64,000 nucleotides of DNA from Bacteroidota bacterium (GTDB lineage: Bacteria; Bacteroidota; Bacteroidia; Sphingobacteriales; Sphingobacteriaceae): contig JABDBM010000002.1 of the NCBI GenBank assembly GCA_013288685.1, forward strand, positions 1 through 64,000, written 5' to 3'. Made by a program: the position numbers and the translations under genes. A model generated the notes under the pieces. The model ran no database searches, had not been told where the DNA came from, and saw only the letters and a program-made list of their open reading frames with translations. Position 1 is the first letter of the stretch. Each line of letters opens with the position of its first letter. Positions 1-64,000 of the stretch are shown here, piece by piece.

Positions 1-327
1 AATGCCCTTGATGGTCAGCTCACCTTCAACATGGTTGTCCAAAACTTCGGTTATCAGCAAAGTTGCATCAGGATATTTTTCCGATGAGAAAAAATCGTCA
101 GAAGCCAGGTGGCCGAAGAACTGGGCGTTGGTTGCAGGATCGGTTACATCCAGTATTTTTATGGATGTTGTGTCGATGGTGATCTTACCCCCTGCAAGCT
201 TACCATCGTTAAAAACGAGTTCACCTGCCTTAATGTCAATGGTGCCATTGTGTGCACCGGTTACTTTTCTGCCTACCCAATCAATATTACTTTGGGCGCT
301 TACGATTTCAAATTTTTGAGTTTTCAT
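1..327 (-). CDS. YceI family protein (partial, C-terminus outside window)
   Basis: The first 109 codons of a YceI-family lipocalin-like protein are present; the gene runs off the left edge. The visible part begins MKTQKFEIVSAQSNIDWVG and contains the family pattern of an N-terminal beta strand ending in W-x-G-x-K-V-x-G-x-H-x-G, then FFGHLASDDFF and SEKYPDA, which lie on the barrel that binds an isoprenoid-like lipid in characterised members. No signal peptide is visible, so it is probably cytoplasmic, unlike E. coli YceI. Start: ATG at 325-327, about 26 bases below a promoter-like box and 56 bases below a TGTGA-N6-TCACA palindrome. Control by a Crp/Fnr-type protein is therefore likely, possibly the one encoded at 8937-9500. 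Family assignment is firm; ligand unknown. Confidence 0.85.
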   Translation of the reverse strand, partial: MKTQKFEIVSAQSNIDWVGRKVTGAHNGTIDIKAGELVFNDGKLAGGKITIDTTSIKILDVTDPATNAQFFGHLASDDFFSSEKYPDATLLITEVLDNHVEGELTIKGI

Positions 328-352
328 GTTTTTATTTTTTTTTACTATATAA

Positions 353-360
353 CAAAGTAC
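353..360 (-). promoter_or_regulatory. Promoter -7 box of the YceI gene
   Basis: Read on the minus strand the bases are GTACTTTG, close to the Bacteroidota -7 consensus TAnnTTTG (one base short between TA and TTTG). The TTTG ends exactly 37.5 bases from the centre of the palindrome at 383-398. The same distance separates the palindrome and TTTG in front of the dehydrogenase at 8119-8820, which supports both calls. Confidence 0.5.
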
Positions 361-382
361 GGTTGCGTTTTTAAGGTAACTG

Positions 383-398
383 TGTGACCTATATCACA
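383..398. promoter_or_regulatory. Crp/Fnr-type operator, proximal (TGTGACCTATATCACA)
   Basis: Perfect TGTGA-N6-TCACA palindrome. Its centre lies about 44 bases upstream of the transcription start predicted from the box at 353-360, near the position used by class II CRP activators. The minus-strand sequence GTGATATAGGTCACACA is shared, with one change, with the site at 8899-8914. Confidence 0.65.
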
Positions 399-419
399 TT
401 TAAAATCAAACTTGATTTA

Positions 420-435
420 TGTGATCTGCGTCACA
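420..435. promoter_or_regulatory. Crp/Fnr-type operator, distal (TGTGATCTGCGTCACA)
   Basis: Second perfect TGTGA-N6-TCACA palindrome, centred 37 bases from the proximal one, about three and a half helical turns. Tandem sites of this kind often bind two regulator dimers. Whether both are used here cannot be seen from the sequence. Confidence 0.6.
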
Positions 436-990
436 TACAGTCATGGTGCGAACACTAATTTCCTGCCGGTGTCTTGTGGTGCAGGGTAACTTTATAGTAT
501 TCATATTAATGTAAAATTCACCGTGCTTCACAAGCGCATTTAAAACAGTCGCGTATCCTGCATTCCACTATCGTGCCATTCAATAACTACCTTATAATCA
601 ATAATTTGAAGAATTTATTCAGTTCGTAGAACCTTTAAATATCATGAAACAGGAAGATTGGACTTGAGATGTCGTGGTACCAAATAATGTTAGGGATTAA
701 GAAAAAAAGCAAGATTTTTTTTTCTCGAAAAAATTTTAGAAATTTATTTAAAGTTTCAAAATCACCTATTGATCAAGGTGATTTATTGCTGCTGAAATTT
801 TCATTAGCTATCATTTCAACGGGTATCAACAGCCTGTTTTTCGGAAGGGATGTTTGACTTATCCTGGATGTAAACAATGTAGAAGGGACTCTTTAGTAGC
901 TAACTACACCCCGGTGCCTATGAAAAGATGCGCCTTTTATAATATTTATTTTAATCGCATTATCCGTTACAGCACACATAATTGTTAATT
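436..990. other. Intergenic region without a recognised gene
   Basis: About 550 bases between the YceI operators and the first sensor kinase. The only open frame (669-857) has no coding character. A hairpin with a 7-bp stem (ATCACCT at 761-767, AGGTGAT at 776-782) is present without a T-tract. The promoter of the kinase operon should lie in the last 150 bases, but I see no convincing TTTG/TAnnTTTG pair. Confidence 0.5.
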
Positions 991-3465
991 ATGATTAAAA
1001 GATCTTTCTTAGCCCTGACGATTTTTTTTATTTGTTTTTTTTGTTTTAAAGCAGCGGCTCAAACCGTAGCGTTTCATAGGCCATCCGAATACAAATTAAC
1101 CTGGCAGCGCTTGCTTTTGCAGTTAAGCTCAACATACTTCACGGTTGTAACAGAAAACCAGACCGACCTCGACAGCAGCCTCCTTTATACCAGCCATTCT
1201 TTAGGTTTGAGCCGTCTTCCGGTGATTGCCGAAGGCATCAATGACCCTGATCTAACCGATCAGTCAAAATGGATAGATAAAAAAGACCCCAAAAGCGGTA
1301 TGCAATTGTTATTGGGTTCAACGGGAAAAACCCATCTTGAATTATTGGTGCTGCTGGGCGCTTATTATGCATTTCAACCCGACAGTTACCACCATTTTAA
1401 AGACAGCGTTTTATATTTTCTAAACAAAGCCATCAGCGAAAGTAAAATCCAGCGCGACAGGCAATTGGGACACCAGGCCAGCTTATTGATTGGTAAGATG
1501 TATGTGCAGGCTTATGATTTCCAGGATGGCGATCCGGTCTTTGACCGGCTGATAACCGAATGCCACGGCGACGGCGATATTTCGACTGAAGCGAAAGCGC
1601 TGTACTACCGGGGATTGTATACTGCCTTTACCCCTGTTACTACAGCTAAACGGATAAGCTATCTGCAACAGGCCCGGCAATTGTACCATCAGCAAAATAA
1701 TACCGAAGGGGAAATAAATGTATTAACTGATATTTGCTACTTATTTGTGGCGTCCCGACAGTTAGCCAACGCCTACAATGCCTCGCTTGAGGCAGTTGGC
1801 CTTGCAGAATCCATGCGTTTTCCATATACGCATTATAACACGGACGCTATAGCGATGGTTACTATGTTTGAAGGAAAATTCGGCGAACCGCTGAAGTACT
1901 CACTGGAAACGATAAACACAGCCGAGGCAAGCCGCGATAGCGTTGGGTGGGGATATTTTTACAGTCGCCTTGGCACAATGTATTTAACCGAAGACAACAA
2001 ATATGAGGAAGTCCGAAAATACCAGGAGAAAGCAGTGTATAATTTGATGCGGGCCGGCGGTGGCAATGGTTTGTATCTGTCTGTATTCAACCTCGTTAAT
2101 GTGCTTCTTAAGCTTAATCAACTCGATAAAGCCCGGGATATTATTTTTAAGGTTTCAAAAAATGCGCCACCTAAATCGCTTTTGGATAAATTGTTCTCTA
2201 ACCTGGCATTAGCTATTTATTCCATTGATTCGAAACGATATGATGCGGCGCAAAGGCACTTTGAAATGGCGGACAGTATTGAGACGTTACGGGAAAAAGC
2301 CGGGGGGATCGATCGGCGTTCACTGGTAGATTTAGGATTAGGAAATTTATATTTTCTAAAACGCGATTATGTTAAAGCCAAAATATTTTTCGGGCGCTTC
2401 TTCGCCGATCCCTTGCACATAGACGGGACATTGCATAGCGAACTTTCTACTTTAAACAGGTTGATTTATATCGATTCCGTTCGCAATGATCAAACCTCTG
2501 AAATAAGCCACTTCCGGTTACGGCAGCAACTTGCTGATTCCAATTATAAGGTTTCGACGCTCAGACAAGCAGAAGAGCTGCAGGTTAAATATGCCACCGA
2601 AGAAAAAGAGAATCAGCTCACCTCGTTAAATCAAAAAGAGAAGCTTGAGCATGAGAATTTGCAGCAAGCTAACCTGGTAAGAGACGTAACTATATTGGGC
2701 ATTGTGCTGGTATTGATAATCGCCTTATTATTATATAAGCAAAACACATTAAAGCAAAAAAGCAACGAATCAATAACCCATAAAAACGAATTGCTGCAAC
2801 ATTTGCTCACAGAAAAAGAGTGGCTGCTGAAAGAAGTGCACCACCGCGTAAAAAACAACCTGCATACGGTTATTTGCTTGCTGGAATCGCAGGCCCGCTA
2901 CCTCGAAAGCGATGCTTTAAAAGCTATTGAAAACAGCCAACACCGTATTTATGCTATGTCTCTGATCCATCAAAAACTGTATCAGTCCGACGATATAAAA
3001 ACTATTGACATGGCTGCTTATATAGCTGAATTGGCACAATCGCTGCAGGATGGATTTGGCACTTCGAACCAAATTCAGTTCGAACTAAACATCAGTCCTG
3101 TTAATCTTGACATTTCACACGCTATTCCATTGGGGCTAATAATTAATGAGGCCGTAACTAACTCAATTAAGTACGCTTTCCCAAATAACGCGAAAGGCGA
3201 AATTTCGATTTCGATGACAGAAGATGATGGGCTGATAAAATTGGAACTTGCAGATAATGGAATCGGAATGCCGGAAATTGACCCTGAAGCGGAGCCGGAG
3301 TCGATGGGGCTGCGGTTAATGCAAGGGCTAAGTGAAGATATTGACGCTGATATTACCTTTGAGATTAACAACGGCACCCGGATAATGATCGTTTTTAAGT
3401 GGGATCTGCTAAACGCTCCTGAAAATCTTTTGACATCATCTAAAACAACAGAGGCATGGTTATGA
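991..3465 (+). CDS. TPR-containing HisKA_2 sensor histidine kinase
   Basis: 824-residue sensor kinase. Residues 1-24 form a signal peptide (MIKRSFLALTIFFICFF, then AAAQ). Roughly residues 60-480 are helical and TPR-like and lie outside the membrane. A coiled coil (about 515-560) leads to one membrane segment near 566-584. The cytoplasmic part has a HisKA_2 domain with KEVHHRVKNN (phospho-accepting His near residue 617) and an ATPase domain with NEAVTNSIKYAF, DNGIGMP and GLRLMQGL. The ATG at 991 is preferred to the TTG at 982 because it leads straight into the signal peptide. It overlaps the next kinase, a close paralogue, and the two share the downstream sigma54-type regulator, its probable phosphorylation target. 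The signal sensed is unknown. Confidence 0.9.
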   Translation: MIKRSFLALTIFFICFFCFKAAAQTVAFHRPSEYKLTWQRLLLQLSSTYFTVVTENQTDLDSSLLYTSHSLGLSRLPVIAEGINDPDLTDQSKWIDKKDPKSGMQLLLGSTGKTHLELLVLLGAYYAFQPDSYHHFKDSVLYFLNKAISESKIQRDRQLGHQASLLIGKMYVQAYDFQDGDPVFDRLITECHGDGDISTEAKALYYRGLYTAFTPVTTAKRISYLQQARQLYHQQNNTEGEINVLTDICYLFVASRQLANAYNASLEAVGLAESMRFPYTHYNTDAIAMVTMFEGKFGEPLKYSLETINTAEASRDSVGWGYFYSRLGTMYLTEDNKYEEVRKYQEKAVYNLMRAGGGNGLYLSVFNLVNVLLKLNQLDKARDIIFKVSKNAPPKSLLDKLFSNLALAIYSIDSKRYDAAQRHFEMADSIETLREKAGGIDRRSLVDLGLGNLYFLKRDYVKAKIFFGRFFADPLHIDGTLHSELSTLNRLIYIDSVRNDQTSEISHFRLRQQLADSNYKVSTLRQAEELQVKYATEEKENQLTSLNQKEKLEHENLQQANLVRDVTILGIVLVLIIALLLYKQNTLKQKSNESITHKNELLQHLLTEKEWLLKEVHHRVKNNLHTVICLLESQARYLESDALKAIENSQHRIYAMSLIHQKLYQSDDIKTIDMAAYIAELAQSLQDGFGTSNQIQFELNISPVNLDISHAIPLGLIINEAVTNSIKYAFPNNAKGEISISMTEDDGLIKLELADNGIGMPEIDPEAEPESMGLRLMQGLSEDIDADITFEINNGTRIMIVFKWDLLNAPENLLTSSKTTEAWL

Positions 3466-5744
3466 AAAGAGTCATCTTTACCTTGTATCTGCTGGTTGCC
3501 TTCATGGTTGTATTATTTATTTTCCTAGGACCGGCTGCGCAGGCACAGGGCCGCCGTTATCAGGATTCGTTACACGTGGCCTTAAATAAAGCAGTAACTG
3601 ATACCGATCGTCTTAATACGATGGTACAACTTGCTATAGCCTACTCGGACAGGCCGGATGTTAAAATTAACCTTGATAGTGCCACTTTTTATTTGAGTCA
3701 GGCACAAAAACTTTATAAAAAAAAATATGGGGTATCGACTCAGCACTATATAAGTATCCAATCTGCAAAAATTAATTGTAAACGATATCCTGATCGCGAC
3801 TTAACCTCCCAGTTTTTAACGATAATAAACGATTGCAGAGCAACCGGCGATAAACTTATGGAACAGGACGCCTGGATTGAACTGTCTTATACTCCTTATA
3901 CCAATCAAAAGCCGGAAACTTTCAAGTTAAGCTGTTATCAACATGCGCTGACATTATGCCATGAGCTGAACAACCCGCTGCAATTAAATTATAGGCGTCT
4001 GATAGCTGATATTTATCTTCATGAGCTCAAGTATGACCTGGCTGAAAACGAGTTGCTTCAAATATTAAAAGACCCAAAAGCGAATTCTACAGATATAATG
4101 CAAAGCAGTGATCTTATAACTGCCGTGTATATTGCAAAAGGCGATTATGATAAGGCGCTTTCTTACGCACTGAAAACAGAAAAAACGATGGAAATGAGCG
4201 GTGACTCTGCGTATGCCGCGGTTTATTACGGGCGCCTTGAACTTATCTACAATAGTTTAGGGAAAATACCTCAAAGTCTTCATTGGGCCAAAAAAGCCAT
4301 GAACAATATAATTATAACCAAAAATCTGCCAGCCCTATTCCCTTTTAGTAACTGCGTGGTTAAATGTTTAATACAAGAAAAGAAACCACAGGAAGCTTTA
4401 AACTACATCCTGGATATAAGAGCCAGGTACAAACCGTCGAGCTTAGAAGATGAGCGGTTTGTGCGAAAAGAATTTGGCGACTGTTATTATGCACTTAAAA
4501 AATACGGTTTGGCTGAAAAAAGTTATCTCGCAATGGTAAAGCTGGCCAACGAAAAAAGTAATATCCCCATTGAACAGAGGGCCTCTGATTATCATACAAT
4601 GGGGGATTTTTATATTAACACTAAAAACTATAAAGAAGCAAAGAAATATTTGTTGGAAGCGTTAAAGGATTTCAAGGTATACGGATGGATCAGTTTTACA
4701 AAAGATGTCCATTTTTCACTTTTTAAGGCGGATTCTGCTTTAGGAAATTACCAATCGGCAATAGCACATTTACAGGAAAGCAACAAATTGAAAGATTCTA
4801 TATTCAATATTGCCAAAAACAAACAGGTAGAAGAACTGAATATATCGTACCAAACAGCAGAAAGGGAAAAGGACCTTAAGCTGGTGCAGAACAAAGAAAA
4901 ACTGGAATATGTACAATTACAGCATACCGAAACTACCCGTAACTGGATCATCGCGGGATCGGCGCTATTATTGGTAATTGCCGGGTTACTTTACAGGCAA
5001 AGCAGGTCAAGAAGGCTGACTAATAAGCTAATTACCCATAAAAATGAGGTTATCACACATAAAAACAACCTTCTCCAAAACCTTGTTACCGAAAAAGAGT
5101 GGCTGCTGAAAGAAGTGCACCATAGGGTGAAGAATAACCTGCATTCAGTCATCTGTTTGCTAGAATCACAGGCAGCTTACCTTGAAAATGATGCTTTAAA
5201 GGCCATTGAGGAAAGCCAGCACCGCATTTATGCCATGTCATTAATCCACCAAAAATTATACCAGTCGGATGATATCAAATCCATTGATATGGCTGTATAT
5301 ATTCCCGAACTGGTAAAGTCGCTGGAGGATGGCTTTGATAGTTCAAAGCAAATCGAATTCAAACTAAAGATCGGGCCTATAAGCCTTAGCCTGTCACATG
5401 CCATCCCATTAGGGCTGATCATCAATGAAGCCGTAACCAATTCCATAAAATATGCTTTTCCAAATAACAGAAAAGGTGAGATTTCCATTTTGATGGTTAA
5501 TGATGGAGACCGCATAAAATTGGAACTGGCCGACAATGGTATTGGAATGCCGGAAATTGATCATGAAGCAGAACCGGAGTCGCTGGGGCTGCGGCTAATG
5601 CAGGGGTTGAGTGAAGATATTGATGCTGATATTAGTTTTGAAATTAGAAACGGAACTAAGATCACCATCCTATTTGAACACGATGCGTTAAATGATCCGG
5701 AAAGCCTTTTGAAATTAACTGAAATAAAGGAAGAGTACGTATGA
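3462..5744 (+). CDS. TPR-containing HisKA_2 sensor histidine kinase (paralogue)
   Basis: 760-residue kinase with the same plan as its upstream neighbour: signal peptide or anchor (residues 1-28, ending AAQAQG), TPR-like region to about residue 440, coiled coil, membrane segment near 493-512, HisKA_2 domain with KEVHHRVKNN (His near residue 553), and an ATPase domain with NEAVTNSIKYAF and DNGIGMP. The catalytic halves of the two kinases are almost the same while the sensory halves differ greatly, which points to tandem duplication followed by sensor divergence. Start: the ATG at 3462 overlaps the previous stop as ATGA and has AGAGG seven bases upstream; the ATG at 3456 is an alternative. It overlaps the response regulator gene by four bases. 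Confidence 0.9.
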   Translation: MKRVIFTLYLLVAFMVVLFIFLGPAAQAQGRRYQDSLHVALNKAVTDTDRLNTMVQLAIAYSDRPDVKINLDSATFYLSQAQKLYKKKYGVSTQHYISIQSAKINCKRYPDRDLTSQFLTIINDCRATGDKLMEQDAWIELSYTPYTNQKPETFKLSCYQHALTLCHELNNPLQLNYRRLIADIYLHELKYDLAENELLQILKDPKANSTDIMQSSDLITAVYIAKGDYDKALSYALKTEKTMEMSGDSAYAAVYYGRLELIYNSLGKIPQSLHWAKKAMNNIIITKNLPALFPFSNCVVKCLIQEKKPQEALNYILDIRARYKPSSLEDERFVRKEFGDCYYALKKYGLAEKSYLAMVKLANEKSNIPIEQRASDYHTMGDFYINTKNYKEAKKYLLEALKDFKVYGWISFTKDVHFSLFKADSALGNYQSAIAHLQESNKLKDSIFNIAKNKQVEELNISYQTAEREKDLKLVQNKEKLEYVQLQHTETTRNWIIAGSALLLVIAGLLYRQSRSRRLTNKLITHKNEVITHKNNLLQNLVTEKEWLLKEVHHRVKNNLHSVICLLESQAAYLENDALKAIEESQHRIYAMSLIHQKLYQSDDIKSIDMAVYIPELVKSLEDGFDSSKQIEFKLKIGPISLSLSHAIPLGLIINEAVTNSIKYAFPNNRKGEISILMVNDGDRIKLELADNGIGMPEIDHEAEPESLGLRLMQGLSEDIDADISFEIRNGTKITILFEHDALNDPESLLKLTEIKEEYV

Positions 5745-7120
5745 ATACAAAAATACTGATTGTTGAGGATCAATTTATTGAAGCGGATAATTTGCGGTCG
5801 ATCCTTAGAAAAACGGGCTACATTGTTTGCAAGATTGCCCGTTCGGTTAATGAAGGGTTGCAAATTATTGAAAGCGAAAAACCAGACATGGTGTTGCTTG
5901 ATATCCGTTTAAAAGGTGAATTAACAGGTATTGACCTTGCCAAAATATTACGGGATAGAAATATCGCTTTTGTGTATTTATCAGCGAACTCAAACAAGCA
6001 AATTCTTGACGCTGCAAAGGCTACCAAACCATATGGCTTCCTGGTAAAACCCTTTCGCGAAAAAGATGTATTGGTGATGCTGGATGTTGCCTGGTATTTA
6101 CATCGCCAAAACCAGGGCTTAGCTACTAATGCAAAGTCTTCATCAGGCAGCTTGCCCGCAAATGGATTCAAAGAAATTGTCGGCGCCAGCGAAAGTATGC
6201 GCGAAGTATTGGATAATGTTAAAATAGTAGGTACATCAGACATATCGGTGCTGATATTAGGGGAAAGCGGCACGGGAAAAGAATTGATAGCGCAAAGTAT
6301 TCATCGCATATCGTCCAGGAAATCAAAGCCATTTGTAGCGGTTAATTGTGCTGCCCTGCCCGCAAACTTAATAGAGTCAGAGCTGTTCGGGCACGAAAAG
6401 GGTGCGTTTACCGGCGCGACAGATAAAAGAACAGGAAAGTTTGAACAGGGAAACGAAGGCACCGTCTTTTTAGATGAGATTGGCGAACTGCCGCTTGAAT
6501 TGCAGGTGAAGCTCTTAAGAGTATTACAGGAAAAGGAAATAGAACCGATCGGGGGCCGGGCGAAAAAGGTGGATGTCCGTATCATAGCGGCAACCAACAG
6601 GAACCTGGAAGGAGAAATAGCTGCGGGCAAATTCAGGCTCGACCTTTACTATCGCATCAATATTTTCCCTATAACACTGCCGCCATTGCGGGAGCGGAAA
6701 GAGGACATTGTATCCCTCGCCAATCATTTTGTTAATATTTATGCCCGGAAGGAAAACAAAATAATTACGGGGGTGGCAGATCATGTGATACATTCGATGC
6801 TAAATTATGACTGGCCCGGCAATATAAGAGAGTTGGAGAATTTAATGGCGCGAAGTGTTCTGCTTACTACCGGGCCGATTGTTAATTCACTGAAATTACC
6901 TGGGCAAAGCACTCCAACCTCGGCGGGGCCGAAGGGGCGTATTAAAAGCATGACCGAAAACGAACGTGATCATATCCTGTCGGCACTTGAGCGCTGCAGT
7001 TGGAGAATATATGGGCAAGGTGGTGCGGCGGAGTTACTCGAACTCAACCCCTCTACATTAAACTCGCGAATGAAAAAATTGGGTATCGAAAAAAAATATT
7101 CAAAAAACGGCGAAAATTAA
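5741..7120 (+). CDS. Sigma54-dependent response regulator (REC-AAA-HTH, NtrC type)
   Basis: 459-residue NtrC-family regulator. Receiver domain (residues 1-120) with the acidic pair in VEDQ, phospho-acceptor Asp54 in LLDIRLKG, Ser in YLSAN and Lys in VKPF. AAA+ domain (about 145-370) with Walker A GESGTGKE, the sigma54-contact loop GAFTGA (near residue 221) and Walker B VFLDEIGE. A Fis-type helix-turn-helix closes the protein (about 425-455, LNPSTLNSRMKKLGI). It overlaps the second kinase gene as ATGA, so the three genes form one unit, and its receiver closely resembles that of the regulator at 60657-62606. It should activate sigma54 (RpoN) promoters; I found no clear GG-N10-GC promoter near it. 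Confidence 0.93.
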   Translation: MNTKILIVEDQFIEADNLRSILRKTGYIVCKIARSVNEGLQIIESEKPDMVLLDIRLKGELTGIDLAKILRDRNIAFVYLSANSNKQILDAAKATKPYGFLVKPFREKDVLVMLDVAWYLHRQNQGLATNAKSSSGSLPANGFKEIVGASESMREVLDNVKIVGTSDISVLILGESGTGKELIAQSIHRISSRKSKPFVAVNCAALPANLIESELFGHEKGAFTGATDKRTGKFEQGNEGTVFLDEIGELPLELQVKLLRVLQEKEIEPIGGRAKKVDVRIIAATNRNLEGEIAAGKFRLDLYYRINIFPITLPPLRERKEDIVSLANHFVNIYARKENKIITGVADHVIHSMLNYDWPGNIRELENLMARSVLLTTGPIVNSLKLPGQSTPTSAGPKGRIKSMTENERDHILSALERCSWRIYGQGGAAELLELNPSTLNSRMKKLGIEKKYSKNGEN

Positions 7121-7227
7121 TTTTCCCTGAACCTCGAAATCCATTGCCCTCCGTCATTAACGGGCAATTAATTTGTCATTCCATAACCATATGTTTTAAA
7201 GGCATAATCTGTTGTTCAGCAACACCC

Positions 7228-7235
7228 TAAATTTG
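7228..7235 (+). promoter_or_regulatory. Promoter -7 box (TAAATTTG)
   Basis: Exact match to the Bacteroidota TAnnTTTG element, with a TTG 13 bases upstream (7212-7214) as a weak -33 candidate. The predicted start of transcription near 7242 gives a leader of about 14 bases before the ATG at 7256. Confidence 0.5.
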
Positions 7236-7255
7236 CGACAATAAATATAATTGCC

Positions 7256-7987
7256 ATGGAAAATATTAAGAATAAAGTTATCGTGATTACTGGTGCCAGC
7301 AGTGGTATAGGTGCAGGTGCTGCCCGAAAATTGGCCGCGCTTGGTGCAAATGTAGTATTGGCAGCGCGCAGGGAAGAGCAACTAAAAACGCTTGTGCAAG
7401 AACTGGGCGACAATTCCATTTATGTATTAACCGATGTAAGTAAACGCGCAGACCTGGACAATTTGGTACAAACAGCAATTGCAAAGTTTGGGCAAGTTGA
7501 TGTATTATGGAACAACGCCGGTATTATGCCTCTTTCTTTTTTTGACGAAGGGCATGTTGAAGAATGGGACCGCATGATTGACATCAATATTAAGGGCGTG
7601 CTTTATGGTATAAATGCCGTGTTGCCGCATATGCTGCAGCGCGGAGAGGGACATATCTTGGCTACCTCCTCTGTTGGAGGCTTGAAAACATCGCCTGGTA
7701 TCGGGGTTTACTCAGGAACTAAATTTGCGGTGAGGGCCATTATGGAAACGCTACGCGAAGAAGTTGCCCAAACCATAAAAGTTACTACCATTTTTCCCGG
7801 TGCAACGCAATCGGAACTGGGGAATGATATTACGAGTCCCAAAATTAAAGCACTGTACGGAAATTTAAAAGGCATGCCTAAAATGGATGAAGAAGCTATT
7901 GCCAATGCTGTTGTATACGCAATAAGCCAGCCAGGCAATATCAATGTAAACGACATCGTGCTAAGGCCATTGGGACAAACCCGGTAA
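7256..7987 (+). CDS. SDR family oxidoreductase (classical, intact triad)
   Basis: 243-residue classical short-chain dehydrogenase. The N-terminal Rossmann motif TGASSGIG (residues 12-19) is followed by NNAGIMP and the catalytic set: Ser in ATSSVGG and Y-S-G-T-K near residues 152-156. An Arg in VVLAARRE after the second strand suggests NADP preference. It resembles the YdfG/serine-dehydrogenase-like SDRs common in Bacteroidota; the substrate cannot be told. It has its own promoter and converges on another SDR gene at 8119-8820 that lacks these catalytic residues. Confidence 0.88.
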   Translation: MENIKNKVIVITGASSGIGAGAARKLAALGANVVLAARREEQLKTLVQELGDNSIYVLTDVSKRADLDNLVQTAIAKFGQVDVLWNNAGIMPLSFFDEGHVEEWDRMIDINIKGVLYGINAVLPHMLQRGEGHILATSSVGGLKTSPGIGVYSGTKFAVRAIMETLREEVAQTIKVTTIFPGATQSELGNDITSPKIKALYGNLKGMPKMDEEAIANAVVYAISQPGNINVNDIVLRPLGQTR

Positions 7988-8097
7988 TGGATTTTCTACC
8001 GGCTGGCTCACAACTCAGGCATTGTTACGCACGCGAGGCTTTTCCCGGAACGCAACGGCAGGCCCCGTTTAGGTTTTTGATAATTATATCATAACCG

Positions 8098-8115
8098 GCA
8101 GGGCAGCCACCCTGC
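8098..8115. terminator. Hairpin between convergent dehydrogenase genes
   Basis: GCAGGG and CCCTGC (6 bp, six-base loop) three bases beyond the stop of the minus-strand gene, between two convergent genes. No T-run follows on either strand, so termination is only likely from position. Confidence 0.3.
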
Positions 8116-8118
8116 TAT

Positions 8119-8820
8119 CTAGGTTGTGATGATGGCTCCGGTAGTAAAATTACTCTTGGCAACGGTGTAGACCATTCGCGCGATATCTTCCACTTCGCCC
8201 ACACCGTTCAATAAATTTAATCCAGCGCTCCGATCTATCATATCACCTTGCATTAGCTTGCGAACCGTTCCTGGCGCTATTGTATTAAACCTAATGTTAT
8301 GTTTCCCGAACTCAGCCGCCAACTGTAGGGTAAGCGAATGTATTGCTCCTGTCGATGCAAGCAGCACTGTAGTTGTAGCACCTCTTGGTACCTGGCATAC
8401 CAACTGCGTACCGATATTGATCACTACACCATGGCCTTGTTTGAGCATTTGTGGAATAATTCCTTGTGTGGTGAAGAAAGTCCCCTTGAAGTTTGTATCC
8501 AAAAACCGGTCGAGATAGGCTTCATCTATATTTAAGAATGACCTGGTTTCAAAAATGGCGGCATTGTTCACCAATACATCTACCGACCCGAATTTCCCAA
8601 CCGCCGTCGCCAATAGTTTGATGCCGGTAACCCTATCGCTAACGTTACCCGCTACCATAGCCAGGTTTTCGCCTCCCCCAAGTTCAAAAAAGACCTCGCT
8701 TAGTTTGTCCGCGGCTAACGAATTGATAACTACATTGTCCCCGTTTTCTAAAAAATGGCGGGCTATTTCTTTACCAATACCTGATGAAACGCCTGTAACA
8801 ATTATCGTTTGCTTTTTCAC
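8119..8820 (-). CDS. SDR-fold protein, catalytic Tyr and Lys missing
   Basis: 233-residue short-chain dehydrogenase-like protein. The cofactor motif TGVSSGIG is intact near the N-terminus and NNAAIF follows. Where the family has Y-x-x-x-K the sequence reads L-L-A-S-T (codons at 8350-8364), and the usual catalytic Ser is Thr (NIGTQLV). All three catalytic positions are therefore replaced while the fold is kept, which suggests a nucleotide-binding pseudo-enzyme. Start: the GTG at 8818-8820 gives the standard SDR N-terminus (KKQTIIVTG). A TTG at 8871 would add 17 unusual residues and would lie upstream of the predicted transcription start. A TGTGA-type site lies upstream, and the Crp/Fnr gene at 8937-9500 is the gene before it on the same strand. 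Confidence 0.82.
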   Translation of the reverse strand: MKKQTIIVTGVSSGIGKEIARHFLENGDNVVINSLAADKLSEVFFELGGGENLAMVAGNVSDRVTGIKLLATAVGKFGSVDVLVNNAAIFETRSFLNIDEAYLDRFLDTNFKGTFFTTQGIIPQMLKQGHGVVINIGTQLVCQVPRGATTTVLLASTGAIHSLTLQLAAEFGKHNIRFNTIAPGTVRKLMQGDMIDRSAGLNLLNGVGEVEDIARMVYTVAKSNFTTGAIITT

Positions 8821-8868
8821 TTTGTTTTTGCCTGCAGCAGTAAAGCCTTTTTCGCTTAATTTACTGTA

Positions 8869-8876
8869 CAAAGTTC
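8869..8876 (-). promoter_or_regulatory. Promoter -7 box of the SDR-like gene (GAACTTTG)
   Basis: Minus-strand GAACTTTG, a partial match to TAnnTTTG. The TTTG ends 37.5 bases from the centre of the operator at 8899-8914, the same spacing as in front of the YceI gene. Transcription would start near 8862, inside the frame of the longer TTG-start version. Confidence 0.5.
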
Positions 8877-8898
8877 GGCAGGATTATTCAGACGGATG

Positions 8899-8914
8899 TG
8901 TGACCTACATCACT
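8899..8914. promoter_or_regulatory. Crp/Fnr-type operator (TGTGACCTACATCACT)
   Basis: TGTGA-N6-TCACT, one base from a perfect palindrome, in the 116 bases between the Crp/Fnr gene and the SDR-like gene. It shares 16 of 17 bases (GTGATRTAGGTCACACA) with the proximal YceI operator, read on the same transcribed strand. Confidence 0.65.
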
Positions 8915-8936
8915 TTCGAAAGATAACTCAGAAACG

Positions 8937-9500
8937 CTATAATCTGCTTAACGTTTCTCTTGAAACACCCAAATAAGCCGCGATCAGGTTTTTACCAACA
9001 GTGTCATGTAATTCGGGATATAATTTCAAAAGCTCCTCGTAACGATACTTTACATTATTATTCATAAAGGACAGCAGCCTTTTTTGCGCCGCGACGTATC
9101 CCTTATTGGTCCTCCACCTAAAAAAGTGTTCTACCTGGTGAAGTTCACTGCATATCTTTTCTCTGTCGTCATTAGAAAGACAAAGCACTTCGGCATCGGT
9201 AATGCAATCTACATTGATGGTAGCTTTGGTATGGTTATATAAAGCATTGTAATCCGATGCCCACCAGGTAGGCATGGCAAACTGGAGGATGAACATTTTC
9301 ATATCATCATTGATAAAAAATGATTTTAAACATCCGGCGACCACGAAGTATTCAGAATCAACAATATCGCCCCCGCTAATAATAAACTGTCCTTTTTGAA
9401 AACGGCGGCTTTTAAAATGCGAAAAGAAATGATCAAACTCATCGTCGGTCAGTGAGGCGGTCTTAGCGATATGGGTTTTTAAGGATTCTTTTGCTTCCAT
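8937..9500 (-). CDS. Crp/Fnr family transcriptional regulator
   Basis: 187 residues: cyclic-nucleotide-binding-type beta roll (about residues 25-120, with the family turn FQKGQFIISGGD), a long dimer helix, and a C-terminal helix-turn-helix NLIAAYLGVSRETLSRL. In E. coli CRP the residues R-E-x-x-x-R of the recognition helix read the TGTGA half-site; the same spacing (RETLSR) occurs here. That fits the TGTGA-N6-TCACA sites at 383-435 and 8899-8914. No Fnr-type cysteine cluster is present, and I cannot tell whether the roll binds a nucleotide. It follows the small gene 9524-9832 by 23 bases and precedes the SDR-like gene. Confidence 0.87.
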   Translation of the reverse strand: MEAKESLKTHIAKTASLTDDEFDHFFSHFKSRRFQKGQFIISGGDIVDSEYFVVAGCLKSFFINDDMKMFILQFAMPTWWASDYNALYNHTKATINVDCITDAEVLCLSNDDREKICSELHQVEHFFRWRTNKGYVAAQKRLLSFMNNNVKYRYEELLKLYPELHDTVGKNLIAAYLGVSRETLSRL

Positions 9501-9523
9501 TAGTCATTAAATCTATAATTTGA

Positions 9524-9832
9524 TTACAGGTTATTTGCCAGCTTTGACCATAGATGAATTGATAGTCCCCTTGTTAATGTACTGAAAGGGGTCATTAAAA
9601 TCCCCTTCACATCATTATTTAGCAATTTTATGGCGTAAATTATGTAATTGTCGCGCATCCTGTTTTTCCCCTCAAAGCGGTAAGCTTCAGCAACTTCAAA
9701 GTCGTCAGGACAGATCGACTGACTTTCTTGTACGCAATGGATGTATTCATTTTTTAAAATAAAATCATGATCATACCCTCTTTCCTGGAGGTCGATGATC
9801 GCATCGGTTTTGTTTTGATAGCTATTTTTCAT
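9524..9832 (-). CDS. Small conserved protein of unknown function
   Basis: 102 residues, acidic and without a signal peptide or membrane segment. It contains DDFEVAEAYRFEGKNRM and DNYIIYAI, which recall a short Bacteroidota family that automatic pipelines often label phosphoribosylpyrophosphate synthetase; no such catalytic site is visible here. It lies 23 bases upstream of the Crp/Fnr gene on the same strand and is probably co-transcribed. The family resemblance is from memory and is tentative; that it is a real gene is likely from its codon use and spacing. Confidence 0.65.
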   Translation of the reverse strand: MKNSYQNKTDAIIDLQERGYDHDFILKNEYIHCVQESQSICPDDFEVAEAYRFEGKNRMRDNYIIYAIKLLNNDVKGILMTPFSTLTRGLSIHLWSKLANNL

Positions 9833-9943
9833 TTCTATAGTTGTTTATAACAAATACATTATCCATATATTCAAATCATTGATTTAAATAGCCTGGTTTC
9901 TGCTCAACTTTGGGAATAAAATTAAAATCACTAAAACCATGGT

Positions 9944-11107
9944 TCAGAATAAAGGCAAAGTAAAATAAAACTTAGAGCCCTTGTTAAATTCACTCTTTAG
10001 CCAGATATCGCCATTATGCTGTTTAATAATTTCTTTGGTAAGATATAGTCCGATACCATAACCTTTCACGGCCATCTCTATTTCACCACTCACCCTGTAA
10101 AACCTGTCGAATATCTTCTCCTGTTCAGCAGGCTTTATGCCTATTCCGTGGTCTTCAACCGCAACCTGTAAATAGTTTTCAACTTTTTTATAATGCACGG
10201 TAATTACGTCAATACGCGACGAATATTTAATGGCATTGCTAACCAAATTTTGGAGCACCTGGGCAATTCTCTCCCTGTCGGCATAAACCTGGATACTGGG
10301 ACCTGGTTTAAGAAAAATGATGTGGCCGGGATTCAAAAGATATAAGTCAGCAATAACCTCATTCAATAATTCTTTAATATCAAACGATACAGGGAAATGA
10401 CCTATCTTCCCCGATCTCATCGCGGACGACTCCAAGTAGCACTGGATCATCCTGTTCATTTTATCAACCTGCCGATCGGCTTTTTTTAGCATTTCCAGGA
10501 TCAAATTATTGCCAAAATTATCCGCCACACGGCCGAACAACTGCATATAAAGTTTAATAACTGATAGCGGTGACCTTAAATCATGGCTGACCATGGCCAG
10601 GAGATCTTGCTTCAAAAGCTCACTGTTTTTTCGCTCTGAAATATCCTCAACGATACCGTGAATCTGCTGTGCCGTATTTTTGCTGCTATCAAAAACAGCG
10701 ATGCCGGTTATTCTTAGCCATTTTGCCAGTGAACCTTTAATTGCGCTAATCGGCACTTCCATATCAAATGACAGACCTGTTTTCAACGCCAACGAAAATG
10801 CCTCCACAACTTTTCCGGCGTGTCCAGCGGAAATGACATCACAAATTCGGCTGACACTTACGCTTTTCTCATTACAGAAAGGGATAATTTCTTTACACCT
10901 TTCACAAACTATTAGTGCACTTGTTGTTATATCAAGGCCCCAGGTACCTGCATTTAATGATTTTATTGCCAATTGCATTCTTTCAACATCGGGCCATGGT
11001 TTTTTATTATAGCCCTCATTTGATTCAATGATTGCGATTATTAAGTCATTACCATTGCAAGCCATTTTTGAAGGCGGGTTGAACAGTATATTGTTTTTGT
11101 TTTGCAT
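9944..11107 (-). CDS. PAS-domain sensor histidine kinase
   Basis: 387-residue soluble kinase. A PAS region (about 45-160, ending IHGIVEDISERK) precedes a HisKA domain with MVSHDLRSPLSVIK and an ATPase domain with QNLVSNAIKYSS, DHGIGI and GYGIGLYLTKEI. No membrane segment is present, so the signal is internal. It has the same architecture as the kinase at 59319-60425, and both have the LSVIKL/LTVIKL pattern in the H-box. No response regulator is adjacent, so it is an orphan. Start: the ATG at 11105-11107 was chosen over the TTG directly before it. Confidence 0.9.
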   Translation of the reverse strand: MQNKNNILFNPPSKMACNGNDLIIAIIESNEGYNKKPWPDVERMQLAIKSLNAGTWGLDITTSALIVCERCKEIIPFCNEKSVSVSRICDVISAGHAGKVVEAFSLALKTGLSFDMEVPISAIKGSLAKWLRITGIAVFDSSKNTAQQIHGIVEDISERKNSELLKQDLLAMVSHDLRSPLSVIKLYMQLFGRVADNFGNNLILEMLKKADRQVDKMNRMIQCYLESSAMRSGKIGHFPVSFDIKELLNEVIADLYLLNPGHIIFLKPGPSIQVYADRERIAQVLQNLVSNAIKYSSRIDVITVHYKKVENYLQVAVEDHGIGIKPAEQEKIFDRFYRVSGEIEMAVKGYGIGLYLTKEIIKQHNGDIWLKSEFNKGSKFYFTLPLF

Positions 11108-11324
11108 CAAGATCGTATATTTTGTCCCCGGATCATTAGTTCAGCGCCATTAAACTTCGCTGACTATCAGCGCACCCTTTCTGCCCGGGCACAGCCATTA
11201 CCAGGGATCCCACCGATCAACTATGTCACTGTTAGGGCTTCGAACAATATATATCAGCAATAGCATAACAATCACTGATAACACTCTTATAATTATTTAC
11301 AGGAAAGCGTTCATGGCATTTTTA

Positions 11325-11483
11325 TTATTTGTGTTTTGTGTACCCGATTTTTACAATATCACCGCCGGCTGCTGTATCAATTGACTGCAAATGTTTACCG
11401 AACAAATAAGCCAGGCTCAAAACAGATGCGACAATCAAGTTTCTTATCACCAGCCGCATATTAAAAGTATTCCTTAACGTCAT
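11325..11483 (-). CDS. Possible small membrane protein
   Basis: 52 residues from the ATG at 11481-11483: a short basic N-terminus, one hydrophobic stretch (LIVASVLSLAYLF), then a hydrophilic tail. No family recognised. It follows an outer-membrane protein gene on the same strand, past a perfect palindrome at 11554-11579. It could be a chance open frame; codon use is not decisive over so short a length. Confidence 0.35.
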   Translation of the reverse strand: MTLRNTFNMRLVIRNLIVASVLSLAYLFGKHLQSIDTAAGGDIVKIGYTKHK

Positions 11484-11553
11484 CGTTTTATATTTAAATA
11501 AACTTGTCAATGGTTTATCAGCATGAAGAGGGTATCGTTAATGAAATGGCGTT

Positions 11554-11579
11554 TTTTGAGGCAGGCGCCTGCCTCAAAA
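11554..11579. repeat. Perfect 26-bp palindrome
   Basis: A fully self-complementary 26-base sequence with core GAGGCAGGC/GCCTGCCTC and A/T ends, 16 bases beyond the stop of the barrel-protein gene. Runs of T and A pair inside the stem, so neither strand has the free U-tract of an intrinsic terminator. It may still stop transcription or protect the mRNA end. Confidence 0.5.
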
Positions 11580-11595
11580 TAGCGGCACAACTGTG

Positions 11596-12168
11596 CTACA
11601 AGTTAAAGGCATAAGCTATCCGTAGCCCTAAAAAATTATTTGTTTTACCCCCATCATAGAATTTAGTATTGCCTTCAAACCTGAAACCGGCGTCGATGTA
11701 ATTGTTGCCGCCAATATTCAGCAAAACACCCACTTGGGGTGCATATACAAAAACCGCAGATTTATCTGCGCTGATGCTGTTCTTATTTGTCAGAAATGAT
11801 GCGCCCGCTTCCCCTTGCACATAAAAACATTTTACCGGGAAATATTTGAGGCCGGCTTTTAAAGGGATGAGGTGAAGGTCCTTGGAAGCACTGTTATTTT
11901 TTGCAAAGAAATTATTATAACCACTGTTTATTGTGGCAAAAAATTGGTCCTTAACTATTGGGAAGTCGGCCTGGACTGATCCGCCCAGGTTCCAGTCATA
12001 TGCATCTTTTAGAGAGCTGACAGGTATTCCTGCTTCCGCCCCAATACTTAACCTGATCCCGGATCCATAAGTTTCTGTTTTGGTGGTTGTGGTTTGGGCA
12101 TTTGAATGCAGGCACGCTAACAAAAATGAAGATAGTGCAACAGCACAGAATTTAATTGGATTTTTCAT
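11596..12168 (-). CDS. Outer-membrane beta-barrel protein
   Basis: 190 residues. Signal peptide MKNPIKFCAVALSSFLLAC... ending HSNAQ. The mature part has alternating strands rich in Gly and aromatic residues (AGAEAG-, GYNNFFAK, GLKYFPVKCFYVQGE, FVYAPQVGVLLNIGG) and ends GLRIAYAFNL, an aromatic C-terminus typical of barrels of the PorT/OmpW-like group. It probably forms an eight-stranded outer-membrane barrel; function unknown. A small gene (12203-12421) lies 34 bases upstream on the same strand. Confidence 0.8.
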   Translation of the reverse strand: MKNPIKFCAVALSSFLLACLHSNAQTTTTKTETYGSGIRLSIGAEAGIPVSSLKDAYDWNLGGSVQADFPIVKDQFFATINSGYNNFFAKNNSASKDLHLIPLKAGLKYFPVKCFYVQGEAGASFLTNKNSISADKSAVFVYAPQVGVLLNIGGNNYIDAGFRFEGNTKFYDGGKTNNFLGLRIAYAFNL

Positions 12169-12202
12169 GATGTAATTATTTATGTTAAAAAGTAGTTAAA
12201 TG

Positions 12203-12421
12203 CTATTTTAAATAGGATATCAATATACTCGCAGCTATCCTGTATGCCGTCTTTGCCGTAACTTCAATCAATTTTAGTCCCCTGGTGTAAAGCCGATTTG
12301 TAACCAGTATTTTGTTCTGATTCTGATCGAGAATGGTCTCGTCGACTTCATTGGATAAATGAAAAACACTTATTATACAAAGTGCCATCACCAGATGCGT
12401 AGTTATGTAGATGGTTTCCAT
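12203..12421 (-). CDS. Small protein of unknown function
   Basis: 72 residues with a hydrophobic N-terminal segment (THLVMALCIISVFHL) and a second hydrophobic stretch at the C-terminus (AYRIAASILISYL). No family recognised. It lies immediately upstream of the outer-membrane barrel gene and reads in the same direction, so co-expression is plausible. Confidence 0.45.
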   Translation of the reverse strand: METIYITTHLVMALCIISVFHLSNEVDETILDQNQNKILVTNRLYTRGLKLIEVTAKTAYRIAASILISYLK

Positions 12422-12921
12422 CGTTTTTGATTTAGCTTATCGTTGATATAAAAGGTTACATCATACCCTTTATTGATTTTTTCCCGTCATCAGTATACCA
12501 AGGATGTGCCAAAGTATTAAGTGGTTTATTATCAGTTAATTAAATTGCATATGCGCAGTTAATGATCGCTTCATTTCAGTACTTAGCGGATTTTGAAACG
12601 AAATATAGAGGTATGGCGAATGAATTTCGGGAACTGTAGATGTTAAACCATATGTGGCGATCTTGCCTATTAATATTGCACCTTTAGTTTGATGAAGTCC
12701 TATTACTCGCCCGGCGCTTACAGATTGAATAGGTTTGACCGCGCTTTCATGAATCTATAGGTCGACAGGTTCACGGTCGAACAAAAGCCGTCTGTTTTTA
12801 GGTTTCATAATTGACATCCCCAGCGGAGGTGTTAGATTAAAATTGTGCGGCTTCGGGATGACTATATCAAATGTTAACTTAAAATCACTTTAAATTTAAC
12901 CGATCCAAAAACTCTAAAAGT
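12422..12921. other. Intergenic region without a recognised gene
   Basis: About 500 bases upstream of the small gene at 12203-12421. All frames are broken and no RNA gene is recognisable. It leads into the tRNA-3'-end-like sequence at 12922-12960 and may be decayed island DNA. Confidence 0.4.
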
Positions 12922-12960
12922 GGTATAAGGCGTTCGACCGGGCTACCTCCGGCTCCACAA
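12922..12960 (+). other. tRNA/tmRNA 3'-end-like fragment, possible attachment-site scar
   Basis: The bases GTTCGACC (12932-12939) followed by CTCCGGCTCCAC look like a T-loop and the 3' acceptor end of a tRNA or tmRNA. An intrinsic terminator follows directly, as is usual after such genes. The T-stem does not pair and no 5' part of a tRNA or tmRNA is found upstream, so this is not a working gene. Integrases commonly use tRNA 3' ends as attachment sites, and an AT-rich orphan gene lies just downstream. Confidence 0.35.
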
Positions 12961-12968
12961 AATCGCTT

Positions 12969-13006
12969 ACCGTAAGTTGAACGTATGTTTGGCTTACGGT
13001 TTTTTT
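12969..13006 (+). terminator. Intrinsic terminator
   Basis: ACCGTAAG (12969-12976) pairs with CTTACGGT (12993-13000) across a 16-base loop and is followed by seven T. Strong plus-strand terminator signature although no intact gene precedes it, consistent with a lost RNA gene. Confidence 0.65.
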
Positions 13007-13115
13007 GTTATCGATAAGTTAGTATGCGAAACGAAAGGATTTATTTATTGATCTAATTTTAACTAATTTGAATCAAATTTTCAGGAACCGTCACGAAGTT
13101 AATAAACAATAATAT

Positions 13116-13679
13116 ATGGGATTTTTCGATAAATTATTTGGTTACAGACCATCATCTACTAATACACCTGCAAAAACGTATCTTACTGAAACGGAAATCA
13201 AAAAGCGAAATGAAGATTTTAACATTAAATTTGAGCAAACGAAAGAGTTATTCATTCATAGTTTAGAGTATTATAATTCAATTCACTGTCAGTGTTCTTT
13301 TCCAAGATTTCAACAATTAATTGGCATAGATTGTACCAATTCAGGCAATTCTTTTAAATGTTATGATACCGATTTATTGATCGACTTGTCTGCCGGGTAT
13401 TTTAATATTGAGAAAAGTGAATTAAATGACGAAAACACGAACGAAAAATGGGTTTGTAAAAAATGCTCTTCCATTTATGAATATGGATGGTCGGACTTCA
13501 GTATTTATGTTGAAAGACAAAAATTAAGGCTGATTAAGTTAAACGTTTCATACAATGGTAAGCCTGTTGATAAGCCCGTACCAATATATATAGGTCTTAT
13601 GGGGCACTCGTACCCATCAAAGCAAGATGTTAAAAACGTTTCATTTGATGAATTTTCAAAATATATGAACGAAAATTAA
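13116..13679 (+). CDS. Orphan protein with Cys pairs, unknown function
   Basis: 187 residues, starting MGFFDKLFGYRP, a pattern seen at the start of many unrelated small proteins. Cysteines occur as C-Q-C near residue 60 and as C-K-K-C near residue 120, which could bind zinc. Lys, Asn and Ile are frequent and the gene is visibly more AT-rich than its neighbours, a sign of recent transfer. It stands alone between a tRNA-end-like scar and a region of broken frames. I do not recognise a family; orphan immunity-type proteins have this size and setting, but that is a guess. Confidence 0.7.
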   Translation: MGFFDKLFGYRPSSTNTPAKTYLTETEIKKRNEDFNIKFEQTKELFIHSLEYYNSIHCQCSFPRFQQLIGIDCTNSGNSFKCYDTDLLIDLSAGYFNIEKSELNDENTNEKWVCKKCSSIYEYGWSDFSIYVERQKLRLIKLNVSYNGKPVDKPVPIYIGLMGHSYPSKQDVKNVSFDEFSKYMNEN

Positions 13680-14158
13680 GTGCCCATTACCTAAACTTAA
13701 TCTTTATTTTGACTGAATTTTCCCATCGTCTCAATTGTATCAAGCAAATCATTAATTAAGAACAAATAATCTTCGTTTTCAATTGATAAGACAAGATTTG
13801 GTTCTAACTCAATCCCCTTGCCTCCACTTAATTCAATGTCAAAAAAACTGAAAGCCTGCAAATTAATCAATTGCGGGCTTTTATGTTTTTAACTAAAGCT
13901 GCGCAAAATTCCTTCAACGCGGTTCCGTTGAATTGTTAAACCCTGCATATCTGTTTTCCTAACAATAAAAATTTCGAACACCAAAAATATCTATGTCAGT
14001 GTTTTGAAGCATTCTAAGGATGTAAAAGCTATGGTGGATTTCATTGCCCCCTTTACAGCCTCGCTGAACAGTTTACATGAGTTACTGCCACAATAATTGA
14101 TTCGATCGCATTCAATTTCTCAAAACTTAAAGTAGTGCCGTCCTAATTGCCCATAATC
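13680..14158. other. Intergenic region with two start-less open frames
   Basis: Two stretches read like protein but lack a start. On the minus strand 13697-13888 encodes about 63 residues including GIELEPNLVLSIENEDYLF. On the plus strand 13932-14096 encodes about 54 residues ending ASLNSLHELLPQ. Both could be remnants of genes brought in with the AT-rich orphan gene and later lost. Neither matches a family I know, and chance cannot be ruled out. Confidence 0.3.
13851..13882 (+). terminator. Intrinsic terminator after the orphan gene
   Basis: AAAGCCTGCAA (13851-13861) pairs with TTGCGGGCTTT (13871-13881, one G-T pair), nine-base loop, then T-rich sequence. It lies 172 bases past the orphan gene on its strand. 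Confidence 0.55.
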
Positions 14159-14191
14159 AAAAAAGCATAGGGCAATAAACTGCCCTATGCT
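14159..14191 (-). terminator. Intrinsic terminator of the arabinan locus
   Basis: On the minus strand an 11-bp perfect stem (AGCATAGGGCA with TGCCCTATGCT, six-base loop) is followed by six T. It lies 84 bases past the stop of the last gene of the locus. Confidence 0.8.
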
Positions 14192-14274
14192 CCAACTTAT
14201 TAAATATAACCAACTACGCAATCCATTATAAGTATCTCACCTCTTATAATGTTGTAAAAAACATTAAAAACAAA

Positions 14275-15756
14275 TTACCTCTTTTTGCCCCATATAGCCG
14301 TACCCTGGTTATTTAAACCTGTAAAAATCAGGGTCGAAGGAATTTTGTTTTCCCAATCGCGCTCGCGTTCTACCTTCACCTTATCTGTTGTGCCGTCGCT
14401 CCAATTTAATTGCAGCCATGGCGATGAGTAGGTCCAGGTGTTGCTGCTATTACTATTTATAGTTCCGCCGGCGTCCAGTGTCAATAAACCGGCTACCTGA
14501 AAATTGGGGGATGTTTGCTCGGCTGAATATCCCGGTACAACCTGGTAGTCTAATTTTATACGCTCCCAGCTTCCTGCTATATCCGCTGTAGCTATAGCGG
14601 TTTGAGGTACATTGGCATCTCGCTCGGGCGATACTACAGGCCAGCCATCTGCCGTCCATGATATTTTGCGGATGTGTAAATCCATAAAATAGGAGTTTAC
14701 GCCGGGCCGTGCATTATGAGCCATAAAATACTGGCCGTTACCATCGTCAAACACTCCGCAATGCGCAGTACCCTGCCAGCCGCCATGGCCTGTAAACTGG
14801 TATGGCGCCACAATCATTGGGCCGTGGTCGACATTTGTATTTACATCAACGCCGTTATAATCGTAAAATGGACCTTCGGGACTATCGCCGCGCGCAACCC
14901 TCACGTTATATTTGGTTTGCAGCCAATCGTACGAAATAAAAAGAAAATATTTTTTCAGATCCGGATTATAAATAATTTCGGAACCTTCAATGTTCCCGTT
15001 ATAAACGCCGGCGGTAAAGCCTCTGTTGGCTATTCGTTTACCTTTATCGCCGGCAGAAGCAGCGAGGCCGGTGGAGGCATCCAGCTTTAATATATAAATG
15101 CCATCCCAGGCCGAACCATAATACATCCATTGTTCACCTCCGGCGGTTGTAATTATTGTGGGATCGATAGCGTTTGTTTGTACCGTATTGTCATTTGCAG
15201 AGGTAACTACTAAACCCTTTTCCGTCCATGGGCCGTCAGGTGTTGACGATGTTGCCATTCCGATTACGCTTAAACGAGCAGTAGGCGACGAAAGCGAATA
15301 ATACAGCCTGTATTCGTTATTGTATTTTAATACATAAGGCGCCCATAGCGAATTATTGGCTGTTCCGCCTTTTGATGAAATATAGGCCGAACCCAATGCC
15401 GGTAGCGCCGAAAAAGCCCACCCCACAAACTGCCATTGTACCAGGTCCTTTGATTTGCGTATTTGTATTCCCGATCTCACATCAATTCCAAAACCAACAT
15501 CGGTACTATAGCAGTAATAATAGTCGCCGAATTTTTTTATCGATGGATCATGCACGTTATAAACAGTCCACTTTGGATAATAAATAGCAGGTGCTAAATC
15601 CGCATAAGTATCGCTAATGGAATTGATATCAAAAGCCGGTGGTGTTACCGTAGTGGTATCGGTAGTATTACTACTTTTTGCCGGATTGTTTTTTTTACAC
15701 GATGGCATTAATATTACCAGCAAAAAAGCCCCGAAGATGTATTTTAATATTTTCAT
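14275..15756 (-). CDS. GH43 arabinanase, surface or periplasmic lipoprotein
   Basis: 493 residues. Lipoprotein signal with lipobox LMPSC. The five-bladed propeller of glycoside hydrolase family 43 shows the three catalytic acids: Asp in VHDPSIK (base), Asp in NAIDPTII (pKa modulator) and Glu in GNIEGSEIIY (acid). A C-terminal domain (about 395-493, starting AGSWERIKL) matches the beta-sandwich extension found on arabinan endo-1,5-alpha-L-arabinosidases. It should cut the arabinan backbone, probably at the cell surface, to feed the SusCD pair encoded just upstream. It is the last gene of the locus and is followed by a strong terminator. Confidence 0.9.
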   Translation of the reverse strand: MKILKYIFGAFLLVILMPSCKKNNPAKSSNTTDTTTVTPPAFDINSISDTYADLAPAIYYPKWTVYNVHDPSIKKFGDYYYCYSTDVGFGIDVRSGIQIRKSKDLVQWQFVGWAFSALPALGSAYISSKGGTANNSLWAPYVLKYNNEYRLYYSLSSPTARLSVIGMATSSTPDGPWTEKGLVVTSANDNTVQTNAIDPTIITTAGGEQWMYYGSAWDGIYILKLDASTGLAASAGDKGKRIANRGFTAGVYNGNIEGSEIIYNPDLKKYFLFISYDWLQTKYNVRVARGDSPEGPFYDYNGVDVNTNVDHGPMIVAPYQFTGHGGWQGTAHCGVFDDGNGQYFMAHNARPGVNSYFMDLHIRKISWTADGWPVVSPERDANVPQTAIATADIAGSWERIKLDYQVVPGYSAEQTSPNFQVAGLLTLDAGGTINSNSSNTWTYSSPWLQLNWSDGTTDKVKVERERDWENKIPSTLIFTGLNNQGTAIWGKKR

Positions 15757-15840
15757 TATTCCAAATTATCCAATCATCACAAATCTTAGTTTATTAATCA
15801 AAAATATTAGCTGCGCCATTTGCATGGCGCAGCTAATACC

Positions 15841-17400
15841 TTAATAGGTTGGATTTTGCTTAAACCCGGGGTTGTTGTCAATTTCTGATTGAGGTATAGG
15901 ATAATATTCCCGTCCGGGTTGATAGGTGTTAAACTCGGGGTCGCGTTGCTTCAGTAAGGCAAGCTTATTAGGGTCCTTCAACCATCCCCAGCGGCGGATA
16001 TCATCAAAACGATGTCCCTCGAGGCAAAACTCCAATAACCGTTCATGTGCCAGCTGATCGCGCATTTGCGCCTGGCTCATCCCGGGCATTGCAACAGCCA
16101 GGTCAGGCAAATTAGCCCTGGTTCTTACTTGTTGTATGTAAGGATATGCCTGTGGGGTCTGTCCCGTTTCATTTAAACATTCAGCATACATCAGCAATAT
16201 ATCGGCATACCGCATCAGTCTTTCGTTTATGCCCGAACGCCAGTCGAATTCATCGGCGTGAGTATCCCCATTTTCGTACTTGCGGCAAAAAATATCGTTT
16301 AAGTCGGCAGGGTTGTTTTTATAAACATCCGAAAATAAATGCCCGTATAATGTTTCGCCAGGCTTGTTGTAGTAAATAGTAGCATCAACGCGTGGGTCAA
16401 CATTGCCATCAACGGTCTTCTCAATCATATACTCGTTCAGGGCCGAAAACGTGGGCTGCACATCTGTCCATCCAAAACTGCGTGGCGCAAAAGTGATGGC
16501 CCTGGCCGACGTGCGGCCCCATGTTGATGTTGGCGCACCGCCCCATCCCAAATCAGTGCCTCCGGCATCGCGCGAAAACTGAACTTCAAAAATAGACTCT
16601 GCATTATTTTCGTTCGATTCGGTAAAGTTATCCTTGTAATTTGCCATCAAACTATAAACACCTAAATCCATAACCGCTTTAAACTGTGCTGCTGCACCTG
16701 CAAAATCCTTATTAAATAACAGGGTCTTGCCCAGGTAGCCCATTGCAGCTCCTTTAGTTGCGCGGCCAATTTGGCCCTGATCTGGTCCGTTGGTATTACT
16801 ATAAGAAACGGGCAGCAAAGGGATAGCTGCTGTAAAATCGCTTTCAACTTGCTTCCACCCATCGGCCTCTGATGATTGCGGTACAAAATAATCGGCCGAC
16901 GATTTTACATAGTGTGTAGGCAAAGCTACCTTGCCAAAAAAGTTAACCAGGTGAAAAAAATACAGCCCGCGTAAAAAATGCGCCTGCCCCAGTATCCGGC
17001 TTTTCAAATTTGCATCCATGCTTATACCCGGCACATTATCCAACACCTGGTTACAGCGGGCAATACCTTCATAATACGCACCGTAAGCCCAACCGTAACC
17101 GGATGGGTCGGCGGTACCCAGGGCAAACCTGCCTATGTTGTAAAGTGCAGTCCATGGGCTGTTGCTGCGTACATCATCGCCGCGCACATCAAGCAATGCC
17201 GGTGTAAAACGCATGTAGCTGCCATCAATAATTAAACTGCCGTAAGCAGCGTTAAGGCCTGCAATAGCATCAGCCTGTGTTTTCCAAAAAGATGCTGCTG
17301 TTTGTTGATTGGGGTTCACCTCGTCTAACTTTTTAGTACAGGCTGTAAAAAACAGCACCGCTAAAACCGTCCAGACAATATTTTTTCTGATAGTTTTCAT
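15841..17400 (-). CDS. susD: SusD/RagB family outer-membrane lipoprotein
   Basis: 519-residue SusD-like glycan-binding lipoprotein, lipobox FFTAC. Family signs: AQAHFLRGLYFFHLVNFFGKV (an N-terminal TPR helix) and the C-terminal SusD pattern with RYADILLMYAE, GHRFDDIRRW and EYYPIPQSEID. SusD proteins cap their SusC partner and hold oligosaccharide for import. It starts 21 bases after the SusC stop, so the two are co-translated in the usual order. In this locus the ligand is most likely arabino-oligosaccharide. Confidence 0.95.
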   Translation of the reverse strand: MKTIRKNIVWTVLAVLFFTACTKKLDEVNPNQQTAASFWKTQADAIAGLNAAYGSLIIDGSYMRFTPALLDVRGDDVRSNSPWTALYNIGRFALGTADPSGYGWAYGAYYEGIARCNQVLDNVPGISMDANLKSRILGQAHFLRGLYFFHLVNFFGKVALPTHYVKSSADYFVPQSSEADGWKQVESDFTAAIPLLPVSYSNTNGPDQGQIGRATKGAAMGYLGKTLLFNKDFAGAAAQFKAVMDLGVYSLMANYKDNFTESNENNAESIFEVQFSRDAGGTDLGWGGAPTSTWGRTSARAITFAPRSFGWTDVQPTFSALNEYMIEKTVDGNVDPRVDATIYYNKPGETLYGHLFSDVYKNNPADLNDIFCRKYENGDTHADEFDWRSGINERLMRYADILLMYAECLNETGQTPQAYPYIQQVRTRANLPDLAVAMPGMSQAQMRDQLAHERLLEFCLEGHRFDDIRRWGWLKDPNKLALLKQRDPEFNTYQPGREYYPIPQSEIDNNPGFKQNPTY

Positions 17401-17420
17401 AATTTTTACTTTATTAAATT

Positions 17421-20400
17421 TTATAAACCTACTTGTACTCCTAAAATTATGGTCCTTGGATTTGGGAACGAGCCATAGTCATATCCCCTGCTAAACAGGC
17501 CATCGCTGATGAAATCAGGGTCGTAACCGCGATATTTTGAGATAATGAGCAAATTCTGCCCGCTTAAGTACACACGGAAGCTGTTGAAAACGTGGCTACG
17601 CTTTAAAATGCCTTCGGGGATAGTGTATCCTAACTGCGCATTTTGCAACTTCACATACGATCCGCTTTCAACAAAACGGTCAGAGAAGCGCGAATTTTGG
17701 TTAGGGTCGCCAATTATTGGTCTCGGAACATTAGTATTGGTGTTGGTTGGTGTCCAGAAATTTAATTCATCAACCGATGAGTTTCCATATTGGCCCACCA
17801 TCAGATCGTGGTAAACACCATTAAAAACCTTGTTGCCCGAACTTCCCTGAAAAAATACGGAAGCATCAAAATTTCCGTAAGATGCATTGATATTTAAGCC
17901 ATAATATAATTTGGGTATAACAGAACCAAGGTAAACCCGGTCGGCATCGGTAATAACATGATCGCCGTTTACATCTTTAAATTTAACATCGCCGGGTGCA
18001 GCCAACGTTTGGGCTGCATGGTTTTGTACATCGGCGGCATTCTGGAATATACCTTCGGTAACAAAGCCATAAAGTTCACCAACTTCACGGCCAACTTCGG
18101 TTTTGCTGCCGGCGCCGTATATCGGGTTATTGGTACCGCCTAATTTCAGCACCTTATTTTTAAGTGTATTAGCGTTTCCTGTAATATCAAGTTTCAACTT
18201 CCCAACAGTGGTTTTATAGTTAAGCGTAAATTCAACACCCTTGTTTTCGGTTGATGCAGCATTGGTAATTACCGAAGCAGGTACCGAGCCAACTGATAAC
18301 GGCAGTGGAATACCAGCTAAAATATCGGTTGATTTCTTGTAGAAATATTCCGCAGTAAACAAAAGTCTATCGTGGAATAACCCTAAATCCATCGCGGCAT
18401 TGGCCGTGGTGGTCGACTCCCATTTAATATTAGGATCGCTAACGGCCACTGTAGTTGCCCCTGGCGCCAAAGTATTGCCAAATACATAGCTGGCGTTACC
18501 GTTAATGTACGACTGGTACATATAATTGGCGAAGTTTTGATTACCCAATACACCATAGCCGCTCCTTAGTTTTAAACTGCTGATCACTTCGGGAAGATGA
18601 AGGAATTTCTCGTTGCTTACATTCCACGCAGCTGCGATAGACGGAAAATTACCAAACCTGTTTTTGATACCGAAACGTGATGATCCGTCCCTTCTAAAGT
18701 TAGCAGTAATCAAATACCGGCTGTCGTAATTGTAATTAATACGGCCGAAGTACGATAATAATGTGCTGGCATCCTGATAGCCGTCCAAACCTTTGGCAGC
18801 CGGGTTAGGTATCGAACCGAAAGTAACAAACTGTAAACTGCCAGCGTCTGATGCCGTGCCGGTTACAAATTGATTATGGTCTGCCTGGTAAGAAGTACCA
18901 GCTAAAACATCAATTTTATGTTTGCCCAAAGTTAACTGGTACGATAAGGTATTTTCGGCCAAACCGGTGTGTGCATTTCCGTTTTGATCTGACAGATAGT
19001 ATTTAGTGTTCAAATAATAAAATCCAAGGTCAAATGATGGTTCGTAATGATAGTTTTCGTAGTCGGTACGGTCATAACTTACATTAAGCTTATACTTTAG
19101 GTTTTTGACAATCTCCAGTTCGCCCCAAAAGTTGCCCAGCATCCTGTTGCGGTTACTATAATCGCTAACCAGGTTATTCATACCAATTACGTTAAGTGTA
19201 ATGGCCCTTTGCGTAACGTTATCGCTGCCGCCATAGCCGCCTAACCTGTTAGGATCATAAACCGGCATGGTAGGTATAGCGGTAAGCATGCTCGTAAGCC
19301 CGCCGCCAAATACGGCATGTGAGCTTGTTATGGCAGGGTTATCTTTATGCGATTGTGTGTAGACAGTTTTTCCGCCAAAAGTGAATATGCCCTTTTTGCC
19401 CTGGAAACTACCGCTAAAATTGTAACGCTTATAGCTTTGAGGCCCCGACAGGGTGCTTGTCTGATCAAAATATCCGAGACCAACATTATACCTTATGGCG
19501 TCACTTCCGCCCGATAGGCTCAAATTTTGGTCCTGTATGCGGCCTGTTTTAAACATCTCCTTTTGCCAATCGGTATTTACAGTGCTAATGAAGGCCGGAT
19601 TTGCGGGATCGTTGGCTGGAGCAATACTTAAGCCGGCGTTTAATTCGGCCGCTGTAGTTATCCGTTGATAGCCAACACGATCGGTAACAGGAATTGTCTT
19701 TGCAATATTTTGCAGGCCGTAATAGCCATCATAACCAATTTTTATCGGACCAGACCGGCCTTTTTTGGTCGTGATAATTACCACGCCGGTTGCCGCGCGC
19801 GAACCGTATATGGCTGCTGCAGAGGCGTCTTTTAATACCTGCATTGATTCGATATTGTCGGTCGGGAAATCGAAGGGGGCATCTACAGGCACACCATCAA
19901 TCACAAATAAGGGACTGTTGTTGCCAAAAGTTGCTATACCCCTTATTTTTATTTGTACAAAACCACCTGGTTCGCCCGATCCCTGTACGCTTACACCGGC
20001 AGCCTGGCCCTGCAATAGCTTTGCTACATCATACGAAGCCGTTTTTTTTGCGTTGTCGATATTTACAACAGAAACAGACCCTGTCAGATCCTTCTTTTTC
20101 ACTGTACCGTACCCTACTACTACAACTTCGTTTAAAGAGTTGGGCGAACCCTTAAGCTGCACGTTAACGACCGTACTATTATCGGTAACAAAAATTTCCT
20201 GCTGCACATAACCGATATACGAAAACACCAGCGAGTTACTGCCATCGGGCACGGTTATGGTATACTTGCCCTTTATGTCAGTTTGCGTACCTAAATTGGT
20301 GGCGCCAATGTTAATGCTAACGCCCGGCAAGGGCAGGTCATTTTCATCTGTTACAGTGCCCGATATCACTTTAATTTTGGATTCGGCTTCTGTAACAGGC

Positions 20401-20813
20401 GGAGCAGCCTGCAAATCAACAACCTGTACTTCAACCGCTTTGGTCGTTTTATCAACCTTGCTTAATACCACACGGTCGCTTATAAATTCAAAGGCAATAC
20501 CTCGCGGCTCTAAAAGCTCGGTAAGTATCTCCCTCAACTGTTCGTTTTTTGCATCAATAGATACGTCCTGCGCGTTTTCAACCAGGCTTTTGCGGTAAAC
20601 AAACTTCAAATTCGTTTCCTTTTCCAGTTGTTTCAATACCACATTGAGACTCGAATTGTGGATATTAAAATCAACCCGCCGGTCTAATACAGCCTGCCCC
20701 TTGCTCGACGTGGCGTAGGACATGCCTGTAAAAATGAGGATTATAACTATCTGACTAAAAGTAATTTTCATGATTTTACACCAGTCAAAATTGTTTTGTA
20801 AATAAATTTTCAT
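17421..20813 (-). CDS. susC: SusC/RagA TonB-dependent transporter with STN signalling domain
   Basis: About 1130 residues. After the signal peptide comes a secretin/TonB N-terminal (STN) domain (NVVLKQLEKETNLKFVYRK), then a carboxypeptidase-regulatory-like domain (SGTVTDENDLPLPGVSI), the plug with NEVVVVGYGTVKKKDLTGSV, and a 22-strand barrel. It imports oligosaccharides across the outer membrane with energy from TonB. The STN domain is the part that talks to a FecR-type anti-sigma factor, and a FecR gene lies just upstream. Start: the ATG at 20811-20813 gives the usual pattern of a short basic leader followed by MKITFSQ; an earlier start would add 13 atypical residues. Confidence 0.95.
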   Translation of the reverse strand: MKIYLQNNFDWCKIMKITFSQIVIILIFTGMSYATSSKGQAVLDRRVDFNIHNSSLNVVLKQLEKETNLKFVYRKSLVENAQDVSIDAKNEQLREILTELLEPRGIAFEFISDRVVLSKVDKTTKAVEVQVVDLQAAPPVTEAESKIKVISGTVTDENDLPLPGVSINIGATNLGTQTDIKGKYTITVPDGSNSLVFSYIGYVQQEIFVTDNSTVVNVQLKGSPNSLNEVVVVGYGTVKKKDLTGSVSVVNIDNAKKTASYDVAKLLQGQAAGVSVQGSGEPGGFVQIKIRGIATFGNNSPLFVIDGVPVDAPFDFPTDNIESMQVLKDASAAAIYGSRAATGVVIITTKKGRSGPIKIGYDGYYGLQNIAKTIPVTDRVGYQRITTAAELNAGLSIAPANDPANPAFISTVNTDWQKEMFKTGRIQDQNLSLSGGSDAIRYNVGLGYFDQTSTLSGPQSYKRYNFSGSFQGKKGIFTFGGKTVYTQSHKDNPAITSSHAVFGGGLTSMLTAIPTMPVYDPNRLGGYGGSDNVTQRAITLNVIGMNNLVSDYSNRNRMLGNFWGELEIVKNLKYKLNVSYDRTDYENYHYEPSFDLGFYYLNTKYYLSDQNGNAHTGLAENTLSYQLTLGKHKIDVLAGTSYQADHNQFVTGTASDAGSLQFVTFGSIPNPAAKGLDGYQDASTLLSYFGRINYNYDSRYLITANFRRDGSSRFGIKNRFGNFPSIAAAWNVSNEKFLHLPEVISSLKLRSGYGVLGNQNFANYMYQSYINGNASYVFGNTLAPGATTVAVSDPNIKWESTTTANAAMDLGLFHDRLLFTAEYFYKKSTDILAGIPLPLSVGSVPASVITNAASTENKGVEFTLNYKTTVGKLKLDITGNANTLKNKVLKLGGTNNPIYGAGSKTEVGREVGELYGFVTEGIFQNAADVQNHAAQTLAAPGDVKFKDVNGDHVITDADRVYLGSVIPKLYYGLNINASYGNFDASVFFQGSSGNKVFNGVYHDLMVGQYGNSSVDELNFWTPTNTNTNVPRPIIGDPNQNSRFSDRFVESGSYVKLQNAQLGYTIPEGILKRSHVFNSFRVYLSGQNLLIISKYRGYDPDFISDGLFSRGYDYGSFPNPRTIILGVQVGL

Positions 20814-21022
20814 AAATTTAAAACGTTTATATTTTGTTAAAAAATAAGACAAACAAACCCGATCACCTTGTATAAGGCGTTCAAATCCGGGTTTTCTAAA
20901 GGTTTAGGAGTGTCGCAACCACTCCTATTCTTTTTTCAAGAAGTTTTGGGGATTTATTTAGTTAGGTTTTTCCATATTGCTCATAATTAATGGGTTAGAT
21001 AGTTGGTTTATTTATAAATTGG

Positions 21023-22057
21023 TTATTTATTGCTTTTTAAAACAAATTCCGATTCGTTAACCGTATAGGTTACATTCAAAGTTTTCTCCATTATCTCCAT
21101 AATAGCAGGGAAACTCTCGTCGGTAAAATCAGCCTTCAAATAGTCGGTAGTCACTTTTTTATCTTCGGACGATATATGCACGTTAAACTTCTTATTCAAT
21201 ATCCTGAATACCTCCGGCATTGGGGTATTATCAAACGAAATGCTGGTTTTTTTCCAGATACTAACCAAAGGGTCTTTAATTTCCTGGTTCTTTTTAAGAT
21301 GCTTTAACTGGTCATCATAAGTAGCTTCTTCGTTAGGCATCAGCATTACCTGCTGCGCGTTATCCGATTTGTAAATGGTGTCCGTTGTGGTTTTTTTATC
21401 GGTACCTGCAACGCTTACCGAGACTTTCCCGGTAATTACATCCACCTTGGTAATTTCGTTTTTAAAGGAACGGATGCGAAAGCTGGTTCCCCATACTTTG
21501 GTAATAACATTGCCGCTATAAATAGAAAACGGCCTGGCATGATCTTTAACTACCTCAAAAAATGCTTCGCCCGTCATGGTCACCTGCCTGCTTTTGGGGC
21601 CAAATTGCCGCATGCAGGTTAAAGTTGTTTTAGGGCTGAGCCAAACTTTGCTTCCGTCCGAAAGGATAACTTTTTGAATGGTATTGGTCACATTATTAAC
21701 CACAATTTCTTTTTCATTTTCGGCGGGCGGATTATGGGGAACGTTGTACTTTATAAAAAACACAACCAAAACGATAGCTGCAATGCCGGATACGATGTAA
21801 ATAAATGAACGGAAACGGCGCGGACGCTCATTTTTAATAAAAACGATATTATCCTGCTCCGTGTTTCTAATATTATTCCTGATATTGTTCAGCATCAAAC
21901 GCCTGTATATTTCCTGCTGATCTGCCGGAAGGGCAGAAATATCATCTTCATCCTCCTCAAATGAAGCATACCAGGCATCTACCTCAGCAATTTCTTCATC
22001 ACTGCATGCGCCCTTAAAATATTTTTCCAGGATATCAGCTGATAGTTCCTTTTTCAT
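21023..22057 (-). CDS. FecR family anti-sigma factor
   Basis: 344 residues. N-terminal cytoplasmic anti-sigma part (KKELSADILEKYFKGACSDEE), one membrane segment near residues 87-107 (FIYIVSGIAAIVLVVFFI), then the periplasmic FecR domain (VILSDGSKVWLSPKTTL, GEAFFEVVKDHARPF, FRIRSF) and a C-terminal STN-like end. It should hold the ECF sigma factor (22906-23496) inactive until the STN domain of SusC signals. Start: the ATG at 22055-22057 is chosen because the 31 residues before it look non-coding. It is parted from its sigma gene by a toxin-antitoxin pair, so it may depend on a separate promoter or on read-through. Confidence 0.93.
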   Translation of the reverse strand: MKKELSADILEKYFKGACSDEEIAEVDAWYASFEEDEDDISALPADQQEIYRRLMLNNIRNNIRNTEQDNIVFIKNERPRRFRSFIYIVSGIAAIVLVVFFIKYNVPHNPPAENEKEIVVNNVTNTIQKVILSDGSKVWLSPKTTLTCMRQFGPKSRQVTMTGEAFFEVVKDHARPFSIYSGNVITKVWGTSFRIRSFKNEITKVDVITGKVSVSVAGTDKKTTTDTIYKSDNAQQVMLMPNEEATYDDQLKHLKKNQEIKDPLVSIWKKTSISFDNTPMPEVFRILNKKFNVHISSEDKKVTTDYLKADFTDESFPAIMEIMEKTLNVTYTVNESEFVLKSNK

Positions 22058-22212
22058 GAGTTCTTTTAGGAAAAGATTTATTCTTGGTGTATTAATAGGA
22101 AGTAACTTAAAGAGGGCGTACCCCCTACTCGGTTTTGAAAAAAAATCCAATCATTTAGAGATTAAGGTAGCAAATTCTAAAATGCCTTTGTTATCCCAGC
22201 ACTGTAACAGAA

Positions 22213-22244
22213 TTTGGCTTTAACTTTGATATTATGTATTTTTG
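22213..22244 (+). promoter_or_regulatory. Promoter of the toxin-antitoxin pair
   Basis: TTTG at 22213-22216, 20 bases, then TATTTTTG at 22237-22244: a full match to the Bacteroidota -33/-7 consensus with ideal spacing. Transcription should start near 22251, 12 bases before the antitoxin ATG. Confidence 0.7.
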
Positions 22245-22262
22245 AGACAGGAAGCTGGTATT

Positions 22263-22499
22263 ATGGAAATAACTATAGACATTGGATATGAACAACTATT
22301 AGCTGCAATTAAGAAATTACCTGCGGCAAAAATCAAACAATTAAAATCGGTATTGGATGATGGTTTAATCCATGACAAAGCATTGTCTGAACATTCGGAG
22401 TTTCAAAATTTTTTATTGCACGGCCCCGTCATGAATGCTGAACAATACGAAAACCACCTGGCAAATAGAAAACAATTCAATAAATGGCGGACGAAATAA
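22263..22499 (+). CDS. Antitoxin of a VapBC-like pair
   Basis: 78 residues beginning MEITIDIGYEQLLAAIKKLP, with a short N-terminal strand, helices and a hydrophilic C-terminal part suited to wrapping a toxin. It resembles the uncharacterised antitoxins that sit before PIN-domain genes in Bacteroidota. It overlaps the toxin gene by 16 bases, which couples their translation. The ATG at 22263 is chosen because the upstream alternative start lies inside the promoter box. Confidence 0.7.
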   Translation: MEITIDIGYEQLLAAIKKLPAAKIKQLKSVLDDGLIHDKALSEHSEFQNFLLHGPVMNAEQYENHLANRKQFNKWRTK

Positions 22500-22879
22500 T
22501 TTGTCTCGATACTTCTATATTAATTGACTTCTATAGAAAAAAGGCAAAAGAAAAGAGCGTTTTCTTTCAACTAACAACTAAATATAATCTTTTTGCGGTG
22601 TCTATAGTTACCGAATATGAGATTATGATAGGTGCTGATACAACTGAGCAAATTCAATACTGGACAAGTTTTTTTGATAAAGTTATTATTCTTCCGTTCG
22701 ATAAAGCGGCAAATAACCGGGCAACAGAAATAACTAAGCATTTAAATGCTACAAACAAACTTATTGAGGTTCCCGATATCTTCATAGGAGCTACAGCACT
22801 TTCAAACAACATGAAAATCGCTACCCTTAATAAGAAGCATTTCGAAAGAATTCCGTGGCTCGAAATTCTTGAAAATTAG
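22484..22879 (+). CDS. vapC: PIN-domain ribonuclease toxin (VapC-like)
   Basis: 131 residues of PIN fold. The acidic metal site is visible: Asp in ICLDTSILIDF, Glu in VTEYEI, Asp in VPDIFIGATAL, and the late polar position in TLNKKHFERI. PIN toxins of this group cleave RNA when freed from their antitoxin. The pair lies on the plus strand between the sigma gene (22906-23496) and its FecR gene (21023-22057), which point the other way. Confidence 0.85.
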   Translation: MADEIICLDTSILIDFYRKKAKEKSVFFQLTTKYNLFAVSIVTEYEIMIGADTTEQIQYWTSFFDKVIILPFDKAANNRATEITKHLNATNKLIEVPDIFIGATALSNNMKIATLNKKHFERIPWLEILEN

Positions 22880-22905
22880 GACATAGTTTTCACGAACCCG
22901 TTTCC

Positions 22906-23496
22906 TTAAGCTTTGAGATAGCTTAAAAGCACAAAAAAAGCAACAACTACCGCATCCATATTCACTCTTAAACTCCTTAAGGCCTTGGTGATATGATTTT
23001 CGACGGTTTTTTCTGAAATACCCAGCAATTGGGCTATTTCCTTGTTCGATTTATATTCGTTGCGGCTTAGTTCAAAAACCGAACGGCATTTTGGAGGCAA
23101 TTGCGTTACGCCAGCATCAAATGTTTCTTTTAATTCTTTATAGTTGATGTATTCTTCCGTCGAATTGTCAAAACCCTGGTTCACTAATTGATGCGATCCG
23201 CTGTAGGCATTACGAACAGCTTCGGCCCTTTTATAATTCAATACGGAATATTTAACGGAAGAAAATAAATAACCCTGTAGTGTAGTGTGTATCTTCAGTT
23301 GCGCCCGGTTAACCCAAAGGCTTGTAAATAAATCCTGCACTATTTCGCGAGCAGCCTCTCTTTCTTTTAAACGCTTGTAGGCAGCGCTATACAGCTTTAA
23401 CCAATATCTGTTGTAAACTTCTTCAAAAGCCGCAACATTTTCCTGCCCGAAAAGTTCGAGTAATTCGTCATCAGAAAGGTTGCGCAACTCCATCAT
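22906..23496 (-). CDS. ECF RNA polymerase sigma factor (FecI/SigZ type)
   Basis: 196 residues with region 2 (AFEEVYNRYWLKLYSAAYKRL, EIVQDLFTSLWVNR) and region 4 helix-turn-helix (LPPKCRSVFELSRNEYKSN, EIAQLLGISEKTVENHI). It should drive the SusCD genes once released by FecR. The usual gene order in Bacteroidota is sigma, anti-sigma, susC, susD with no insertion. Here a toxin-antitoxin pair lies after this gene, 27 bases from its stop. Confidence 0.93.
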   Translation of the reverse strand: MMELRNLSDDELLELFGQENVAAFEEVYNRYWLKLYSAAYKRLKEREAAREIVQDLFTSLWVNRAQLKIHTTLQGYLFSSVKYSVLNYKRAEAVRNAYSGSHQLVNQGFDNSTEEYINYKELKETFDAGVTQLPPKCRSVFELSRNEYKSNKEIAQLLGISEKTVENHITKALRSLRVNMDAVVVAFFVLLSYLKA

Positions 23497-23646
23497 TTAT
23501 AAACAGCAAATTATCAATATCATATCCGGCAGCAAGGCCGAAAACTAAATCAGGTTATAATAATTACTAAACTAAAAAAAAATAAATAAACAAATCATAA
23601 AAAAATGAAAATAATTGTCAAAAAAACACTAATCATAAATTATACG

Positions 23647-24666
23647 TCAAAAAGCAGGCGGCGAAGGCACTACAGGCCAGCCGTTTACCCAGGTAATTTT
23701 TTCGATAATAAGTTTAGATATACCTTTGTCTGCCGCATCATAACCGTGAAAAATTAAATAATCTTCCCCATCGAATGTACAAACCGCGTTGTGGCCAACT
23801 CCATACCAGTTTTTGTCGCCAGCCAAAACCAATGTGCCGCCGCCCTGCGCCATAGGTATACCTTTGTTATCGAGGTAAGGGCCGGTAACACGCTTAGAAC
23901 GTCCAACTATCATTTTGTAAGTACTTTTGGGCCCCTTGCAACAATAATCAATAGATGCAAACAGGTAAAAATATTGATGTCGCCTGAAAATAAATGGTGC
24001 TTCAATGGCATTCCCTCCCGCATCAACGGGGTTACCGTCAACAGCGGGAAGATATGCAGCAGCGGCAGTTTTCCGGCTGGCAATAGTGGGTAAGTTATCA
24101 ATACCTTGGGCTACACCCATCCTATCAGCAGTTAGTTTTGCTATTTTCAAGCCATCCCAAAATGATCCGAATGCCAGGTAAGGCGTACCATCTTTATCAA
24201 CAACCAAATTGGGATCGATGGCATTCCAGTTAGTTTTGCCGGGGACGGACTGGATAATTTTGCCATGATCAATCCATTTGTAATTTGGATCGCCTGTATG
24301 CAGGGTAGTGTTAGTTGCCAAACCGATGCACGACGTATTTTTGCCAAAGGCCGATACCGCATAGTATAAATAATACGTTCCATTATAATATGAAATATCC
24401 GGTGCCCATATATGATTTTTAAACCCGGGCACCGAATCAACCGCCCAGGCCGGGGCAGTTTCAAATACCGGTTTTTCGGCCTTCCAATGTATCCTGTCAG
24501 CCGATGACCATACAGCAATGCCCCGCCCGGTGCAAAATATATAGTACAAGCTGTCCTGTTTTATCATTACCGGGTCGTGTACCGAAATATTGGTTTTCAG
24601 TTCCTGCCCAAAGCTATAAGCAATTGACAGCAGGAGTAAAAACAACAGCTTAACCAGTTTTTTCAT
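23647..24666 (-). CDS. GH43 family arabinanase or arabinosidase, secreted
   Basis: 339 residues with signal peptide ending SIAYSFGQ and no lipobox, so probably periplasmic. Catalytic acids of family 43 are in place: Asp in VHDPVMI, Asp in NAIDPNLV and Glu in NAIEAPFIF. It lacks the C-terminal domain of the other GH43 in the locus and is shorter, typical of enzymes acting on short arabino-oligosaccharides. Its start is six bases from the stop of the GH51 gene before it, so they share a transcript. Confidence 0.9.
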   Translation of the reverse strand: MKKLVKLLFLLLLSIAYSFGQELKTNISVHDPVMIKQDSLYYIFCTGRGIAVWSSADRIHWKAEKPVFETAPAWAVDSVPGFKNHIWAPDISYYNGTYYLYYAVSAFGKNTSCIGLATNTTLHTGDPNYKWIDHGKIIQSVPGKTNWNAIDPNLVVDKDGTPYLAFGSFWDGLKIAKLTADRMGVAQGIDNLPTIASRKTAAAAYLPAVDGNPVDAGGNAIEAPFIFRRHQYFYLFASIDYCCKGPKSTYKMIVGRSKRVTGPYLDNKGIPMAQGGGTLVLAGDKNWYGVGHNAVCTFDGEDYLIFHGYDAADKGISKLIIEKITWVNGWPVVPSPPAF

Positions 24667-24672
24667 ACATAA

Positions 24673-26655
24673 TTAATTAACCATTTTAACGCGTATCACA
24701 TTAAACGAATAGGGTCTTAATAACAGTTTTACTGCATTCCCCGTAAGTACTATTTGTCTCGACTGGGGACTTAATGCCTTCGGCTCGCCTATGGAATTTA
24801 CTGCATCGAGATCGTTACTTTGCAGGCTGGTCACCGTCCCTTCCGGTTTTAAGCCTTTGGGTCCGTTAATTACAAAACTGGCATCATGCCCTTTCATCGA
24901 TGTGTTAATTATCTTGATGACCACATCATTGGTTTTAGTATCGAGCACAGCCGAAGCGAAAAAGCCATCCTGGCCGGTAACGGTTTGGTTGTCCAAAGTT
25001 ACCGGGACAACATCAGTACCTTTGTTTAAGGAATAAAGTTGCTGCACATAATAATTGGGCGTTCCGTACGAGGTCAAATTATCAAACCATATCAGGTCGG
25101 GCGTCCATTGCCAGGCTTCAACGTGTGCAAACAATGGTGCGTACGATGCCATGTTAACAACATCGGCGTTACGTTCAAGTCCGGTTAAAAAAGCAGCTTC
25201 AGACATGGCGCACTTCCAGTTATTTTTATTATCCGGACTAACCGTTGCCACGCTTTGTGCGGCATATTCGCCGGCAAATATTTTGGGGCCCTTGCGGTCG
25301 TAATTGTCGTATCGCTTTACATTATCCAAAAACCATTGCGGCGAGCGGTAATAATGCTCATCCAATATATCGGCATGCAATTCTCTGAATGTTTTGTTTA
25401 GATATTCAAACTTATCGCCATCCGGATCAGGCCCAACGCTCGATACAAGTTTAATATATGGGTATTTCTTCTTTAGTGCCTTTTCAAATATCTTCCAGCG
25501 TTCAATATATTGCGGCCCCCATTGTTCGTTGCCCACACCCATCATTTTTAAATTAAAAGGCGCCGGATGCCCCAATTGAGCGCGTTTTTTGCCCCAGGTG
25601 GTGGTAACCGCACCATTAGCGAACTCTACCAAATCCAATGCGTCCTGTACGTAAGGGCCAAGCTGGTCTATGGGCACCAGCTCACAAGTATTAAACTGGC
25701 AGGCCATGCCGCAGTTGATGATGGGAAGCGGCGATGCGCCAATATCCTCGGCCAGTTGAAAATACTCCATAAAGCCCAATCCAAAGCTCTGGTAATAATC
25801 GGGCGAGGGACGGTGCGCAAATTCGGTGTTCCAGCGGTTAACAATCATCCGGCGAGTTGCCACATCGCCCAAAGTTTTTTTCCACTGATAACGGGTATCC
25901 AGTTCGCGGCCTTCCACAATACAGCCGCCGGGGAAACGCAAAAATCCTGGCTTCATATCGGCCAGTTTTTGCACCAAATCGGCACGCAAACCGCCAGGGC
26001 GCTGCTTCCAGGTATCTTGCGGAAAAAGTGAAACCATATCCAGATCAACGGCGCCTTTACCTTTTACTAATACATTTAAACTGGCTTTGGGGTCGGTTTC
26101 CGAGGAAATGAAACTTGCCGAATATTTCTTCCATTCTTTTGACGAAGGCGTAACTGAAGTGCCACCAATAACATCCCCTTTTGAATTCAGTAATTCAATT
26201 TGCAGGCTTGTTGCGCCCCCTGACAACTTAGCTAATACTGAAAAATTATATTTGTTGTCCTTTTTAACCCCCATGCCATGAAAGCCCTCGTTATTAAGCC
26301 CATAGCCTTTCGGTGATTTTGATGTAACATGGATAAAACGCGGATTGTCATCATCTGCCTTGCCCCTGTTAAGTATTAAAATGCTGCCATCGGCGCCATC
26401 CTGCTTTATTTCCTTCCATCCCATCAACGGCATTTTAAATTCAAACGACCGGTTTTTTACCAGTTCGGCATATACGCCGCCGTCGCCGGCCATGTTAATG
26501 TCCTCAAAAAATATCCCGTACATAGTAGGTTGCACATGGGCCTTTATTTGATTGGCAGCCACTACAAAAACCTTTTCATTTTTGTCGGTGGTTTGGCAAT
26601 ATGCTGCCGACAGGCAAAGGCCCGCTGCTGCGATAGTTAATATTATTTTTTTCAT
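24673..26655 (-). CDS. GH51 alpha-L-arabinofuranosidase (with N-terminal binding domain)
   Basis: 660 residues, signal peptide ending SAAYCQ. An N-terminal carbohydrate-binding-like beta sandwich (about 70-210) precedes the TIM barrel. The barrel shows the acid/base Glu in GVGNEQWG and the nucleophile Glu in IFAGEYAAQS; a C-terminal all-beta domain follows (ends FNVIRVKMVN). It should release terminal arabinose from arabinan or arabinoxylan side chains in the periplasm. It is one of two GH51 genes in tandem, 18 bases apart, which differ in domain make-up and so probably in linkage preference. Confidence 0.92.
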   Translation of the reverse strand: MKKIILTIAAAGLCLSAAYCQTTDKNEKVFVVAANQIKAHVQPTMYGIFFEDINMAGDGGVYAELVKNRSFEFKMPLMGWKEIKQDGADGSILILNRGKADDDNPRFIHVTSKSPKGYGLNNEGFHGMGVKKDNKYNFSVLAKLSGGATSLQIELLNSKGDVIGGTSVTPSSKEWKKYSASFISSETDPKASLNVLVKGKGAVDLDMVSLFPQDTWKQRPGGLRADLVQKLADMKPGFLRFPGGCIVEGRELDTRYQWKKTLGDVATRRMIVNRWNTEFAHRPSPDYYQSFGLGFMEYFQLAEDIGASPLPIINCGMACQFNTCELVPIDQLGPYVQDALDLVEFANGAVTTTWGKKRAQLGHPAPFNLKMMGVGNEQWGPQYIERWKIFEKALKKKYPYIKLVSSVGPDPDGDKFEYLNKTFRELHADILDEHYYRSPQWFLDNVKRYDNYDRKGPKIFAGEYAAQSVATVSPDNKNNWKCAMSEAAFLTGLERNADVVNMASYAPLFAHVEAWQWTPDLIWFDNLTSYGTPNYYVQQLYSLNKGTDVVPVTLDNQTVTGQDGFFASAVLDTKTNDVVIKIINTSMKGHDASFVINGPKGLKPEGTVTSLQSNDLDAVNSIGEPKALSPQSRQIVLTGNAVKLLLRPYSFNVIRVKMVN

Positions 26656-26673
26656 TATCAGGTTATGATAGTA

Positions 26674-28227
26674 TCAATTTAATGTAAGTACAACCACCGA
26701 TGTTTTTGGCATCGTTATATTTATCAGATTATCCTTCAAAACAGCATCGTTAAACGGAACCGGTTTTATTTTTTCGGGATTATCAAATGTATTGTAGTCC
26801 TGTACTTTTGCCGAGGCCAAAACCCTTCCCTTTACCGCAGTGAACTTCTTATTACCAAGGTTAAGAGATATTTTATGCACATTATCCGGATCGATATTTA
26901 CCAGGGTAACATGTACAACACCGTCTTTATCTCTCGAAGCAGATGCAGATATGGCCGGGAGCTTATCAGCACCAAACACGTAAGCATCACTTTTTATCGT
27001 CAATGGAATTAAAGTAGCATCCTGGTGCACGTTATACATTTCCATTACATGGTAGGTTGGCGTCAGCAACATTTTCTCTTTATTGGTCAATATAACCGAT
27101 TGCAGCACGTTGATACACTGCGCCAGGTTAGCCATCCGTACGCGGTCGGCGTGGTTGTTAAAAATATTCAGCGTTACTCCCGCTATCATAGCATCGCGCA
27201 TGGTGTTTTGCTGGTATAAAAAGCCGGGGTTGGTACCGGGCTCCACATCGTACCATCCACCCCACTCGTCAACCACCAGGGCAATCTTTTTCCTGGGGTC
27301 ATATTTATCTAAAATAGCGGAGTGATTAGTTACCAGGGTATCCATAAACAATGCCCGCTTCATCGTTTTAAAATATTGGTCTTCGCTATATTGTGTTGCC
27401 GAACCTTTGGTATCCCATTCTACAAATGAATAATGGTGCAGCGCGATGCCTTCTATCAGGCTTTTAGGGATATTCTTCATCAGAGTCTCGGTCCAGTGAT
27501 AATCGGCCACGTTTGCACCCGATGCCACCCTGAAAATTCCGTCGCTGTTGCTCCAATCCGTCATAAAGGTGGAGTATTTTTTAAATTCGTTTACATAATA
27601 CTCAGGCGACATATTGCCGCCGCAACCCCAGGCCTCGTTGCCCACGCCCCAAAACTTTACTTTCCAGGGTTTGTCGCGGCCATTGGCTTTGCGCAAATCC
27701 GACATTGGGTTTTTGGTGTTGGTGCTTACATATTGCACCCAATCGGCCACATCCTGTACACTTCCGCTACCGATATTTGCCGACAGATAGGGATCAGCAC
27801 CCAACTCTTCGCACATATTTAAAAATTCGTGTGTGCCGAAACTGTTATCTTCTGTTACCCCACCCCACCAGCGGTTTACCATAGTTGGCCGTTTATCTTT
27901 TGGTCCGATGCCGTCTTTCCAATGATAAGTATCGGCAAAACAACCACCGGGCCATCTTAGGGCGGGTATTTTCATTTTGCGCAGTGCAGCGATGATGTCG
28001 TTGCGTACACCGTTGGTGTTAGGAATTTTAGAAGTATCACCTACGTAAAAGCCATCGTAAATTCCTCGCCCCAAATGTTCGGCAAAATGACTATAAATGT
28101 ATTTGCTGATAACAGGCGCCGCTGCCTGATCGTTAGCCGGCATACTGATGGTAGTTTGCGCCTGAGTTTTGTAAAACAAGCCGAAACAAAGGGCAAACAA
28201 TACAAATAGTTTTGATTTCATGAACAT
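26674..28227 (-). CDS. GH51 alpha-L-arabinofuranosidase (short form, exported)
   Basis: 517 residues, signal peptide ending KTQAQ. It is the AbfA-like form of family 51: YSHFAEHLGRGIYDG near the N-terminus, RWPGGCFADTYHW, acid/base Glu in GVGNEAWGCGG, nucleophile Glu in VVDEWGGWYD and a C-terminal beta sandwich. Many relatives are cytoplasmic; the signal peptide places this one in the periplasm. Its ATG shares one base with the stop of the aldose epimerase gene, so translation is coupled. An ATG two codons further on is an equally good start. Confidence 0.92.
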   Translation of the reverse strand: MFMKSKLFVLFALCFGLFYKTQAQTTISMPANDQAAAPVISKYIYSHFAEHLGRGIYDGFYVGDTSKIPNTNGVRNDIIAALRKMKIPALRWPGGCFADTYHWKDGIGPKDKRPTMVNRWWGGVTEDNSFGTHEFLNMCEELGADPYLSANIGSGSVQDVADWVQYVSTNTKNPMSDLRKANGRDKPWKVKFWGVGNEAWGCGGNMSPEYYVNEFKKYSTFMTDWSNSDGIFRVASGANVADYHWTETLMKNIPKSLIEGIALHHYSFVEWDTKGSATQYSEDQYFKTMKRALFMDTLVTNHSAILDKYDPRKKIALVVDEWGGWYDVEPGTNPGFLYQQNTMRDAMIAGVTLNIFNNHADRVRMANLAQCINVLQSVILTNKEKMLLTPTYHVMEMYNVHQDATLIPLTIKSDAYVFGADKLPAISASASRDKDGVVHVTLVNIDPDNVHKISLNLGNKKFTAVKGRVLASAKVQDYNTFDNPEKIKPVPFNDAVLKDNLINITMPKTSVVVLTLN

Positions 28228-29402
28228 TATTCGTTGTGGAATTTATAAATGGTAACAGTGTGATAAGTTTCGCCGGGTTTTAAAACAGTAGATGGAAAAG
28301 CCGGCTGGTTGGGCGAATCGGGAAAGTGCTGCGTCTCCAAACATAGCGCCGAACGGTAATTATAAGCTGCGCCTCCTTTACCATCATTCGTTTTGCCGGT
28401 TAAGAAATTACCACTGTAAAATTGCAGTCCCGGTTCCTGTGTATAAACATCCATAACAATGCCGGTTTCGGCACTTTTTACAGTAGCTACAGATTGGCTG
28501 ATGTCGTGCTTATTGAGCACAAAGTTATGATCGTATCCTTTGCCATTTTTTAATTGTTCATCAGGCTGACCAATATCCTTGCCAATAGCCTTAAAACTGG
28601 TAAAATCAAATGGTGTACCTTTAACCGGCTGCAGTTTTCCGGTTGGGATAAGTGTAGTATCAACAGGTGTGAAAGCATCTGCGTCAATTTTTAACAGGTT
28701 ATCTGTGATGGTTTTACTGCCAGCCCCGTTCAGGTTAAAATAAGCATGATTGGTAAGGTTAACAATGGTAGTTTTATCGGTTGTTGCCGTGTATTCAATT
28801 TTAACGCCGTTGTCATCAGTTAAGGTATAGCTTACTTTAACCGTTAGATTTCCCGGATAACCGCCTTCGCCATCTTTTGAAATGTAAGTCAGTTCGAGTT
28901 GCTGATCATTTACCTGTTTGGCGGTAAACACCCGCGAGAAAAATCCACTGAAACCGCCATGTAAGGTATTCACCCCATCGTTAATATCCAATTGGTACGG
29001 TTTACCATCCAGCGTAAATTTCCCCCTGGCAATACGGTTACCATAACGACCAATGATAGCGCCAAAATATGGTTCTTTTGGTTTTTGATAGGTTTTAACA
29101 CTATCGTAACCTAAAATCACATCAGTAAGCGCGCCCTTTTTATCCGGAACCAGCAAGCTTACCATACGGCCTCCATAATTGGTAATGGCGACTTCCACCT
29201 TATTTTTATTTTTTAAGATATACAATCCCACCGGCTTGCCATCAATAGTTGCTTTAAAATTTGCAGAATCCGGCACTTGCGGCAAATGTGCGGTCACGGA
29301 ATCTTTAGCGCCCCCTGCCGTGGTGGCGGTTCCGCTGTGGCAGGCTGTAAATAACAAGGCCGCGCCGGTTAACAGGTGAATTAAATTAATTTTCTTCATC
29401 AT
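28227..29402 (-). CDS. galM: Aldose 1-epimerase (galactose mutarotase type), lipoprotein
   Basis: 391 residues with lipobox LFTAC, so attached to a membrane outside the cytoplasm. Mutarotase motifs: GRYGNRIARGKF, NTLHGG, the catalytic His in NLTNHAYFNLNG and the catalytic Glu in CLETQHFPDSPNQP. It interconverts alpha and beta anomers of free sugars, here probably arabinose or galactose from arabinogalactan, before uptake by the symporter encoded upstream. Start: ATG at 29400-29402, one codon after a TTG. Confidence 0.92.
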   Translation of the reverse strand: MMKKINLIHLLTGAALLFTACHSGTATTAGGAKDSVTAHLPQVPDSANFKATIDGKPVGLYILKNKNKVEVAITNYGGRMVSLLVPDKKGALTDVILGYDSVKTYQKPKEPYFGAIIGRYGNRIARGKFTLDGKPYQLDINDGVNTLHGGFSGFFSRVFTAKQVNDQQLELTYISKDGEGGYPGNLTVKVSYTLTDDNGVKIEYTATTDKTTIVNLTNHAYFNLNGAGSKTITDNLLKIDADAFTPVDTTLIPTGKLQPVKGTPFDFTSFKAIGKDIGQPDEQLKNGKGYDHNFVLNKHDISQSVATVKSAETGIVMDVYTQEPGLQFYSGNFLTGKTNDGKGGAAYNYRSALCLETQHFPDSPNQPAFPSTVLKPGETYHTVTIYKFHNE

Positions 29403-29532
29403 CAAAACATTATAGGTTTTAAAACTGGTATTATTAGCCCGGCCATAATTGGCTTAATTGACCGGCAATTGGAAATCTGCAACTAAAATATAAAAAATAT
29501 TATAATTGTTAAAAAAACACTTAATTTTCAGG

Positions 29533-29627
29533 GTTGATTAAGTTGATTAGTTGCTTTTGACAATAGCGTAATGCAATAATCAATTCGGCAACTTAATCAA
29601 CTCAACCTAACTTAGTCAACTCAATCC
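29533..29627. repeat. Intergenic inverted and tandem repeats
   Basis: GTTGATTAAGTTG (29533-29545) has a perfect inverted copy CAACTTAATCAAC (29589-29601). The right arm belongs to two 19-base near-identical units in tandem (29590-29608 and 29609-29627, three differences). It lies between the symporter stop and the epimerase start and looks like a dispersed intergenic repeat. Confidence 0.5.
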
Positions 29628-29634
29628 ACTCCCC

Positions 29635-31341
29635 CTACCAAAACTTTACATAAAGCGTTGTGAGCAATAATAAGGTCACTATAATTAAGGCAAGAGTGGA
29701 CGGTTCAACTTTAAACATCGACCTATCCAGCACAAACGATTTTGGATTGATTTTGGGTCCCGGAAGGCTTACTGCTATCATAACAATCATGGTAAATAAA
29801 AAGGATAAGCCCATGCAAATGAGGAAAGGAATCTCAAAGCCCCCCTTTCCGTTCGGAAATGCAGTGTAAAGAAATGTTTCGTGCCCGAACCAGGCCGGCG
29901 CGTAATTATTAAATATTACCGACATTAAAAAGCCCGTAAGTATGCCAACAATAGCGGCTGCACCGGTAGTACGTTTCCAAAAGAAACCGAGGATAAATAT
30001 GGCAAATATACCCGGACTAATAAAACCGGTATACTTTTGAATAAATGTAAAGCCACCTTCGCCGCCTATACCCAACAGATCCTTCCATGTCAGTAAAATT
30101 GATAACAGCATGGCCCCGCCAATAATTATTTTCCCCATACTCACCATACTTTTTTCATCCGCTTCCGGTTTGATGTATTTTTTATAAATATCCATAGTAA
30201 AAATGGTGGAAATACTGTTAGCCTTACCGGCAAGCGAAGCCACAATGGCCGCTGTTAATGCCGCTATCGAAAGCCCCTTTAGTCCGCTTGGCAAAAAACC
30301 CAATACAGCAGAATAAGCATTATCTCCATTCAAATGACCACCTGAATTCATTTCGCTTTGTAAACCGCCGTGTTTGTATAATACATAAGCCGCAATACCC
30401 GGCAAAATCACTATTACGGGCATGGCCAGCTTCATTAAACCTGCAAACAGGATTCCCGTACGGGCGGTTTTCAAATCCGAGCCGAGCGCGCGCTGGGTAA
30501 TATACTGGTTACAGCCCCAATAATTTAAGTTTACTATCCATTGCCCTGCAAAATACATGGCGATGCCAGGCAGCAACAAATATTTATTAATATCCTCCTG
30601 CGATGCATGCGGACCGGGTTTGGCTAATATCATTTTAAAATGTTCGGGCGAGTCTTTCAGCATCGCATTAAAACCTGCTAATACATCTTTGCCCAAACCC
30701 AGCTTCTCGCTTACCAGTGTTAAAGCGATATAGGTAGTTGCCAAACCGCCTATTATCAGCACCAAAACCTGTATAACATCGGTAAAACCAATAACCTTCA
30801 TACCACCAAGCGCGATAATCAGTGCAAATACCGAAAGTCCAATAATTATCCAATGAAAAGTGATTGGGTCGCCACCGGCTAAACTGTTTATAGCCAAAGC
30901 CCCCAGGAAAAGGATTGAGGTTAAATTAACAAATACATACAAAAACAGCCAAAAAATAGCCATAATTAAACTTACGGCTGGGTTGTACCTGGTCTCCAAA
31001 AACTGCGGCATGGTAAATATCTTATTTTTAAGATATACCGGAATGAACCAAACCGCCACAATAATGAGCGCAATAGCTGCTATCCATTCATAAGCAGCTA
31101 CGGCAATACCCACTGTAAAGCCCTGGCCGCTGGCGCCTATAAATTGCTCGGCCGAAATATTGGAAGCAATGAGCGAGGCCCCAATGGCCCACCACGTAAG
31201 CGATCCTTCGGCAAGGAAAAAATCATGGCTACCTGATATTTTTGCGGATTTTTTACGGCTGTACACCCAATACCCATATCCTGATACCAGGAAAAAGTAG
31301 ATGACAAACACGATGTAATCAATAGTAGAAAACTTATTCAT
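29635..31341 (-). CDS. Sodium/solute symporter (SSS family, SGLT type)
   Basis: 568 residues with about 14 membrane segments. SSS signs: FFLAEGSLTWWAIGASLIASNISAE near the N-terminus (sodium site region), FLETRYNP, and LAGKANSISTIFTMDIYKKY. It should import a monosaccharide with sodium across the inner membrane; in this locus arabinose or galactose is most likely. It is the first gene of the minus-strand arabinan cluster, with 230 bases and a repeat between it and the epimerase gene. Confidence 0.92.
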   Translation of the reverse strand: MNKFSTIDYIVFVIYFFLVSGYGYWVYSRKKSAKISGSHDFFLAEGSLTWWAIGASLIASNISAEQFIGASGQGFTVGIAVAAYEWIAAIALIIVAVWFIPVYLKNKIFTMPQFLETRYNPAVSLIMAIFWLFLYVFVNLTSILFLGALAINSLAGGDPITFHWIIIGLSVFALIIALGGMKVIGFTDVIQVLVLIIGGLATTYIALTLVSEKLGLGKDVLAGFNAMLKDSPEHFKMILAKPGPHASQEDINKYLLLPGIAMYFAGQWIVNLNYWGCNQYITQRALGSDLKTARTGILFAGLMKLAMPVIVILPGIAAYVLYKHGGLQSEMNSGGHLNGDNAYSAVLGFLPSGLKGLSIAALTAAIVASLAGKANSISTIFTMDIYKKYIKPEADEKSMVSMGKIIIGGAMLLSILLTWKDLLGIGGEGGFTFIQKYTGFISPGIFAIFILGFFWKRTTGAAAIVGILTGFLMSVIFNNYAPAWFGHETFLYTAFPNGKGGFEIPFLICMGLSFLFTMIVMIAVSLPGPKINPKSFVLDRSMFKVEPSTLALIIVTLLLLTTLYVKFW

Positions 31342-31754
31342 AATTTAATTTAATTGGTTTAGCAGTACAATTGGTTGATAATACGTGTCTAAGTAACACT
31401 AATTTATTTGAACAAAAAAATTTATCGGCAAATAATTATTTACACTGTCGCATTAGGCTTATTTTTGATTTTAAAAACAAATAAATCAATATTCGTTCTA
31501 TTTTACAAGTGTTAGATAAACAATTAAAAAAACAGATGCAATGCCGAACTGAAATGTTCGAAATATTAGTTTGTAATATAAAAGCGTATTGTAACCGGAA
31601 CGCTCACAATTATTGGAGATCAAGAAAATTTCAAGTGTTCTTATTGACCGTATCAGAACGACCGACCCGAATTAATTCGATGCGTAACCGGGCTTTATAA
31701 ACATTCCCTCTTGCCACCCTATCCCCCGCCTGAATGGGGTACACATTACCCCCG
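31342..31754. other. Intergenic region, likely promoter of the arabinan cluster
   Basis: About 410 bases upstream of the symporter gene. It is AT-rich next to that gene and should hold its promoter, but no clear TTTG/TAnnTTTG pair can be chosen. No gene or RNA is recognised; the short frames here have no coding character. Confidence 0.4.
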
Positions 31755-32171
31755 TTACATCACCACAAGCAGCACCACAGCCAAAAACAAACCAAACGCA
31801 ATTCCAAAGATCTTTAGTGCGGATTGTATCGTTTGCTCCAAAACATCCACCGGGCTTTGCTCCCACTTCAGCATCATTTTGTTATAATTTGCCTGGCTGC
31901 CATAGGTTAAGCTTAAAGCGCCCCCAATAACTAACAACAGCACTATGGCTAAAATTTTTCCGATGAATTTACCGGAAAAACCAGACGATGAAAGATCACC
32001 TAACCAATGGCTGCCAATAAACTTGTTAGCGACGAGGGCAATGCCTACTATAGCTAAAATTATGACGGTAGCGCTTAATAAAGTGCCGTTAAGCCGCCCT
32101 TTTTGCGGGTCGCGGCCCGACTTCTTCAGTTCATAATACTGGCTGCAATAAATGGTTTCAATTATATTCAT
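31755..32171 (-). CDS. Small integral membrane protein, unknown function
   Basis: 138 residues with three hydrophobic segments (about 29-49, 70-90 and 118-138), the last ending the protein. The N-terminus (IIETIYCSQYYELKKSGRDP) is polar. No catalytic motif or known family is evident. It stands alone, between the arabinan locus and a long repeat-bearing intergenic region. Confidence 0.6.
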   Translation of the reverse strand: MNIIETIYCSQYYELKKSGRDPQKGRLNGTLLSATVIILAIVGIALVANKFIGSHWLGDLSSSGFSGKFIGKILAIVLLLVIGGALSLTYGSQANYNKMMLKWEQSPVDVLEQTIQSALKIFGIAFGLFLAVVLLVVM

Positions 32172-32426
32172 AGAAATGCGTAAAATTGTAATAAAACGGG
32201 TGAATTAATAGGATAAACCTACGCATAGCGCTATGGGTGGGCAATACCGTTTATTGGGTATATTTTTGCGCGTAAATGCTAAATGGAAGAGGCGGAGGGG
32301 CCTAAATCGCAGGTATTAGCGGGCAAAAGCAACAGCAACATGCCGTCCCATGGTATTTTTAAACGAAACTCTGGTTAAAAAGGCAAAATCAGACAAAATC
32401 TCACAAAAACACCCATTAAAATACCT

Positions 32427-32795
32427 GATTATCAATAACATGCCAATATTACTTAATAGTTAAGTACCAACTACCTTATTATCAGTTCGTTTCAAGTAAC
32501 TTCGACTATTCCGAGCAAGAGTGGAACGCTATTGCATTTTTCATGGTTTATAAGCCGAAATCTATCTGCAATGTGTTAAACAGGCCGACCAATCCTCAAA
32601 AAACCATTATTGGGACACTTGATTATCAATGCATTGACAAATATTAACCATTAATTAAACATTAACTATCTTATTATCAACATGTTCCACACAATTTCAA
32701 GTATTCCGCGTGTGTAAAAGTGGAACACTATTGCTATTTTCAATGGTTTATTGTTTTAAATCTATTTGCAATGGGCAAAACAGGCCTGCAAATTG
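32427..32795. repeat. Diverged tandem duplication of about 200 bases
   Basis: Two copies, 32427-32600 and 32621-32795, align at an offset of 194-205 bases. Shared blocks in the same order are GATTATCAAT, TTATTATCA, TTTCAAGTA, AGTGGAACRCTATTGC, ATGGTTTAT, AAATCTATYTGCAATG and CAGGCC. The second copy has TGTTCCAC facing GTGGAACA, which can form a hairpin. Neither copy encodes a protein. Confidence 0.6.
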
Positions 32796-32814
32796 TCATC
32801 AAAGCATCTAAAAA

Positions 32815-32876
32815 CTGTCACCCTTTCATCAAACTAAAATAAATCGCATTTTCCTTAAAATGTTTTGCAGAGCTTT
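32815..32876 (+). promoter_or_regulatory. Shared upstream element, copy before pirin
   Basis: About 60 bases that match 34265-34326 upstream of the cyclase gene. The core ATAAATCRCATTTTCCTTAA continues as AATGTTTTG with one change over about 29 bases, and includes the palindrome CATTTT-CCTT-AAAATG. Role unknown; operator, promoter or leader element are possible. Confidence 0.5.
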
Positions 32877-32974
32877 GGGATGCCGGGGAGAAAAGTGCTT
32901 CAATAAACCCAATTAAAACACCACCTGTTTGTATACATAGGTGATGTATCTTTATCTATTAAAAATTACGGTAA

Positions 32975-33859
32975 ATGTCAAACATCAAACTCATTATTGA
33001 AGAAAGAGCGGCCAGTATTGGTAATTTTATGGTTGGCCGCCTGTTGCCGTTCCGCGAAAAAAGAATGGTTGGCCCTTTTATTTTTATTGATCACATGGGC
33101 CCCGTAAAACTAACGGAGCGCCAAAGCTTTGATGTACTGCCGCATCCGCACATCGGCCTTTCCACCCTTACCTTTTTATTTGAAGGCAGCGTTATGCACA
33201 GGGATACTTTGGGCAATGTTGCTGAAATAAAACCCGGCGCTGTAAACTGGATGACCGCAGGCAAGGGAATAGTCCATTCGGAACGCATACCGGATTATGC
33301 ACACCATGCCGATCAGTTGTTGCATGGTTTGCAGATATGGGTTGCCCTGCCAAAGCACCTGGAACAAATGGAGCCTGAGTTTTTTCACATAGATGGTGCG
33401 GAGCTGCCAGCATGGACGGTCGGCGATCTGCAATTTAAGCTGATAGCAGGCGAGGCATTTGGTCATCAATCTCCCGTTCCCGTTTACAGCAAACTGTTTA
33501 TGATCGAGATTAAAAGCAAAACAAAACAAACGGTTAATATTGGTGATGAGCTGTATGGCGAAGCGGGCCTGTATATACTGAACGGCAATATTGAAAGTGA
33601 AGGCAATATTTATCATCCCAAACAATTGCTGGTAGCCAGGGAAAGCGCGTTGTGTACTTTTACTATTGAAGCCGGCAGTACCATTTACCTCTTCGGTGGC
33701 GAGCCTTTTGCCGAAGAGCGTTTTATTGATTGGAATTTTGTTGCTACCGACAAGGAACTGATCAACACGGCCCGGCAAAAATGGATAGCACAAACATTCG
33801 ACAAAATAAAAGGGGATGAAACGGAATTTGTTCCTTATCCAACATTTAATAAAAAATAG
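32975..33859 (+). CDS. Pirin family protein
   Basis: 294 residues, two cupin domains. The metal site of pirins is complete: His-x-His in PHPHIGLSTLTFLFEG, then His in MHRDTLG, and His and Glu in GKGIVHSERIP. Some relatives (YhaK, YhhW) act as quercetin dioxygenases, others as redox-sensing regulators; which applies here is open. It is followed after two bases by an OsmC gene, an organic-peroxide reductase family, which points to oxidative stress. Confidence 0.92.
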   Translation: MSNIKLIIEERAASIGNFMVGRLLPFREKRMVGPFIFIDHMGPVKLTERQSFDVLPHPHIGLSTLTFLFEGSVMHRDTLGNVAEIKPGAVNWMTAGKGIVHSERIPDYAHHADQLLHGLQIWVALPKHLEQMEPEFFHIDGAELPAWTVGDLQFKLIAGEAFGHQSPVPVYSKLFMIEIKSKTKQTVNIGDELYGEAGLYILNGNIESEGNIYHPKQLLVARESALCTFTIEAGSTIYLFGGEPFAEERFIDWNFVATDKELINTARQKWIAQTFDKIKGDETEFVPYPTFNKK

Positions 33860-33861
33860 TC

Positions 33862-34251
33862 ATGGCATCAATTAAAGCAAGTATCGGCACCGAACGTTAT
33901 AAGGTCGAGATTAAATCGCCAACAGGCAATGTAGTTATAGCCGATGAACCTGTTGAGAGTGGCGGACAAAACAAAGGATTTTCGCCAAAGGAACTGCTGG
34001 CATCGGCGCTGGGCGCATGTACCTGCGGCACCGTCCGCATGTATGCCGACCGCAAAGCCTGGGACCTGGAAAGCGTAGCCGCCGATGTTGAGGTAATAAA
34101 CGAAGCAGGCCATACAAAATTGATCAGAAAGCTGCAACTTACAGGTAACCTTAACGCGGAACAACAGGCCAGGTTACTTGCTGTTGCCAATGCCTGCCCA
34201 ATTCATAAAATATTAACCAATACAATTGTTATTGAAACGGTTTTGGTTTAA
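33862..34251 (+). CDS. OsmC family peroxide reductase
   Basis: 129 residues. Both redox cysteines of the family are visible: Cys in ALGACTCGTVRMYA and Cys in ANACPIHKIL. OsmC/Ohr proteins reduce organic hydroperoxides with dithiol cofactors. The start is two bases past the pirin stop, so the two genes are one operon. Confidence 0.9.
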   Translation: MASIKASIGTERYKVEIKSPTGNVVIADEPVESGGQNKGFSPKELLASALGACTCGTVRMYADRKAWDLESVAADVEVINEAGHTKLIRKLQLTGNLNAEQQARLLAVANACPIHKILTNTIVIETVLV

Positions 34252-34264
34252 GAAATAAAAGCCA

Positions 34265-34326
34265 ATTGTCATCCCAACATCACAACAACATAAATCACAT
34301 TTTCCTTAAAATGTTTTGTAAAGTTT
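34265..34326 (+). promoter_or_regulatory. Shared upstream element, copy before the cyclase
   Basis: Second copy of the element at 32815-32876, here ending 35 bases before the cyclase ATG. The copies keep TGTCA, CC, ATCA and then the nearly identical core through ATGTTTTG. The different distance to the start codon (35 bases here, 98 before pirin) argues against a simple shared promoter. Confidence 0.5.
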
Positions 34327-34361
34327 CGCGTCTACATCTGTAAAAGACAAATCAACTACTT

Positions 34362-35051
34362 ATGGAAAATATGGACTTAATGCTAACTGCCACTTGCCCT
34401 GCGGTAAACGCCGCACTACCAGACGAAGAAAGGGAACTGGCAATTTTATTTGTAGATATACGCAATTTTACCGGGCTTATGGAATCACAGCCGGGTCAAA
34501 CGGTGATACAAATTGTTCGTCGTTTATTTACAGCTTTCAACCAAATTGTGAAGAATTTCGGAGGTAAGGTTGTGGAAATTGCCGGGGATAGTTTGTACGC
34601 GGTATTTGGCTTGCAAACCGAATTAAAAGCTTCTGTAAACAATGCTTACCAGGCCGCAAAAATTATGTTTCAAACCGTTAGCCTGTTCAACGAGGCTTAT
34701 GCAGATGCTTATTATGGCGGTCCGCTGGAAATTGGTGTTGGCTTACATGCCGGGAAGGTTTTTGTGGGTGAATTTGGTTTAGATAATGCACCACAATTGC
34801 AGGTAATGGGTCTTCCGGTTAATATTGCTTCCAGGCTGCAGGCCAAAACCAGGGAGCTGGATAATGATTTGGTGATGTCGGAGGAGGTATACCGTTTGTT
34901 GGAACCGAGAGATGTATTTGAGCAACAAACAGTTAATCTACAGGGTATCTCCCATGGCCAGCGAATTCGGTTAGCCGGTAAGCCTTACAGCAATTTTGCT
35001 TTGACAGAATCGTCGCCCGAGATGAATTATCTAATTGCCATCGCAGGTTAA
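34362..35051 (+). CDS. Class III nucleotide cyclase domain protein
   Basis: 229 residues, a single cytoplasmic class III cyclase domain. The metal-binding Asp residues are in FVDIRNFTG and AGDSLYAVFG; the transition-state Asn and Arg are in PVNIASRLQ. At the substrate-selecting position adenylate cyclases carry Lys (K-T-I-G-D) but this protein has Glu (E-I-A-G-D), the residue guanylate cyclases use for guanine. The second selecting position (Asp in adenylate, Cys in guanylate enzymes) appears to be Gln. Product is therefore uncertain: cGMP-like specificity or none. No sensor or membrane domain is attached. Confidence 0.85.
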   Translation: MENMDLMLTATCPAVNAALPDEERELAILFVDIRNFTGLMESQPGQTVIQIVRRLFTAFNQIVKNFGGKVVEIAGDSLYAVFGLQTELKASVNNAYQAAKIMFQTVSLFNEAYADAYYGGPLEIGVGLHAGKVFVGEFGLDNAPQLQVMGLPVNIASRLQAKTRELDNDLVMSEEVYRLLEPRDVFEQQTVNLQGISHGQRIRLAGKPYSNFALTESSPEMNYLIAIAG

Positions 35052-35124
35052 ACTAACCGGCGGTAACGAAAAACCTCTTCATTTTTCTATTTCCTGCTGA
35101 CATAGGGTTGTCATCCGCGCGGTA

Positions 35125-35132
35125 TATCTTTG
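35125..35132 (+). promoter_or_regulatory. Promoter -7 box (TATCTTTG)
   Basis: Exact match to TAnnTTTG, 20 bases before the ATG at 35153. A TTG at 35108-35110 is a weak -33 candidate. Confidence 0.45.
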
Positions 35133-35152
35133 TTCCTAAACCAACAATAGAG

Positions 35153-35647
35153 ATGAACGCTATACTTAAGGTGCTTGCTGCAGCTACTTTTTCGACATTA
35201 TTAATGGCGCAGGCACCAAACAGAAATTTTAAAGGAGAACAACACATGCAAGCAAAGGGAACATTTGAAGTAAAAGTGACACCCGCAGACGGTACGCTAC
35301 TGGAGAAAGATGCCGGCATTGGCCGGTATACCATTGACAAAACCTGGAGCGGGGACCTCACAGGCGCTTCGAAGAGTTCTATGCTAACGAGCATGACCGA
35401 GAGCACCGGTACAATGGCCTATGTAGCGCTGGAGAAAGTTGAGGGAAAGCTTGCAGGAAAAACCGGCAGCTTCTATTTTTCGCATACCGTAACGATGAAA
35501 AAGGGAGAGGCTGCCAGCGGTGTGCTAAAAATCGTTGTGGTCCCCGGCTCCGGCACCGGCGAACTCGCCGGGCTGAGCGGCGAACTTAATATCATTATTG
35601 ATGCGAAGGGCGGGCACTCCTATGTGTTCGATTATCAATTGCCATAG
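35153..35647 (+). CDS. DUF3224 family protein, exported
   Basis: 164 residues. A signal-like N-terminus (NAILKVLAAATFSTLLMAQ) precedes the DUF3224 domain, which begins MQAKGTFEVKVTP and contains KTWSGDLTGASKSSML, GTMAYVALEKVEG and GSGTGELAGLSG. The domain is a small allene-oxide-cyclase-like barrel with no known role. Many relatives start at MQAKGTF without a leader, so an internal start is possible, but the promoter box just before 35153 supports the long form. Confidence 0.82.
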   Translation: MNAILKVLAAATFSTLLMAQAPNRNFKGEQHMQAKGTFEVKVTPADGTLLEKDAGIGRYTIDKTWSGDLTGASKSSMLTSMTESTGTMAYVALEKVEGKLAGKTGSFYFSHTVTMKKGEAASGVLKIVVVPGSGTGELAGLSGELNIIIDAKGGHSYVFDYQLP

Positions 35648-35677
35648 CAGATAACGTAAAATATTGTATTTTTATGC

Positions 35678-37291
35678 ATGCATCATGCCGTCATACAATA
35701 TACCTGCCTGTTGGCTATCATTCTTTTTGTGGTTATGCTGGCCCAAAAAATCAGGGTCGCCTATCCTATCCTGCTGGTACTGGTTGGATTACCCTTAGGT
35801 TTTGTGCCATTTTTACGCGGTATCGAAATTCAGCCTGATCTTATTTTCGTAATCTTTTTGCCTCCGTTGCTCTATGAGGCCGCCTGGAATACGTCGTGGA
35901 AAGATTTCTGGAAGTGGCGCCGGGTGATTAGCAGCTTCGCTTTCCCTGTGGTCATCCTCACCTCGTGCGTGGTGGCTTTTGTATCTGCTGCAGTTATCCC
36001 GGGTTTTACCTTGGCGACAGGTTTTTTATTGGGCGGAATTGTTTCGCCGCCCGATGCGGTTTCGGCCAGCGCCATTTTGAAAACTATCAAGGTACCTAAA
36101 CGCTTTGTAACCATAGTTGAAGGCGAAAGTCTGATGAACGATGCATCCAGTTTAGTGGTTTTCCGGTTTGCGCTGGCGGCAGCACTTACCGGCACTTTCG
36201 CTTTCGGTGAAGCGGCTGCCAGTTTTTTCCTGGTAATTGCATTAGGCATTGCTGTGGGGATAGCCGTGGCGCTTCTGTTTTACACCATACACCGCTGGCT
36301 GCCTACATCCACAAATATGGATGTGGTGCTCACCTTTATTACACCATACGCCATGTATATGCTGGCAGAGCAGTTTCACGTTTCGGGCGTATTAGCGGTG
36401 GTGAGTGGCGGGCTATTTTTATCGGTACGACGGCACCGGTTTTTATCGCACCGCAGCCGCCTCCAAGGCGTTAACGTTTGGGAGGCTGTGGCTTTTGTAT
36501 TAAACGGTATTGTATTTATCCTGATAGGCCTCGAATTCCCGGTGGTTATTAAGAACCTGGGGGCGGGCGGGCTTACGCCGGCTATTAACTATAGTTTGAT
36601 CATTACCGCCGTGCTCATAGCTGGCCGTTTCTTGTGCACCTATGGCGCCACAATTATTACCATGGTGATGAGCAGGGTAATTACCGTGGCCGACCCGAGC
36701 CCCGGATGGAGAGCCCCAACCCTACTGGGCTGGACCGGCATGCGCGGTGTTGTTTCGCTTGCAGCTGCACTCAGCATACCGCTGACTTATAGCAATGGGC
36801 AAGCTTTTCCTAACCGTGATATGATTTTGTTCATCACTTTTACTGTGATATTGGTTACCCTGGTGCTCCAGGGATTAACACTGCCGCTCCTTGTTAAATG
36901 GGTAAACATGCCCGATCCTGACCTGACCATTTCTATGGAACAGCAACGACAATTGGTACGCAAAAAGCTTGCCCACCTGTCGCTGACTATATTGAATGAA
37001 AAATACAGGGACCAACTTAAACACAACGGGATGATAAAAGGCCTTGTATTCCGTTACAATGCAGATATGGAGTTGCTGAAGGATTGGGAAAAAGGCGATA
37101 ACGAGGCACGGGCCGCCGCTTTTTATAAAGACTACCGGAAGGTAATGGCGCATTTATTAAAAGAACAGCGCGCTTTGTTGGCTACGCTTAATAAAAAAGA
37201 AAATATCAGCGATGAACTCGTAAAACAACAGTTTGAGCTGCTGGACCTGGAGGAGGAAAAGCTGCGTCAGCATTTCGAGGCTGCTGATTGA
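35678..37291 (+). CDS. Na+/H+ antiporter, CPA1 family
   Basis: 537 residues, about 12 membrane segments, then a C-terminal cytoplasmic helical part (about 410-537). Family signs: LPPLLYEAAWNTSW, GGIVSPPDAVSASAIL (ion-site Asp in the broken helix), EGESLMNDASSLVVFRFAL with the conserved N-D pair, and WTGMRGVVSLAAALSIP. It exchanges sodium for protons across the inner membrane. It follows the DUF3224 gene by 30 bases and may be co-transcribed with it. Confidence 0.93.
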   Translation: MHHAVIQYTCLLAIILFVVMLAQKIRVAYPILLVLVGLPLGFVPFLRGIEIQPDLIFVIFLPPLLYEAAWNTSWKDFWKWRRVISSFAFPVVILTSCVVAFVSAAVIPGFTLATGFLLGGIVSPPDAVSASAILKTIKVPKRFVTIVEGESLMNDASSLVVFRFALAAALTGTFAFGEAAASFFLVIALGIAVGIAVALLFYTIHRWLPTSTNMDVVLTFITPYAMYMLAEQFHVSGVLAVVSGGLFLSVRRHRFLSHRSRLQGVNVWEAVAFVLNGIVFILIGLEFPVVIKNLGAGGLTPAINYSLIITAVLIAGRFLCTYGATIITMVMSRVITVADPSPGWRAPTLLGWTGMRGVVSLAAALSIPLTYSNGQAFPNRDMILFITFTVILVTLVLQGLTLPLLVKWVNMPDPDLTISMEQQRQLVRKKLAHLSLTILNEKYRDQLKHNGMIKGLVFRYNADMELLKDWEKGDNEARAAAFYKDYRKVMAHLLKEQRALLATLNKKENISDELVKQQFELLDLEEEKLRQHFEAAD

Positions 37292-37596
37292 AGTTGCAGT
37301 TATTCAACTAAGTCCATTTACCGTTAAAGAAAAACAAGGCTGATATTTAGTTATGAGACCGACAAGAATATGCACCAACCTTACACAGTACAATACCTCA
37401 CCATAACAGGTTCATTAAAATATATATTATAGTATTAATGTTTTATTAATTATTTGTTATACGCAGGATAGTTATTTGTGATTATAAATAACCAATAGTA
37501 AACCGCAGACCTAAAAAACGCTATTATTTAAAATACCGGAGCTGCCGGAGTTTTATGGCGCTATTTGACTATTGGATTTTGATAAAATATCAAGTA
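37292..37596. other. Intergenic region before the surface-protein gene
   Basis: About 300 AT-rich bases. A hairpin with GTTATTT (37471-37477) and AAATAAC (37486-37492) is the only structure noted. The promoter of the downstream gene should be here, but no clear box stands out. Confidence 0.35.
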
Positions 37597-39414
37597 ATGA
37601 AACCTGAAAAAATAAAGTCCGGGCTATTGATGCTATGTAGTTTTTTAAGCCTGATATTTTGTTTTTTTCGGCCACCAAATCACCCTGCGGTTCTCGGCAA
37701 AGAAAAACAAAACGCTCCTGCTGGCTGCGACGTCATTCACTGGGCAAAATGGTCTAAGTTTTCGGGATCAAATGCAACCGGAACCATCGACGAAGGTAAC
37801 GGGAGTTCGGTTGACATATCCATGTCGTCGAACTTTGATTTTTCGTCGACGCCTGAGATTTACAATTATTTCACCTTCAGTTATTATGCGTCCCCTCCCC
37901 CAAACGACACCGTTCCTAAAACAACCTGGTCTGCCGGTGGCGGAGGGTCAACAAACATGACTTTTTCGCACCAGGTAACCAATCCTGTTTTATTGATTTC
38001 GTCGTTAGGGCAATTCGGCCTGCGTGCTACACTGGGTTTCTCATTACCTTATGTAATTTTATACGACGGTGGCGGAATGACTTTTGACACTGGCTTTTCC
38101 ATAACCGGCGAAGAAGGGTACGCCATCATTATGTTTCCCGGAAGTTTTAAGAGTGTGGTTATTACGTCAACAACGCCCGAAGATTATACCAACATTACCT
38201 GGGGCCTGGGAGTACCCGCGTTTGCTGTAAATATTACAGAAACCGCATCTCCCTGCGGCAGCACAACGGCAACTGCCAGCGGCGGCTTAAGCTATAAGTG
38301 GAATGGCGGCGATAGTCCATCCAGCGCCACCAATACCTTTCATACCAGCGGCCGCTATATTGTAACAGTTAAGGATGCGAGTGGGTGTTCGGTATCGGCA
38401 TCAAAACAAATTGATGTTCGTTCATCACCCACGCTTTCAGTTAAAGGTAATTTTACCGGGTGCGGAAGCGTAACGGCCACGGCCATTGCTGATAGCGCCG
38501 TGAGCTACCTATGGGATGGAGGAGATACGCCAAACAGCGCCGTCAATACTTTCCATACCAGCGGCCTATACACGGTAATAGTTACCGATGCGCACCAATG
38601 CCGGGCATCCCGCGGAGTGGATGTTACCATAAATAAAACCGTAGGCCCCGCAATAAATATAACAGCATCACCATCCGGGCCAATTTGCTCGGGCGTCCCG
38701 GTAACCTACAGTGCATCATTTTCAAACGGAGGGGATTCGCCAGAGATTAACTGGTTAAAAAACGGTATATCTGTTGGGCCCGGCAATACTTATACCGCAA
38801 CCGACCTGGTAGATGGCGATATAATTCAATGCACGTTAAAGAGTCATGTCCCTTGCGCTGTACCTGCCACATTGACGAGTAATAGCATCATTGCCGATGT
38901 TAAAGCAATACCGGCCATTACTTTTCCTCAAAAATTTGTGATAGATGGCCGCTCATCTTCGGTTCAGTTAAACCCCGTAATCAGCGGCAACATAGCAAGT
39001 TGTTTATGGACGCCCGCCGAAGGTTTGAGCAACCCAAATATCCCTAACCCTATTGCTAACCCCGCATCCACAACAGATTACACCTTAACTGTAATTTCAC
39101 CAGCAGGCTGTCAAACTACGGCAACTGCAAGCGTTTTGGTTTCAAAAATTCTCATAATCCCTAACACATTTACACCTAATGGCGACAGCATTAACGATAC
39201 CTGGGAAATTGCGAACCTGGCTATTTACCCAAAAGTGACTGTTGATATCTACACTCGCTACGGAGCAAATATATACCACTCCATCGGTTATGCCCGCCCA
39301 TGGAACGGGCTTTACAACGGCAAAAAGCTGCCGGTGGGTACCTATTACTATATAATTAACCTCAATGATGAAGCACAAAGCGTTAAAAGCGGATGGGTGG
39401 CTATTTTACGGTAA
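37597..39414 (+). CDS. Surface protein with gliding-motility C-terminal (T9SS type B) sorting domain
   Basis: 605 residues. An N-terminal membrane segment acts as signal (LLMLCSFLSLIFCFF). After a non-repeat region (about 40-220) come two repeats of about 60 residues with NTFHTSG and SYxWxGGDxPxSA, PKD/Ig-like modules, then another Ig-like module. The C-terminal 85 residues are the CHU_C sorting domain (IPNTFTPNGDSINDTWEI, RYGANIYHS, GTYYYIINLND). The type IX secretion system exports such proteins to the cell surface. The ATG at 37597 is preferred to 37555 because it starts right before the signal. Confidence 0.9.
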   Translation: MKPEKIKSGLLMLCSFLSLIFCFFRPPNHPAVLGKEKQNAPAGCDVIHWAKWSKFSGSNATGTIDEGNGSSVDISMSSNFDFSSTPEIYNYFTFSYYASPPPNDTVPKTTWSAGGGGSTNMTFSHQVTNPVLLISSLGQFGLRATLGFSLPYVILYDGGGMTFDTGFSITGEEGYAIIMFPGSFKSVVITSTTPEDYTNITWGLGVPAFAVNITETASPCGSTTATASGGLSYKWNGGDSPSSATNTFHTSGRYIVTVKDASGCSVSASKQIDVRSSPTLSVKGNFTGCGSVTATAIADSAVSYLWDGGDTPNSAVNTFHTSGLYTVIVTDAHQCRASRGVDVTINKTVGPAINITASPSGPICSGVPVTYSASFSNGGDSPEINWLKNGISVGPGNTYTATDLVDGDIIQCTLKSHVPCAVPATLTSNSIIADVKAIPAITFPQKFVIDGRSSSVQLNPVISGNIASCLWTPAEGLSNPNIPNPIANPASTTDYTLTVISPAGCQTTATASVLVSKILIIPNTFTPNGDSINDTWEIANLAIYPKVTVDIYTRYGANIYHSIGYARPWNGLYNGKKLPVGTYYYIINLNDEAQSVKSGWVAILR

Positions 39415-39433
39415 GCGTAGCAATTCTGCAAAA

Positions 39434-39934
39434 TTACAATTCTGTAAACGGCACCAAACTGTCCTCTACAATCAACCCGCTTTTGCAAAAGCCAAGTAAA
39501 TTCGGCCCCTCCAACCGTTCATATAACTCTTCCAAATCTTTATCACTCCCGGTTTTACAGATAACGAAAGTATCAGCACCCATACTGCTTAACGCTGCTC
39601 CATATTTGTCAATCAACAGCCATAAATCGTTGCTTAAGGCCGGAGCAGCTAATCGGTAGAAACCTGTTTTCCTGAGGTTGTCCGCATAAGTTTTCACTGC
39701 ATAAACCTCGATGATTTTGTTTAGCCGTTGGGTGAATGGCGCCAGGTCAGTAGCCGGAATAACGGCTTCTATTGTCAGCATCACCAGGTCACTAATATCA
39801 GTACGAGCAACGTTCAGGCTCCTTACGTCATAGCTCCGCTTGTTAAAATGGATGAGGATCTGCCCAACAAGGCCTTTTTTGTCCTCGGCATAGATCGAAA
39901 AGATGGTTGGGTTGGTGGCGATGGCTTTTTTCAT
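39434..39934 (-). CDS. ACT-domain protein, acetolactate synthase small subunit-like (orphan)
   Basis: 166 residues. The N-terminal half is an ACT domain of the IlvN/IlvH type: FSIYAEDKKGLVGQILIHF, then KRSYDVRSLNVARTD. The second half has a weaker repeat of similar fold. In acetolactate synthase such domains bind valine and inhibit the large subunit. No ilvB or other branched-chain pathway gene is present in the window, so this is an orphan regulator-like subunit. A terminator and an Ile/Val/Leu-rich leader peptide lie directly upstream, which supports a role tied to branched-chain amino acids. A GcvR-like ACT regulator is the alternative. Confidence 0.65.
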   Translation of the reverse strand: MKKAIATNPTIFSIYAEDKKGLVGQILIHFNKRSYDVRSLNVARTDISDLVMLTIEAVIPATDLAPFTQRLNKIIEVYAVKTYADNLRKTGFYRLAAPALSNDLWLLIDKYGAALSSMGADTFVICKTGSDKDLEELYERLEGPNLLGFCKSGLIVEDSLVPFTEL

Positions 39935-39952
39935 TTGATTTGGTGATAAAAT

Positions 39953-39982
39953 AAAAAAGCCTCCCGGGTTGTCCGGGAGGCT
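39953..39982 (-). terminator. Attenuator terminator before the ACT-domain gene
   Basis: On the minus strand AGCCTCCCGG (39982-39973) pairs with CCGGGAGGCT (39967-39958), ten perfect base pairs with a five-base loop, then six T (39958-39953). It lies 19 bases before the ATG of the ACT gene and after the leader peptide, so it would block expression unless prevented. Its 5' arm contains CTCCCG, which can pair with CGGGAG at the end of the leader ORF (40027-40022) to form an antiterminator. Confidence 0.8.
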
Positions 39983-40013
39983 GATGATATATTTTGCTTT
40001 AGTTAAGACAATA

Positions 40014-40103
40014 TCAGGACACTCCCGTAATAATTGGAATAATCAGGACAACGACAATAATAATTGCGTTAAGGATGTTGCTATATAAACTGTTCGTTGC
40101 CAT
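40014..40103 (-). CDS. Ile/Val/Leu-rich leader peptide (attenuation)
   Basis: A 29-codon frame from the ATG at 40101-40103 to the TGA at 40014-40016. Residues 14-25 read AIIIVVVLIIPII with only one Pro and no other polar residue; 15 of residues 10-28 are Ile, Val or Leu. The composition and length match ilv leader peptides of enterobacteria, where ribosome stalling on these codons under amino-acid shortage prevents termination. The terminator at 39953-39982 and the possible antiterminator pairing complete the arrangement. A TATTTTG box (40117-40111) just upstream suggests a very short 5' leader. A tiny membrane peptide is the other reading. Confidence 0.7.
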   Translation of the reverse strand: MATNSLYSNILNAIIIVVVLIIPIITGVS

Positions 40104-40169
40104 CGGGCTGCAAAATAGTAAAATCAAATCAACTGTTAAAATCTTTTTCAGTGCTTATCGTCTAATTGC

Positions 40170-41147
40170 TTAGAGTTTACTTACCAGCTCCGCTATCCTA
40201 TTTGAAATGCCAACTTCATTGTCATACCAGGCAACCACTTTTACCAATTTACCAATAGTTTTGGTAAGGCCGCCATCAACAATTGAGGAATGGGTATTAC
40301 CGAGGATATCTGATGATACCATTGGCTCTTCGGTATATTCCATAATGCCTTTGAGCGAATTTTCGGCATAATGTTTAAACAGTTTGTTCAGGTCGGCAAC
40401 GGATACTTCTTTTTTTAAATTGACGGACAAATCAACTATCGAAGCATCAATTACCGGAACCCGGTAGGAATAGCCATCCATTTTACCTTTTAAGTTGGGC
40501 AGCACATCGCCGATGGCTTTAGCCGCACCGGTAGTTGTGGGGATAATGGAATAAGTTGCTGCCCTTGCCCTGCGCAAATCCTTATGGGGGGCATCCTGCA
40601 AGTTTTGATCGGCGGTAAAGGCATGTACGGTAATCATATAGCCAGATTCAACGCCGAATTCTTTATCGAGTATATACAGTATCGGTGCGATACTGCCTGT
40701 AGTGCAGGATGCCGTTGAATAAATGAAGTCCTCTCCTATCAGCTCGTTGTTTACCCCATGCACAATTGTTTTTACGCCACCGGTGGCGGGCGCTGTTATC
40801 AATACTTTTTTTGCACCTGCAGTGATATGTGATTGGGCCGCTACTCTGTCCGTAAACCGCCCGGTTGATTCTACCACTACATCGATACCTAAATCTTTCC
40901 ATGGCAATTTTTCAGGGTCGCGTTCGCTTAGCAACTTTATCCGTTTTCCGTTAACGGAGATAGCGTCGCCGTCAGCGAACACGTCTCCCGGAAAACGCCC
41001 GTGTGCAGTATCGTATTTAAGCAAGTGCGTTAACGTTTTAATATCTGTTAAGTCGTTTACGGCCACAACTTCTATCTCCGGTTTGTTTTGTAATGCCCTG
41101 AGGGTCATCCGGCCAATTCGGCCAAATCCATTAATTGCAATTTTCAT
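40170..41147 (-). CDS. gap: Glyceraldehyde-3-phosphate dehydrogenase, divergent paralogue
   Basis: 325 residues, a little shorter than typical GAPDH. The NAD fold begins INGFGRIGRM; catalytic Cys lies in STASCTTGS and catalytic His in TVHAFTADQN. Two conserved stretches differ from the norm: S-C-T-T-N becomes S-C-T-T-G, and Y-D-N-E-W-G-Y-S near the C-terminus becomes YDNEVGIS. The catalytic pair is kept, so it is likely active, but it is probably a second paralogue and not the main glycolytic enzyme. A GlxA-type regulator gene ends 33 bases upstream on the same strand. Confidence 0.88.
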   Translation of the reverse strand: MKIAINGFGRIGRMTLRALQNKPEIEVVAVNDLTDIKTLTHLLKYDTAHGRFPGDVFADGDAISVNGKRIKLLSERDPEKLPWKDLGIDVVVESTGRFTDRVAAQSHITAGAKKVLITAPATGGVKTIVHGVNNELIGEDFIYSTASCTTGSIAPILYILDKEFGVESGYMITVHAFTADQNLQDAPHKDLRRARAATYSIIPTTTGAAKAIGDVLPNLKGKMDGYSYRVPVIDASIVDLSVNLKKEVSVADLNKLFKHYAENSLKGIMEYTEEPMVSSDILGNTHSSIVDGGLTKTIGKLVKVVAWYDNEVGISNRIAELVSKL

Positions 41148-41180
41148 TTTGTTTGATCTATTAGTATACTGTAATTCTTG

Positions 41181-42224
41181 TTAAATAAGTTCGTTCGCAC
41201 CGGGTGCCTTGAGCGCTGTTTTAAATGCCCGGCGATAATCAGAAGGCGTGGTCATTAAATGCCGCAGGAATGTGCGCCGCATAGATACGAGCCCACCCAA
41301 GCCGCATTTTTCGGCGATGCTTTCGAGCGACAAATTGGTATCTTCGAGGTATTTCCGGGCGGTTTCAACTCTCAGTTTTTCTATAAATTTAGCTGGTGGC
41401 AAGCCGGTTTGTTTATGAAATACGCGCGTAAAATTCCTTGGACTCATATTCAGATGATCAGCCATACGTACTACATCTAAAGACTCATGCAGATTTTCGC
41501 TAAACCAGCTATTTAATTTTTCGGCAATGCTTGAGCTTTCACAAACCGGCAGCAAACTGGCAAACTGCACCTGGAAACCGGGGCGGCTTAAATAAAAAAC
41601 CAATTTCCGGGCTACCCTAATAGCAATATCTTTTCCGTGGTCTTCTTCTACCAGGGCGAGCGCAAGGTCAATTCCGGATGATACTCCGCCCGAGGTATAA
41701 ATGTTTCCGTCATTAGTGTAAAATGGATTGGAGTTTACCTCTACAAGGGGATATTCCCTGGTTAGCTTTTCGCTTAAATCCCAATGCGTAGTTGCTTTTT
41801 TACCGTTTAAGATGCCTGCTTTGGCTAAGGCAAAAGCCCCTCCGCAAACTGAACCAATACGGCGTGTGTTGCTCTCGTTAACAGCCGCCAGCCAATTAAA
41901 AAACTCTTCGTATTCGGGCTTTTTTAGATTTTGAAAATCGTTGCCTGCAACAATAAGTGTATCCACAGGTATGTTAAGGTCCATGGCGCAATATTGGGTG
42001 GTTATCTCAAAACCGGCCTGGGTCATCACTTTTTTGTTCCGGGTGGGCGATACAACAAACACATCATAACCATTTTTTGAACCAGACAAAGCCAAACACT
42101 TATCGGCATGGGTAAAAACATCGGCCGGGCCGGCAAAATTAATAATTGTATTCCCCGACATCGCCACAATTACCACACGTTTCGTTTGCGTATGATTCGG
42201 CTTTAAACTGTCATCATCATTCAT
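41181..42224 (-). CDS. GlxA-type transcriptional regulator (DJ-1/PfpI plus AraC HTH)
   Basis: 347 residues. An N-terminal DJ-1/PfpI domain (about 15-190, with GSVCGGAFALAKAGIL around the nucleophile-elbow Cys) is joined to a C-terminal AraC-type double helix-turn-helix (about 240-335, with HLNMSPRNFTRVFHKQTG and IAEKCGLGG). Family members respond to small metabolites and activate neighbouring genes. It is divergent from the dehydrogenase operon starting at 42429 and lies upstream of the GAPDH gene; either may be its target. Confidence 0.9.
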   Translation of the reverse strand: MNDDDSLKPNHTQTKRVVIVAMSGNTIINFAGPADVFTHADKCLALSGSKNGYDVFVVSPTRNKKVMTQAGFEITTQYCAMDLNIPVDTLIVAGNDFQNLKKPEYEEFFNWLAAVNESNTRRIGSVCGGAFALAKAGILNGKKATTHWDLSEKLTREYPLVEVNSNPFYTNDGNIYTSGGVSSGIDLALALVEEDHGKDIAIRVARKLVFYLSRPGFQVQFASLLPVCESSSIAEKLNSWFSENLHESLDVVRMADHLNMSPRNFTRVFHKQTGLPPAKFIEKLRVETARKYLEDTNLSLESIAEKCGLGGLVSMRRTFLRHLMTTPSDYRRAFKTALKAPGANELI

Positions 42225-42428
42225 AAAACAAATTTACAATTTAAGTTAGTTGTCTCAAAGGACATAAATTATACAATTTAGGCCAAGGCGCAAGATTACC
42301 TGAAACAATTCCCTGCAATCCTCTTTTTGGCTAAAACAAAAGCAGATCTGGCTAAATCTGTCGTGCTATCACCCCCTACCTTTGGTTTATCAAAACGAAA
42401 GAAAATTAAATCCATAAAAACATCAGTT

Positions 42429-43325
42429 ATGAGAGTATTTATTACAGGGGCTACAGGTTTCGTTGGCACGGCGGTTGTCAAGGAATTACTGGGAGCAGGT
42501 CACCATGTATTGGGATTGGCACGATCGGATGCATCGGCCGAAAAACTGAAAGCAGCCGGGGCAGAAGTTCACCGCGGTGATTTAGAGGACCTGGAAAGTT
42601 TACGCCGTGGAGCAGCAGCAGCAGATGGCGTTATCCATTGCGGTTTTATTCACGATTTTTCGCGGTTTGCGGAAGTTTGCGAGGTGGATAAACTGGCTAT
42701 CAGGGCCATGGCTGATGTGTTGGTTGGTTCCGAAAAACCGCTGGTTATTACTTCGGGTACTGCGCTGGTTAGTCCGGGTAAGTTAGCTACTGAAGATATT
42801 ATCCCCGAATTTCATCCCGCGTTTCCACGGGCCTCCGAGCGGGAAGCCGATGCCGCCGCCGCCCGTGGTGTACGCACAGCGGTGGTCCGCCTTTCGCCGT
42901 CGGTTCATGGTGATGGCGATTTACATGGATTTGTACCGATAGTGATCAACATCGCCAAAGAAAAAGGTTTTTCGGCCTACACAGGCGAAGGGCAAAATCG
43001 CTGGAATGCCGTACACCGCCTGGACGCCGCGCTATTGTACCGGCTGGCCATTGAAAAATGGGCCGAACCGGGAACAAGGTACCACGCTGCGGCCGAGCAG
43101 GAGATTCCTTTTAAATCCATAGCAGAAGCCATTGGCAAACAATTGGGTATACCCGTTAAATCCATATCGGAGGAAGCAGCAGCCGGACATTTCGGGTGGT
43201 TTGTTCGCTTTGCCGGCATCGATGCCCCTGCCTCTAACAAAATTACACAAGAACGTTTGGACTGGCACCCATCGCAGACTATCTTACTGGAAGATATGGA
43301 AAATGGCGTTTATGCCAACGTTTAA
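42429..43325 (+). CDS. NAD-dependent epimerase/dehydratase family protein (extended SDR)
   Basis: 298 residues. Extended SDR with the motif TGATGFVGTAV at the N-terminus and GDLEDLESLRRGAAAADGVIH as the second strand region. Instead of the classical Tyr-x-x-x-Lys at the usual place it has SEREADAAAARG, as in the atypical SDR subgroup. Start: ATG at 42429, with the glycine motif directly following; the longer frame starting at 42327 would add 34 unlikely residues. First of three plus-strand genes 12-14 bases apart. Confidence 0.85.
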   Translation: MRVFITGATGFVGTAVVKELLGAGHHVLGLARSDASAEKLKAAGAEVHRGDLEDLESLRRGAAAADGVIHCGFIHDFSRFAEVCEVDKLAIRAMADVLVGSEKPLVITSGTALVSPGKLATEDIIPEFHPAFPRASEREADAAAARGVRTAVVRLSPSVHGDGDLHGFVPIVINIAKEKGFSAYTGEGQNRWNAVHRLDAALLYRLAIEKWAEPGTRYHAAAEQEIPFKSIAEAIGKQLGIPVKSISEEAAAGHFGWFVRFAGIDAPASNKITQERLDWHPSQTILLEDMENGVYANV

Positions 43326-43338
43326 ATCGAAATAATCT

Positions 43339-44268
43339 ATGAAAATCATAATTACCGGTTCCTTAGGGAACATCAGCAAGCCGCTGACGCAAACATTGGT
43401 TAGCCAGGGCCATGCGGTAACAGTTGTTAGCAGTAATCCGCAAAAAAAAGCAGCTATTGAAGCCCTGGGAGCCGGGGCTGCAATTGGCTCGATAGCCGAT
43501 GTGGATTTCCTGACCAACACGTTTACCGGTGCGGATGCCGCTTACGTGATGATCCCCCTGAGTTTTACAGACCCCGACCTGGGCAATTATTTACGCCGAA
43601 TGGCGCAGAATTACCTGCAAGCGCTGCAAAAGGCAGAAGTTAAGCGGGTGGTGTTAATGAGCGGCTGGGCAGCCAACCTAATAAAGGGAGAAAACGTAGA
43701 AAACGTTTTTGATGCGCTTACCGGCGCTTCCATTACCATTATGCGGCCTGGCTCTTTCTATACCAACTTTTATCAATCTATTGACCTGATGAAGGGTAAG
43801 GGACTGATAGGCAAATTCTTAACTTTACGCTATTCGGGGCTTGGGGCGCTGCTCACCGGAAAGACCGGCTTGCTGATGGGTAACTGTGGCGGTGAAGACC
43901 GTATCATTTTTGTTTCGCCAAAGGATATTGCAGATGCTGTGGCCGAAGAACTGCTACTGTACCCCAATAAAACAACCATCCGCTATGTGGGCAGCGAAGA
44001 AATGCCCTGTAACGAAGCCGCCCGTATCATTGGAACGGCTGTGGGTAAACCCTGGTTAAAATGGGTGTTACTATCCGATAAGGAAATGCTGCGGGGGCTA
44101 AAAATGGCTAAAGTTCCCGAAAAGCTGGCTGAAACTTTAGTGGAAATGCAAGCTGTAATGCACAGTGGCAAAACGCTGGAAAATTTTCATAAAAGTCAAC
44201 CCAAAATGGGCAAAGTTAAATTGGTTGAATTTGCCAAAGAGTTTGCAGCCGTATACAATAAAGAATAA
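43339..44268 (+). CDS. NmrA-like NAD(P)-binding protein (atypical SDR)
   Basis: 309 residues with the NmrA-type nucleotide motif TGSLGNISKPL, then SSNPQKKAAIEALGA and a central MRPGSFYTNFYQ, typical of the NAD(P)H-sensing or quinone-reductase-like group. It starts 13 bases after the preceding dehydrogenase and 12 bases before an AraC gene. Substrate or sensing role cannot be told from sequence. Confidence 0.85.
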   Translation: MKIIITGSLGNISKPLTQTLVSQGHAVTVVSSNPQKKAAIEALGAGAAIGSIADVDFLTNTFTGADAAYVMIPLSFTDPDLGNYLRRMAQNYLQALQKAEVKRVVLMSGWAANLIKGENVENVFDALTGASITIMRPGSFYTNFYQSIDLMKGKGLIGKFLTLRYSGLGALLTGKTGLLMGNCGGEDRIIFVSPKDIADAVAEELLLYPNKTTIRYVGSEEMPCNEAARIIGTAVGKPWLKWVLLSDKEMLRGLKMAKVPEKLAETLVEMQAVMHSGKTLENFHKSQPKMGKVKLVEFAKEFAAVYNKE

Positions 44269-44280
44269 TTACCTTGTGCT

Positions 44281-45204
44281 ATGAGCAGCAACCAGCTTTT
44301 CAGATTTAAAACCATTACAGAATACCACCGGGCAGCGGGCTTACCCAATCCAGCGCATCCGCTCATTAGCGTGGTGCGTATGGATGATATTAAAATGCCC
44401 ATTGTCGAGGGACCCTTCAGCCTGATCTTTGATTTTTATTCCATTTCGATGAAAAGGGTTACCCATGTTAAATTCAAATATGGGCAGCAATCCAGTGATT
44501 TTGATGAGGGCGTGTTGTTCTTTATGGCGCCGGGGCAGGTATTTGGAATCGAAAAAATTGAAGAGGGTGCTGTGCACCGTCCTCATGGATGGATGATTTT
44601 GATCCATCCTGATTTTTTATGGAACACGCCGCTGGCCAAAACCATTAAACAATACGAATATTTTGATTATTCCGTTTATGAGGCGCTTTACCTTTCCAAT
44701 AAAGAGGAAACCATGCTTACGGCCATTACCGACAATATTGAGCAGGAATATCATGCCAATATTGATAAATTTAGCCAAAGCGTTATTATAGCACAACTGG
44801 AGCTGATGCTCACGTACGCCGAAAGGTTTTACCAGCGCCAGTTCATCACCCGCAAAATTGCCAGTCATGAAATACTTACCCGACTGGAAGACCTAATTTC
44901 CGCCTATTTTAAAAGCGATGCGCTCGCCAAGCAGGGTCTGCCCACGGTAGCCATCATTGCCGAAACCCTGAATGTTTCGCCGGGCTATTTGAGTGGCCTG
45001 CTCAAAACATTAACAGGGCAAACCACCCAGCAGCACCTGCACCATAAACTAATCGAACTGGCCAAAGAAAAACTATCTACCACCAATTTAACCGTTAGCG
45101 AAATTGCCTACGAACTGGGGTTTGAACATTTGCAATCGTTCAGTAAGTTGTTTAAGGCGAAGACCAACTTTTCGCCTTTGGAGTTTAGGCAGGCGTTTAA
45201 TTGA
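44281..45204 (+). CDS. AraC family transcriptional regulator
   Basis: 307 residues. An N-terminal cupin-like sensing region (about 20-170) and a C-terminal AraC helix-turn-helix pair (about 210-305, with VAIIAETLNVSPGYLSGLLKTLTG and VSEIAYELGFEHLQSFSKLFKAKT). It closes the operon with the two NAD(P)-binding proteins and probably controls it. Confidence 0.92.
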   Translation: MSSNQLFRFKTITEYHRAAGLPNPAHPLISVVRMDDIKMPIVEGPFSLIFDFYSISMKRVTHVKFKYGQQSSDFDEGVLFFMAPGQVFGIEKIEEGAVHRPHGWMILIHPDFLWNTPLAKTIKQYEYFDYSVYEALYLSNKEETMLTAITDNIEQEYHANIDKFSQSVIIAQLELMLTYAERFYQRQFITRKIASHEILTRLEDLISAYFKSDALAKQGLPTVAIIAETLNVSPGYLSGLLKTLTGQTTQQHLHHKLIELAKEKLSTTNLTVSEIAYELGFEHLQSFSKLFKAKTNFSPLEFRQAFN

Positions 45205-45305
45205 GGTCAGAATAAATTTCACTTGGAATGTATAATTTCGGGGTGTATTAAAAATCATCCAAAACAAAAATTGCATCCTGAGGTTGCTCTATAAATTTTT
45301 TCAAC

Positions 45306-46628
45306 TTGGCAACAAAAAAACAACCTGCAACTGTAAGGTCATTTGGTATATCAAAGCTCATTCTCATTTTAGGCTTAGGCGTGCTGCTGTGTGGCGAGGC
45401 ATTTTTCGGCTACCGGCTGCATACGCTGTCCGATCAGCAGGAACAATTTAAAAAGGATTATAGTACGCTCAATAACATTACTTTCGGCGTTTTTTCGGTT
45501 GACCAATGGCGCGATAAAATCGCGGCTATTATTAATCGACAGGTGAAAAATTTCACCCTTACACCGAAACAGCAGCAGGATTTGCAGGTGGAGGTTGAGC
45601 AGATATTACACGGATTAATTAATAAAGCCGTGCACCTGATTAATAAACCGCAAAAATCCATCGGCGGAAAACTGAAGAAAGCGGCTTTTAATGCGATGGT
45701 GAATACTGACAAAATACAGGCCCAGGTGCCTGAATTTGCACGCACCATCATCGCCAAAGTAAATAACCCGGACAGCAAGGCCAGGCTAAGCGACCTGGCT
45801 ACCAGTAAATTGAACCAACTGGAACACCAAACCTTCGACAGTACATCCAACGCCAACACGCAGGTAACCAGCCACATGTATAAAAAATACCATGTATCCA
45901 ACTCCGCTGAGTTTAATAAAAAGTTAAATACTTCACTGGCCGAGATACGGACCACAACCTATTACTATTGCTTTGCCATGCTGGGCTGCATCATTATTGT
46001 GCTTGGCATTTGGTGGTTGTTACGTAAAAATGTAGAACTGCACGCTACGCTGTTTATTCTTTCGCTGCTATTTGCCTTTATATTGCTGCTGGTAGGGCTT
46101 ACTGCGTCAATGATTGAGGTAGATGCCCGCATCAGTACCTTAAACTTCACGCTGCTTGGCGAAAAAGTTGTTTTTGACAATCAGGTACTATTTTTTCAAA
46201 GCAAAAGTATTTTAGATGTAGTGGTAGTGTTGGTAAAACAACCTAAGATGGATTCGATACTGGTGGGTATTTTAATTTTGGTGTTCAGCATCCTCTTCCC
46301 ATGTATGAAATTAATATGCACAGGAATCCATCTTTTAAGCAAGCGAAAAATAGCCGAAAACAAAGTCATCATCTACTTTGCGTTTAAATCGGGCAAATGG
46401 AGCATGGCCGATGTGATGGTGATAGCCATCCTGATGACCTATATTGGTTTAAATGGCATATTACAAAGTCAGTTGTCCAATTTAAACATCCATAATAATG
46501 CACTTACGGTTATTACTACCAATAACACCGCGCTGCAGCCTGGTTATATTATTTTTGTTGGCTTTGTACTTTTCGGCCTTTTGCTGTCAACTATATTAAA
46601 ATATATTACGCCTTATGATGCCACGTAA
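45306..46628 (+). CDS. PqiA-like membrane protein
   Basis: 440 residues. An N-terminal membrane segment (LILILGLGVLLCGEAFFGY), a large helical extracytoplasmic part (about 45-215), then four or more membrane segments with PMDSI..., FPCMKLICTG and FKSGKWSMADVMVIAILMTY, the signature of paraquat-inducible protein A modules. PqiA proteins take part in lipid transport between membranes with MCE partners, none of which is present here. The frame has no ATG before residue 130, so a TTG at 45306 is the likely start, with no clear ribosome site. Confidence 0.75.
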   Translation: MATKKQPATVRSFGISKLILILGLGVLLCGEAFFGYRLHTLSDQQEQFKKDYSTLNNITFGVFSVDQWRDKIAAIINRQVKNFTLTPKQQQDLQVEVEQILHGLINKAVHLINKPQKSIGGKLKKAAFNAMVNTDKIQAQVPEFARTIIAKVNNPDSKARLSDLATSKLNQLEHQTFDSTSNANTQVTSHMYKKYHVSNSAEFNKKLNTSLAEIRTTTYYYCFAMLGCIIIVLGIWWLLRKNVELHATLFILSLLFAFILLLVGLTASMIEVDARISTLNFTLLGEKVVFDNQVLFFQSKSILDVVVVLVKQPKMDSILVGILILVFSILFPCMKLICTGIHLLSKRKIAENKVIIYFAFKSGKWSMADVMVIAILMTYIGLNGILQSQLSNLNIHNNALTVITTNNTALQPGYIIFVGFVLFGLLLSTILKYITPYDAT

Positions 46629-46653
46629 AAAAGCAGCGGCGAATGAACTATTT

Positions 46654-47361
46654 TTACTTATGCCTGGTATGCCGCCTAAGGGCCTGCTTTAAAATATTCC
46701 CATGTCTGTCAATAAACCAACGCTCCTCTGCGCTTTCGTAATCAAAATGGCCTTCCGCATCGGTTTGTACGCTCCACGAATGGTGAAGCACCATGGTTAA
46801 GTTTTTTTTAATGGTTGTTGTGCGGCCTATTTGCCAGCTTTTATTACCGGCGCCGGCACTGGTGTGAATGGCATCAATCACCTCGAAATTATACGATAAT
46901 GTTGCCAGTATGCCGTAGTCCCTGTCGTCAATTACAACATATTTAGGGGTGGTTGCTATCAGGTTCCACCGGGCTTTATAGGTAACGGAATCCACCAAAT
47001 TGAATGTGCTATCCTGGTACTCATCAATAGAGCCCCCGCCCAGCTCGGTTGGTATCAATTTAAAGGGAATATGAAATAACTTTTTATTTTTAAAAGCCGA
47101 CAAATTGACGGCGGGCAATTCACTGTATTGTCCGTTGCATTCGTATGGAAAAACCTCTTTTGGCAAACTATCCAGATGCAACATTAGCTGGCCGCTATCC
47201 GTTTGCGGGTAAACCTTTTTAACTACGCTGTCCTTTTTAATTATAGGTGGCAAAACTGCTTTAGTAATAACGTTTTGTTTTTTAACGGTTTTAGTATCGT
47301 GCTGCATGCAAGCCCCTGCTAACAGTAAAACTGCAAGGCAAATTGTTAAGTATTTCACCAT
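46654..47361 (-). CDS. Lipoprotein of unknown function
   Basis: 235 residues from the ATG at 47359-47361, chosen because it starts a lipoprotein signal with lipobox LAGAC. The mature part has a Lys-rich linker, then a mixed beta region with HIPFKLIPTELGG, DDRDYGILATLSYN and GHFDYESAEERWFIDRHG. No family recognised. It lies 22 bases after a DUF302 gene on the same strand. Confidence 0.7.
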   Translation of the reverse strand: MVKYLTICLAVLLLAGACMQHDTKTVKKQNVITKAVLPPIIKKDSVVKKVYPQTDSGQLMLHLDSLPKEVFPYECNGQYSELPAVNLSAFKNKKLFHIPFKLIPTELGGGSIDEYQDSTFNLVDSVTYKARWNLIATTPKYVVIDDRDYGILATLSYNFEVIDAIHTSAGAGNKSWQIGRTTTIKKNLTMVLHHSWSVQTDAEGHFDYESAEERWFIDRHGNILKQALRRHTRHK

Positions 47362-47383
47362 CGTACTAAAATAAAGGAATTTA

Positions 47384-47773
47384 TCAGTTTGACAGCGCCG
47401 CTGCAACCAACAAATCCAGGTTAAGCGGCGCACTAACCCCGGCCGATAAACGGTACCGATCCTGAATATAGTGACCTTCGTTGTAAGCAAGCCAAACCTT
47501 TTTTTGCTCGTCCTGCCATGAAATAATCTTTAATGGCAAATCAAGCGCCGCCACGGGATTTTCAATCATGATGGCTCCGCCGGCACGCGGATTACCAAAC
47601 AAAATAAACTCCAGCGGCCCAATTTGCAGACCTGCACTTTGCAACTCTGCCTGTTGATTAATCCTGGCGTAAATTGTAAGGCCTTTACTTTGCAGAAACG
47701 ACACCAGGCGGCCAATCGTTTCATCAACTGTAAAGCTGCTTTCTTTAACAATTACTCCTTGTATGTCAAACAT
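47384..47773 (-). CDS. DUF302 domain protein
   Basis: 129 residues matching DUF302: a helix with SFTVDETIGRLVSFLQSKGL followed by IYARINQQAEL, then IGPLEFILFGNPRAGG and NPVAALDLPLKIISWQD. The family has an alpha/beta fold and no settled function. Probably in one transcript with the lipoprotein gene downstream. Confidence 0.87.
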   Translation of the reverse strand: MFDIQGVIVKESSFTVDETIGRLVSFLQSKGLTIYARINQQAELQSAGLQIGPLEFILFGNPRAGGAIMIENPVAALDLPLKIISWQDEQKKVWLAYNEGHYIQDRYRLSAGVSAPLNLDLLVAAALSN

Positions 47774-47942
47774 AAGTCCTGCTTTTTAAAGGTAAATATA
47801 ATGAGAAAGATCTGCTTCGCCATATCCGGAATATCGTAGAAACTATGTAAAAATTCGAAATACCGTTAACAAGCATTAAAGAGATTAAAGATAAAACACT
47901 GATAGTTAGAATGATATACCAATGGCATACTTTGTGCATCTC

Positions 47943-47950
47943 TAAATTTG
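47943..47950 (+). promoter_or_regulatory. Promoter -7 box (TAAATTTG)
   Basis: Exact TAnnTTTG match, 14 bases before the ATG of a 48-codon frame. No -33 TTTG lies at the usual distance, so support is partial. Confidence 0.35.
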
Positions 47951-47964
47951 TTAATAATATCATT

Positions 47965-48111
47965 ATGGGCAACTCATCAGGCAAAGACATTAACGAAGCG
48001 GAGAACAAATCGCTCCATAAAAGATCGATAAAACAGTCGGTATCCTTTAAAGGGCGCTTGTTTTCATCGTACCTTTACGCATTGCAACTGCTTTATATTT
48101 TTTACAAATAA
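47965..48111 (+). CDS. Possible small protein (48 residues)
   Basis: Frame from the ATG at 47965, encoding a polar N-terminal half (GNSSGKDINEAENKSLHKR) and an aromatic, hydrophobic end (SSYLYALQLLYIFYK). It follows a TAAATTTG box at the spacing seen for other genes here. No family recognised; it could be chance. Confidence 0.35.
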   Translation: MGNSSGKDINEAENKSLHKRSIKQSVSFKGRLFSSYLYALQLLYIFYK

Positions 48112-48119
48112 AACGGAAA

Positions 48120-48188
48120 TGAAAAAATTAATTCATTCAATCATCGGTTTCTGGATTGCAAGGCAATTGAAGAAGCCGCACTACTAAT
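48120..48188 (+). CDS. Possible micropeptide (22 residues)
   Basis: ATG at 48120, eight bases after the previous frame, with CGGAA shortly before it. It encodes KKLIHSIIGFWIARQLKK and a few more residues, a short basic amphipathic peptide. If real it is co-transcribed with 47965-48111. Evidence is only the setting and the composition. Confidence 0.25.
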
Positions 48189-48364
48189 TTACTCTCCCCA
48201 TAAAAAATTCAGCAAAGTATCCTGAACTTGCGGCACCTGCTTTTCTCCCAGCTAATGACCTCTATCCTAAATCACAACATTAACAGTTGCATAATTTGTA
48301 ACCGGTCTATTTTTCTTTGGTTATAACTGAGCTACGTCTTAATTTTAGTTTGATGTTATCTCAC
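48189..48364. other. Intergenic region after the micro-ORFs
   Basis: About 175 bases between the possible micropeptides and the end of the MFS transporter gene, which converges on them. No terminator, RNA or further frame is seen. Confidence 0.35.
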
Positions 48365-49972
48365 TCATGCTCCAATTTTTACCAGCTCGCCGGTTATGGC
48401 CTGCCGGCTCTTACGCCAGGCATTGTAAATAAATGTCAACAGCATCAGCAACAGGACAATGACGAGGATAACTGCGATAAAAAGAAATGTAGCCTTATTG
48501 GCCAGCAGTTGCCCTTGCAAGCCAAGTGCCTTTGCAAGCGATGCATTTGCCAAGGCCGATACCTGATCTGTCGGGTAGCCTTTTGATTGGAATAATTGCT
48601 TGAAATTGTCGAGCCACTCGTTGGTTTGCTCGTCGGTGCCGGTGAGATGTGCTAAAAAGCTTTCCTTATATAATTGATTATAATATAGCTGCAAATTATA
48701 AAAGCCTGCACCTGCATTGAGTAATGCGGTAAAACGGGCGTAGGCCGCCACAACCAAACCGGTGATGCCGGTAGTTTGCGGCACCGACGTTAATATAAAA
48801 ATAACAATAGGCGCAAACAGCACACCAGATGCAGCTCCCTGGAAAAACAAGGGTAATACCAAATCGTTAAAAGCCAGGTCGGGCGTGAATATAAAGTACA
48901 TCCAAACGTGGTATAACAACAGCATCAGGAAGCCGGCAGCTAAAAAGACGGGGATTGATTGTTTATTTTTTACGATGACCCTTTCGGAGATGATCATGAA
49001 GAAGATAAGCCCTGCTATATTACATAATGCCAAAACCATTAACTGCATAGTGCTCCATTGCAGCACTGCAGCGGTGTAACCAAAAACCAGGTTAATGCTT
49101 TCCTTCATCCCGTAATAAAGTGCCAACAGGATGAGACCGATCCAAAACTTGCGATATTTAAAAACACTTAAATTAATGAGCGGGCGTTTTACTGTGAGTT
49201 CACGGCATAGATATAAAAGTATGCCTGCTATGGTGATGATGGCTGATAGCACAATTCGCTTATCGGTAAACCAGTAATATTTGGAGCCATAAATCATTGT
49301 ATAAGCCAGCCCGCCGGCTGCGGTTATAAAAAAAATAGCGCCCGGCCAGTCTACCTGGTACAAAGGATACGGCCTGACGCCGGATTTGGCGCTAAAACCT
49401 AACAGGATAACGCAAAGCGTAAACACCTGGAATAATACCAGGTAATAATAGATATTAGTAAAATCGGAATTTAACGACACCTGCGAGGCAACAATGCCAA
49501 TAAGCACCCCGCTGCTCAATACAGTGCCATAAAATATATAAGAGGCGATAACCACCCGGCCGTCGGGTTTTAAAAAGCCGGATATTAACGTAAGCATACT
49601 TGCTGCTACGCAACAAACCACCATCCCCTGCAAAAATCTGATGATAAAAAACAAAATGATATTAGTGGTAACCATGCACGCCAGCGACAAAACAATTCCA
49701 CAGAAAATTATAAACAACAGGTAATATTTCATCTCGAAATACCTTAAAAACCGCACTTGTACGGGTAACATGGTTAATATGCCGGCGTAGCAAATTTGTA
49801 TGCTGAAGCTTATATCTTCGGGCTGTGCGCCTAAGTAAGAGATGACATAGTTTTGGCTTAGCGCGAAGGTTGCAAACTGCATAATCGCCGATAGCAGGAT
49901 GAGAAATAATGATATGCGTACGCCCCAACTCCAACCCGCAAGCCAGGGCTTTAAATAGTTGGGCGCGTTCAT
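48365..49972 (-). CDS. MFS drug efflux transporter (DHA2/EmrB type, 14 segments)
   Basis: 535 residues with about 14 membrane segments (WGVRISLFLILLSAIMQFAT at the start, LANKATFLFIAVILVIVLLLMLL at the end), typical of the EmrB/QacA group. Its ATG overlaps the stop of the HlyD gene as ATGA, and a TolC-type gene precedes that, so the three make a complete efflux pump spanning both membranes. Substrate unknown; pumps of this type export hydrophobic toxic compounds. Confidence 0.92.
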   Translation of the reverse strand: MNAPNYLKPWLAGWSWGVRISLFLILLSAIMQFATFALSQNYVISYLGAQPEDISFSIQICYAGILTMLPVQVRFLRYFEMKYYLLFIIFCGIVLSLACMVTTNIILFFIIRFLQGMVVCCVAASMLTLISGFLKPDGRVVIASYIFYGTVLSSGVLIGIVASQVSLNSDFTNIYYYLVLFQVFTLCVILLGFSAKSGVRPYPLYQVDWPGAIFFITAAGGLAYTMIYGSKYYWFTDKRIVLSAIITIAGILLYLCRELTVKRPLINLSVFKYRKFWIGLILLALYYGMKESINLVFGYTAAVLQWSTMQLMVLALCNIAGLIFFMIISERVIVKNKQSIPVFLAAGFLMLLLYHVWMYFIFTPDLAFNDLVLPLFFQGAASGVLFAPIVIFILTSVPQTTGITGLVVAAYARFTALLNAGAGFYNLQLYYNQLYKESFLAHLTGTDEQTNEWLDNFKQLFQSKGYPTDQVSALANASLAKALGLQGQLLANKATFLFIAVILVIVLLLMLLTFIYNAWRKSRQAITGELVKIGA

Positions 49973-51021
49973 ATATTATCCTTTCTTTTAACAGATACCA
50001 GCACATTCATACCTGCTTTTACCGGGGTAATATCCTTGCTGGTGAACCTTATTTTTACCGGCACGCGCTGGACAATTTTTACGAAGTTACCGGTCGCGTT
50101 ATCGGGAGGAAGCAGGGAAAACTTGGCGCCGGTGGAAGCGGATATGGCTTCAATTTTACCCTTGTAAATTTTATTATCTATCGCATCAACAGCAATTTCT
50201 ACAGGCTGGCCCACATACATGCCGTTTACCTGCGTTTCTTTAAAGTTGGCTGTTATCCATTTGTCTTTTTCATTGACGATGGAAACCAGCGGCTGTCCCG
50301 GCTGAATTTGTTGCCCTTCCTGTATGGTTTTTCGCCCCATGCGGCCGGTATATGGTGCCCGGATAATGGTATATTCCAGGTTAATACGGGCCAGTTGTAG
50401 TTCTGCCGTTTTCCTTTTAAGGTCGGCGGCTAATAATGCTTTGCGCGATTTTAGTTCGGAAATTTTAGCGTAACTCACTTTAAGGTTGTTTTGCGCGCCG
50501 CTATAGTCGCTTAAAGAAACATCATAACGCGACTGCACCGATTCGAGATCAGCACCTGTAACCGCCTCTTCCTTCACCAGGTTTTTGTAACGTTTAATAT
50601 CGGCCTGCTGCAATACCAGCCGGGCCTTTGCACCGTCAATCTGGTCTTTATTTACCAGCGTACCAGTTTCGGCCGAGGCAATGCTTGCCGAAAGTACGGC
50701 CAATTGGGCATTGGCATCGTCAACCGCCGCTTCGGCCTCGGTTACTTTTTCGCGGTATTCGCGGTCATCCAATATCACTATGGTATCCCCTGCCCTGGCT
50801 GCCTGGTGTTCTTCAAATCGCACTTGTTTTATATAACCTCCTACCCGCGCCGAAATGGGGTTGATGTACGATTCAACCTGGGCATCGTTTGTTTCTAAAT
50901 ATTTTTCGCCCCTTAAAAAGTAATTGGCCAGGTAATAAATGGCAACAGCAATTACTGCTATCGCTATAACGGATAAGATTAAATTACCCGGATTAATTTT
51001 TGATTTTGCTGGAGTTTCCAT
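49969..51021 (-). CDS. HlyD family membrane fusion protein (EmrA type)
   Basis: 350 residues. One N-terminal membrane segment (LILSVIAIAVIAVAIYYLA), then the lipoyl/barrel-sandwich halves (ARVGGYIKQVRFEEHQAARAG and IIRAPYTGRMGRKTIQEG) on either side of a coiled-coil hairpin (about 95-200), and a beta-barrel domain ending FTSKDITPVKAGMNVLV. It links the MFS pump in the inner membrane to the TolC-like channel. It starts 26 bases after the TolC gene ends. Confidence 0.93.
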   Translation of the reverse strand: METPAKSKINPGNLILSVIAIAVIAVAIYYLANYFLRGEKYLETNDAQVESYINPISARVGGYIKQVRFEEHQAARAGDTIVILDDREYREKVTEAEAAVDDANAQLAVLSASIASAETGTLVNKDQIDGAKARLVLQQADIKRYKNLVKEEAVTGADLESVQSRYDVSLSDYSGAQNNLKVSYAKISELKSRKALLAADLKRKTAELQLARINLEYTIIRAPYTGRMGRKTIQEGQQIQPGQPLVSIVNEKDKWITANFKETQVNGMYVGQPVEIAVDAIDNKIYKGKIEAISASTGAKFSLLPPDNATGNFVKIVQRVPVKIRFTSKDITPVKAGMNVLVSVKRKDNI

Positions 51022-51046
51022 AATCGTTTACAGATTGAATAGATCT

Positions 51047-52408
51047 TTATAATTTTCCTGATGTGTATAGTAACTGATAGTAAATAAATTGTGCGGTTGT
51101 TTGTGCCTGTACCAGGTTAAACCGTGCTTCCTGGTACAAATTGTCGGCATCCAGCAAGTCCGTAAGCAGGGCCAGCTGGTTAAAATATTTGGCGCTTACT
51201 ATTTTGTAATTCACCCTTGCCTGTTCAATTGATTTTTCGCTAACGGTTATCCGGTTTAGCGCTTCACGGTATTTTATCAGTAACCCGGTGGCTGTTTGCC
51301 GTGTATTGTCGCTGATGTTTTTCTGCACATATTGCAATTCCTGCAGCCGGATTTTGCCGGCGGCCATTTTGTTTTTGTTGAGATAGCGCGACGAAATATT
51401 GTATTGAATTTTCAAACCCACAAACCCAATAGAATAAGCCTGGTCAACCGGGGGGTAAAAGATGGTGTTGGGATAGCTTAGGCCATAGGCGGTAAACAAC
51501 GCTACGGTTGGCGAGTAATTACTTTTAATACCACTTATTCGAGCATTTTGAATTTGGATGTTATAGGCTATCCTGTTTACATCGAACGCATTTTTATCGG
51601 CACTGGCAACGATGGGTAACAGTGTATCAACTACCGGGCGGGGCATTGCTGCCGAATCGGATGGGTAAATCTTCAACGTATCGGGCAGGTTGAGCAATAC
51701 GTTGAGTTTTTGATTGCTAATGGTGATATCATTTTCAGTTTGCTCCAGGTTTAACTTTACGGCAGATAAATTCAATTCGGCGCGAAGCACATCGCTGCGG
51801 GTGACTTTTTGATTGTTGTATAAAGCATTAATGTTTTTCAGCCTGGTTTGTGCCCTGATTACCTGTTCTTCAATAAAACGTTTTTGATCGTTAAGCCTCA
51901 CCATCCCAAGGTATTGCGCTGCAACCTGCAAACTTATATTGGCCGATTGTTCCTGTGTGTTTATACCGGAAAGTCCTTTTTTATTGACCTGCTCAGCTTC
52001 AAACGCCTTTTGCCTACCCCCCGAATAAAGGTTAAATGTTGCCGACAAGCTGGCATCCGCGCCGTTGGAGCTTGGCCTTTTGGGCACTGATTTAGCATCG
52101 CCTAAAAAATCGTTGTATAATGTTAAACTGGTAAAACGCTGGTAGTCGCCGCCAGCCAATATGGTGGGCAGTTCCGCAATTTTGGCATCTTTTAAATCGG
52201 CGTTGCTGGCGTTTTCTTCACTTTGGGCTGCTTTTATTAAGCTGTTATTCGCTTTGGCCAGGGTAATGGCGCCTTGCAGTGAAAGATGACTAACAGTATC
52301 TGTTTTAATGCTTTGCTCCGCATATAATGCAGCCGGAAACATTAAAAAAAAGCACAAAAAGATCCTGGTAAGCCTGCAAAGCGCAAGCTTTAAAGTTATA
52401 AATTTCAT
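51047..52408 (-). CDS. TolC family outer-membrane efflux protein
   Basis: 453 residues with signal peptide ending ALYAEQ. Two repeats of the outer membrane efflux family are seen: SLQGAITLAKANNSLIKAA near the N-terminus, and a second coiled region (about 270-440). It forms the trimeric exit channel for the HlyD/MFS pair and is the first gene of that operon, 76 bases after the pirin-like gene. Confidence 0.93.
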   Translation of the reverse strand: MKFITLKLALCRLTRIFLCFFLMFPAALYAEQSIKTDTVSHLSLQGAITLAKANNSLIKAAQSEENASNADLKDAKIAELPTILAGGDYQRFTSLTLYNDFLGDAKSVPKRPSSNGADASLSATFNLYSGGRQKAFEAEQVNKKGLSGINTQEQSANISLQVAAQYLGMVRLNDQKRFIEEQVIRAQTRLKNINALYNNQKVTRSDVLRAELNLSAVKLNLEQTENDITISNQKLNVLLNLPDTLKIYPSDSAAMPRPVVDTLLPIVASADKNAFDVNRIAYNIQIQNARISGIKSNYSPTVALFTAYGLSYPNTIFYPPVDQAYSIGFVGLKIQYNISSRYLNKNKMAAGKIRLQELQYVQKNISDNTRQTATGLLIKYREALNRITVSEKSIEQARVNYKIVSAKYFNQLALLTDLLDADNLYQEARFNLVQAQTTAQFIYYQLLYTSGKL

Positions 52409-52484
52409 GATGTTTTTTTTATTTAATCCTAAAGGATGTGGTTCATATAGATAGCTTTACATGTTTAAATTATTAAACCCTGCA

Positions 52485-53198
52485 TCAATTATATATCGCA
52501 CTAAAAGCGTTATTGCCCGTTTCCAGCATGCACAGCGTGGTGGGTTTTTCAAATTTCATTTTTATAGCATTATCTGTAGAGAAAATAGCCGTATCCCGAT
52601 AGGATAAATACTGCCCATTGGCAGTTAAGCCGCCGTTTAAAACAAACAGGATAATATTCTTTGCCGGCGTTGTGGCCTCAATTTCGAAAGTGGTTCGAGC
52701 TTCAAATGTCCCGATTCGCAGCCAGCTTTTACGATTACCAACGCTATCGGTTTCGGGTGCCATCAACGTATAAAAGCGCCCATTTTCGGGTTGTGACGGG
52801 GCCGAATGAAATTCGTACATCTTATCATTGACGGCCGAGGATAACCAGATTTCCAGGAATTCGGCCTCATCGTTTTCACCGCTGCTGTGTATTACCGATT
52901 GCAACAATTCTGTGCCAGGGTTTACCAGCAACGTATCGTGCCCGTTTAGCACGGTTCGGTATCCCGATGAATCGAAATAATCGGCGCTCCCGTTTAACAT
53001 CATCCTTATAATTTGCATAGGGGCGCCTACATAGTTTTCAACCTCCTGTCCGCCGGGCGACATCATTTTATTATCAAACCGAATAACCTGGCCCCATCCG
53101 GTATTTGCCGGCGGGTAAACTACCGGATATAGGGAATGGTAGGTTTTTACGCCTCCCATATCGGTAAACTTCCTGTTTTTTTCTGCAACGTATTTCAT
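52485..53198 (-). CDS. Pirin-like cupin protein
   Basis: 237 residues. Cupin fold with MSPGGQEVENYVGAPMQIIR, NPGTELLQSVIHSSGENDEAEFLEIW, in the place of the pirin metal site; the usual His-x-His is not clear, so the metal site may be altered. C-terminal cupin with ATTPAKNIILFVLNGGLTANG. Reads in the direction of the efflux operon and may be its first gene. YhhW-type relatives degrade quercetin; activity here is unproven. Confidence 0.7.
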   Translation of the reverse strand: MKYVAEKNRKFTDMGGVKTYHSLYPVVYPPANTGWGQVIRFDNKMMSPGGQEVENYVGAPMQIIRMMLNGSADYFDSSGYRTVLNGHDTLLVNPGTELLQSVIHSSGENDEAEFLEIWLSSAVNDKMYEFHSAPSQPENGRFYTLMAPETDSVGNRKSWLRIGTFEARTTFEIEATTPAKNIILFVLNGGLTANGQYLSYRDTAIFSTDNAIKMKFEKPTTLCMLETGNNAFSAIYN

Positions 53199-53315
53199 AA
53201 GCTCCTTTAATTAAAGGGATAAATTCTATTCCCTTATCGTACAGTACAAATGTCCGTACATTCAAACTCTTAAAAAGGTTGATATGGCGGTAGTTTTAGT
53301 CGAAATGTCGGTCAG

Positions 53316-53502
53316 GAGGAGAGATTAGAGGTTGGAGATAAGAGATCGGAGGTTACTGGTTAGAAATACGAGGTTAAACAGTTAATTCTCCTCTGTGACG
53401 CTTTCCATCATATCCGCTAATTTATTCTTAATTCTAACTAAACTCCAATCACCAACCTCTTATCTCTTATCTCTTATCTCTTATCTCTTACCTCTTATCT
53501 CT
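53316..53502. repeat. Heptamer tandem repeat with inverted partner
   Basis: Six units of TATCTCT (one as TACCTCT) run from 53461 to 53502 and end one base from the stop of the AraC gene. At 53316-53385 a related sequence occurs in the opposite sense (GAGGTTGGAGATAAGAGATC, then GGAGGTTA and GGTTAGAA). Together they form an imperfect inverted repeat of about 50 bases with a loop of about 50. Confidence 0.55.
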
Positions 53503-53503
53503 A

Positions 53504-54379
53504 CTACCTCAATCCTTTGCGATACTCCAATGGTGAAATCCCTTCATGCGTTTTAAAAAACTTGCCAAATACCGATTGATCCGAAAAATGAAGCCGGTCG
53601 CTTATTTGCGCTATACCGAGATCCTTGTTTTGCAACAGCACTTTAGCCTCCAGCACAATTGCCTTGTCAATCCACTCTCCGGCTGTTTTGCCAGTTTGCC
53701 GTTTTATCACTTCCGAAAGATATTTGGGTGTAACATTCAAATTATCAGCGTAAAAGCTAACTGATCTTTGTCGCCAAAACTCTTTGGTAAGCAGATTTCG
53801 GAATTTAATAAACATTGAGTTGCTATCGTCGGGCCGGGTGGTATTTATACTCCTGCTTTTATGCAGCGCATCTATTTCATGTATCAACAGGTAGATATAG
53901 CCCCGCATTAATGCCGATTCGTGCGAGTGGGCGTGGTCATACGTTGTCCTGATCAGGTCAAATACAGGGTTAATCCGCGCTAAATCTGCTACTTCCAGCT
54001 TTAATGCGTGCAGGTCGTTATCTTCAAAAAAACGATAACGGTTAAGGTAGAAGATATCAGCGCGGGGCTCTAACAAAAACTTATCGGTAAAAAACAGCAC
54101 CTCCATTTGCGGCTTTGTTGCGGCCTCACTAAAACTGCGGGTAACATTTGGCGCTACGGTAATTATCGCCGGCCCCGTAATAGCCACCGCGGTTAAATCG
54201 GCCTGCAGGTTTATGACGCCTTCCTGAAGTAACAAAATAGCGTAAGTTTCCGTGCGAAACGGCTCGTCTGTAAACAGAGGCTGTTTGCCGGCAGCCACAA
54301 AGAAATAATCATTTCTTTTGACCGCCAGGTCAAAAGCCTTTTGCAGCTTTCCGATGGAATATGTGCTGATCTCGTCCAT
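53504..54379 (-). CDS. AraC family transcriptional regulator
   Basis: 291 residues: N-terminal cupin-like part (about 10-130) and C-terminal helix-turn-helix pair (about 195-290, SVSFYADNLNVTPKYLSEVIKRQTG, IAQISDRLHFSDQSVFGKFFKTHEG). It lies upstream of, and in the same direction as, the pirin-like gene and efflux operon and is the likely regulator. Confidence 0.92.
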   Translation of the reverse strand: MDEISTYSIGKLQKAFDLAVKRNDYFFVAAGKQPLFTDEPFRTETYAILLLQEGVINLQADLTAVAITGPAIITVAPNVTRSFSEAATKPQMEVLFFTDKFLLEPRADIFYLNRYRFFEDNDLHALKLEVADLARINPVFDLIRTTYDHAHSHESALMRGYIYLLIHEIDALHKSRSINTTRPDDSNSMFIKFRNLLTKEFWRQRSVSFYADNLNVTPKYLSEVIKRQTGKTAGEWIDKAIVLEAKVLLQNKDLGIAQISDRLHFSDQSVFGKFFKTHEGISPLEYRKGLR

Positions 54380-54392
54380 TAGTTAAATTTAA

Positions 54393-54872
54393 CTATTTAA
54401 CCCAAAACTCGTCCGTATAATTATCGATAAACGGATGCTCGTGTGTTTTTGCCAAACTATCACGAATGCCCTCTAAAACCAAAACCGGCAATTCTGTCTC
54501 CAGGTAAGGAAAGAGTTCGCGTTCCTCAAAACGAATGTGGTTTTTCAGTAATTCCGCAAAAAAATCATATTCTTTTTTAGTGTTTAGCCCGTTTTCAATA
54601 ATCTGTTGAAACCATCGGGTCAATATCCGGTGATCATCTCTCCCTTTGTCCGTTAGCCGGCATTGCAACCGGTTAAACAGCAATTCTTCTTCCTCTTGAA
54701 AATGTTGTTTTAAATGTTCCTCCCAAAAAAATTGCACATATTTATCTATCCGGTCAAAAGCTATTTCGTTTTTAAGGCCTTGTTTTATTTTCCAGCAAAA
54801 CAACAAACCACCGTGATGATCGCGGGAAAATGTGATGATATAATCGCTTCGTTTTATGGGGTTGGTTTTCAT
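54393..54872 (-). CDS. Hemerythrin HHE domain protein
   Basis: 159 residues from the ATG at 54870-54872. The helical bundle shows the iron ligands of HHE proteins: His-His in SRDHHGGLL, His and Glu in EEHLKQHFQEEEELLF, His in DDHRILTRW and His and Glu in KNHIRFEERELFPYLE. Such di-iron proteins bind oxygen or handle nitric oxide and iron-cluster repair (YtfE/RIC-like). The setting beside a truncated globin and cbb3 oxidase supports an O2/NO role. The longer frame from 54941 adds 23 residues of no evident function. Confidence 0.85.
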   Translation of the reverse strand: MKTNPIKRSDYIITFSRDHHGGLLFCWKIKQGLKNEIAFDRIDKYVQFFWEEHLKQHFQEEEELLFNRLQCRLTDKGRDDHRILTRWFQQIIENGLNTKKEYDFFAELLKNHIRFEERELFPYLETELPVLVLEGIRDSLAKTHEHPFIDNYTDEFWVK

Positions 54873-55024
54873 AGTTGATGTAGTTTTTGTAACTCCGGTA
54901 CTCCCTTTGCCTTTTACCCTTTTTGCCAATATGTGTCGCATAGACGAGTCACCCCCGATCTTCTCCGGCTTTAAGCGGATCGACCACCCCGATCTACTTC
55001 GCAGATAGGGAAAAACGCATCGTT

Positions 55025-55411
55025 TTACACAATAACGTTCTTAACATCCTTCATTACAGCCAATTTACTTTGAAACATTATCGCCATCAGCTCTGCCCGC
55101 TTCTTTGCATCTTCGGCCACGGCGCCTTTAAAATGGGTATCTACCGCCTGGCTAAACAATTGCAGCCAGCGGTTAAAATGAGCGGCGTTAATTAACAACG
55201 GCGCATGCTTGGCAAAAGGATTTCCTTTAAAACCGGGCGCGCCGAACAAAGCCGCGTTCCAAAAGGCATACATTTTATCCAGGTGTGGTTGCCAGTCGTC
55301 CTTTATCACAGCCAAAAATACCGGCCCTAATATTTCATCGGCGCGTACGCGGGTATAAAAATCATCTACCAGCGCTTTTATTGAATTTATGTCAATTATG
55401 TCGTTCATCAT
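55025..55411 (-). CDS. Truncated hemoglobin, group III type
   Basis: 128 residues. Globin pattern with VDDFYTRVRADEILGPVF, KMYAFWNAALFGAPGFKGNP, then the proximal His in AAHFNRWLQLF. It binds heme and, in this family, likely O2 or NO. It lies between hemerythrin and the cbb3 oxidase genes, all on the minus strand. Confidence 0.9.
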   Translation of the reverse strand: MMNDIIDINSIKALVDDFYTRVRADEILGPVFLAVIKDDWQPHLDKMYAFWNAALFGAPGFKGNPFAKHAPLLINAAHFNRWLQLFSQAVDTHFKGAVAEDAKKRAELMAIMFQSKLAVMKDVKNVIV

Positions 55412-55528
55412 ATTTATACAAGTTTTATGCTTTATTCGCGGTTATCTTATATCCGGTCCCAATATAAAATATCCCAACTCCCAAATCACCACAATCATTC
55501 CATAATCACCGCAATTTCAAAAACTAAA

Positions 55529-55939
55529 TCAAAACAACTTCACCGCCAGCGATGTGATAATAAAATAACCCGTCCAGGCAGCAAACAGAATAATGCCCAC
55601 CAGCAGCCACCAGGGGATACTTTGCGGTGTTTCACTGCCGTGTAGCATAAACGTTTTTTGGTCGCCTTTGCTGTAGGCGTTAATCATCAAAGGTAACACA
55701 CCTTCCACAATTTCGTCTTTTCTAATTCCTTCAATCGCAATAGCCGGACCGTTACGTACCACAAAAGGGATAAATTTTACACCCTCCTTACCATGCTGAT
55801 CTTTACTTACAACTTTTAAAGTATGGCTGCCATCCACCAGTTTGCGGGTGTCCAAATCAAAAGCTACCGGGGCGGGGAATTCTCCTACCGGCACCGCCTC
55901 ATCATCAATAAATAACGTAACAAAACTTTGGCTTCGCAT
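55529..55939 (-). CDS. Membrane-anchored protein of the cbb3 operon, unknown function
   Basis: 136 residues: an Ig-like beta domain (about 5-90, VPVGEFPAPVAFDLDTRKLVDG and SHTLKVVSKDQHG) and one C-terminal membrane segment (IPWWLLVGIILFAAWTGYFII). Without a signal peptide the topology is uncertain. It is three bases from the gene before it and the last of the oxidase operon. It may stabilise or assemble the oxidase; I do not recognise a family. Confidence 0.65.
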   Translation of the reverse strand: MRSQSFVTLFIDDEAVPVGEFPAPVAFDLDTRKLVDGSHTLKVVSKDQHGKEGVKFIPFVVRNGPAIAIEGIRKDEIVEGVLPLMINAYSKGDQKTFMLHGSETPQSIPWWLLVGIILFAAWTGYFIITSLAVKLF

Positions 55940-55942
55940 TTT

Positions 55943-56221
55943 TCAATCGTTTAGTATCATATTTTTTATATGCTGACTGTCTTTTTCAGCTGGTTTTACC
56001 AGGCATTTTATGGTGGCGATAAGCACATACAGGGTAATCGCAATCATTATCGCTACTATCAAATAATCCCATGTGTTATCAGGACCGGGCCCGTGTGCGA
56101 TGCCCTGCAACACTTTAGGCTGTTGCTTTTTACAGGCTTCACAGGCTATAGTTTTACTTCCGGCAAGCAATAATATTGCTGTTAAAAAGTATTTTTCTGC
56201 AATATGTTGCTTCGTTTTCAT
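55943..56221 (-). CDS. Small membrane protein of the cbb3 operon, CcoQ-like in position
   Basis: 92 residues. An N-terminal signal-like segment ends at a Cys pair (ACEACKKQQP); one membrane segment follows (TWDYLIVAIMIAITLYVLIATI) and a polar tail. It overlaps the cytochrome subunit gene by four bases (ATGA). Size, single segment and position recall CcoQ, but the sequence is not clearly homologous. Confidence 0.6.
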   Translation of the reverse strand: MKTKQHIAEKYFLTAILLLAGSKTIACEACKKQQPKVLQGIAHGPGPDNTWDYLIVAIMIAITLYVLIATIKCLVKPAEKDSQHIKNMILND

Positions 56222-57234
56222 TTGGATTTTTTTAATGATGCGATAATTTTCGCTACTTCTTCTTCGGTTACTTTTTTCGAATTATTGCCCCAGTTGCCCC
56301 GTTCGTGGTTGATAATGGCAGCTATTTCGCCGGGACTTAAATTGTTGTTGGTACCCACCGGCGGCATTATGCCATAGCCTTCACTTACCCGGCCATTATA
56401 GCCCTGCATAATAATGGTTACCTGCACTTCGGGGTTATCATTTAAAACAACCTTGCTGCCTTTTAACGGCGGGAAAGCGCCAAGCAGTCCTTCGCCATTG
56501 CCCTGGTGACAGGTTTGACAATTGGTTGCGTATAGGGCCTCGCCGTTATAAGCTGGTTTCGCAGGCGTATTTTTGCCGGGACTATTTGTTGCTGCCGCGG
56601 CTTCGTTTTTTGCGTAGAGAAAGATGGGCGCGGGCTTACCGCCGGGCAACGGCACCTGTTTTAACGATTTTAAATAAGCCAGCAAAGCCAGCGCCCGATG
56701 CGAGGCAACAATCTTCCCGGTGATGCCTTTCCGGAATTCTTCGGGCACATTTACCGTTACATCCTCCGGGAAATTATAATCTTTCACCTCGAACAACCAT
56801 GCATACGATGGCATCACAGATGCCGCAACAACCGACCTTGGATTGTATAAATGCATCAGGTGCCATACGGTGCTTGGCTGGCGGTTGCCGATATTGGTCA
56901 AATCGGGGCCGGTACGTTCTGACCCCATCAGGGTGGCGGTGTTTCGCCAAACATCCATACGCTCGTTGCGGGCGTAATCAGCAGCAATGCCCGGGCGCAG
57001 ACCCCAAACTTTGTCCATATCCACATTTCGTACCTGCTGGGTATGGCATGCTATGCAACCTTCGGCTATAAAAACGATCTTACCCTCTGTTTCAAGCTTG
57101 GTTAAGGGTCTGCTGCCGGGGAGCGGTGCATTGTTCCGCTGGATATCCAAAGCAGGGATAATGGCCACAAACATTGTTAACGCCACGAAGAAACATAATG
57201 CCAGCGCGAAAAGTAGTTTATGATTGTTGTACAT
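56218..57234 (-). CDS. ccoO: cbb3 oxidase cytochrome c subunit, CcoO fused to a second cytochrome c
   Basis: 338 residues. One N-terminal membrane segment, then a CcoO/FixO domain with heme motif CIACH, QVRNVDMDKVWGLRP and axial Met in SVMPSYAWLF. After a linker (about 215-235) a second cytochrome c domain has CQTCH and axial Met in GIMPPVG. The second domain takes the part of CcoP but with one heme instead of two. It lies 12 bases downstream of ccoN in the operon. Confidence 0.88.
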   Translation of the reverse strand: MYNNHKLLFALALCFFVALTMFVAIIPALDIQRNNAPLPGSRPLTKLETEGKIVFIAEGCIACHTQQVRNVDMDKVWGLRPGIAADYARNERMDVWRNTATLMGSERTGPDLTNIGNRQPSTVWHLMHLYNPRSVVAASVMPSYAWLFEVKDYNFPEDVTVNVPEEFRKGITGKIVASHRALALLAYLKSLKQVPLPGGKPAPIFLYAKNEAAAATNSPGKNTPAKPAYNGEALYATNCQTCHQGNGEGLLGAFPPLKGSKVVLNDNPEVQVTIIMQGYNGRVSEGYGIMPPVGTNNNLSPGEIAAIINHERGNWGNNSKKVTEEEVAKIIASLKKSK

Positions 57235-57245
57235 GACTGTTTTAT

Positions 57246-59300
57246 TTAAGCTATTGGATTAACCTTTAGTGTATCCGCCTGTTCTATCCGCTCAAAAATT
57301 TCCTGCTTAATTTCGGCTTCGGTTTTAGTGTCCACCATGGTATACATGTTCCAGGCGAAAATTAAGTGCGATCCCCACATCAGCGAGCCACCAATGGCCC
57401 GCCATAGCCAGTAGGGTGCCATCATAATTAAACCATCAATAAAGGGTTTGCCTTGTACCCATGCCATTCCTTTCAGGGTACCGCCAATCATCAGCGGGAT
57501 GGTGTAAAACAGAATGCCAATCAAGGCCATCCAAAAGTGGGCGCCTACCAGGCCCTGCCTGGGCTCCCGGCCTGTTAGCCGGGGCACAAGCGTATAAATG
57601 CAGGCCCATAGCATAAAAGCAATGATGCCATACATAGTGATATGCGAATGCGCAACCGTAAAATCAGTGAAATGCCAAACCAAATTGGTGCTGCGGAAAG
57701 CTTCGGCGGTGCCTTGCGTAGAGCCTGTGAAGTAAAAGATAATACCCGTGAGGTAAAACGGCAACGTATAGCTGCGCGAAATTTTGTTGTAGTTGCCTCT
57801 GAAGGTCATCAGGAAATTAGTGGTGCCCGAAAATACCGGGATCAGCATACCCATACTACCTACAATTGCTACCGTTTGTAACCACCATGGGATGGAACTA
57901 AAGATAAAATGGTGCGTGCCGATAAGCGTGTAAAACAATATCTGCGACCAAAACGCCAGTATCCCTAAACTATAGGAGTAAATAGGCGTGTTGAGTTGCT
58001 GCGGTAAAAAATAATAAATGAGCCCGAGGTTAAACAGCATAAACCACATTCCCACTGCCTGGTGCATGTAATAGCCTTGTATTATGGTTTCGCCCAGGCC
58101 GTTTTGCCACCAGGGGATGTAGCCGACGGTTACAATTACTGTTAGGAACATCATAGCGGCGATGATGTACCAGTTGGATATATAAATCTCCTTTGTTTTG
58201 CGGCTGGCGATGGTTTGGATAAAATTGATCAGCGTGATAACGATGCCTAAGGCAAACAGCCCCATCACAGGCCAGGTATATTCACGGTATTCGCCGCCGC
58301 TGTTATTGATGCCGGCCATAAGCGATAAACTGCCTGCAATAACGGCAGTGTTAAGGAGGACAAGCGTTTGATACCCTTTTTTTATACTGAAAATGGCAGC
58401 GTTGCTAACCGTAGTTACCACATAATAGCCCAAACCGATCATTGCCAGCGACGACCATCCCCAAAACACCATATTGGTATGCACGGGCCGCAAACGGCCG
58501 AAACTTAGCCAGCTTACATGGTCAACATCGGGCGATACGAATTTGATACCCAGGTACTCCCCTATTGATGTACCAACTACCAGCCAAAAGGTTGCCGTGC
58601 CTAAAAACCATATAATCAACTTCACCACTGCCTGATCGACGTCGTGTTTTTTTGCGGCGCGGCGTTTTGATGCAAAAAAACGGATGGTGTTTACTTCAGT
58701 AATATTGTGTACCATCCCCTTTTCGTCTGCTGGTTTTTGATTGCCCGCCAGTTCGGCATTATTCAGGGTAAAGTCAAGCGCTTTTTTGCGTTTAAGCATT
58801 TCCTCGTAAAAGGCGTCGTTACAATCAACCATTTCGGTTATGTATTTGGCTTCCTTCCAAAGGCGCTGGTAACGGGTTTTTTTTACGAGGCTATTTAATT
58901 TAATGCAGATAAAAAACACGGCTGCAATGATAGGCAATAATACCAGCGCAAGCATAATCAGCATACCCGGGCTTGTTAATACACCATTATCTCCGGCGGG
59001 TATTTGGGCATTTGCCCGTATCGCAATAACTGTGAATGCGATTGATAGTAGCGTGGTTTTTATGCCTGTTGCTGAATTTTTAGGGGGATTAACCAACCTT
59101 GTGTGTTTTTTGCGGCCGCGTTTTACCAGGCGACTAATTTGCTGTTTATCAAGGTTGCTTACCTGTTGCGACTGCCTGTCTTTATCCATTTCGGTAATTT
59201 CCGCAGTTTCTTTTTGAAGCCGCAATGCCAAACGCAATAGCCATATCACTAATAAAAGGATTAAAAAAATACCTGATACGCTATAAAAGTTGATTTCCAT
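57246..59300 (-). CDS. ccoN: cbb3-type cytochrome c oxidase subunit I with N-terminal extension
   Basis: 684 residues. The first 200 are an extension with membrane segments near residues 7-25 and 105-125 and no counterpart in proteobacterial CcoN. The catalytic core follows: low-spin heme His in RPVHTNMVFWGW, CuB His in YMHQAVGMWF, His-His in LIGTHHFIF (with the cross-linked Tyr just before), and heme His in TVAHSHITMYG. It reduces O2 at low concentration and pumps protons. Start: ATG at 59298-59300, overlapping the end of the kinase gene region; a TTG at 59318 is possible. Confidence 0.92.
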   Translation of the reverse strand: MEINFYSVSGIFLILLLVIWLLRLALRLQKETAEITEMDKDRQSQQVSNLDKQQISRLVKRGRKKHTRLVNPPKNSATGIKTTLLSIAFTVIAIRANAQIPAGDNGVLTSPGMLIMLALVLLPIIAAVFFICIKLNSLVKKTRYQRLWKEAKYITEMVDCNDAFYEEMLKRKKALDFTLNNAELAGNQKPADEKGMVHNITEVNTIRFFASKRRAAKKHDVDQAVVKLIIWFLGTATFWLVVGTSIGEYLGIKFVSPDVDHVSWLSFGRLRPVHTNMVFWGWSSLAMIGLGYYVVTTVSNAAIFSIKKGYQTLVLLNTAVIAGSLSLMAGINNSGGEYREYTWPVMGLFALGIVITLINFIQTIASRKTKEIYISNWYIIAAMMFLTVIVTVGYIPWWQNGLGETIIQGYYMHQAVGMWFMLFNLGLIYYFLPQQLNTPIYSYSLGILAFWSQILFYTLIGTHHFIFSSIPWWLQTVAIVGSMGMLIPVFSGTTNFLMTFRGNYNKISRSYTLPFYLTGIIFYFTGSTQGTAEAFRSTNLVWHFTDFTVAHSHITMYGIIAFMLWACIYTLVPRLTGREPRQGLVGAHFWMALIGILFYTIPLMIGGTLKGMAWVQGKPFIDGLIMMAPYWLWRAIGGSLMWGSHLIFAWNMYTMVDTKTEAEIKQEIFERIEQADTLKVNPIA

Positions 59301-59318
59301 GTCAAATAGTTTACACAA

Positions 59319-60425
59319 TTAAACTGCAATTTTCACGGGCTGCATACCTGTATGCCTGTGATATACCGGCAGGCTGAAATAAAATATAGAACCGCCCCGC
59401 GTCCCATTTTCGGCACGTACCGAACCACCATGGCCGCTGATGATGTCTTTCACCATGAAAAGCCCCAGGCCCCTGCTATCACGTGGGCGGATGGATTTTT
59501 CGTGGCCACGATAGAATTTCTGAAATATCATTTCTTCCTGCCCTGCGGGTATTCCCACGCCCTGATCTGCCACAGCAACTTCCACATAATTGTGATCTAT
59601 TGTTGCATTTATAGAAATGTGTGAAGAGTAGTCCGAAAAGTTGACCGCATTAGTGACGTAATTGGTAAATACCTGGATAATTTTGTATTTATCGGCCTTT
59701 ACCCAAACCGAACCCGAAGTGCTTTTACTGAAACGATGTTGCGGAAATAAGGTTCTCATTTCGTTTATCATGATGTTTATCAGCTCATCCAGGTCGAACA
59801 CGGTTAAATTGTAGCAGGATGGGTGTTGCCCGTTTGGTGCGGGTGTCATATATTCGTCAAGCAGATTTGTTATGCAGTTAACTTGCATATCCAAACTGTT
59901 CAGCAGTTTAAGTGCGGATTTATCAGGTTTGCCCGCAAACATATTGATGAGCATCTGAACATTTAATTTAATAACCGTTAAAGGGTTACGCATTTCGTGA
60001 TTTACAATGGCCAGGCTCACGCATTCCTCGCCGGTTTGCTGGCTAATGTCTTCTATTACGCCAATCATTTGGTCGGGTGTGCCCCAACGGCGGTAGTATA
60101 AAATACCGGTAACACGCAAGCATTTAACCTGCCGGGCAGGGGTAATGATATTTACCTTTGTTTCGAAATGGGTTCCGGTTGCCAGGGCATGTTTAAAAGC
60201 GCGGATCAATTGGATGGCCTGCAGCGGCAACATTAAGTTCAAAATGCCGCTTAAGTCATCGCCCTGGGTTTTAGTCGCTTCAAGTATCTTTTTAGCCCTT
60301 GTACAAAATGATATTTTGCCGGATTGCAATGACAGTTTCCAGCATCCCTTAAAGATGCCGGTATGGGTATGTTGTAAGGTAATTTTTGGCCCGATAGCGG
60401 TCATTTTGGTGGCTTCCGTCGTCAT
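59319..60425 (-). CDS. PAS-domain sensor histidine kinase of the cbb3 operon
   Basis: 368 residues, soluble. PAS region (about 20-130, MIGVIEDISQQT at its end), HisKA domain with AIVNHEMRNPLTVIK, ATPase domain with TNYVTNAVNFSD, DQGVGIP and GLGLFMVKDII. It ends 18 bases before the ccoN ATG, so it heads the oxidase operon. It resembles the PAS kinase at 9944-11107. No heme-binding His typical of FixL can be named. The response regulator at 60657-62606, upstream past a repeat, is a possible partner. Confidence 0.88.
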   Translation of the reverse strand: MTTEATKMTAIGPKITLQHTHTGIFKGCWKLSLQSGKISFCTRAKKILEATKTQGDDLSGILNLMLPLQAIQLIRAFKHALATGTHFETKVNIITPARQVKCLRVTGILYYRRWGTPDQMIGVIEDISQQTGEECVSLAIVNHEMRNPLTVIKLNVQMLINMFAGKPDKSALKLLNSLDMQVNCITNLLDEYMTPAPNGQHPSCYNLTVFDLDELINIMINEMRTLFPQHRFSKSTSGSVWVKADKYKIIQVFTNYVTNAVNFSDYSSHISINATIDHNYVEVAVADQGVGIPAGQEEMIFQKFYRGHEKSIRPRDSRGLGLFMVKDIISGHGGSVRAENGTRGGSIFYFSLPVYHRHTGMQPVKIAV

Positions 60426-60530
60426 CCTTTTTCATTAATTTTAATGATGTAAAGGTCCGTCGGAATGCGGGTTTAATCAATGTATAGATTAAGGTTAAGG
60501 TGGTATCGATTAATGGTTTCGGAGCATTTT

Positions 60531-60648
60531 TGTAGAGACGCAATACTTTGCGTCTCCGCATACCGGTAGACGATATAAATGCGGATATGTAGGGTTATAC
60601 ATGTCGTAGAGCGAATGTCCGGGAGACGCGAAGTATCGCGTCTCTACA
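60531..60648. repeat. REP-like repeat of two inverted hairpins
   Basis: Left arm 60531-60557 (TGTAGAGACGCAATACTTTG then CGTCTCC) and right arm 60621-60648 are inverted copies with two differences. Each arm is itself a hairpin: GAGACGCAA-TACT-TTGCGTCTC on the left and GAGACGCGA-AGTA-TCGCGTCTC on the right. The differences between arms change both sides of the stem together. The pattern is that of REP/BIME elements. Confidence 0.75.
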
Positions 60649-60656
60649 TTTTAGGG

Positions 60657-62606
60657 CTAAAACTCGTGCTTTTTTATGCCCAGTTTTTTAATTTTTGAAT
60701 GCAGCGTAGTGGGCTGCACTTCCAGTATTTCGGCAGCGCCACCGGCGCCGCTTATTTTCCCGTTGCATTTTTTTAATACGGACAGTATATGCTCGCGGGC
60801 GTTATCATCAATAGATTTAGGCCTGGCTGCTTCGTAATAATTTGTTGCTGGCTGGGTATTATTGTTATAAAGCCGTGGCAGCGATATTTCTTTTATCATC
60901 GGTCCTGCCGAAAGCAGGATAGTGCGCTCCATTAAGTGTTCCAATTCGCGCACGTTACCTGGCCAGTGATAGGCGGTTAGCTGATCTAAAGCATAGTCAG
61001 AAAGACCTGTAATAGTTTTCCCGTTTTTACTGGAAAAATGTTTGATGAAATGATTAGCCAATGCTACTATGTCGTCCTTACGCTCGCGTAACGGCGGTAT
61101 GATTATGGGGAAAACATACAAACGGTAATACAAATCCAAACGAAAACGGCCTTCCTCCACTTCTTTTTCGAGCACCCGATTAGTGGCTGCAATAATTCTT
61201 ACGTTTATTTTTATAGGGGCCTTACCGCCTATGCGTTCTATTTCCTGCTCCTGCAATACACGGAGTAATTTTACCTGCAGTTCGGCGGGCATTTCGCCTA
61301 TCTCATCTAAAAAAATAGTGCCTTTATCTGCTTGTTCAAATTTGCCGATACGTTTTTCTATCGCGCCTGTAAATGCCCCTTTTTCGTGACCAAACAATTC
61401 TGACTCTATCAAATTTGCCGGTAGCGATGCGCAATTTACGGTTACCAACTGGTTTTTATTTCTTGCTGATAATTGATGGATGCTTTTGGCGATTCGTTCT
61501 TTGCCTGTACCGCTTTCGCCAAGTATCAGCACCGAGGTATCCAGCGGCGCTACTACCGATACCATATCCTGTACAGCCAGCATCTGATGACTTTTAACAA
61601 TCATGTTTTCAAAACCCTTTACTTCGGCGTTAAAAGCCGGCTTACTTTCAGGATAGGGTTTTATTTTGCTTAGCGGCCTGTCAAAATCCTGTTTTAAAAT
61701 AATACCGTCCATTGCGTTCATCAGCGGCCATTGCAGGCGGCTCAGTAACGATAAATGATCGGCCGAGTAGCCGTCGCTTTTACGGCTATAATACGCACAG
61801 TTGATAATACTCCCGTTTGGCATTAATAACGGGAATAACAGCATCGATTTTAACCTGAAGGTATTGGCAATTACTTTTTTTAAGGCATATCGTTTTAACT
61901 CATTATCAAATTCAACATCGTTAAAAAAACCGGCTTTTGTAGTAACGGGTATTAGTTGTTGTAACCTCTTTAGCTCGTCGGGACTTAAATTGGTCATTGT
62001 TAAAAACTCCTTGATCCCAATTGATTGATACTCATCAAAACCCGTTCTGAAAAAGTTAAGACCATCGTATAAAAACTCTCCCAGGGTTTCGGTAGTGATG
62101 CTCAAATAATCAAACGGAACGTGCGGCTGCAACCCGCGCGCAATCTTTAATAATTTTTTCTCCCATTCCGTCGGTTCGTCTGCCGCTTTGCTTATCAATT
62201 GCTCCAGTTCTTTTTCCTGCCGCAGCTTTGACTCCAAACTATTTTGATGACGGTAAAATGCAACATCAAGGGTAATCAACAACTCTTTTTCTCTAAATGG
62301 TTTAACCATAAAACCATAAGGCTGGGTGGTTTTTGCTTTCTCTAAAATACTTTCCTGAAAATTGGCAGAAAGGTAAACGAAGGCTATATTTTGAGCCGTT
62401 AGAGTTTTGGCCAGGTCGATGCCGCTTAAAGGGCCTTTTAAAAAAATATCCAATAAAACCATTTCGGGTTTTTGTTCCTCAATAAGCGCCAGTGCTTCCT
62501 TAACCGAATCGGCAATGCCGCAAACTTTATAGCCGGCACGGGTTAATATCAGCTTTAAATCAAGCGCTACCATTGACTCATCTTCTACTATTAATATCTT
62601 TTTCAT
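60657..62606 (-). CDS. Sigma54-dependent response regulator with central GAF-like region
   Basis: 649 residues. Receiver domain (1-120; phospho-acceptor Asp in LLDIFLKG near residue 53, Lys in VKPF), a middle region of about 200 residues (about 140-330) of GAF-like make-up, an AAA+ domain with GESGTGKE, GAFTGA and FLDEIGEM, and a Fis-type helix-turn-helix at the end (LEVQPTTLHSKIKKLGI). It is related to the regulator at 5741-7120, which lacks the middle region. It starts 14 bases after the HisKA_2 kinase gene, its probable partner. Confidence 0.92.
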   Translation of the reverse strand: MKKILIVEDESMVALDLKLILTRAGYKVCGIADSVKEALALIEEQKPEMVLLDIFLKGPLSGIDLAKTLTAQNIAFVYLSANFQESILEKAKTTQPYGFMVKPFREKELLITLDVAFYRHQNSLESKLRQEKELEQLISKAADEPTEWEKKLLKIARGLQPHVPFDYLSITTETLGEFLYDGLNFFRTGFDEYQSIGIKEFLTMTNLSPDELKRLQQLIPVTTKAGFFNDVEFDNELKRYALKKVIANTFRLKSMLLFPLLMPNGSIINCAYYSRKSDGYSADHLSLLSRLQWPLMNAMDGIILKQDFDRPLSKIKPYPESKPAFNAEVKGFENMIVKSHQMLAVQDMVSVVAPLDTSVLILGESGTGKERIAKSIHQLSARNKNQLVTVNCASLPANLIESELFGHEKGAFTGAIEKRIGKFEQADKGTIFLDEIGEMPAELQVKLLRVLQEQEIERIGGKAPIKINVRIIAATNRVLEKEVEEGRFRLDLYYRLYVFPIIIPPLRERKDDIVALANHFIKHFSSKNGKTITGLSDYALDQLTAYHWPGNVRELEHLMERTILLSAGPMIKEISLPRLYNNNTQPATNYYEAARPKSIDDNAREHILSVLKKCNGKISGAGGAAEILEVQPTTLHSKIKKLGIKKHEF

Positions 62607-62619
62607 ATTGATGTTTACC

Positions 62620-64000
62620 CTAAATATTTTTTTCTGCTATTTGATTGCCCGAAAGAATTTCTGCCAGTTGAAATTCAATGCTTACAGTAGTGCCAGCCTT
62701 GCTTTTTATTTCAAAAGTCCCCCCCAACTGCTTGCTCAAAGCCTTCATCATCTCCATACCTAAAGAACTGGCGGTTCTAATATCAAAATCATCCGGCAAT
62801 CCCTTGCCATTATCGGCAATGGTTAAAAGCAATGTGTCTATCCCTATTATCTGGAGGGCTATTATCACCGCCCCACCGTTACCTGCAAAAGCGTATTTAA
62901 TGGCATTGGTAATTGCTTCGTTCAATATCAATCCCAACGGCACCGCCTGCGCCAGATCCATTTTTATAGGTTCCACCAATTGTTCAAAACGAATATTACT
63001 TTTTTTAGTGTCAAAACAATCGCGCAGGTAACTAATCAAATCGGTGATGTACGCAGGCATATCAATACTGGCTATGTTAGTGCCGCTATAAAGTTTTTGG
63101 TGGATGAGCGAGATGGACTGCACCCGGTTCTGGCTTTCGCGGATGGCATCAATGGCATCGCTATTTTGCAAATAGGCCGATTGGGTGCTGAGCAGGCTCA
63201 TTACAATTTGCAGGTTATTTTTTACACGATGGTGTACCTCTTTTAAAAGCCAGTCTTTTTCGGTAAGCAGACTTTGAAGTACTTTATTTTGCTCATTGAT
63301 CTCCAATTGTTTAGCCTGCAGCTGTAAATTAGTGCGCTGTTTAAGCCTGTATCGGCTGTACCCTAAACCCAGCAACACCAGCAACGCTGCTGAGCTGCCA
63401 ATGAATATATTCCGATTTAGCTTCGCCTGTTGTGTATCTGATTGCGATTGCCTTTCCAACGATGCCAGGTTTTGATCTTTTTCCCTCGCCTGATATTTTG
63501 CTTCGAGTGCCTCTGTTTGTTTGTTATGGGAGCTTTTCAAGTTCGAATCTGAGAGTAATTTATATTGAGCGTAGTGTTCAATAGCCGACCGGTATTTTCC
63601 CAATGCCAAATCTGCCTGGAACCACCAGTATGCATTCCTGCTTAACGATTGTACAAAATGTTTCTTTTCTAATAAAATGCTATTTTCTACTAAATAAGGA
63701 TAAGAGAGCTGGTATTGATTAGTTGCCGCATAATATTTTATAAAAGTAAGCAATGCTATCTCGCGCCCGGCCGCATTCGGTTTCGACAAAACCTTCATCT
63801 TATCGAAATAAGACTTTGCCTGGCCAAAATCATCAATTTTAATATAATTGAGTACAAACTGGCAGTAGATATCCACACGGGTGGCGGTATCCTTTTCTGA
63901 AACATATTTTTCAGGCAACTGTTTCAGTATCGCTAATGCTTCCACGTACTTATATAAGCTGTAATAGCAAACGCCCAGGCCCTGCGAAATAAATATAACC
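62620..64000 (-). CDS. TPR-containing HisKA_2 sensor histidine kinase (partial, N-terminus outside window)
   Basis: The last 459 codons are visible; the frame runs on past 64000 (TPR-like QGLGVCYYSLYKYVEALA). TPR region, coiled coil, one membrane segment (IFIGSSAALLVLLGLGY), HisKA_2 domain with KEVHHRVKNNLQIVM, ATPase domain with NEAITNAIKYAF and DNGKGLPDD. Same design as the two kinases at 991-5744. It precedes the sigma54 regulator gene by 14 bases. Confidence 0.9.
   Translation of the reverse strand, partial: VIFISQGLGVCYYSLYKYVEALAILKQLPEKYVSEKDTATRVDIYCQFVLNYIKIDDFGQAKSYFDKMKVLSKPNAAGREIALLTFIKYYAATNQYQLSYPYLVENSILLEKKHFVQSLSRNAYWWFQADLALGKYRSAIEHYAQYKLLSDSNLKSSHNKQTEALEAKYQAREKDQNLASLERQSQSDTQQAKLNRNIFIGSSAALLVLLGLGYSRYRLKQRTNLQLQAKQLEINEQNKVLQSLLTEKDWLLKEVHHRVKNNLQIVMSLLSTQSAYLQNSDAIDAIRESQNRVQSISLIHQKLYSGTNIASIDMPAYITDLISYLRDCFDTKKSNIRFEQLVEPIKMDLAQAVPLGLILNEAITNAIKYAFAGNGGAVIIALQIIGIDTLLLTIADNGKGLPDDFDIRTASSLGMEMMKALSKQLGGTFEIKSKAGTTVSIEFQLAEILSGNQIAEKNI

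Follow-up and report, generated by a model that had tools for sequence, protein, structure and literature searches.

A putative isoleucine/valine attenuator before a lone gene resembling the AHAS small subunit in the Sphingobacteriaceae

We describe here a putative transcription attenuator that lies before a lone ACT-domain gene in a genome of the Sphingobacteriaceae (Bacteroidota), within a window of 64,000 nucleotides (assembly GCA_013288685.1, contig JABDBM010000002.1). Our reading, which we hold at a probability of roughly three in four, is that this is a ribosome-mediated attenuator that senses isoleucine and valine and that would induce, on their shortage, an alternative regulator resembling the small subunit of acetohydroxyacid synthase (AHAS), the first enzyme of branched-chain amino acid synthesis. 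The attenuator part of this reading, which is its main content, appears very probable from the comparison of sequences. An Ile/Val-rich leader and a terminator precede 44 of the 59 homologues whose upstream DNA was read, in three genera of one family, and the leader ends and terminator arms have changed together.

Results

Elements of the attenuator in the window

A direct reading of the sequence bore out the 29-codon leader, the 10-bp terminator with six T and the CGGGAG/CTCCCG pairing of a preliminary description of this DNA, each in its place (Table 1). On the minus strand the two arms of the terminator read AGCCTCCCGG (39982-39973) and CCGGGAGGCT (39967-39958), the six T occupy 39958-39953, and 18 nt separate this run from the ATG of the ACT gene at 39934, where the preliminary description put it 19 bases further on.

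Table 1. Elements of the putative attenuator and its gene, in window coordinates.
Feature	Position	Strand	Description	Evidence
Promoter -7-like box	40110..40117	minus	TATTTTGC (TAnnTTGY); start predicted near 40105, ~2 nt before the leader ATG	box match; start site predicted
Leader peptide frame	40103-40014	minus	29 codons, MATNSLYSNILNAIIIVVVLIIPIITGVS; ATG 40103-40101, stop TGA 40016-40014	sequence read; 44 homologous leaders
Putative regulatory Ile/Val codon run	40029..40064	minus	IIIVVVLIIPII	sequence read; position-specific enrichment over 44 leaders
Antiterminator 5' segment	40027-40022	minus	CGGGAG, within the last leader codons	sequence; partial-transcript fold; co-change with terminator arm
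Intrinsic terminator	39982-39953	minus	10-bp stem, loop ACAAC, six T	sequence; folds; stem covariation on 33 sequences
Antiterminator 3' segment	39974..39979	minus	CTCCCG, common to the terminator 5' arm	sequence; partial-transcript fold
ACT gene	39934-39434	minus	166 aa, ACT domain and C-terminal domain; divergent AHAS small-subunit homologue	profile, model and fold matches

The 166-nt leader folds better than all of 200 dinucleotide shuffles (z -3.24). The RNA folding that the preliminary description had called for gave the two expected structures: a transcript cut before the 3' arm adopts the CGGGAG/CUCCCG antiterminator (z -1.81, with 8 of 200 shuffles as good), and the terminator forms once the 3' arm is included. 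A 5-bp hairpin, CGGGA/UCCUG, appears at the leader end in the fold of this single sequence, and bears on the question of a protector (1:2) hairpin of the E. coli type.

A scan of both strands of the window detected seven terminator-like sites, among which only the one at 39982-39953 comes after a small frame with a run of I/V/L codons; no second leader of this kind with a terminator was found within the 64 kb. One other terminator-linked frame was flagged, starting at 52308, with 4 Phe in 9 codons.

The window belongs to a genome that is 71% complete, in 223 contigs. Upstream of the leader, on the same strand, lies a GAPDH-type gap gene. On the downstream side the ACT gene faces a convergent gene whose product has a CHU_C type IX secretion domain; this domain, like the TAnnTTG-type promoter box, points to the Bacteroidota. 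The ACT gene stands alone in the window, and may be co-transcribed with other genes at other loci. A cyclase-like gene of the window (34362-35051, plus strand) resembles, by eye, the gene that adjoins the ACT gene on its downstream side in two other genomes (G310 and G311, loci L107 and L108).

Leader and terminator are conserved in three genera

We built a profile from four orthologues and ran it against 149 genomes of the genus; it yielded 48 matches at E 5e-22 or better, set apart from canonical ilvN near 1e-14. In 33 of these 48 homologues a terminator lies at most 90 nt from the ATG, preceded by an I/V/L-rich leader that ends 21-36 nt before the terminator. These 33 copies are spread over 30 genomes, three of which hold two copies. 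Another 14 of the 48 have no terminator in that interval, and no leader either. The ACT gene of G131 (L129) is a decayed copy with an in-frame TAA, at which neither leader nor terminator was found.

A profile of 33 sequences also matched genes of other genera when run on 399 genomes of the family, and by eye the leader and terminator are present in all 11 loci fetched from two of them. Conservation of the leader among relatives, named beforehand as the observation on which the proposal could fall, thus held; the remaining 15 of the 59 homologues comprise the 14 with neither element and the one broken gene. One additional match (4.9e-25, G008:C224) lies outside the 59 homologues that were read upstream.

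We were not able to find a match in the plasmid collection by tblastn at 1e-5. The named genome collection gave a single locus (L031, Marinilabiliaceae), 30% identical, which the tree places with canonical IlvN. In a sample of 395 genomes of the phylum, 11 matches lay outside the family (5e-25 to 9e-23), and the 10 of them that were placed in the tree all group with canonical IlvN. A quick tree, from which the broken gene of G131 was left out, separates the orphan family from canonical IlvN with support 100. Presence and absence of the leader amount to two changes on this tree, on which the grouping of the no-leader members has support 28 and the program issued a long-branch warning.

Leader end and terminator arm change together

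The preliminary description had proposed that conservation of the pairing be checked in relatives, and the pairing proved to be conserved. Complementarity between the leader end and the terminator 5' arm exceeds that of shuffles (p<=0.05) in 29 of the 33 genus loci, and in all 11 loci of the two other genera (p 0.007 or less); in the 11 added leaders, the terminator arm was taken from a fixed window in both the register and the complementarity analyses. The four genus loci with weak complementarity are G101 (p 0.058), G211 (0.084), G208b (0.226) and G292 (0.694). The pairing segments are of different kinds: CGGGAG/CTCCCG, GGAGGG/CCCTCC and GGGAGG/CCTCCC. In the 33 loci the leader-side segment falls within the final codons of the leader or on its stop codon.

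Since the register of the alignment (A5) shifts by one column between sequence classes, we used an alignment-free swap test instead of counting antiterminator columns. In 26 representatives, cognate duplexes had a mean energy of -15.6 kcal/mol versus -12.0 kcal/mol for swapped ones, and none of 20,000 permutations was as good, a result that is somewhat inflated by kinship among the sequences. Leader ends and terminator arms have, by this test, co-changed.

The antiterminator is the minimum-energy fold in 25 of the 26 partial transcripts, the exception being G292, and the terminator is the fold of 23 of the 26 full transcripts, with G298, G250a and G252 preferring the antiterminator. By the swap and fold tests the two structures are mutually exclusive, as an attenuator requires; the swap test and most fold tests cover the 33 genus loci or the 26 representatives, out of the 44. 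In the terminator stem of 33 sequences, 90.8% of cells are paired and 5 of the 10 pairs have two-sided changes. This covariation is above that of shuffles by four measures out of five; by the fifth, the count of pair types, it is not. In the stretch between leader stop and terminator we found no conserved fold (mean z -0.52), and no conserved 1:2 protector hairpin was established.

Ile and Val codons stand at a set distance from the antiterminator

With its usual footprint, a terminating ribosome would cover the antiterminator segment, and a stalled one would leave this segment free. The position of the segment agrees with this arrangement in the 33 loci, and the position of the codon run in 44. 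Counting codons back from the first antiterminator base, the fraction of I/V/L is 0.75-0.93 at each of codons 3-11 in the 44 leaders; it falls to 0.59 at codon 12 and to 0.07-0.43 over codons 13-27, and at codons -1 to 2 it is 0.02-0.34. Just beyond the first antiterminator base I/V/L codons are frequent again, with a fraction of 0.59 at codon -3 and, among 14 leaders, 0.64 at codon -5. The I/V/L content of the ACT-family proteins themselves is 0.29.

Pooled over the 44 leaders, Ile and Val codons crowd 3-12 codons ahead of the antiterminator, and Leu much less so. Codons 3-15 are 32% Ile, 26% Val and 14% Leu; per position, codons 3-11 have 0.27-0.64 Ile, 0.14-0.48 Val and 0.05-0.18 Leu, with Leu climbing to 0.34 at codon 14 and 0.25 at codon 15. 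The leader had been described as an Ile/Val/Leu leader; from these counts the regulatory signal looks like Ile and Val, with Leu contributing little to the core.

A short, hydrophobic frame followed by a terminator is also what one would see if the leader were a small membrane peptide (for example, type I toxin-like) with a terminator of its own, the downstream gene being incidental. The hydrophobic run is, however, made mainly of Ile and Val and lies at a fixed spacing from the antiterminator, the end of the frame co-changes with the terminator arm, and in 44 loci, whose neighbours vary, the block stands before members of the same gene family. We regard a membrane peptide as very improbable: judged from the sequences, a sensor based on ribosome stalling needs just such a codon register, which is hard to account for by a membrane peptide.

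A promoter-like box precedes most leaders

In 31 of the 44 loci a TAnnTTGY or TGnnTTGY box lies in the last 45 nt ahead of the leader ATG, and the same search in control windows 100-145 nt upstream gave 0 of 44. Two leaders (G212 and G234b) were begun at their first ATG, and a later ATG just after a promoter-like box fits better; the count of 31 was made with the first ATG in both. With the box-to-start spacing taken from Flavobacterium psychrophilum (PMC9723704), the predicted 5' end falls 1-10 nt before the leader start in 29 of the 31 box-bearing leaders. The available text of that study holds that TAnnTTGY (its motif SM5) is most likely read by an alternative sigma factor, which we do not claim for the present leaders.

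These boxes also bear on the simplest explanation of the hairpin, by which it would be no more than the terminator of gap, the gene upstream, with the small frame present by chance. The leader does begin 66 nt after the gap stop codon on the same strand, as such an explanation would have it, but the upstream gene varies between loci, a promoter-like box stands just before most leaders, and all 44 leaders precede homologous genes. We consider a mere gap terminator hardly credible.

The canonical ilv operon rarely carries such a leader

We searched upstream of ilvD for a comparable switch in 93 stretches of the genus (90 rows scanned, plus G014, G101 and G131, which were scanned and inspected by eye). 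A plausible close attenuator was seen in 1 of the 93, in G121, which places the switch with the lone gene and not with the pathway operon. None was seen in the 26 genomes that have a leader-bearing orphan. The idea that genomes without the orphan would have the attenuator on the ilv operon was rejected, as it was found upstream of ilvD in 1 of 67 genomes that lack a leader-bearing orphan.

The G121 case (L113) is a plausible I/L/V leader with a terminator, lying between about 225 and 20 nt upstream of the ilvD start codon. Flags raised in G126, G248, G082 and G261 were judged to be due to chance, lying about 290-370 nt from the gene, and further rows have terminators without such a leader at 300-424 nt before ilvD. 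No terminator was found in the 212 nt available upstream of ilvD in G301, and the upstream DNA of ilvD in G259 spans 208 nt. By eye, a motif resembling ATACCGAATACCG...ACTTTGGTATA recurs in four of the five loci L109-L113, at about 190-420 nt upstream of ilvD, and the fifth has a variant; the motif looks like a candidate binding site for a regulator.

The ACT protein has the fold of an AHAS small subunit

The product of the ACT gene matches NCBIfam TIGR00119 (acolac_sm) at 41.8 bits, below the curated cut-off of 56.9, and two Pfam families likewise below their cut-offs (PF10369, ALS_ss_C, 18.9 of 23.2; PF01842, 24 of 27). The profile of 33 sequences, compared with the PDB, has AHAS small subunits on top (6u9h at 3.2e-20, 2pc6 at 5.8e-11). 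The predicted structure has a pLDDT of 91, and its best Foldseek match is 2f1f (E 8.7e-10, TM 0.74); the protein is, by this model, of the two-domain AHAS small-subunit fold of 2f1f.

The valine-binding residues of the small subunit are Asn11 and Asn29 in E. coli numbering (Kaplun 2006, cited in the available text of PMC11893703). The window protein has Asp at both positions. Asn29 is kept in 5 of 44 leader-bearing proteins and in none of 14 no-leader ones, versus 35 of 35 canonical proteins. Asn11 is kept in 3 of the 44; its presence in 35 of 35 canonical proteins is by construction, as these were picked by a motif that requires it, and the Asn29 count is unaffected by this choice. Asp at the Asn11 position does not by itself imply loss of feedback, because Asp also occupies this position in IlvN of C. 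glutamicum, whose AHAS became resistant to valine when the residue was changed (PMC11893703, in the part available).

The gene had been called an orphan IlvN-like gene with no ilvB beside it. The genes of the window agree that no ilvB adjoins it and that it is lone; it is not a displaced ilvN. Canonical ilvN is present in the same genome, at the end of another contig (C147) and followed by ilvC-like and leu-like genes (by eye), so that the ACT gene is a second, divergent small-subunit-like gene. Canonical ilvN is over the cut-off in 10 of 10 genomes searched, and canonical ilvB was found in 9 of the 10; in the exception (G000) ilvN sits at the very end of its contig.

Genomic contexts and the possible target

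The protein might instead sense amino acids on behalf of another enzyme or process, such as the steps from threonine to isoleucine, with the attenuator working as described and AHAS not being the target. This is a real possibility, although we hold the odds to be somewhat against it. The unreached acolac_sm cut-off favours it, as do the contexts of the no-leader homologues, which lie elsewhere: four of the 14 (L101, L102, L140 and L141; clusters 5 and 6, by eye) come after homoserine kinase-like and threonine synthase-like genes, and others adjoin a PLP synthase-like gene, so that the ACT family may serve other enzymes. G223 and G235 favour it too, since there the ACT gene is followed by an ileS-type gene and stands between this and the attenuator. 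Against a non-AHAS target stand the full two-domain fold, with 2f1f as best match, and the AHAS small subunits at the top of the profile matches. The neighbours of the 33 leader-bearing loci, moreover, recur only in groups of two to four, with no conserved downstream partner, and so point to no other enzyme. The next downstream frame of at least 100 aa is on the opposite strand in 14 of the 33, as in the window, and on the same strand, in varied families, in 19. AHAS as the target of the protein has, in our estimate, just under an even chance.

Two exact patterns of the pairing segments, built from known members and run on the 149 genomes, hit 16 places, 15 of which are known loci before the ACT gene; reversed control patterns hit none. 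The patterns match 15 of the 33 genus loci already known, and may therefore overlook variants at other sites. At the sixteenth place, in G299 (L295 1340-1850, minus strand), leader and terminator are kept and the ACT gene is absent; the next gene on the same strand, of which the locus spans 460 aa, encodes an isoleucine--tRNA ligase, with ileS as its best-matching family (2.4e-131). Since the ACT gene lies between attenuator and ileS-type gene in G223 and G235, G299 has most likely lost its ACT gene; possibly the block is newly used on ileS. The ileS-type gene of G299 has a promoter-like stretch of its own.

Discussion

We propose that the signal sensed by this element is the level of charged tRNA-Ile and tRNA-Val. 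When Ile and Val are plentiful, the ribosome would reach the stop codon and mask the 3' end of the leader, so that the terminator forms and transcription stops. When either is short, the ribosome would stall in the Ile/Val run and leave the last codons exposed; these would pair with the terminator 5' arm, as the pairing and codon register seen in the comparison suggest, and RNA polymerase would proceed into the ACT gene. The gene would in this way be induced on Ile/Val shortage. Its product would most likely be an alternative regulatory subunit that acts on the shared IlvB, with valine feedback altered or lost.

A more specific scheme, which is tentative and in our view rather unlikely, is that a valine-blind subunit swaps with canonical IlvN on IlvB under Ile/Val shortage and lifts feedback inhibition. 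Flux would then be regulated through subunit swapping and not through more enzyme, and attenuation would have moved off the biosynthetic operon to a trans-acting spare subunit. In this scheme the leader-plus-gene block behaves as a self-contained cassette, present at many unrelated sites.

The 44 loci, with their co-changing base pairs, offer comparative evidence for a leader-peptide attenuator in a phylum where few are documented, and point to a new target for attenuation, a lone AHAS-subunit-like gene instead of a biosynthetic operon. They suggest a form of control in which an enzyme already present would respond differently to feedback once amino acids run short. With a start site predicted only a few bases ahead of the leader ATG, the element may also serve as a system in which to study how translation begins after a very short 5' stretch, and how transcription and translation are coupled in these bacteria.

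How the protein and RNA relate to known families can be stated briefly. The ACT protein shares with the AHAS small subunits IlvH/IlvN (PDB 2f1f, 2pc6 and 2fgc; TIGR00119, PF10369) the two-domain arrangement of ACT and C-terminal domains and a significant profile similarity. It differs from them in scoring below curated cut-offs, in having mostly lost the equivalents of Asn11 and Asn29, in having no ilvB neighbour and in coexisting with a canonical ilvN. No RNA family of Rfam exceeds its gathering threshold on the leader stretch; Phe_leader (RF01859; 28.2 bits, E 0.045, gathering score 55) and His_leader (RF00514; 20.1 bits, E 2.4, gathering score 49) overlap it weakly, and their codon class differs from the Ile/Val leader described here. 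In the open literature, to which our search was mostly confined, we found no title or abstract describing this leader element or an orphan second AHAS small subunit like it.

Naville and Gautheret stated in 2010 (PMC2965389) that leader peptide systems had until then not been shown outside Proteobacteria and Actinobacteria, to which they added Firmicutes. That such leaders are little described in this phylum, as had been supposed, is right, but the field is not blank: leader-peptide attenuation has already been inferred, if in general terms, upstream of amino-acid operons of F. psychrophilum (PMC9723704), and is mentioned in similarly general terms for B. thetaiotaomicron (PMC7366714, in the portions available). 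The F. psychrophilum case shares with ours the phylum, the logic and promoter boxes of the TAnnTTG type. It differs in concerning operons and not a lone ACT gene, and 'ilv' is absent from the main text of that paper. Leader-based control of branched-chain amino acid genes is further described, in the accessible parts of both papers, for the ilvBNC attenuator of C. glutamicum (PMC11857589) and for a leucine-rich attenuator of Staphylococcus aureus (PMC5794164); unlike the element described here, both act on biosynthetic genes as a set, and in other phyla.

There is a close likeness with the enterobacterial ilv attenuators, with which the present element shares a leader of branched-chain codons, an arm common to antiterminator and terminator, and an intrinsic terminator before the gene. 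The E. coli leaders of ilvGMEDA and ilvBN are attenuators of whole biosynthetic operons, or of an enzyme with its subunit. Here the target is a lone small-subunit homologue, a conserved protector hairpin was not established, and the predicted 5' untranslated stretch is about 1-10 nt in most leaders.
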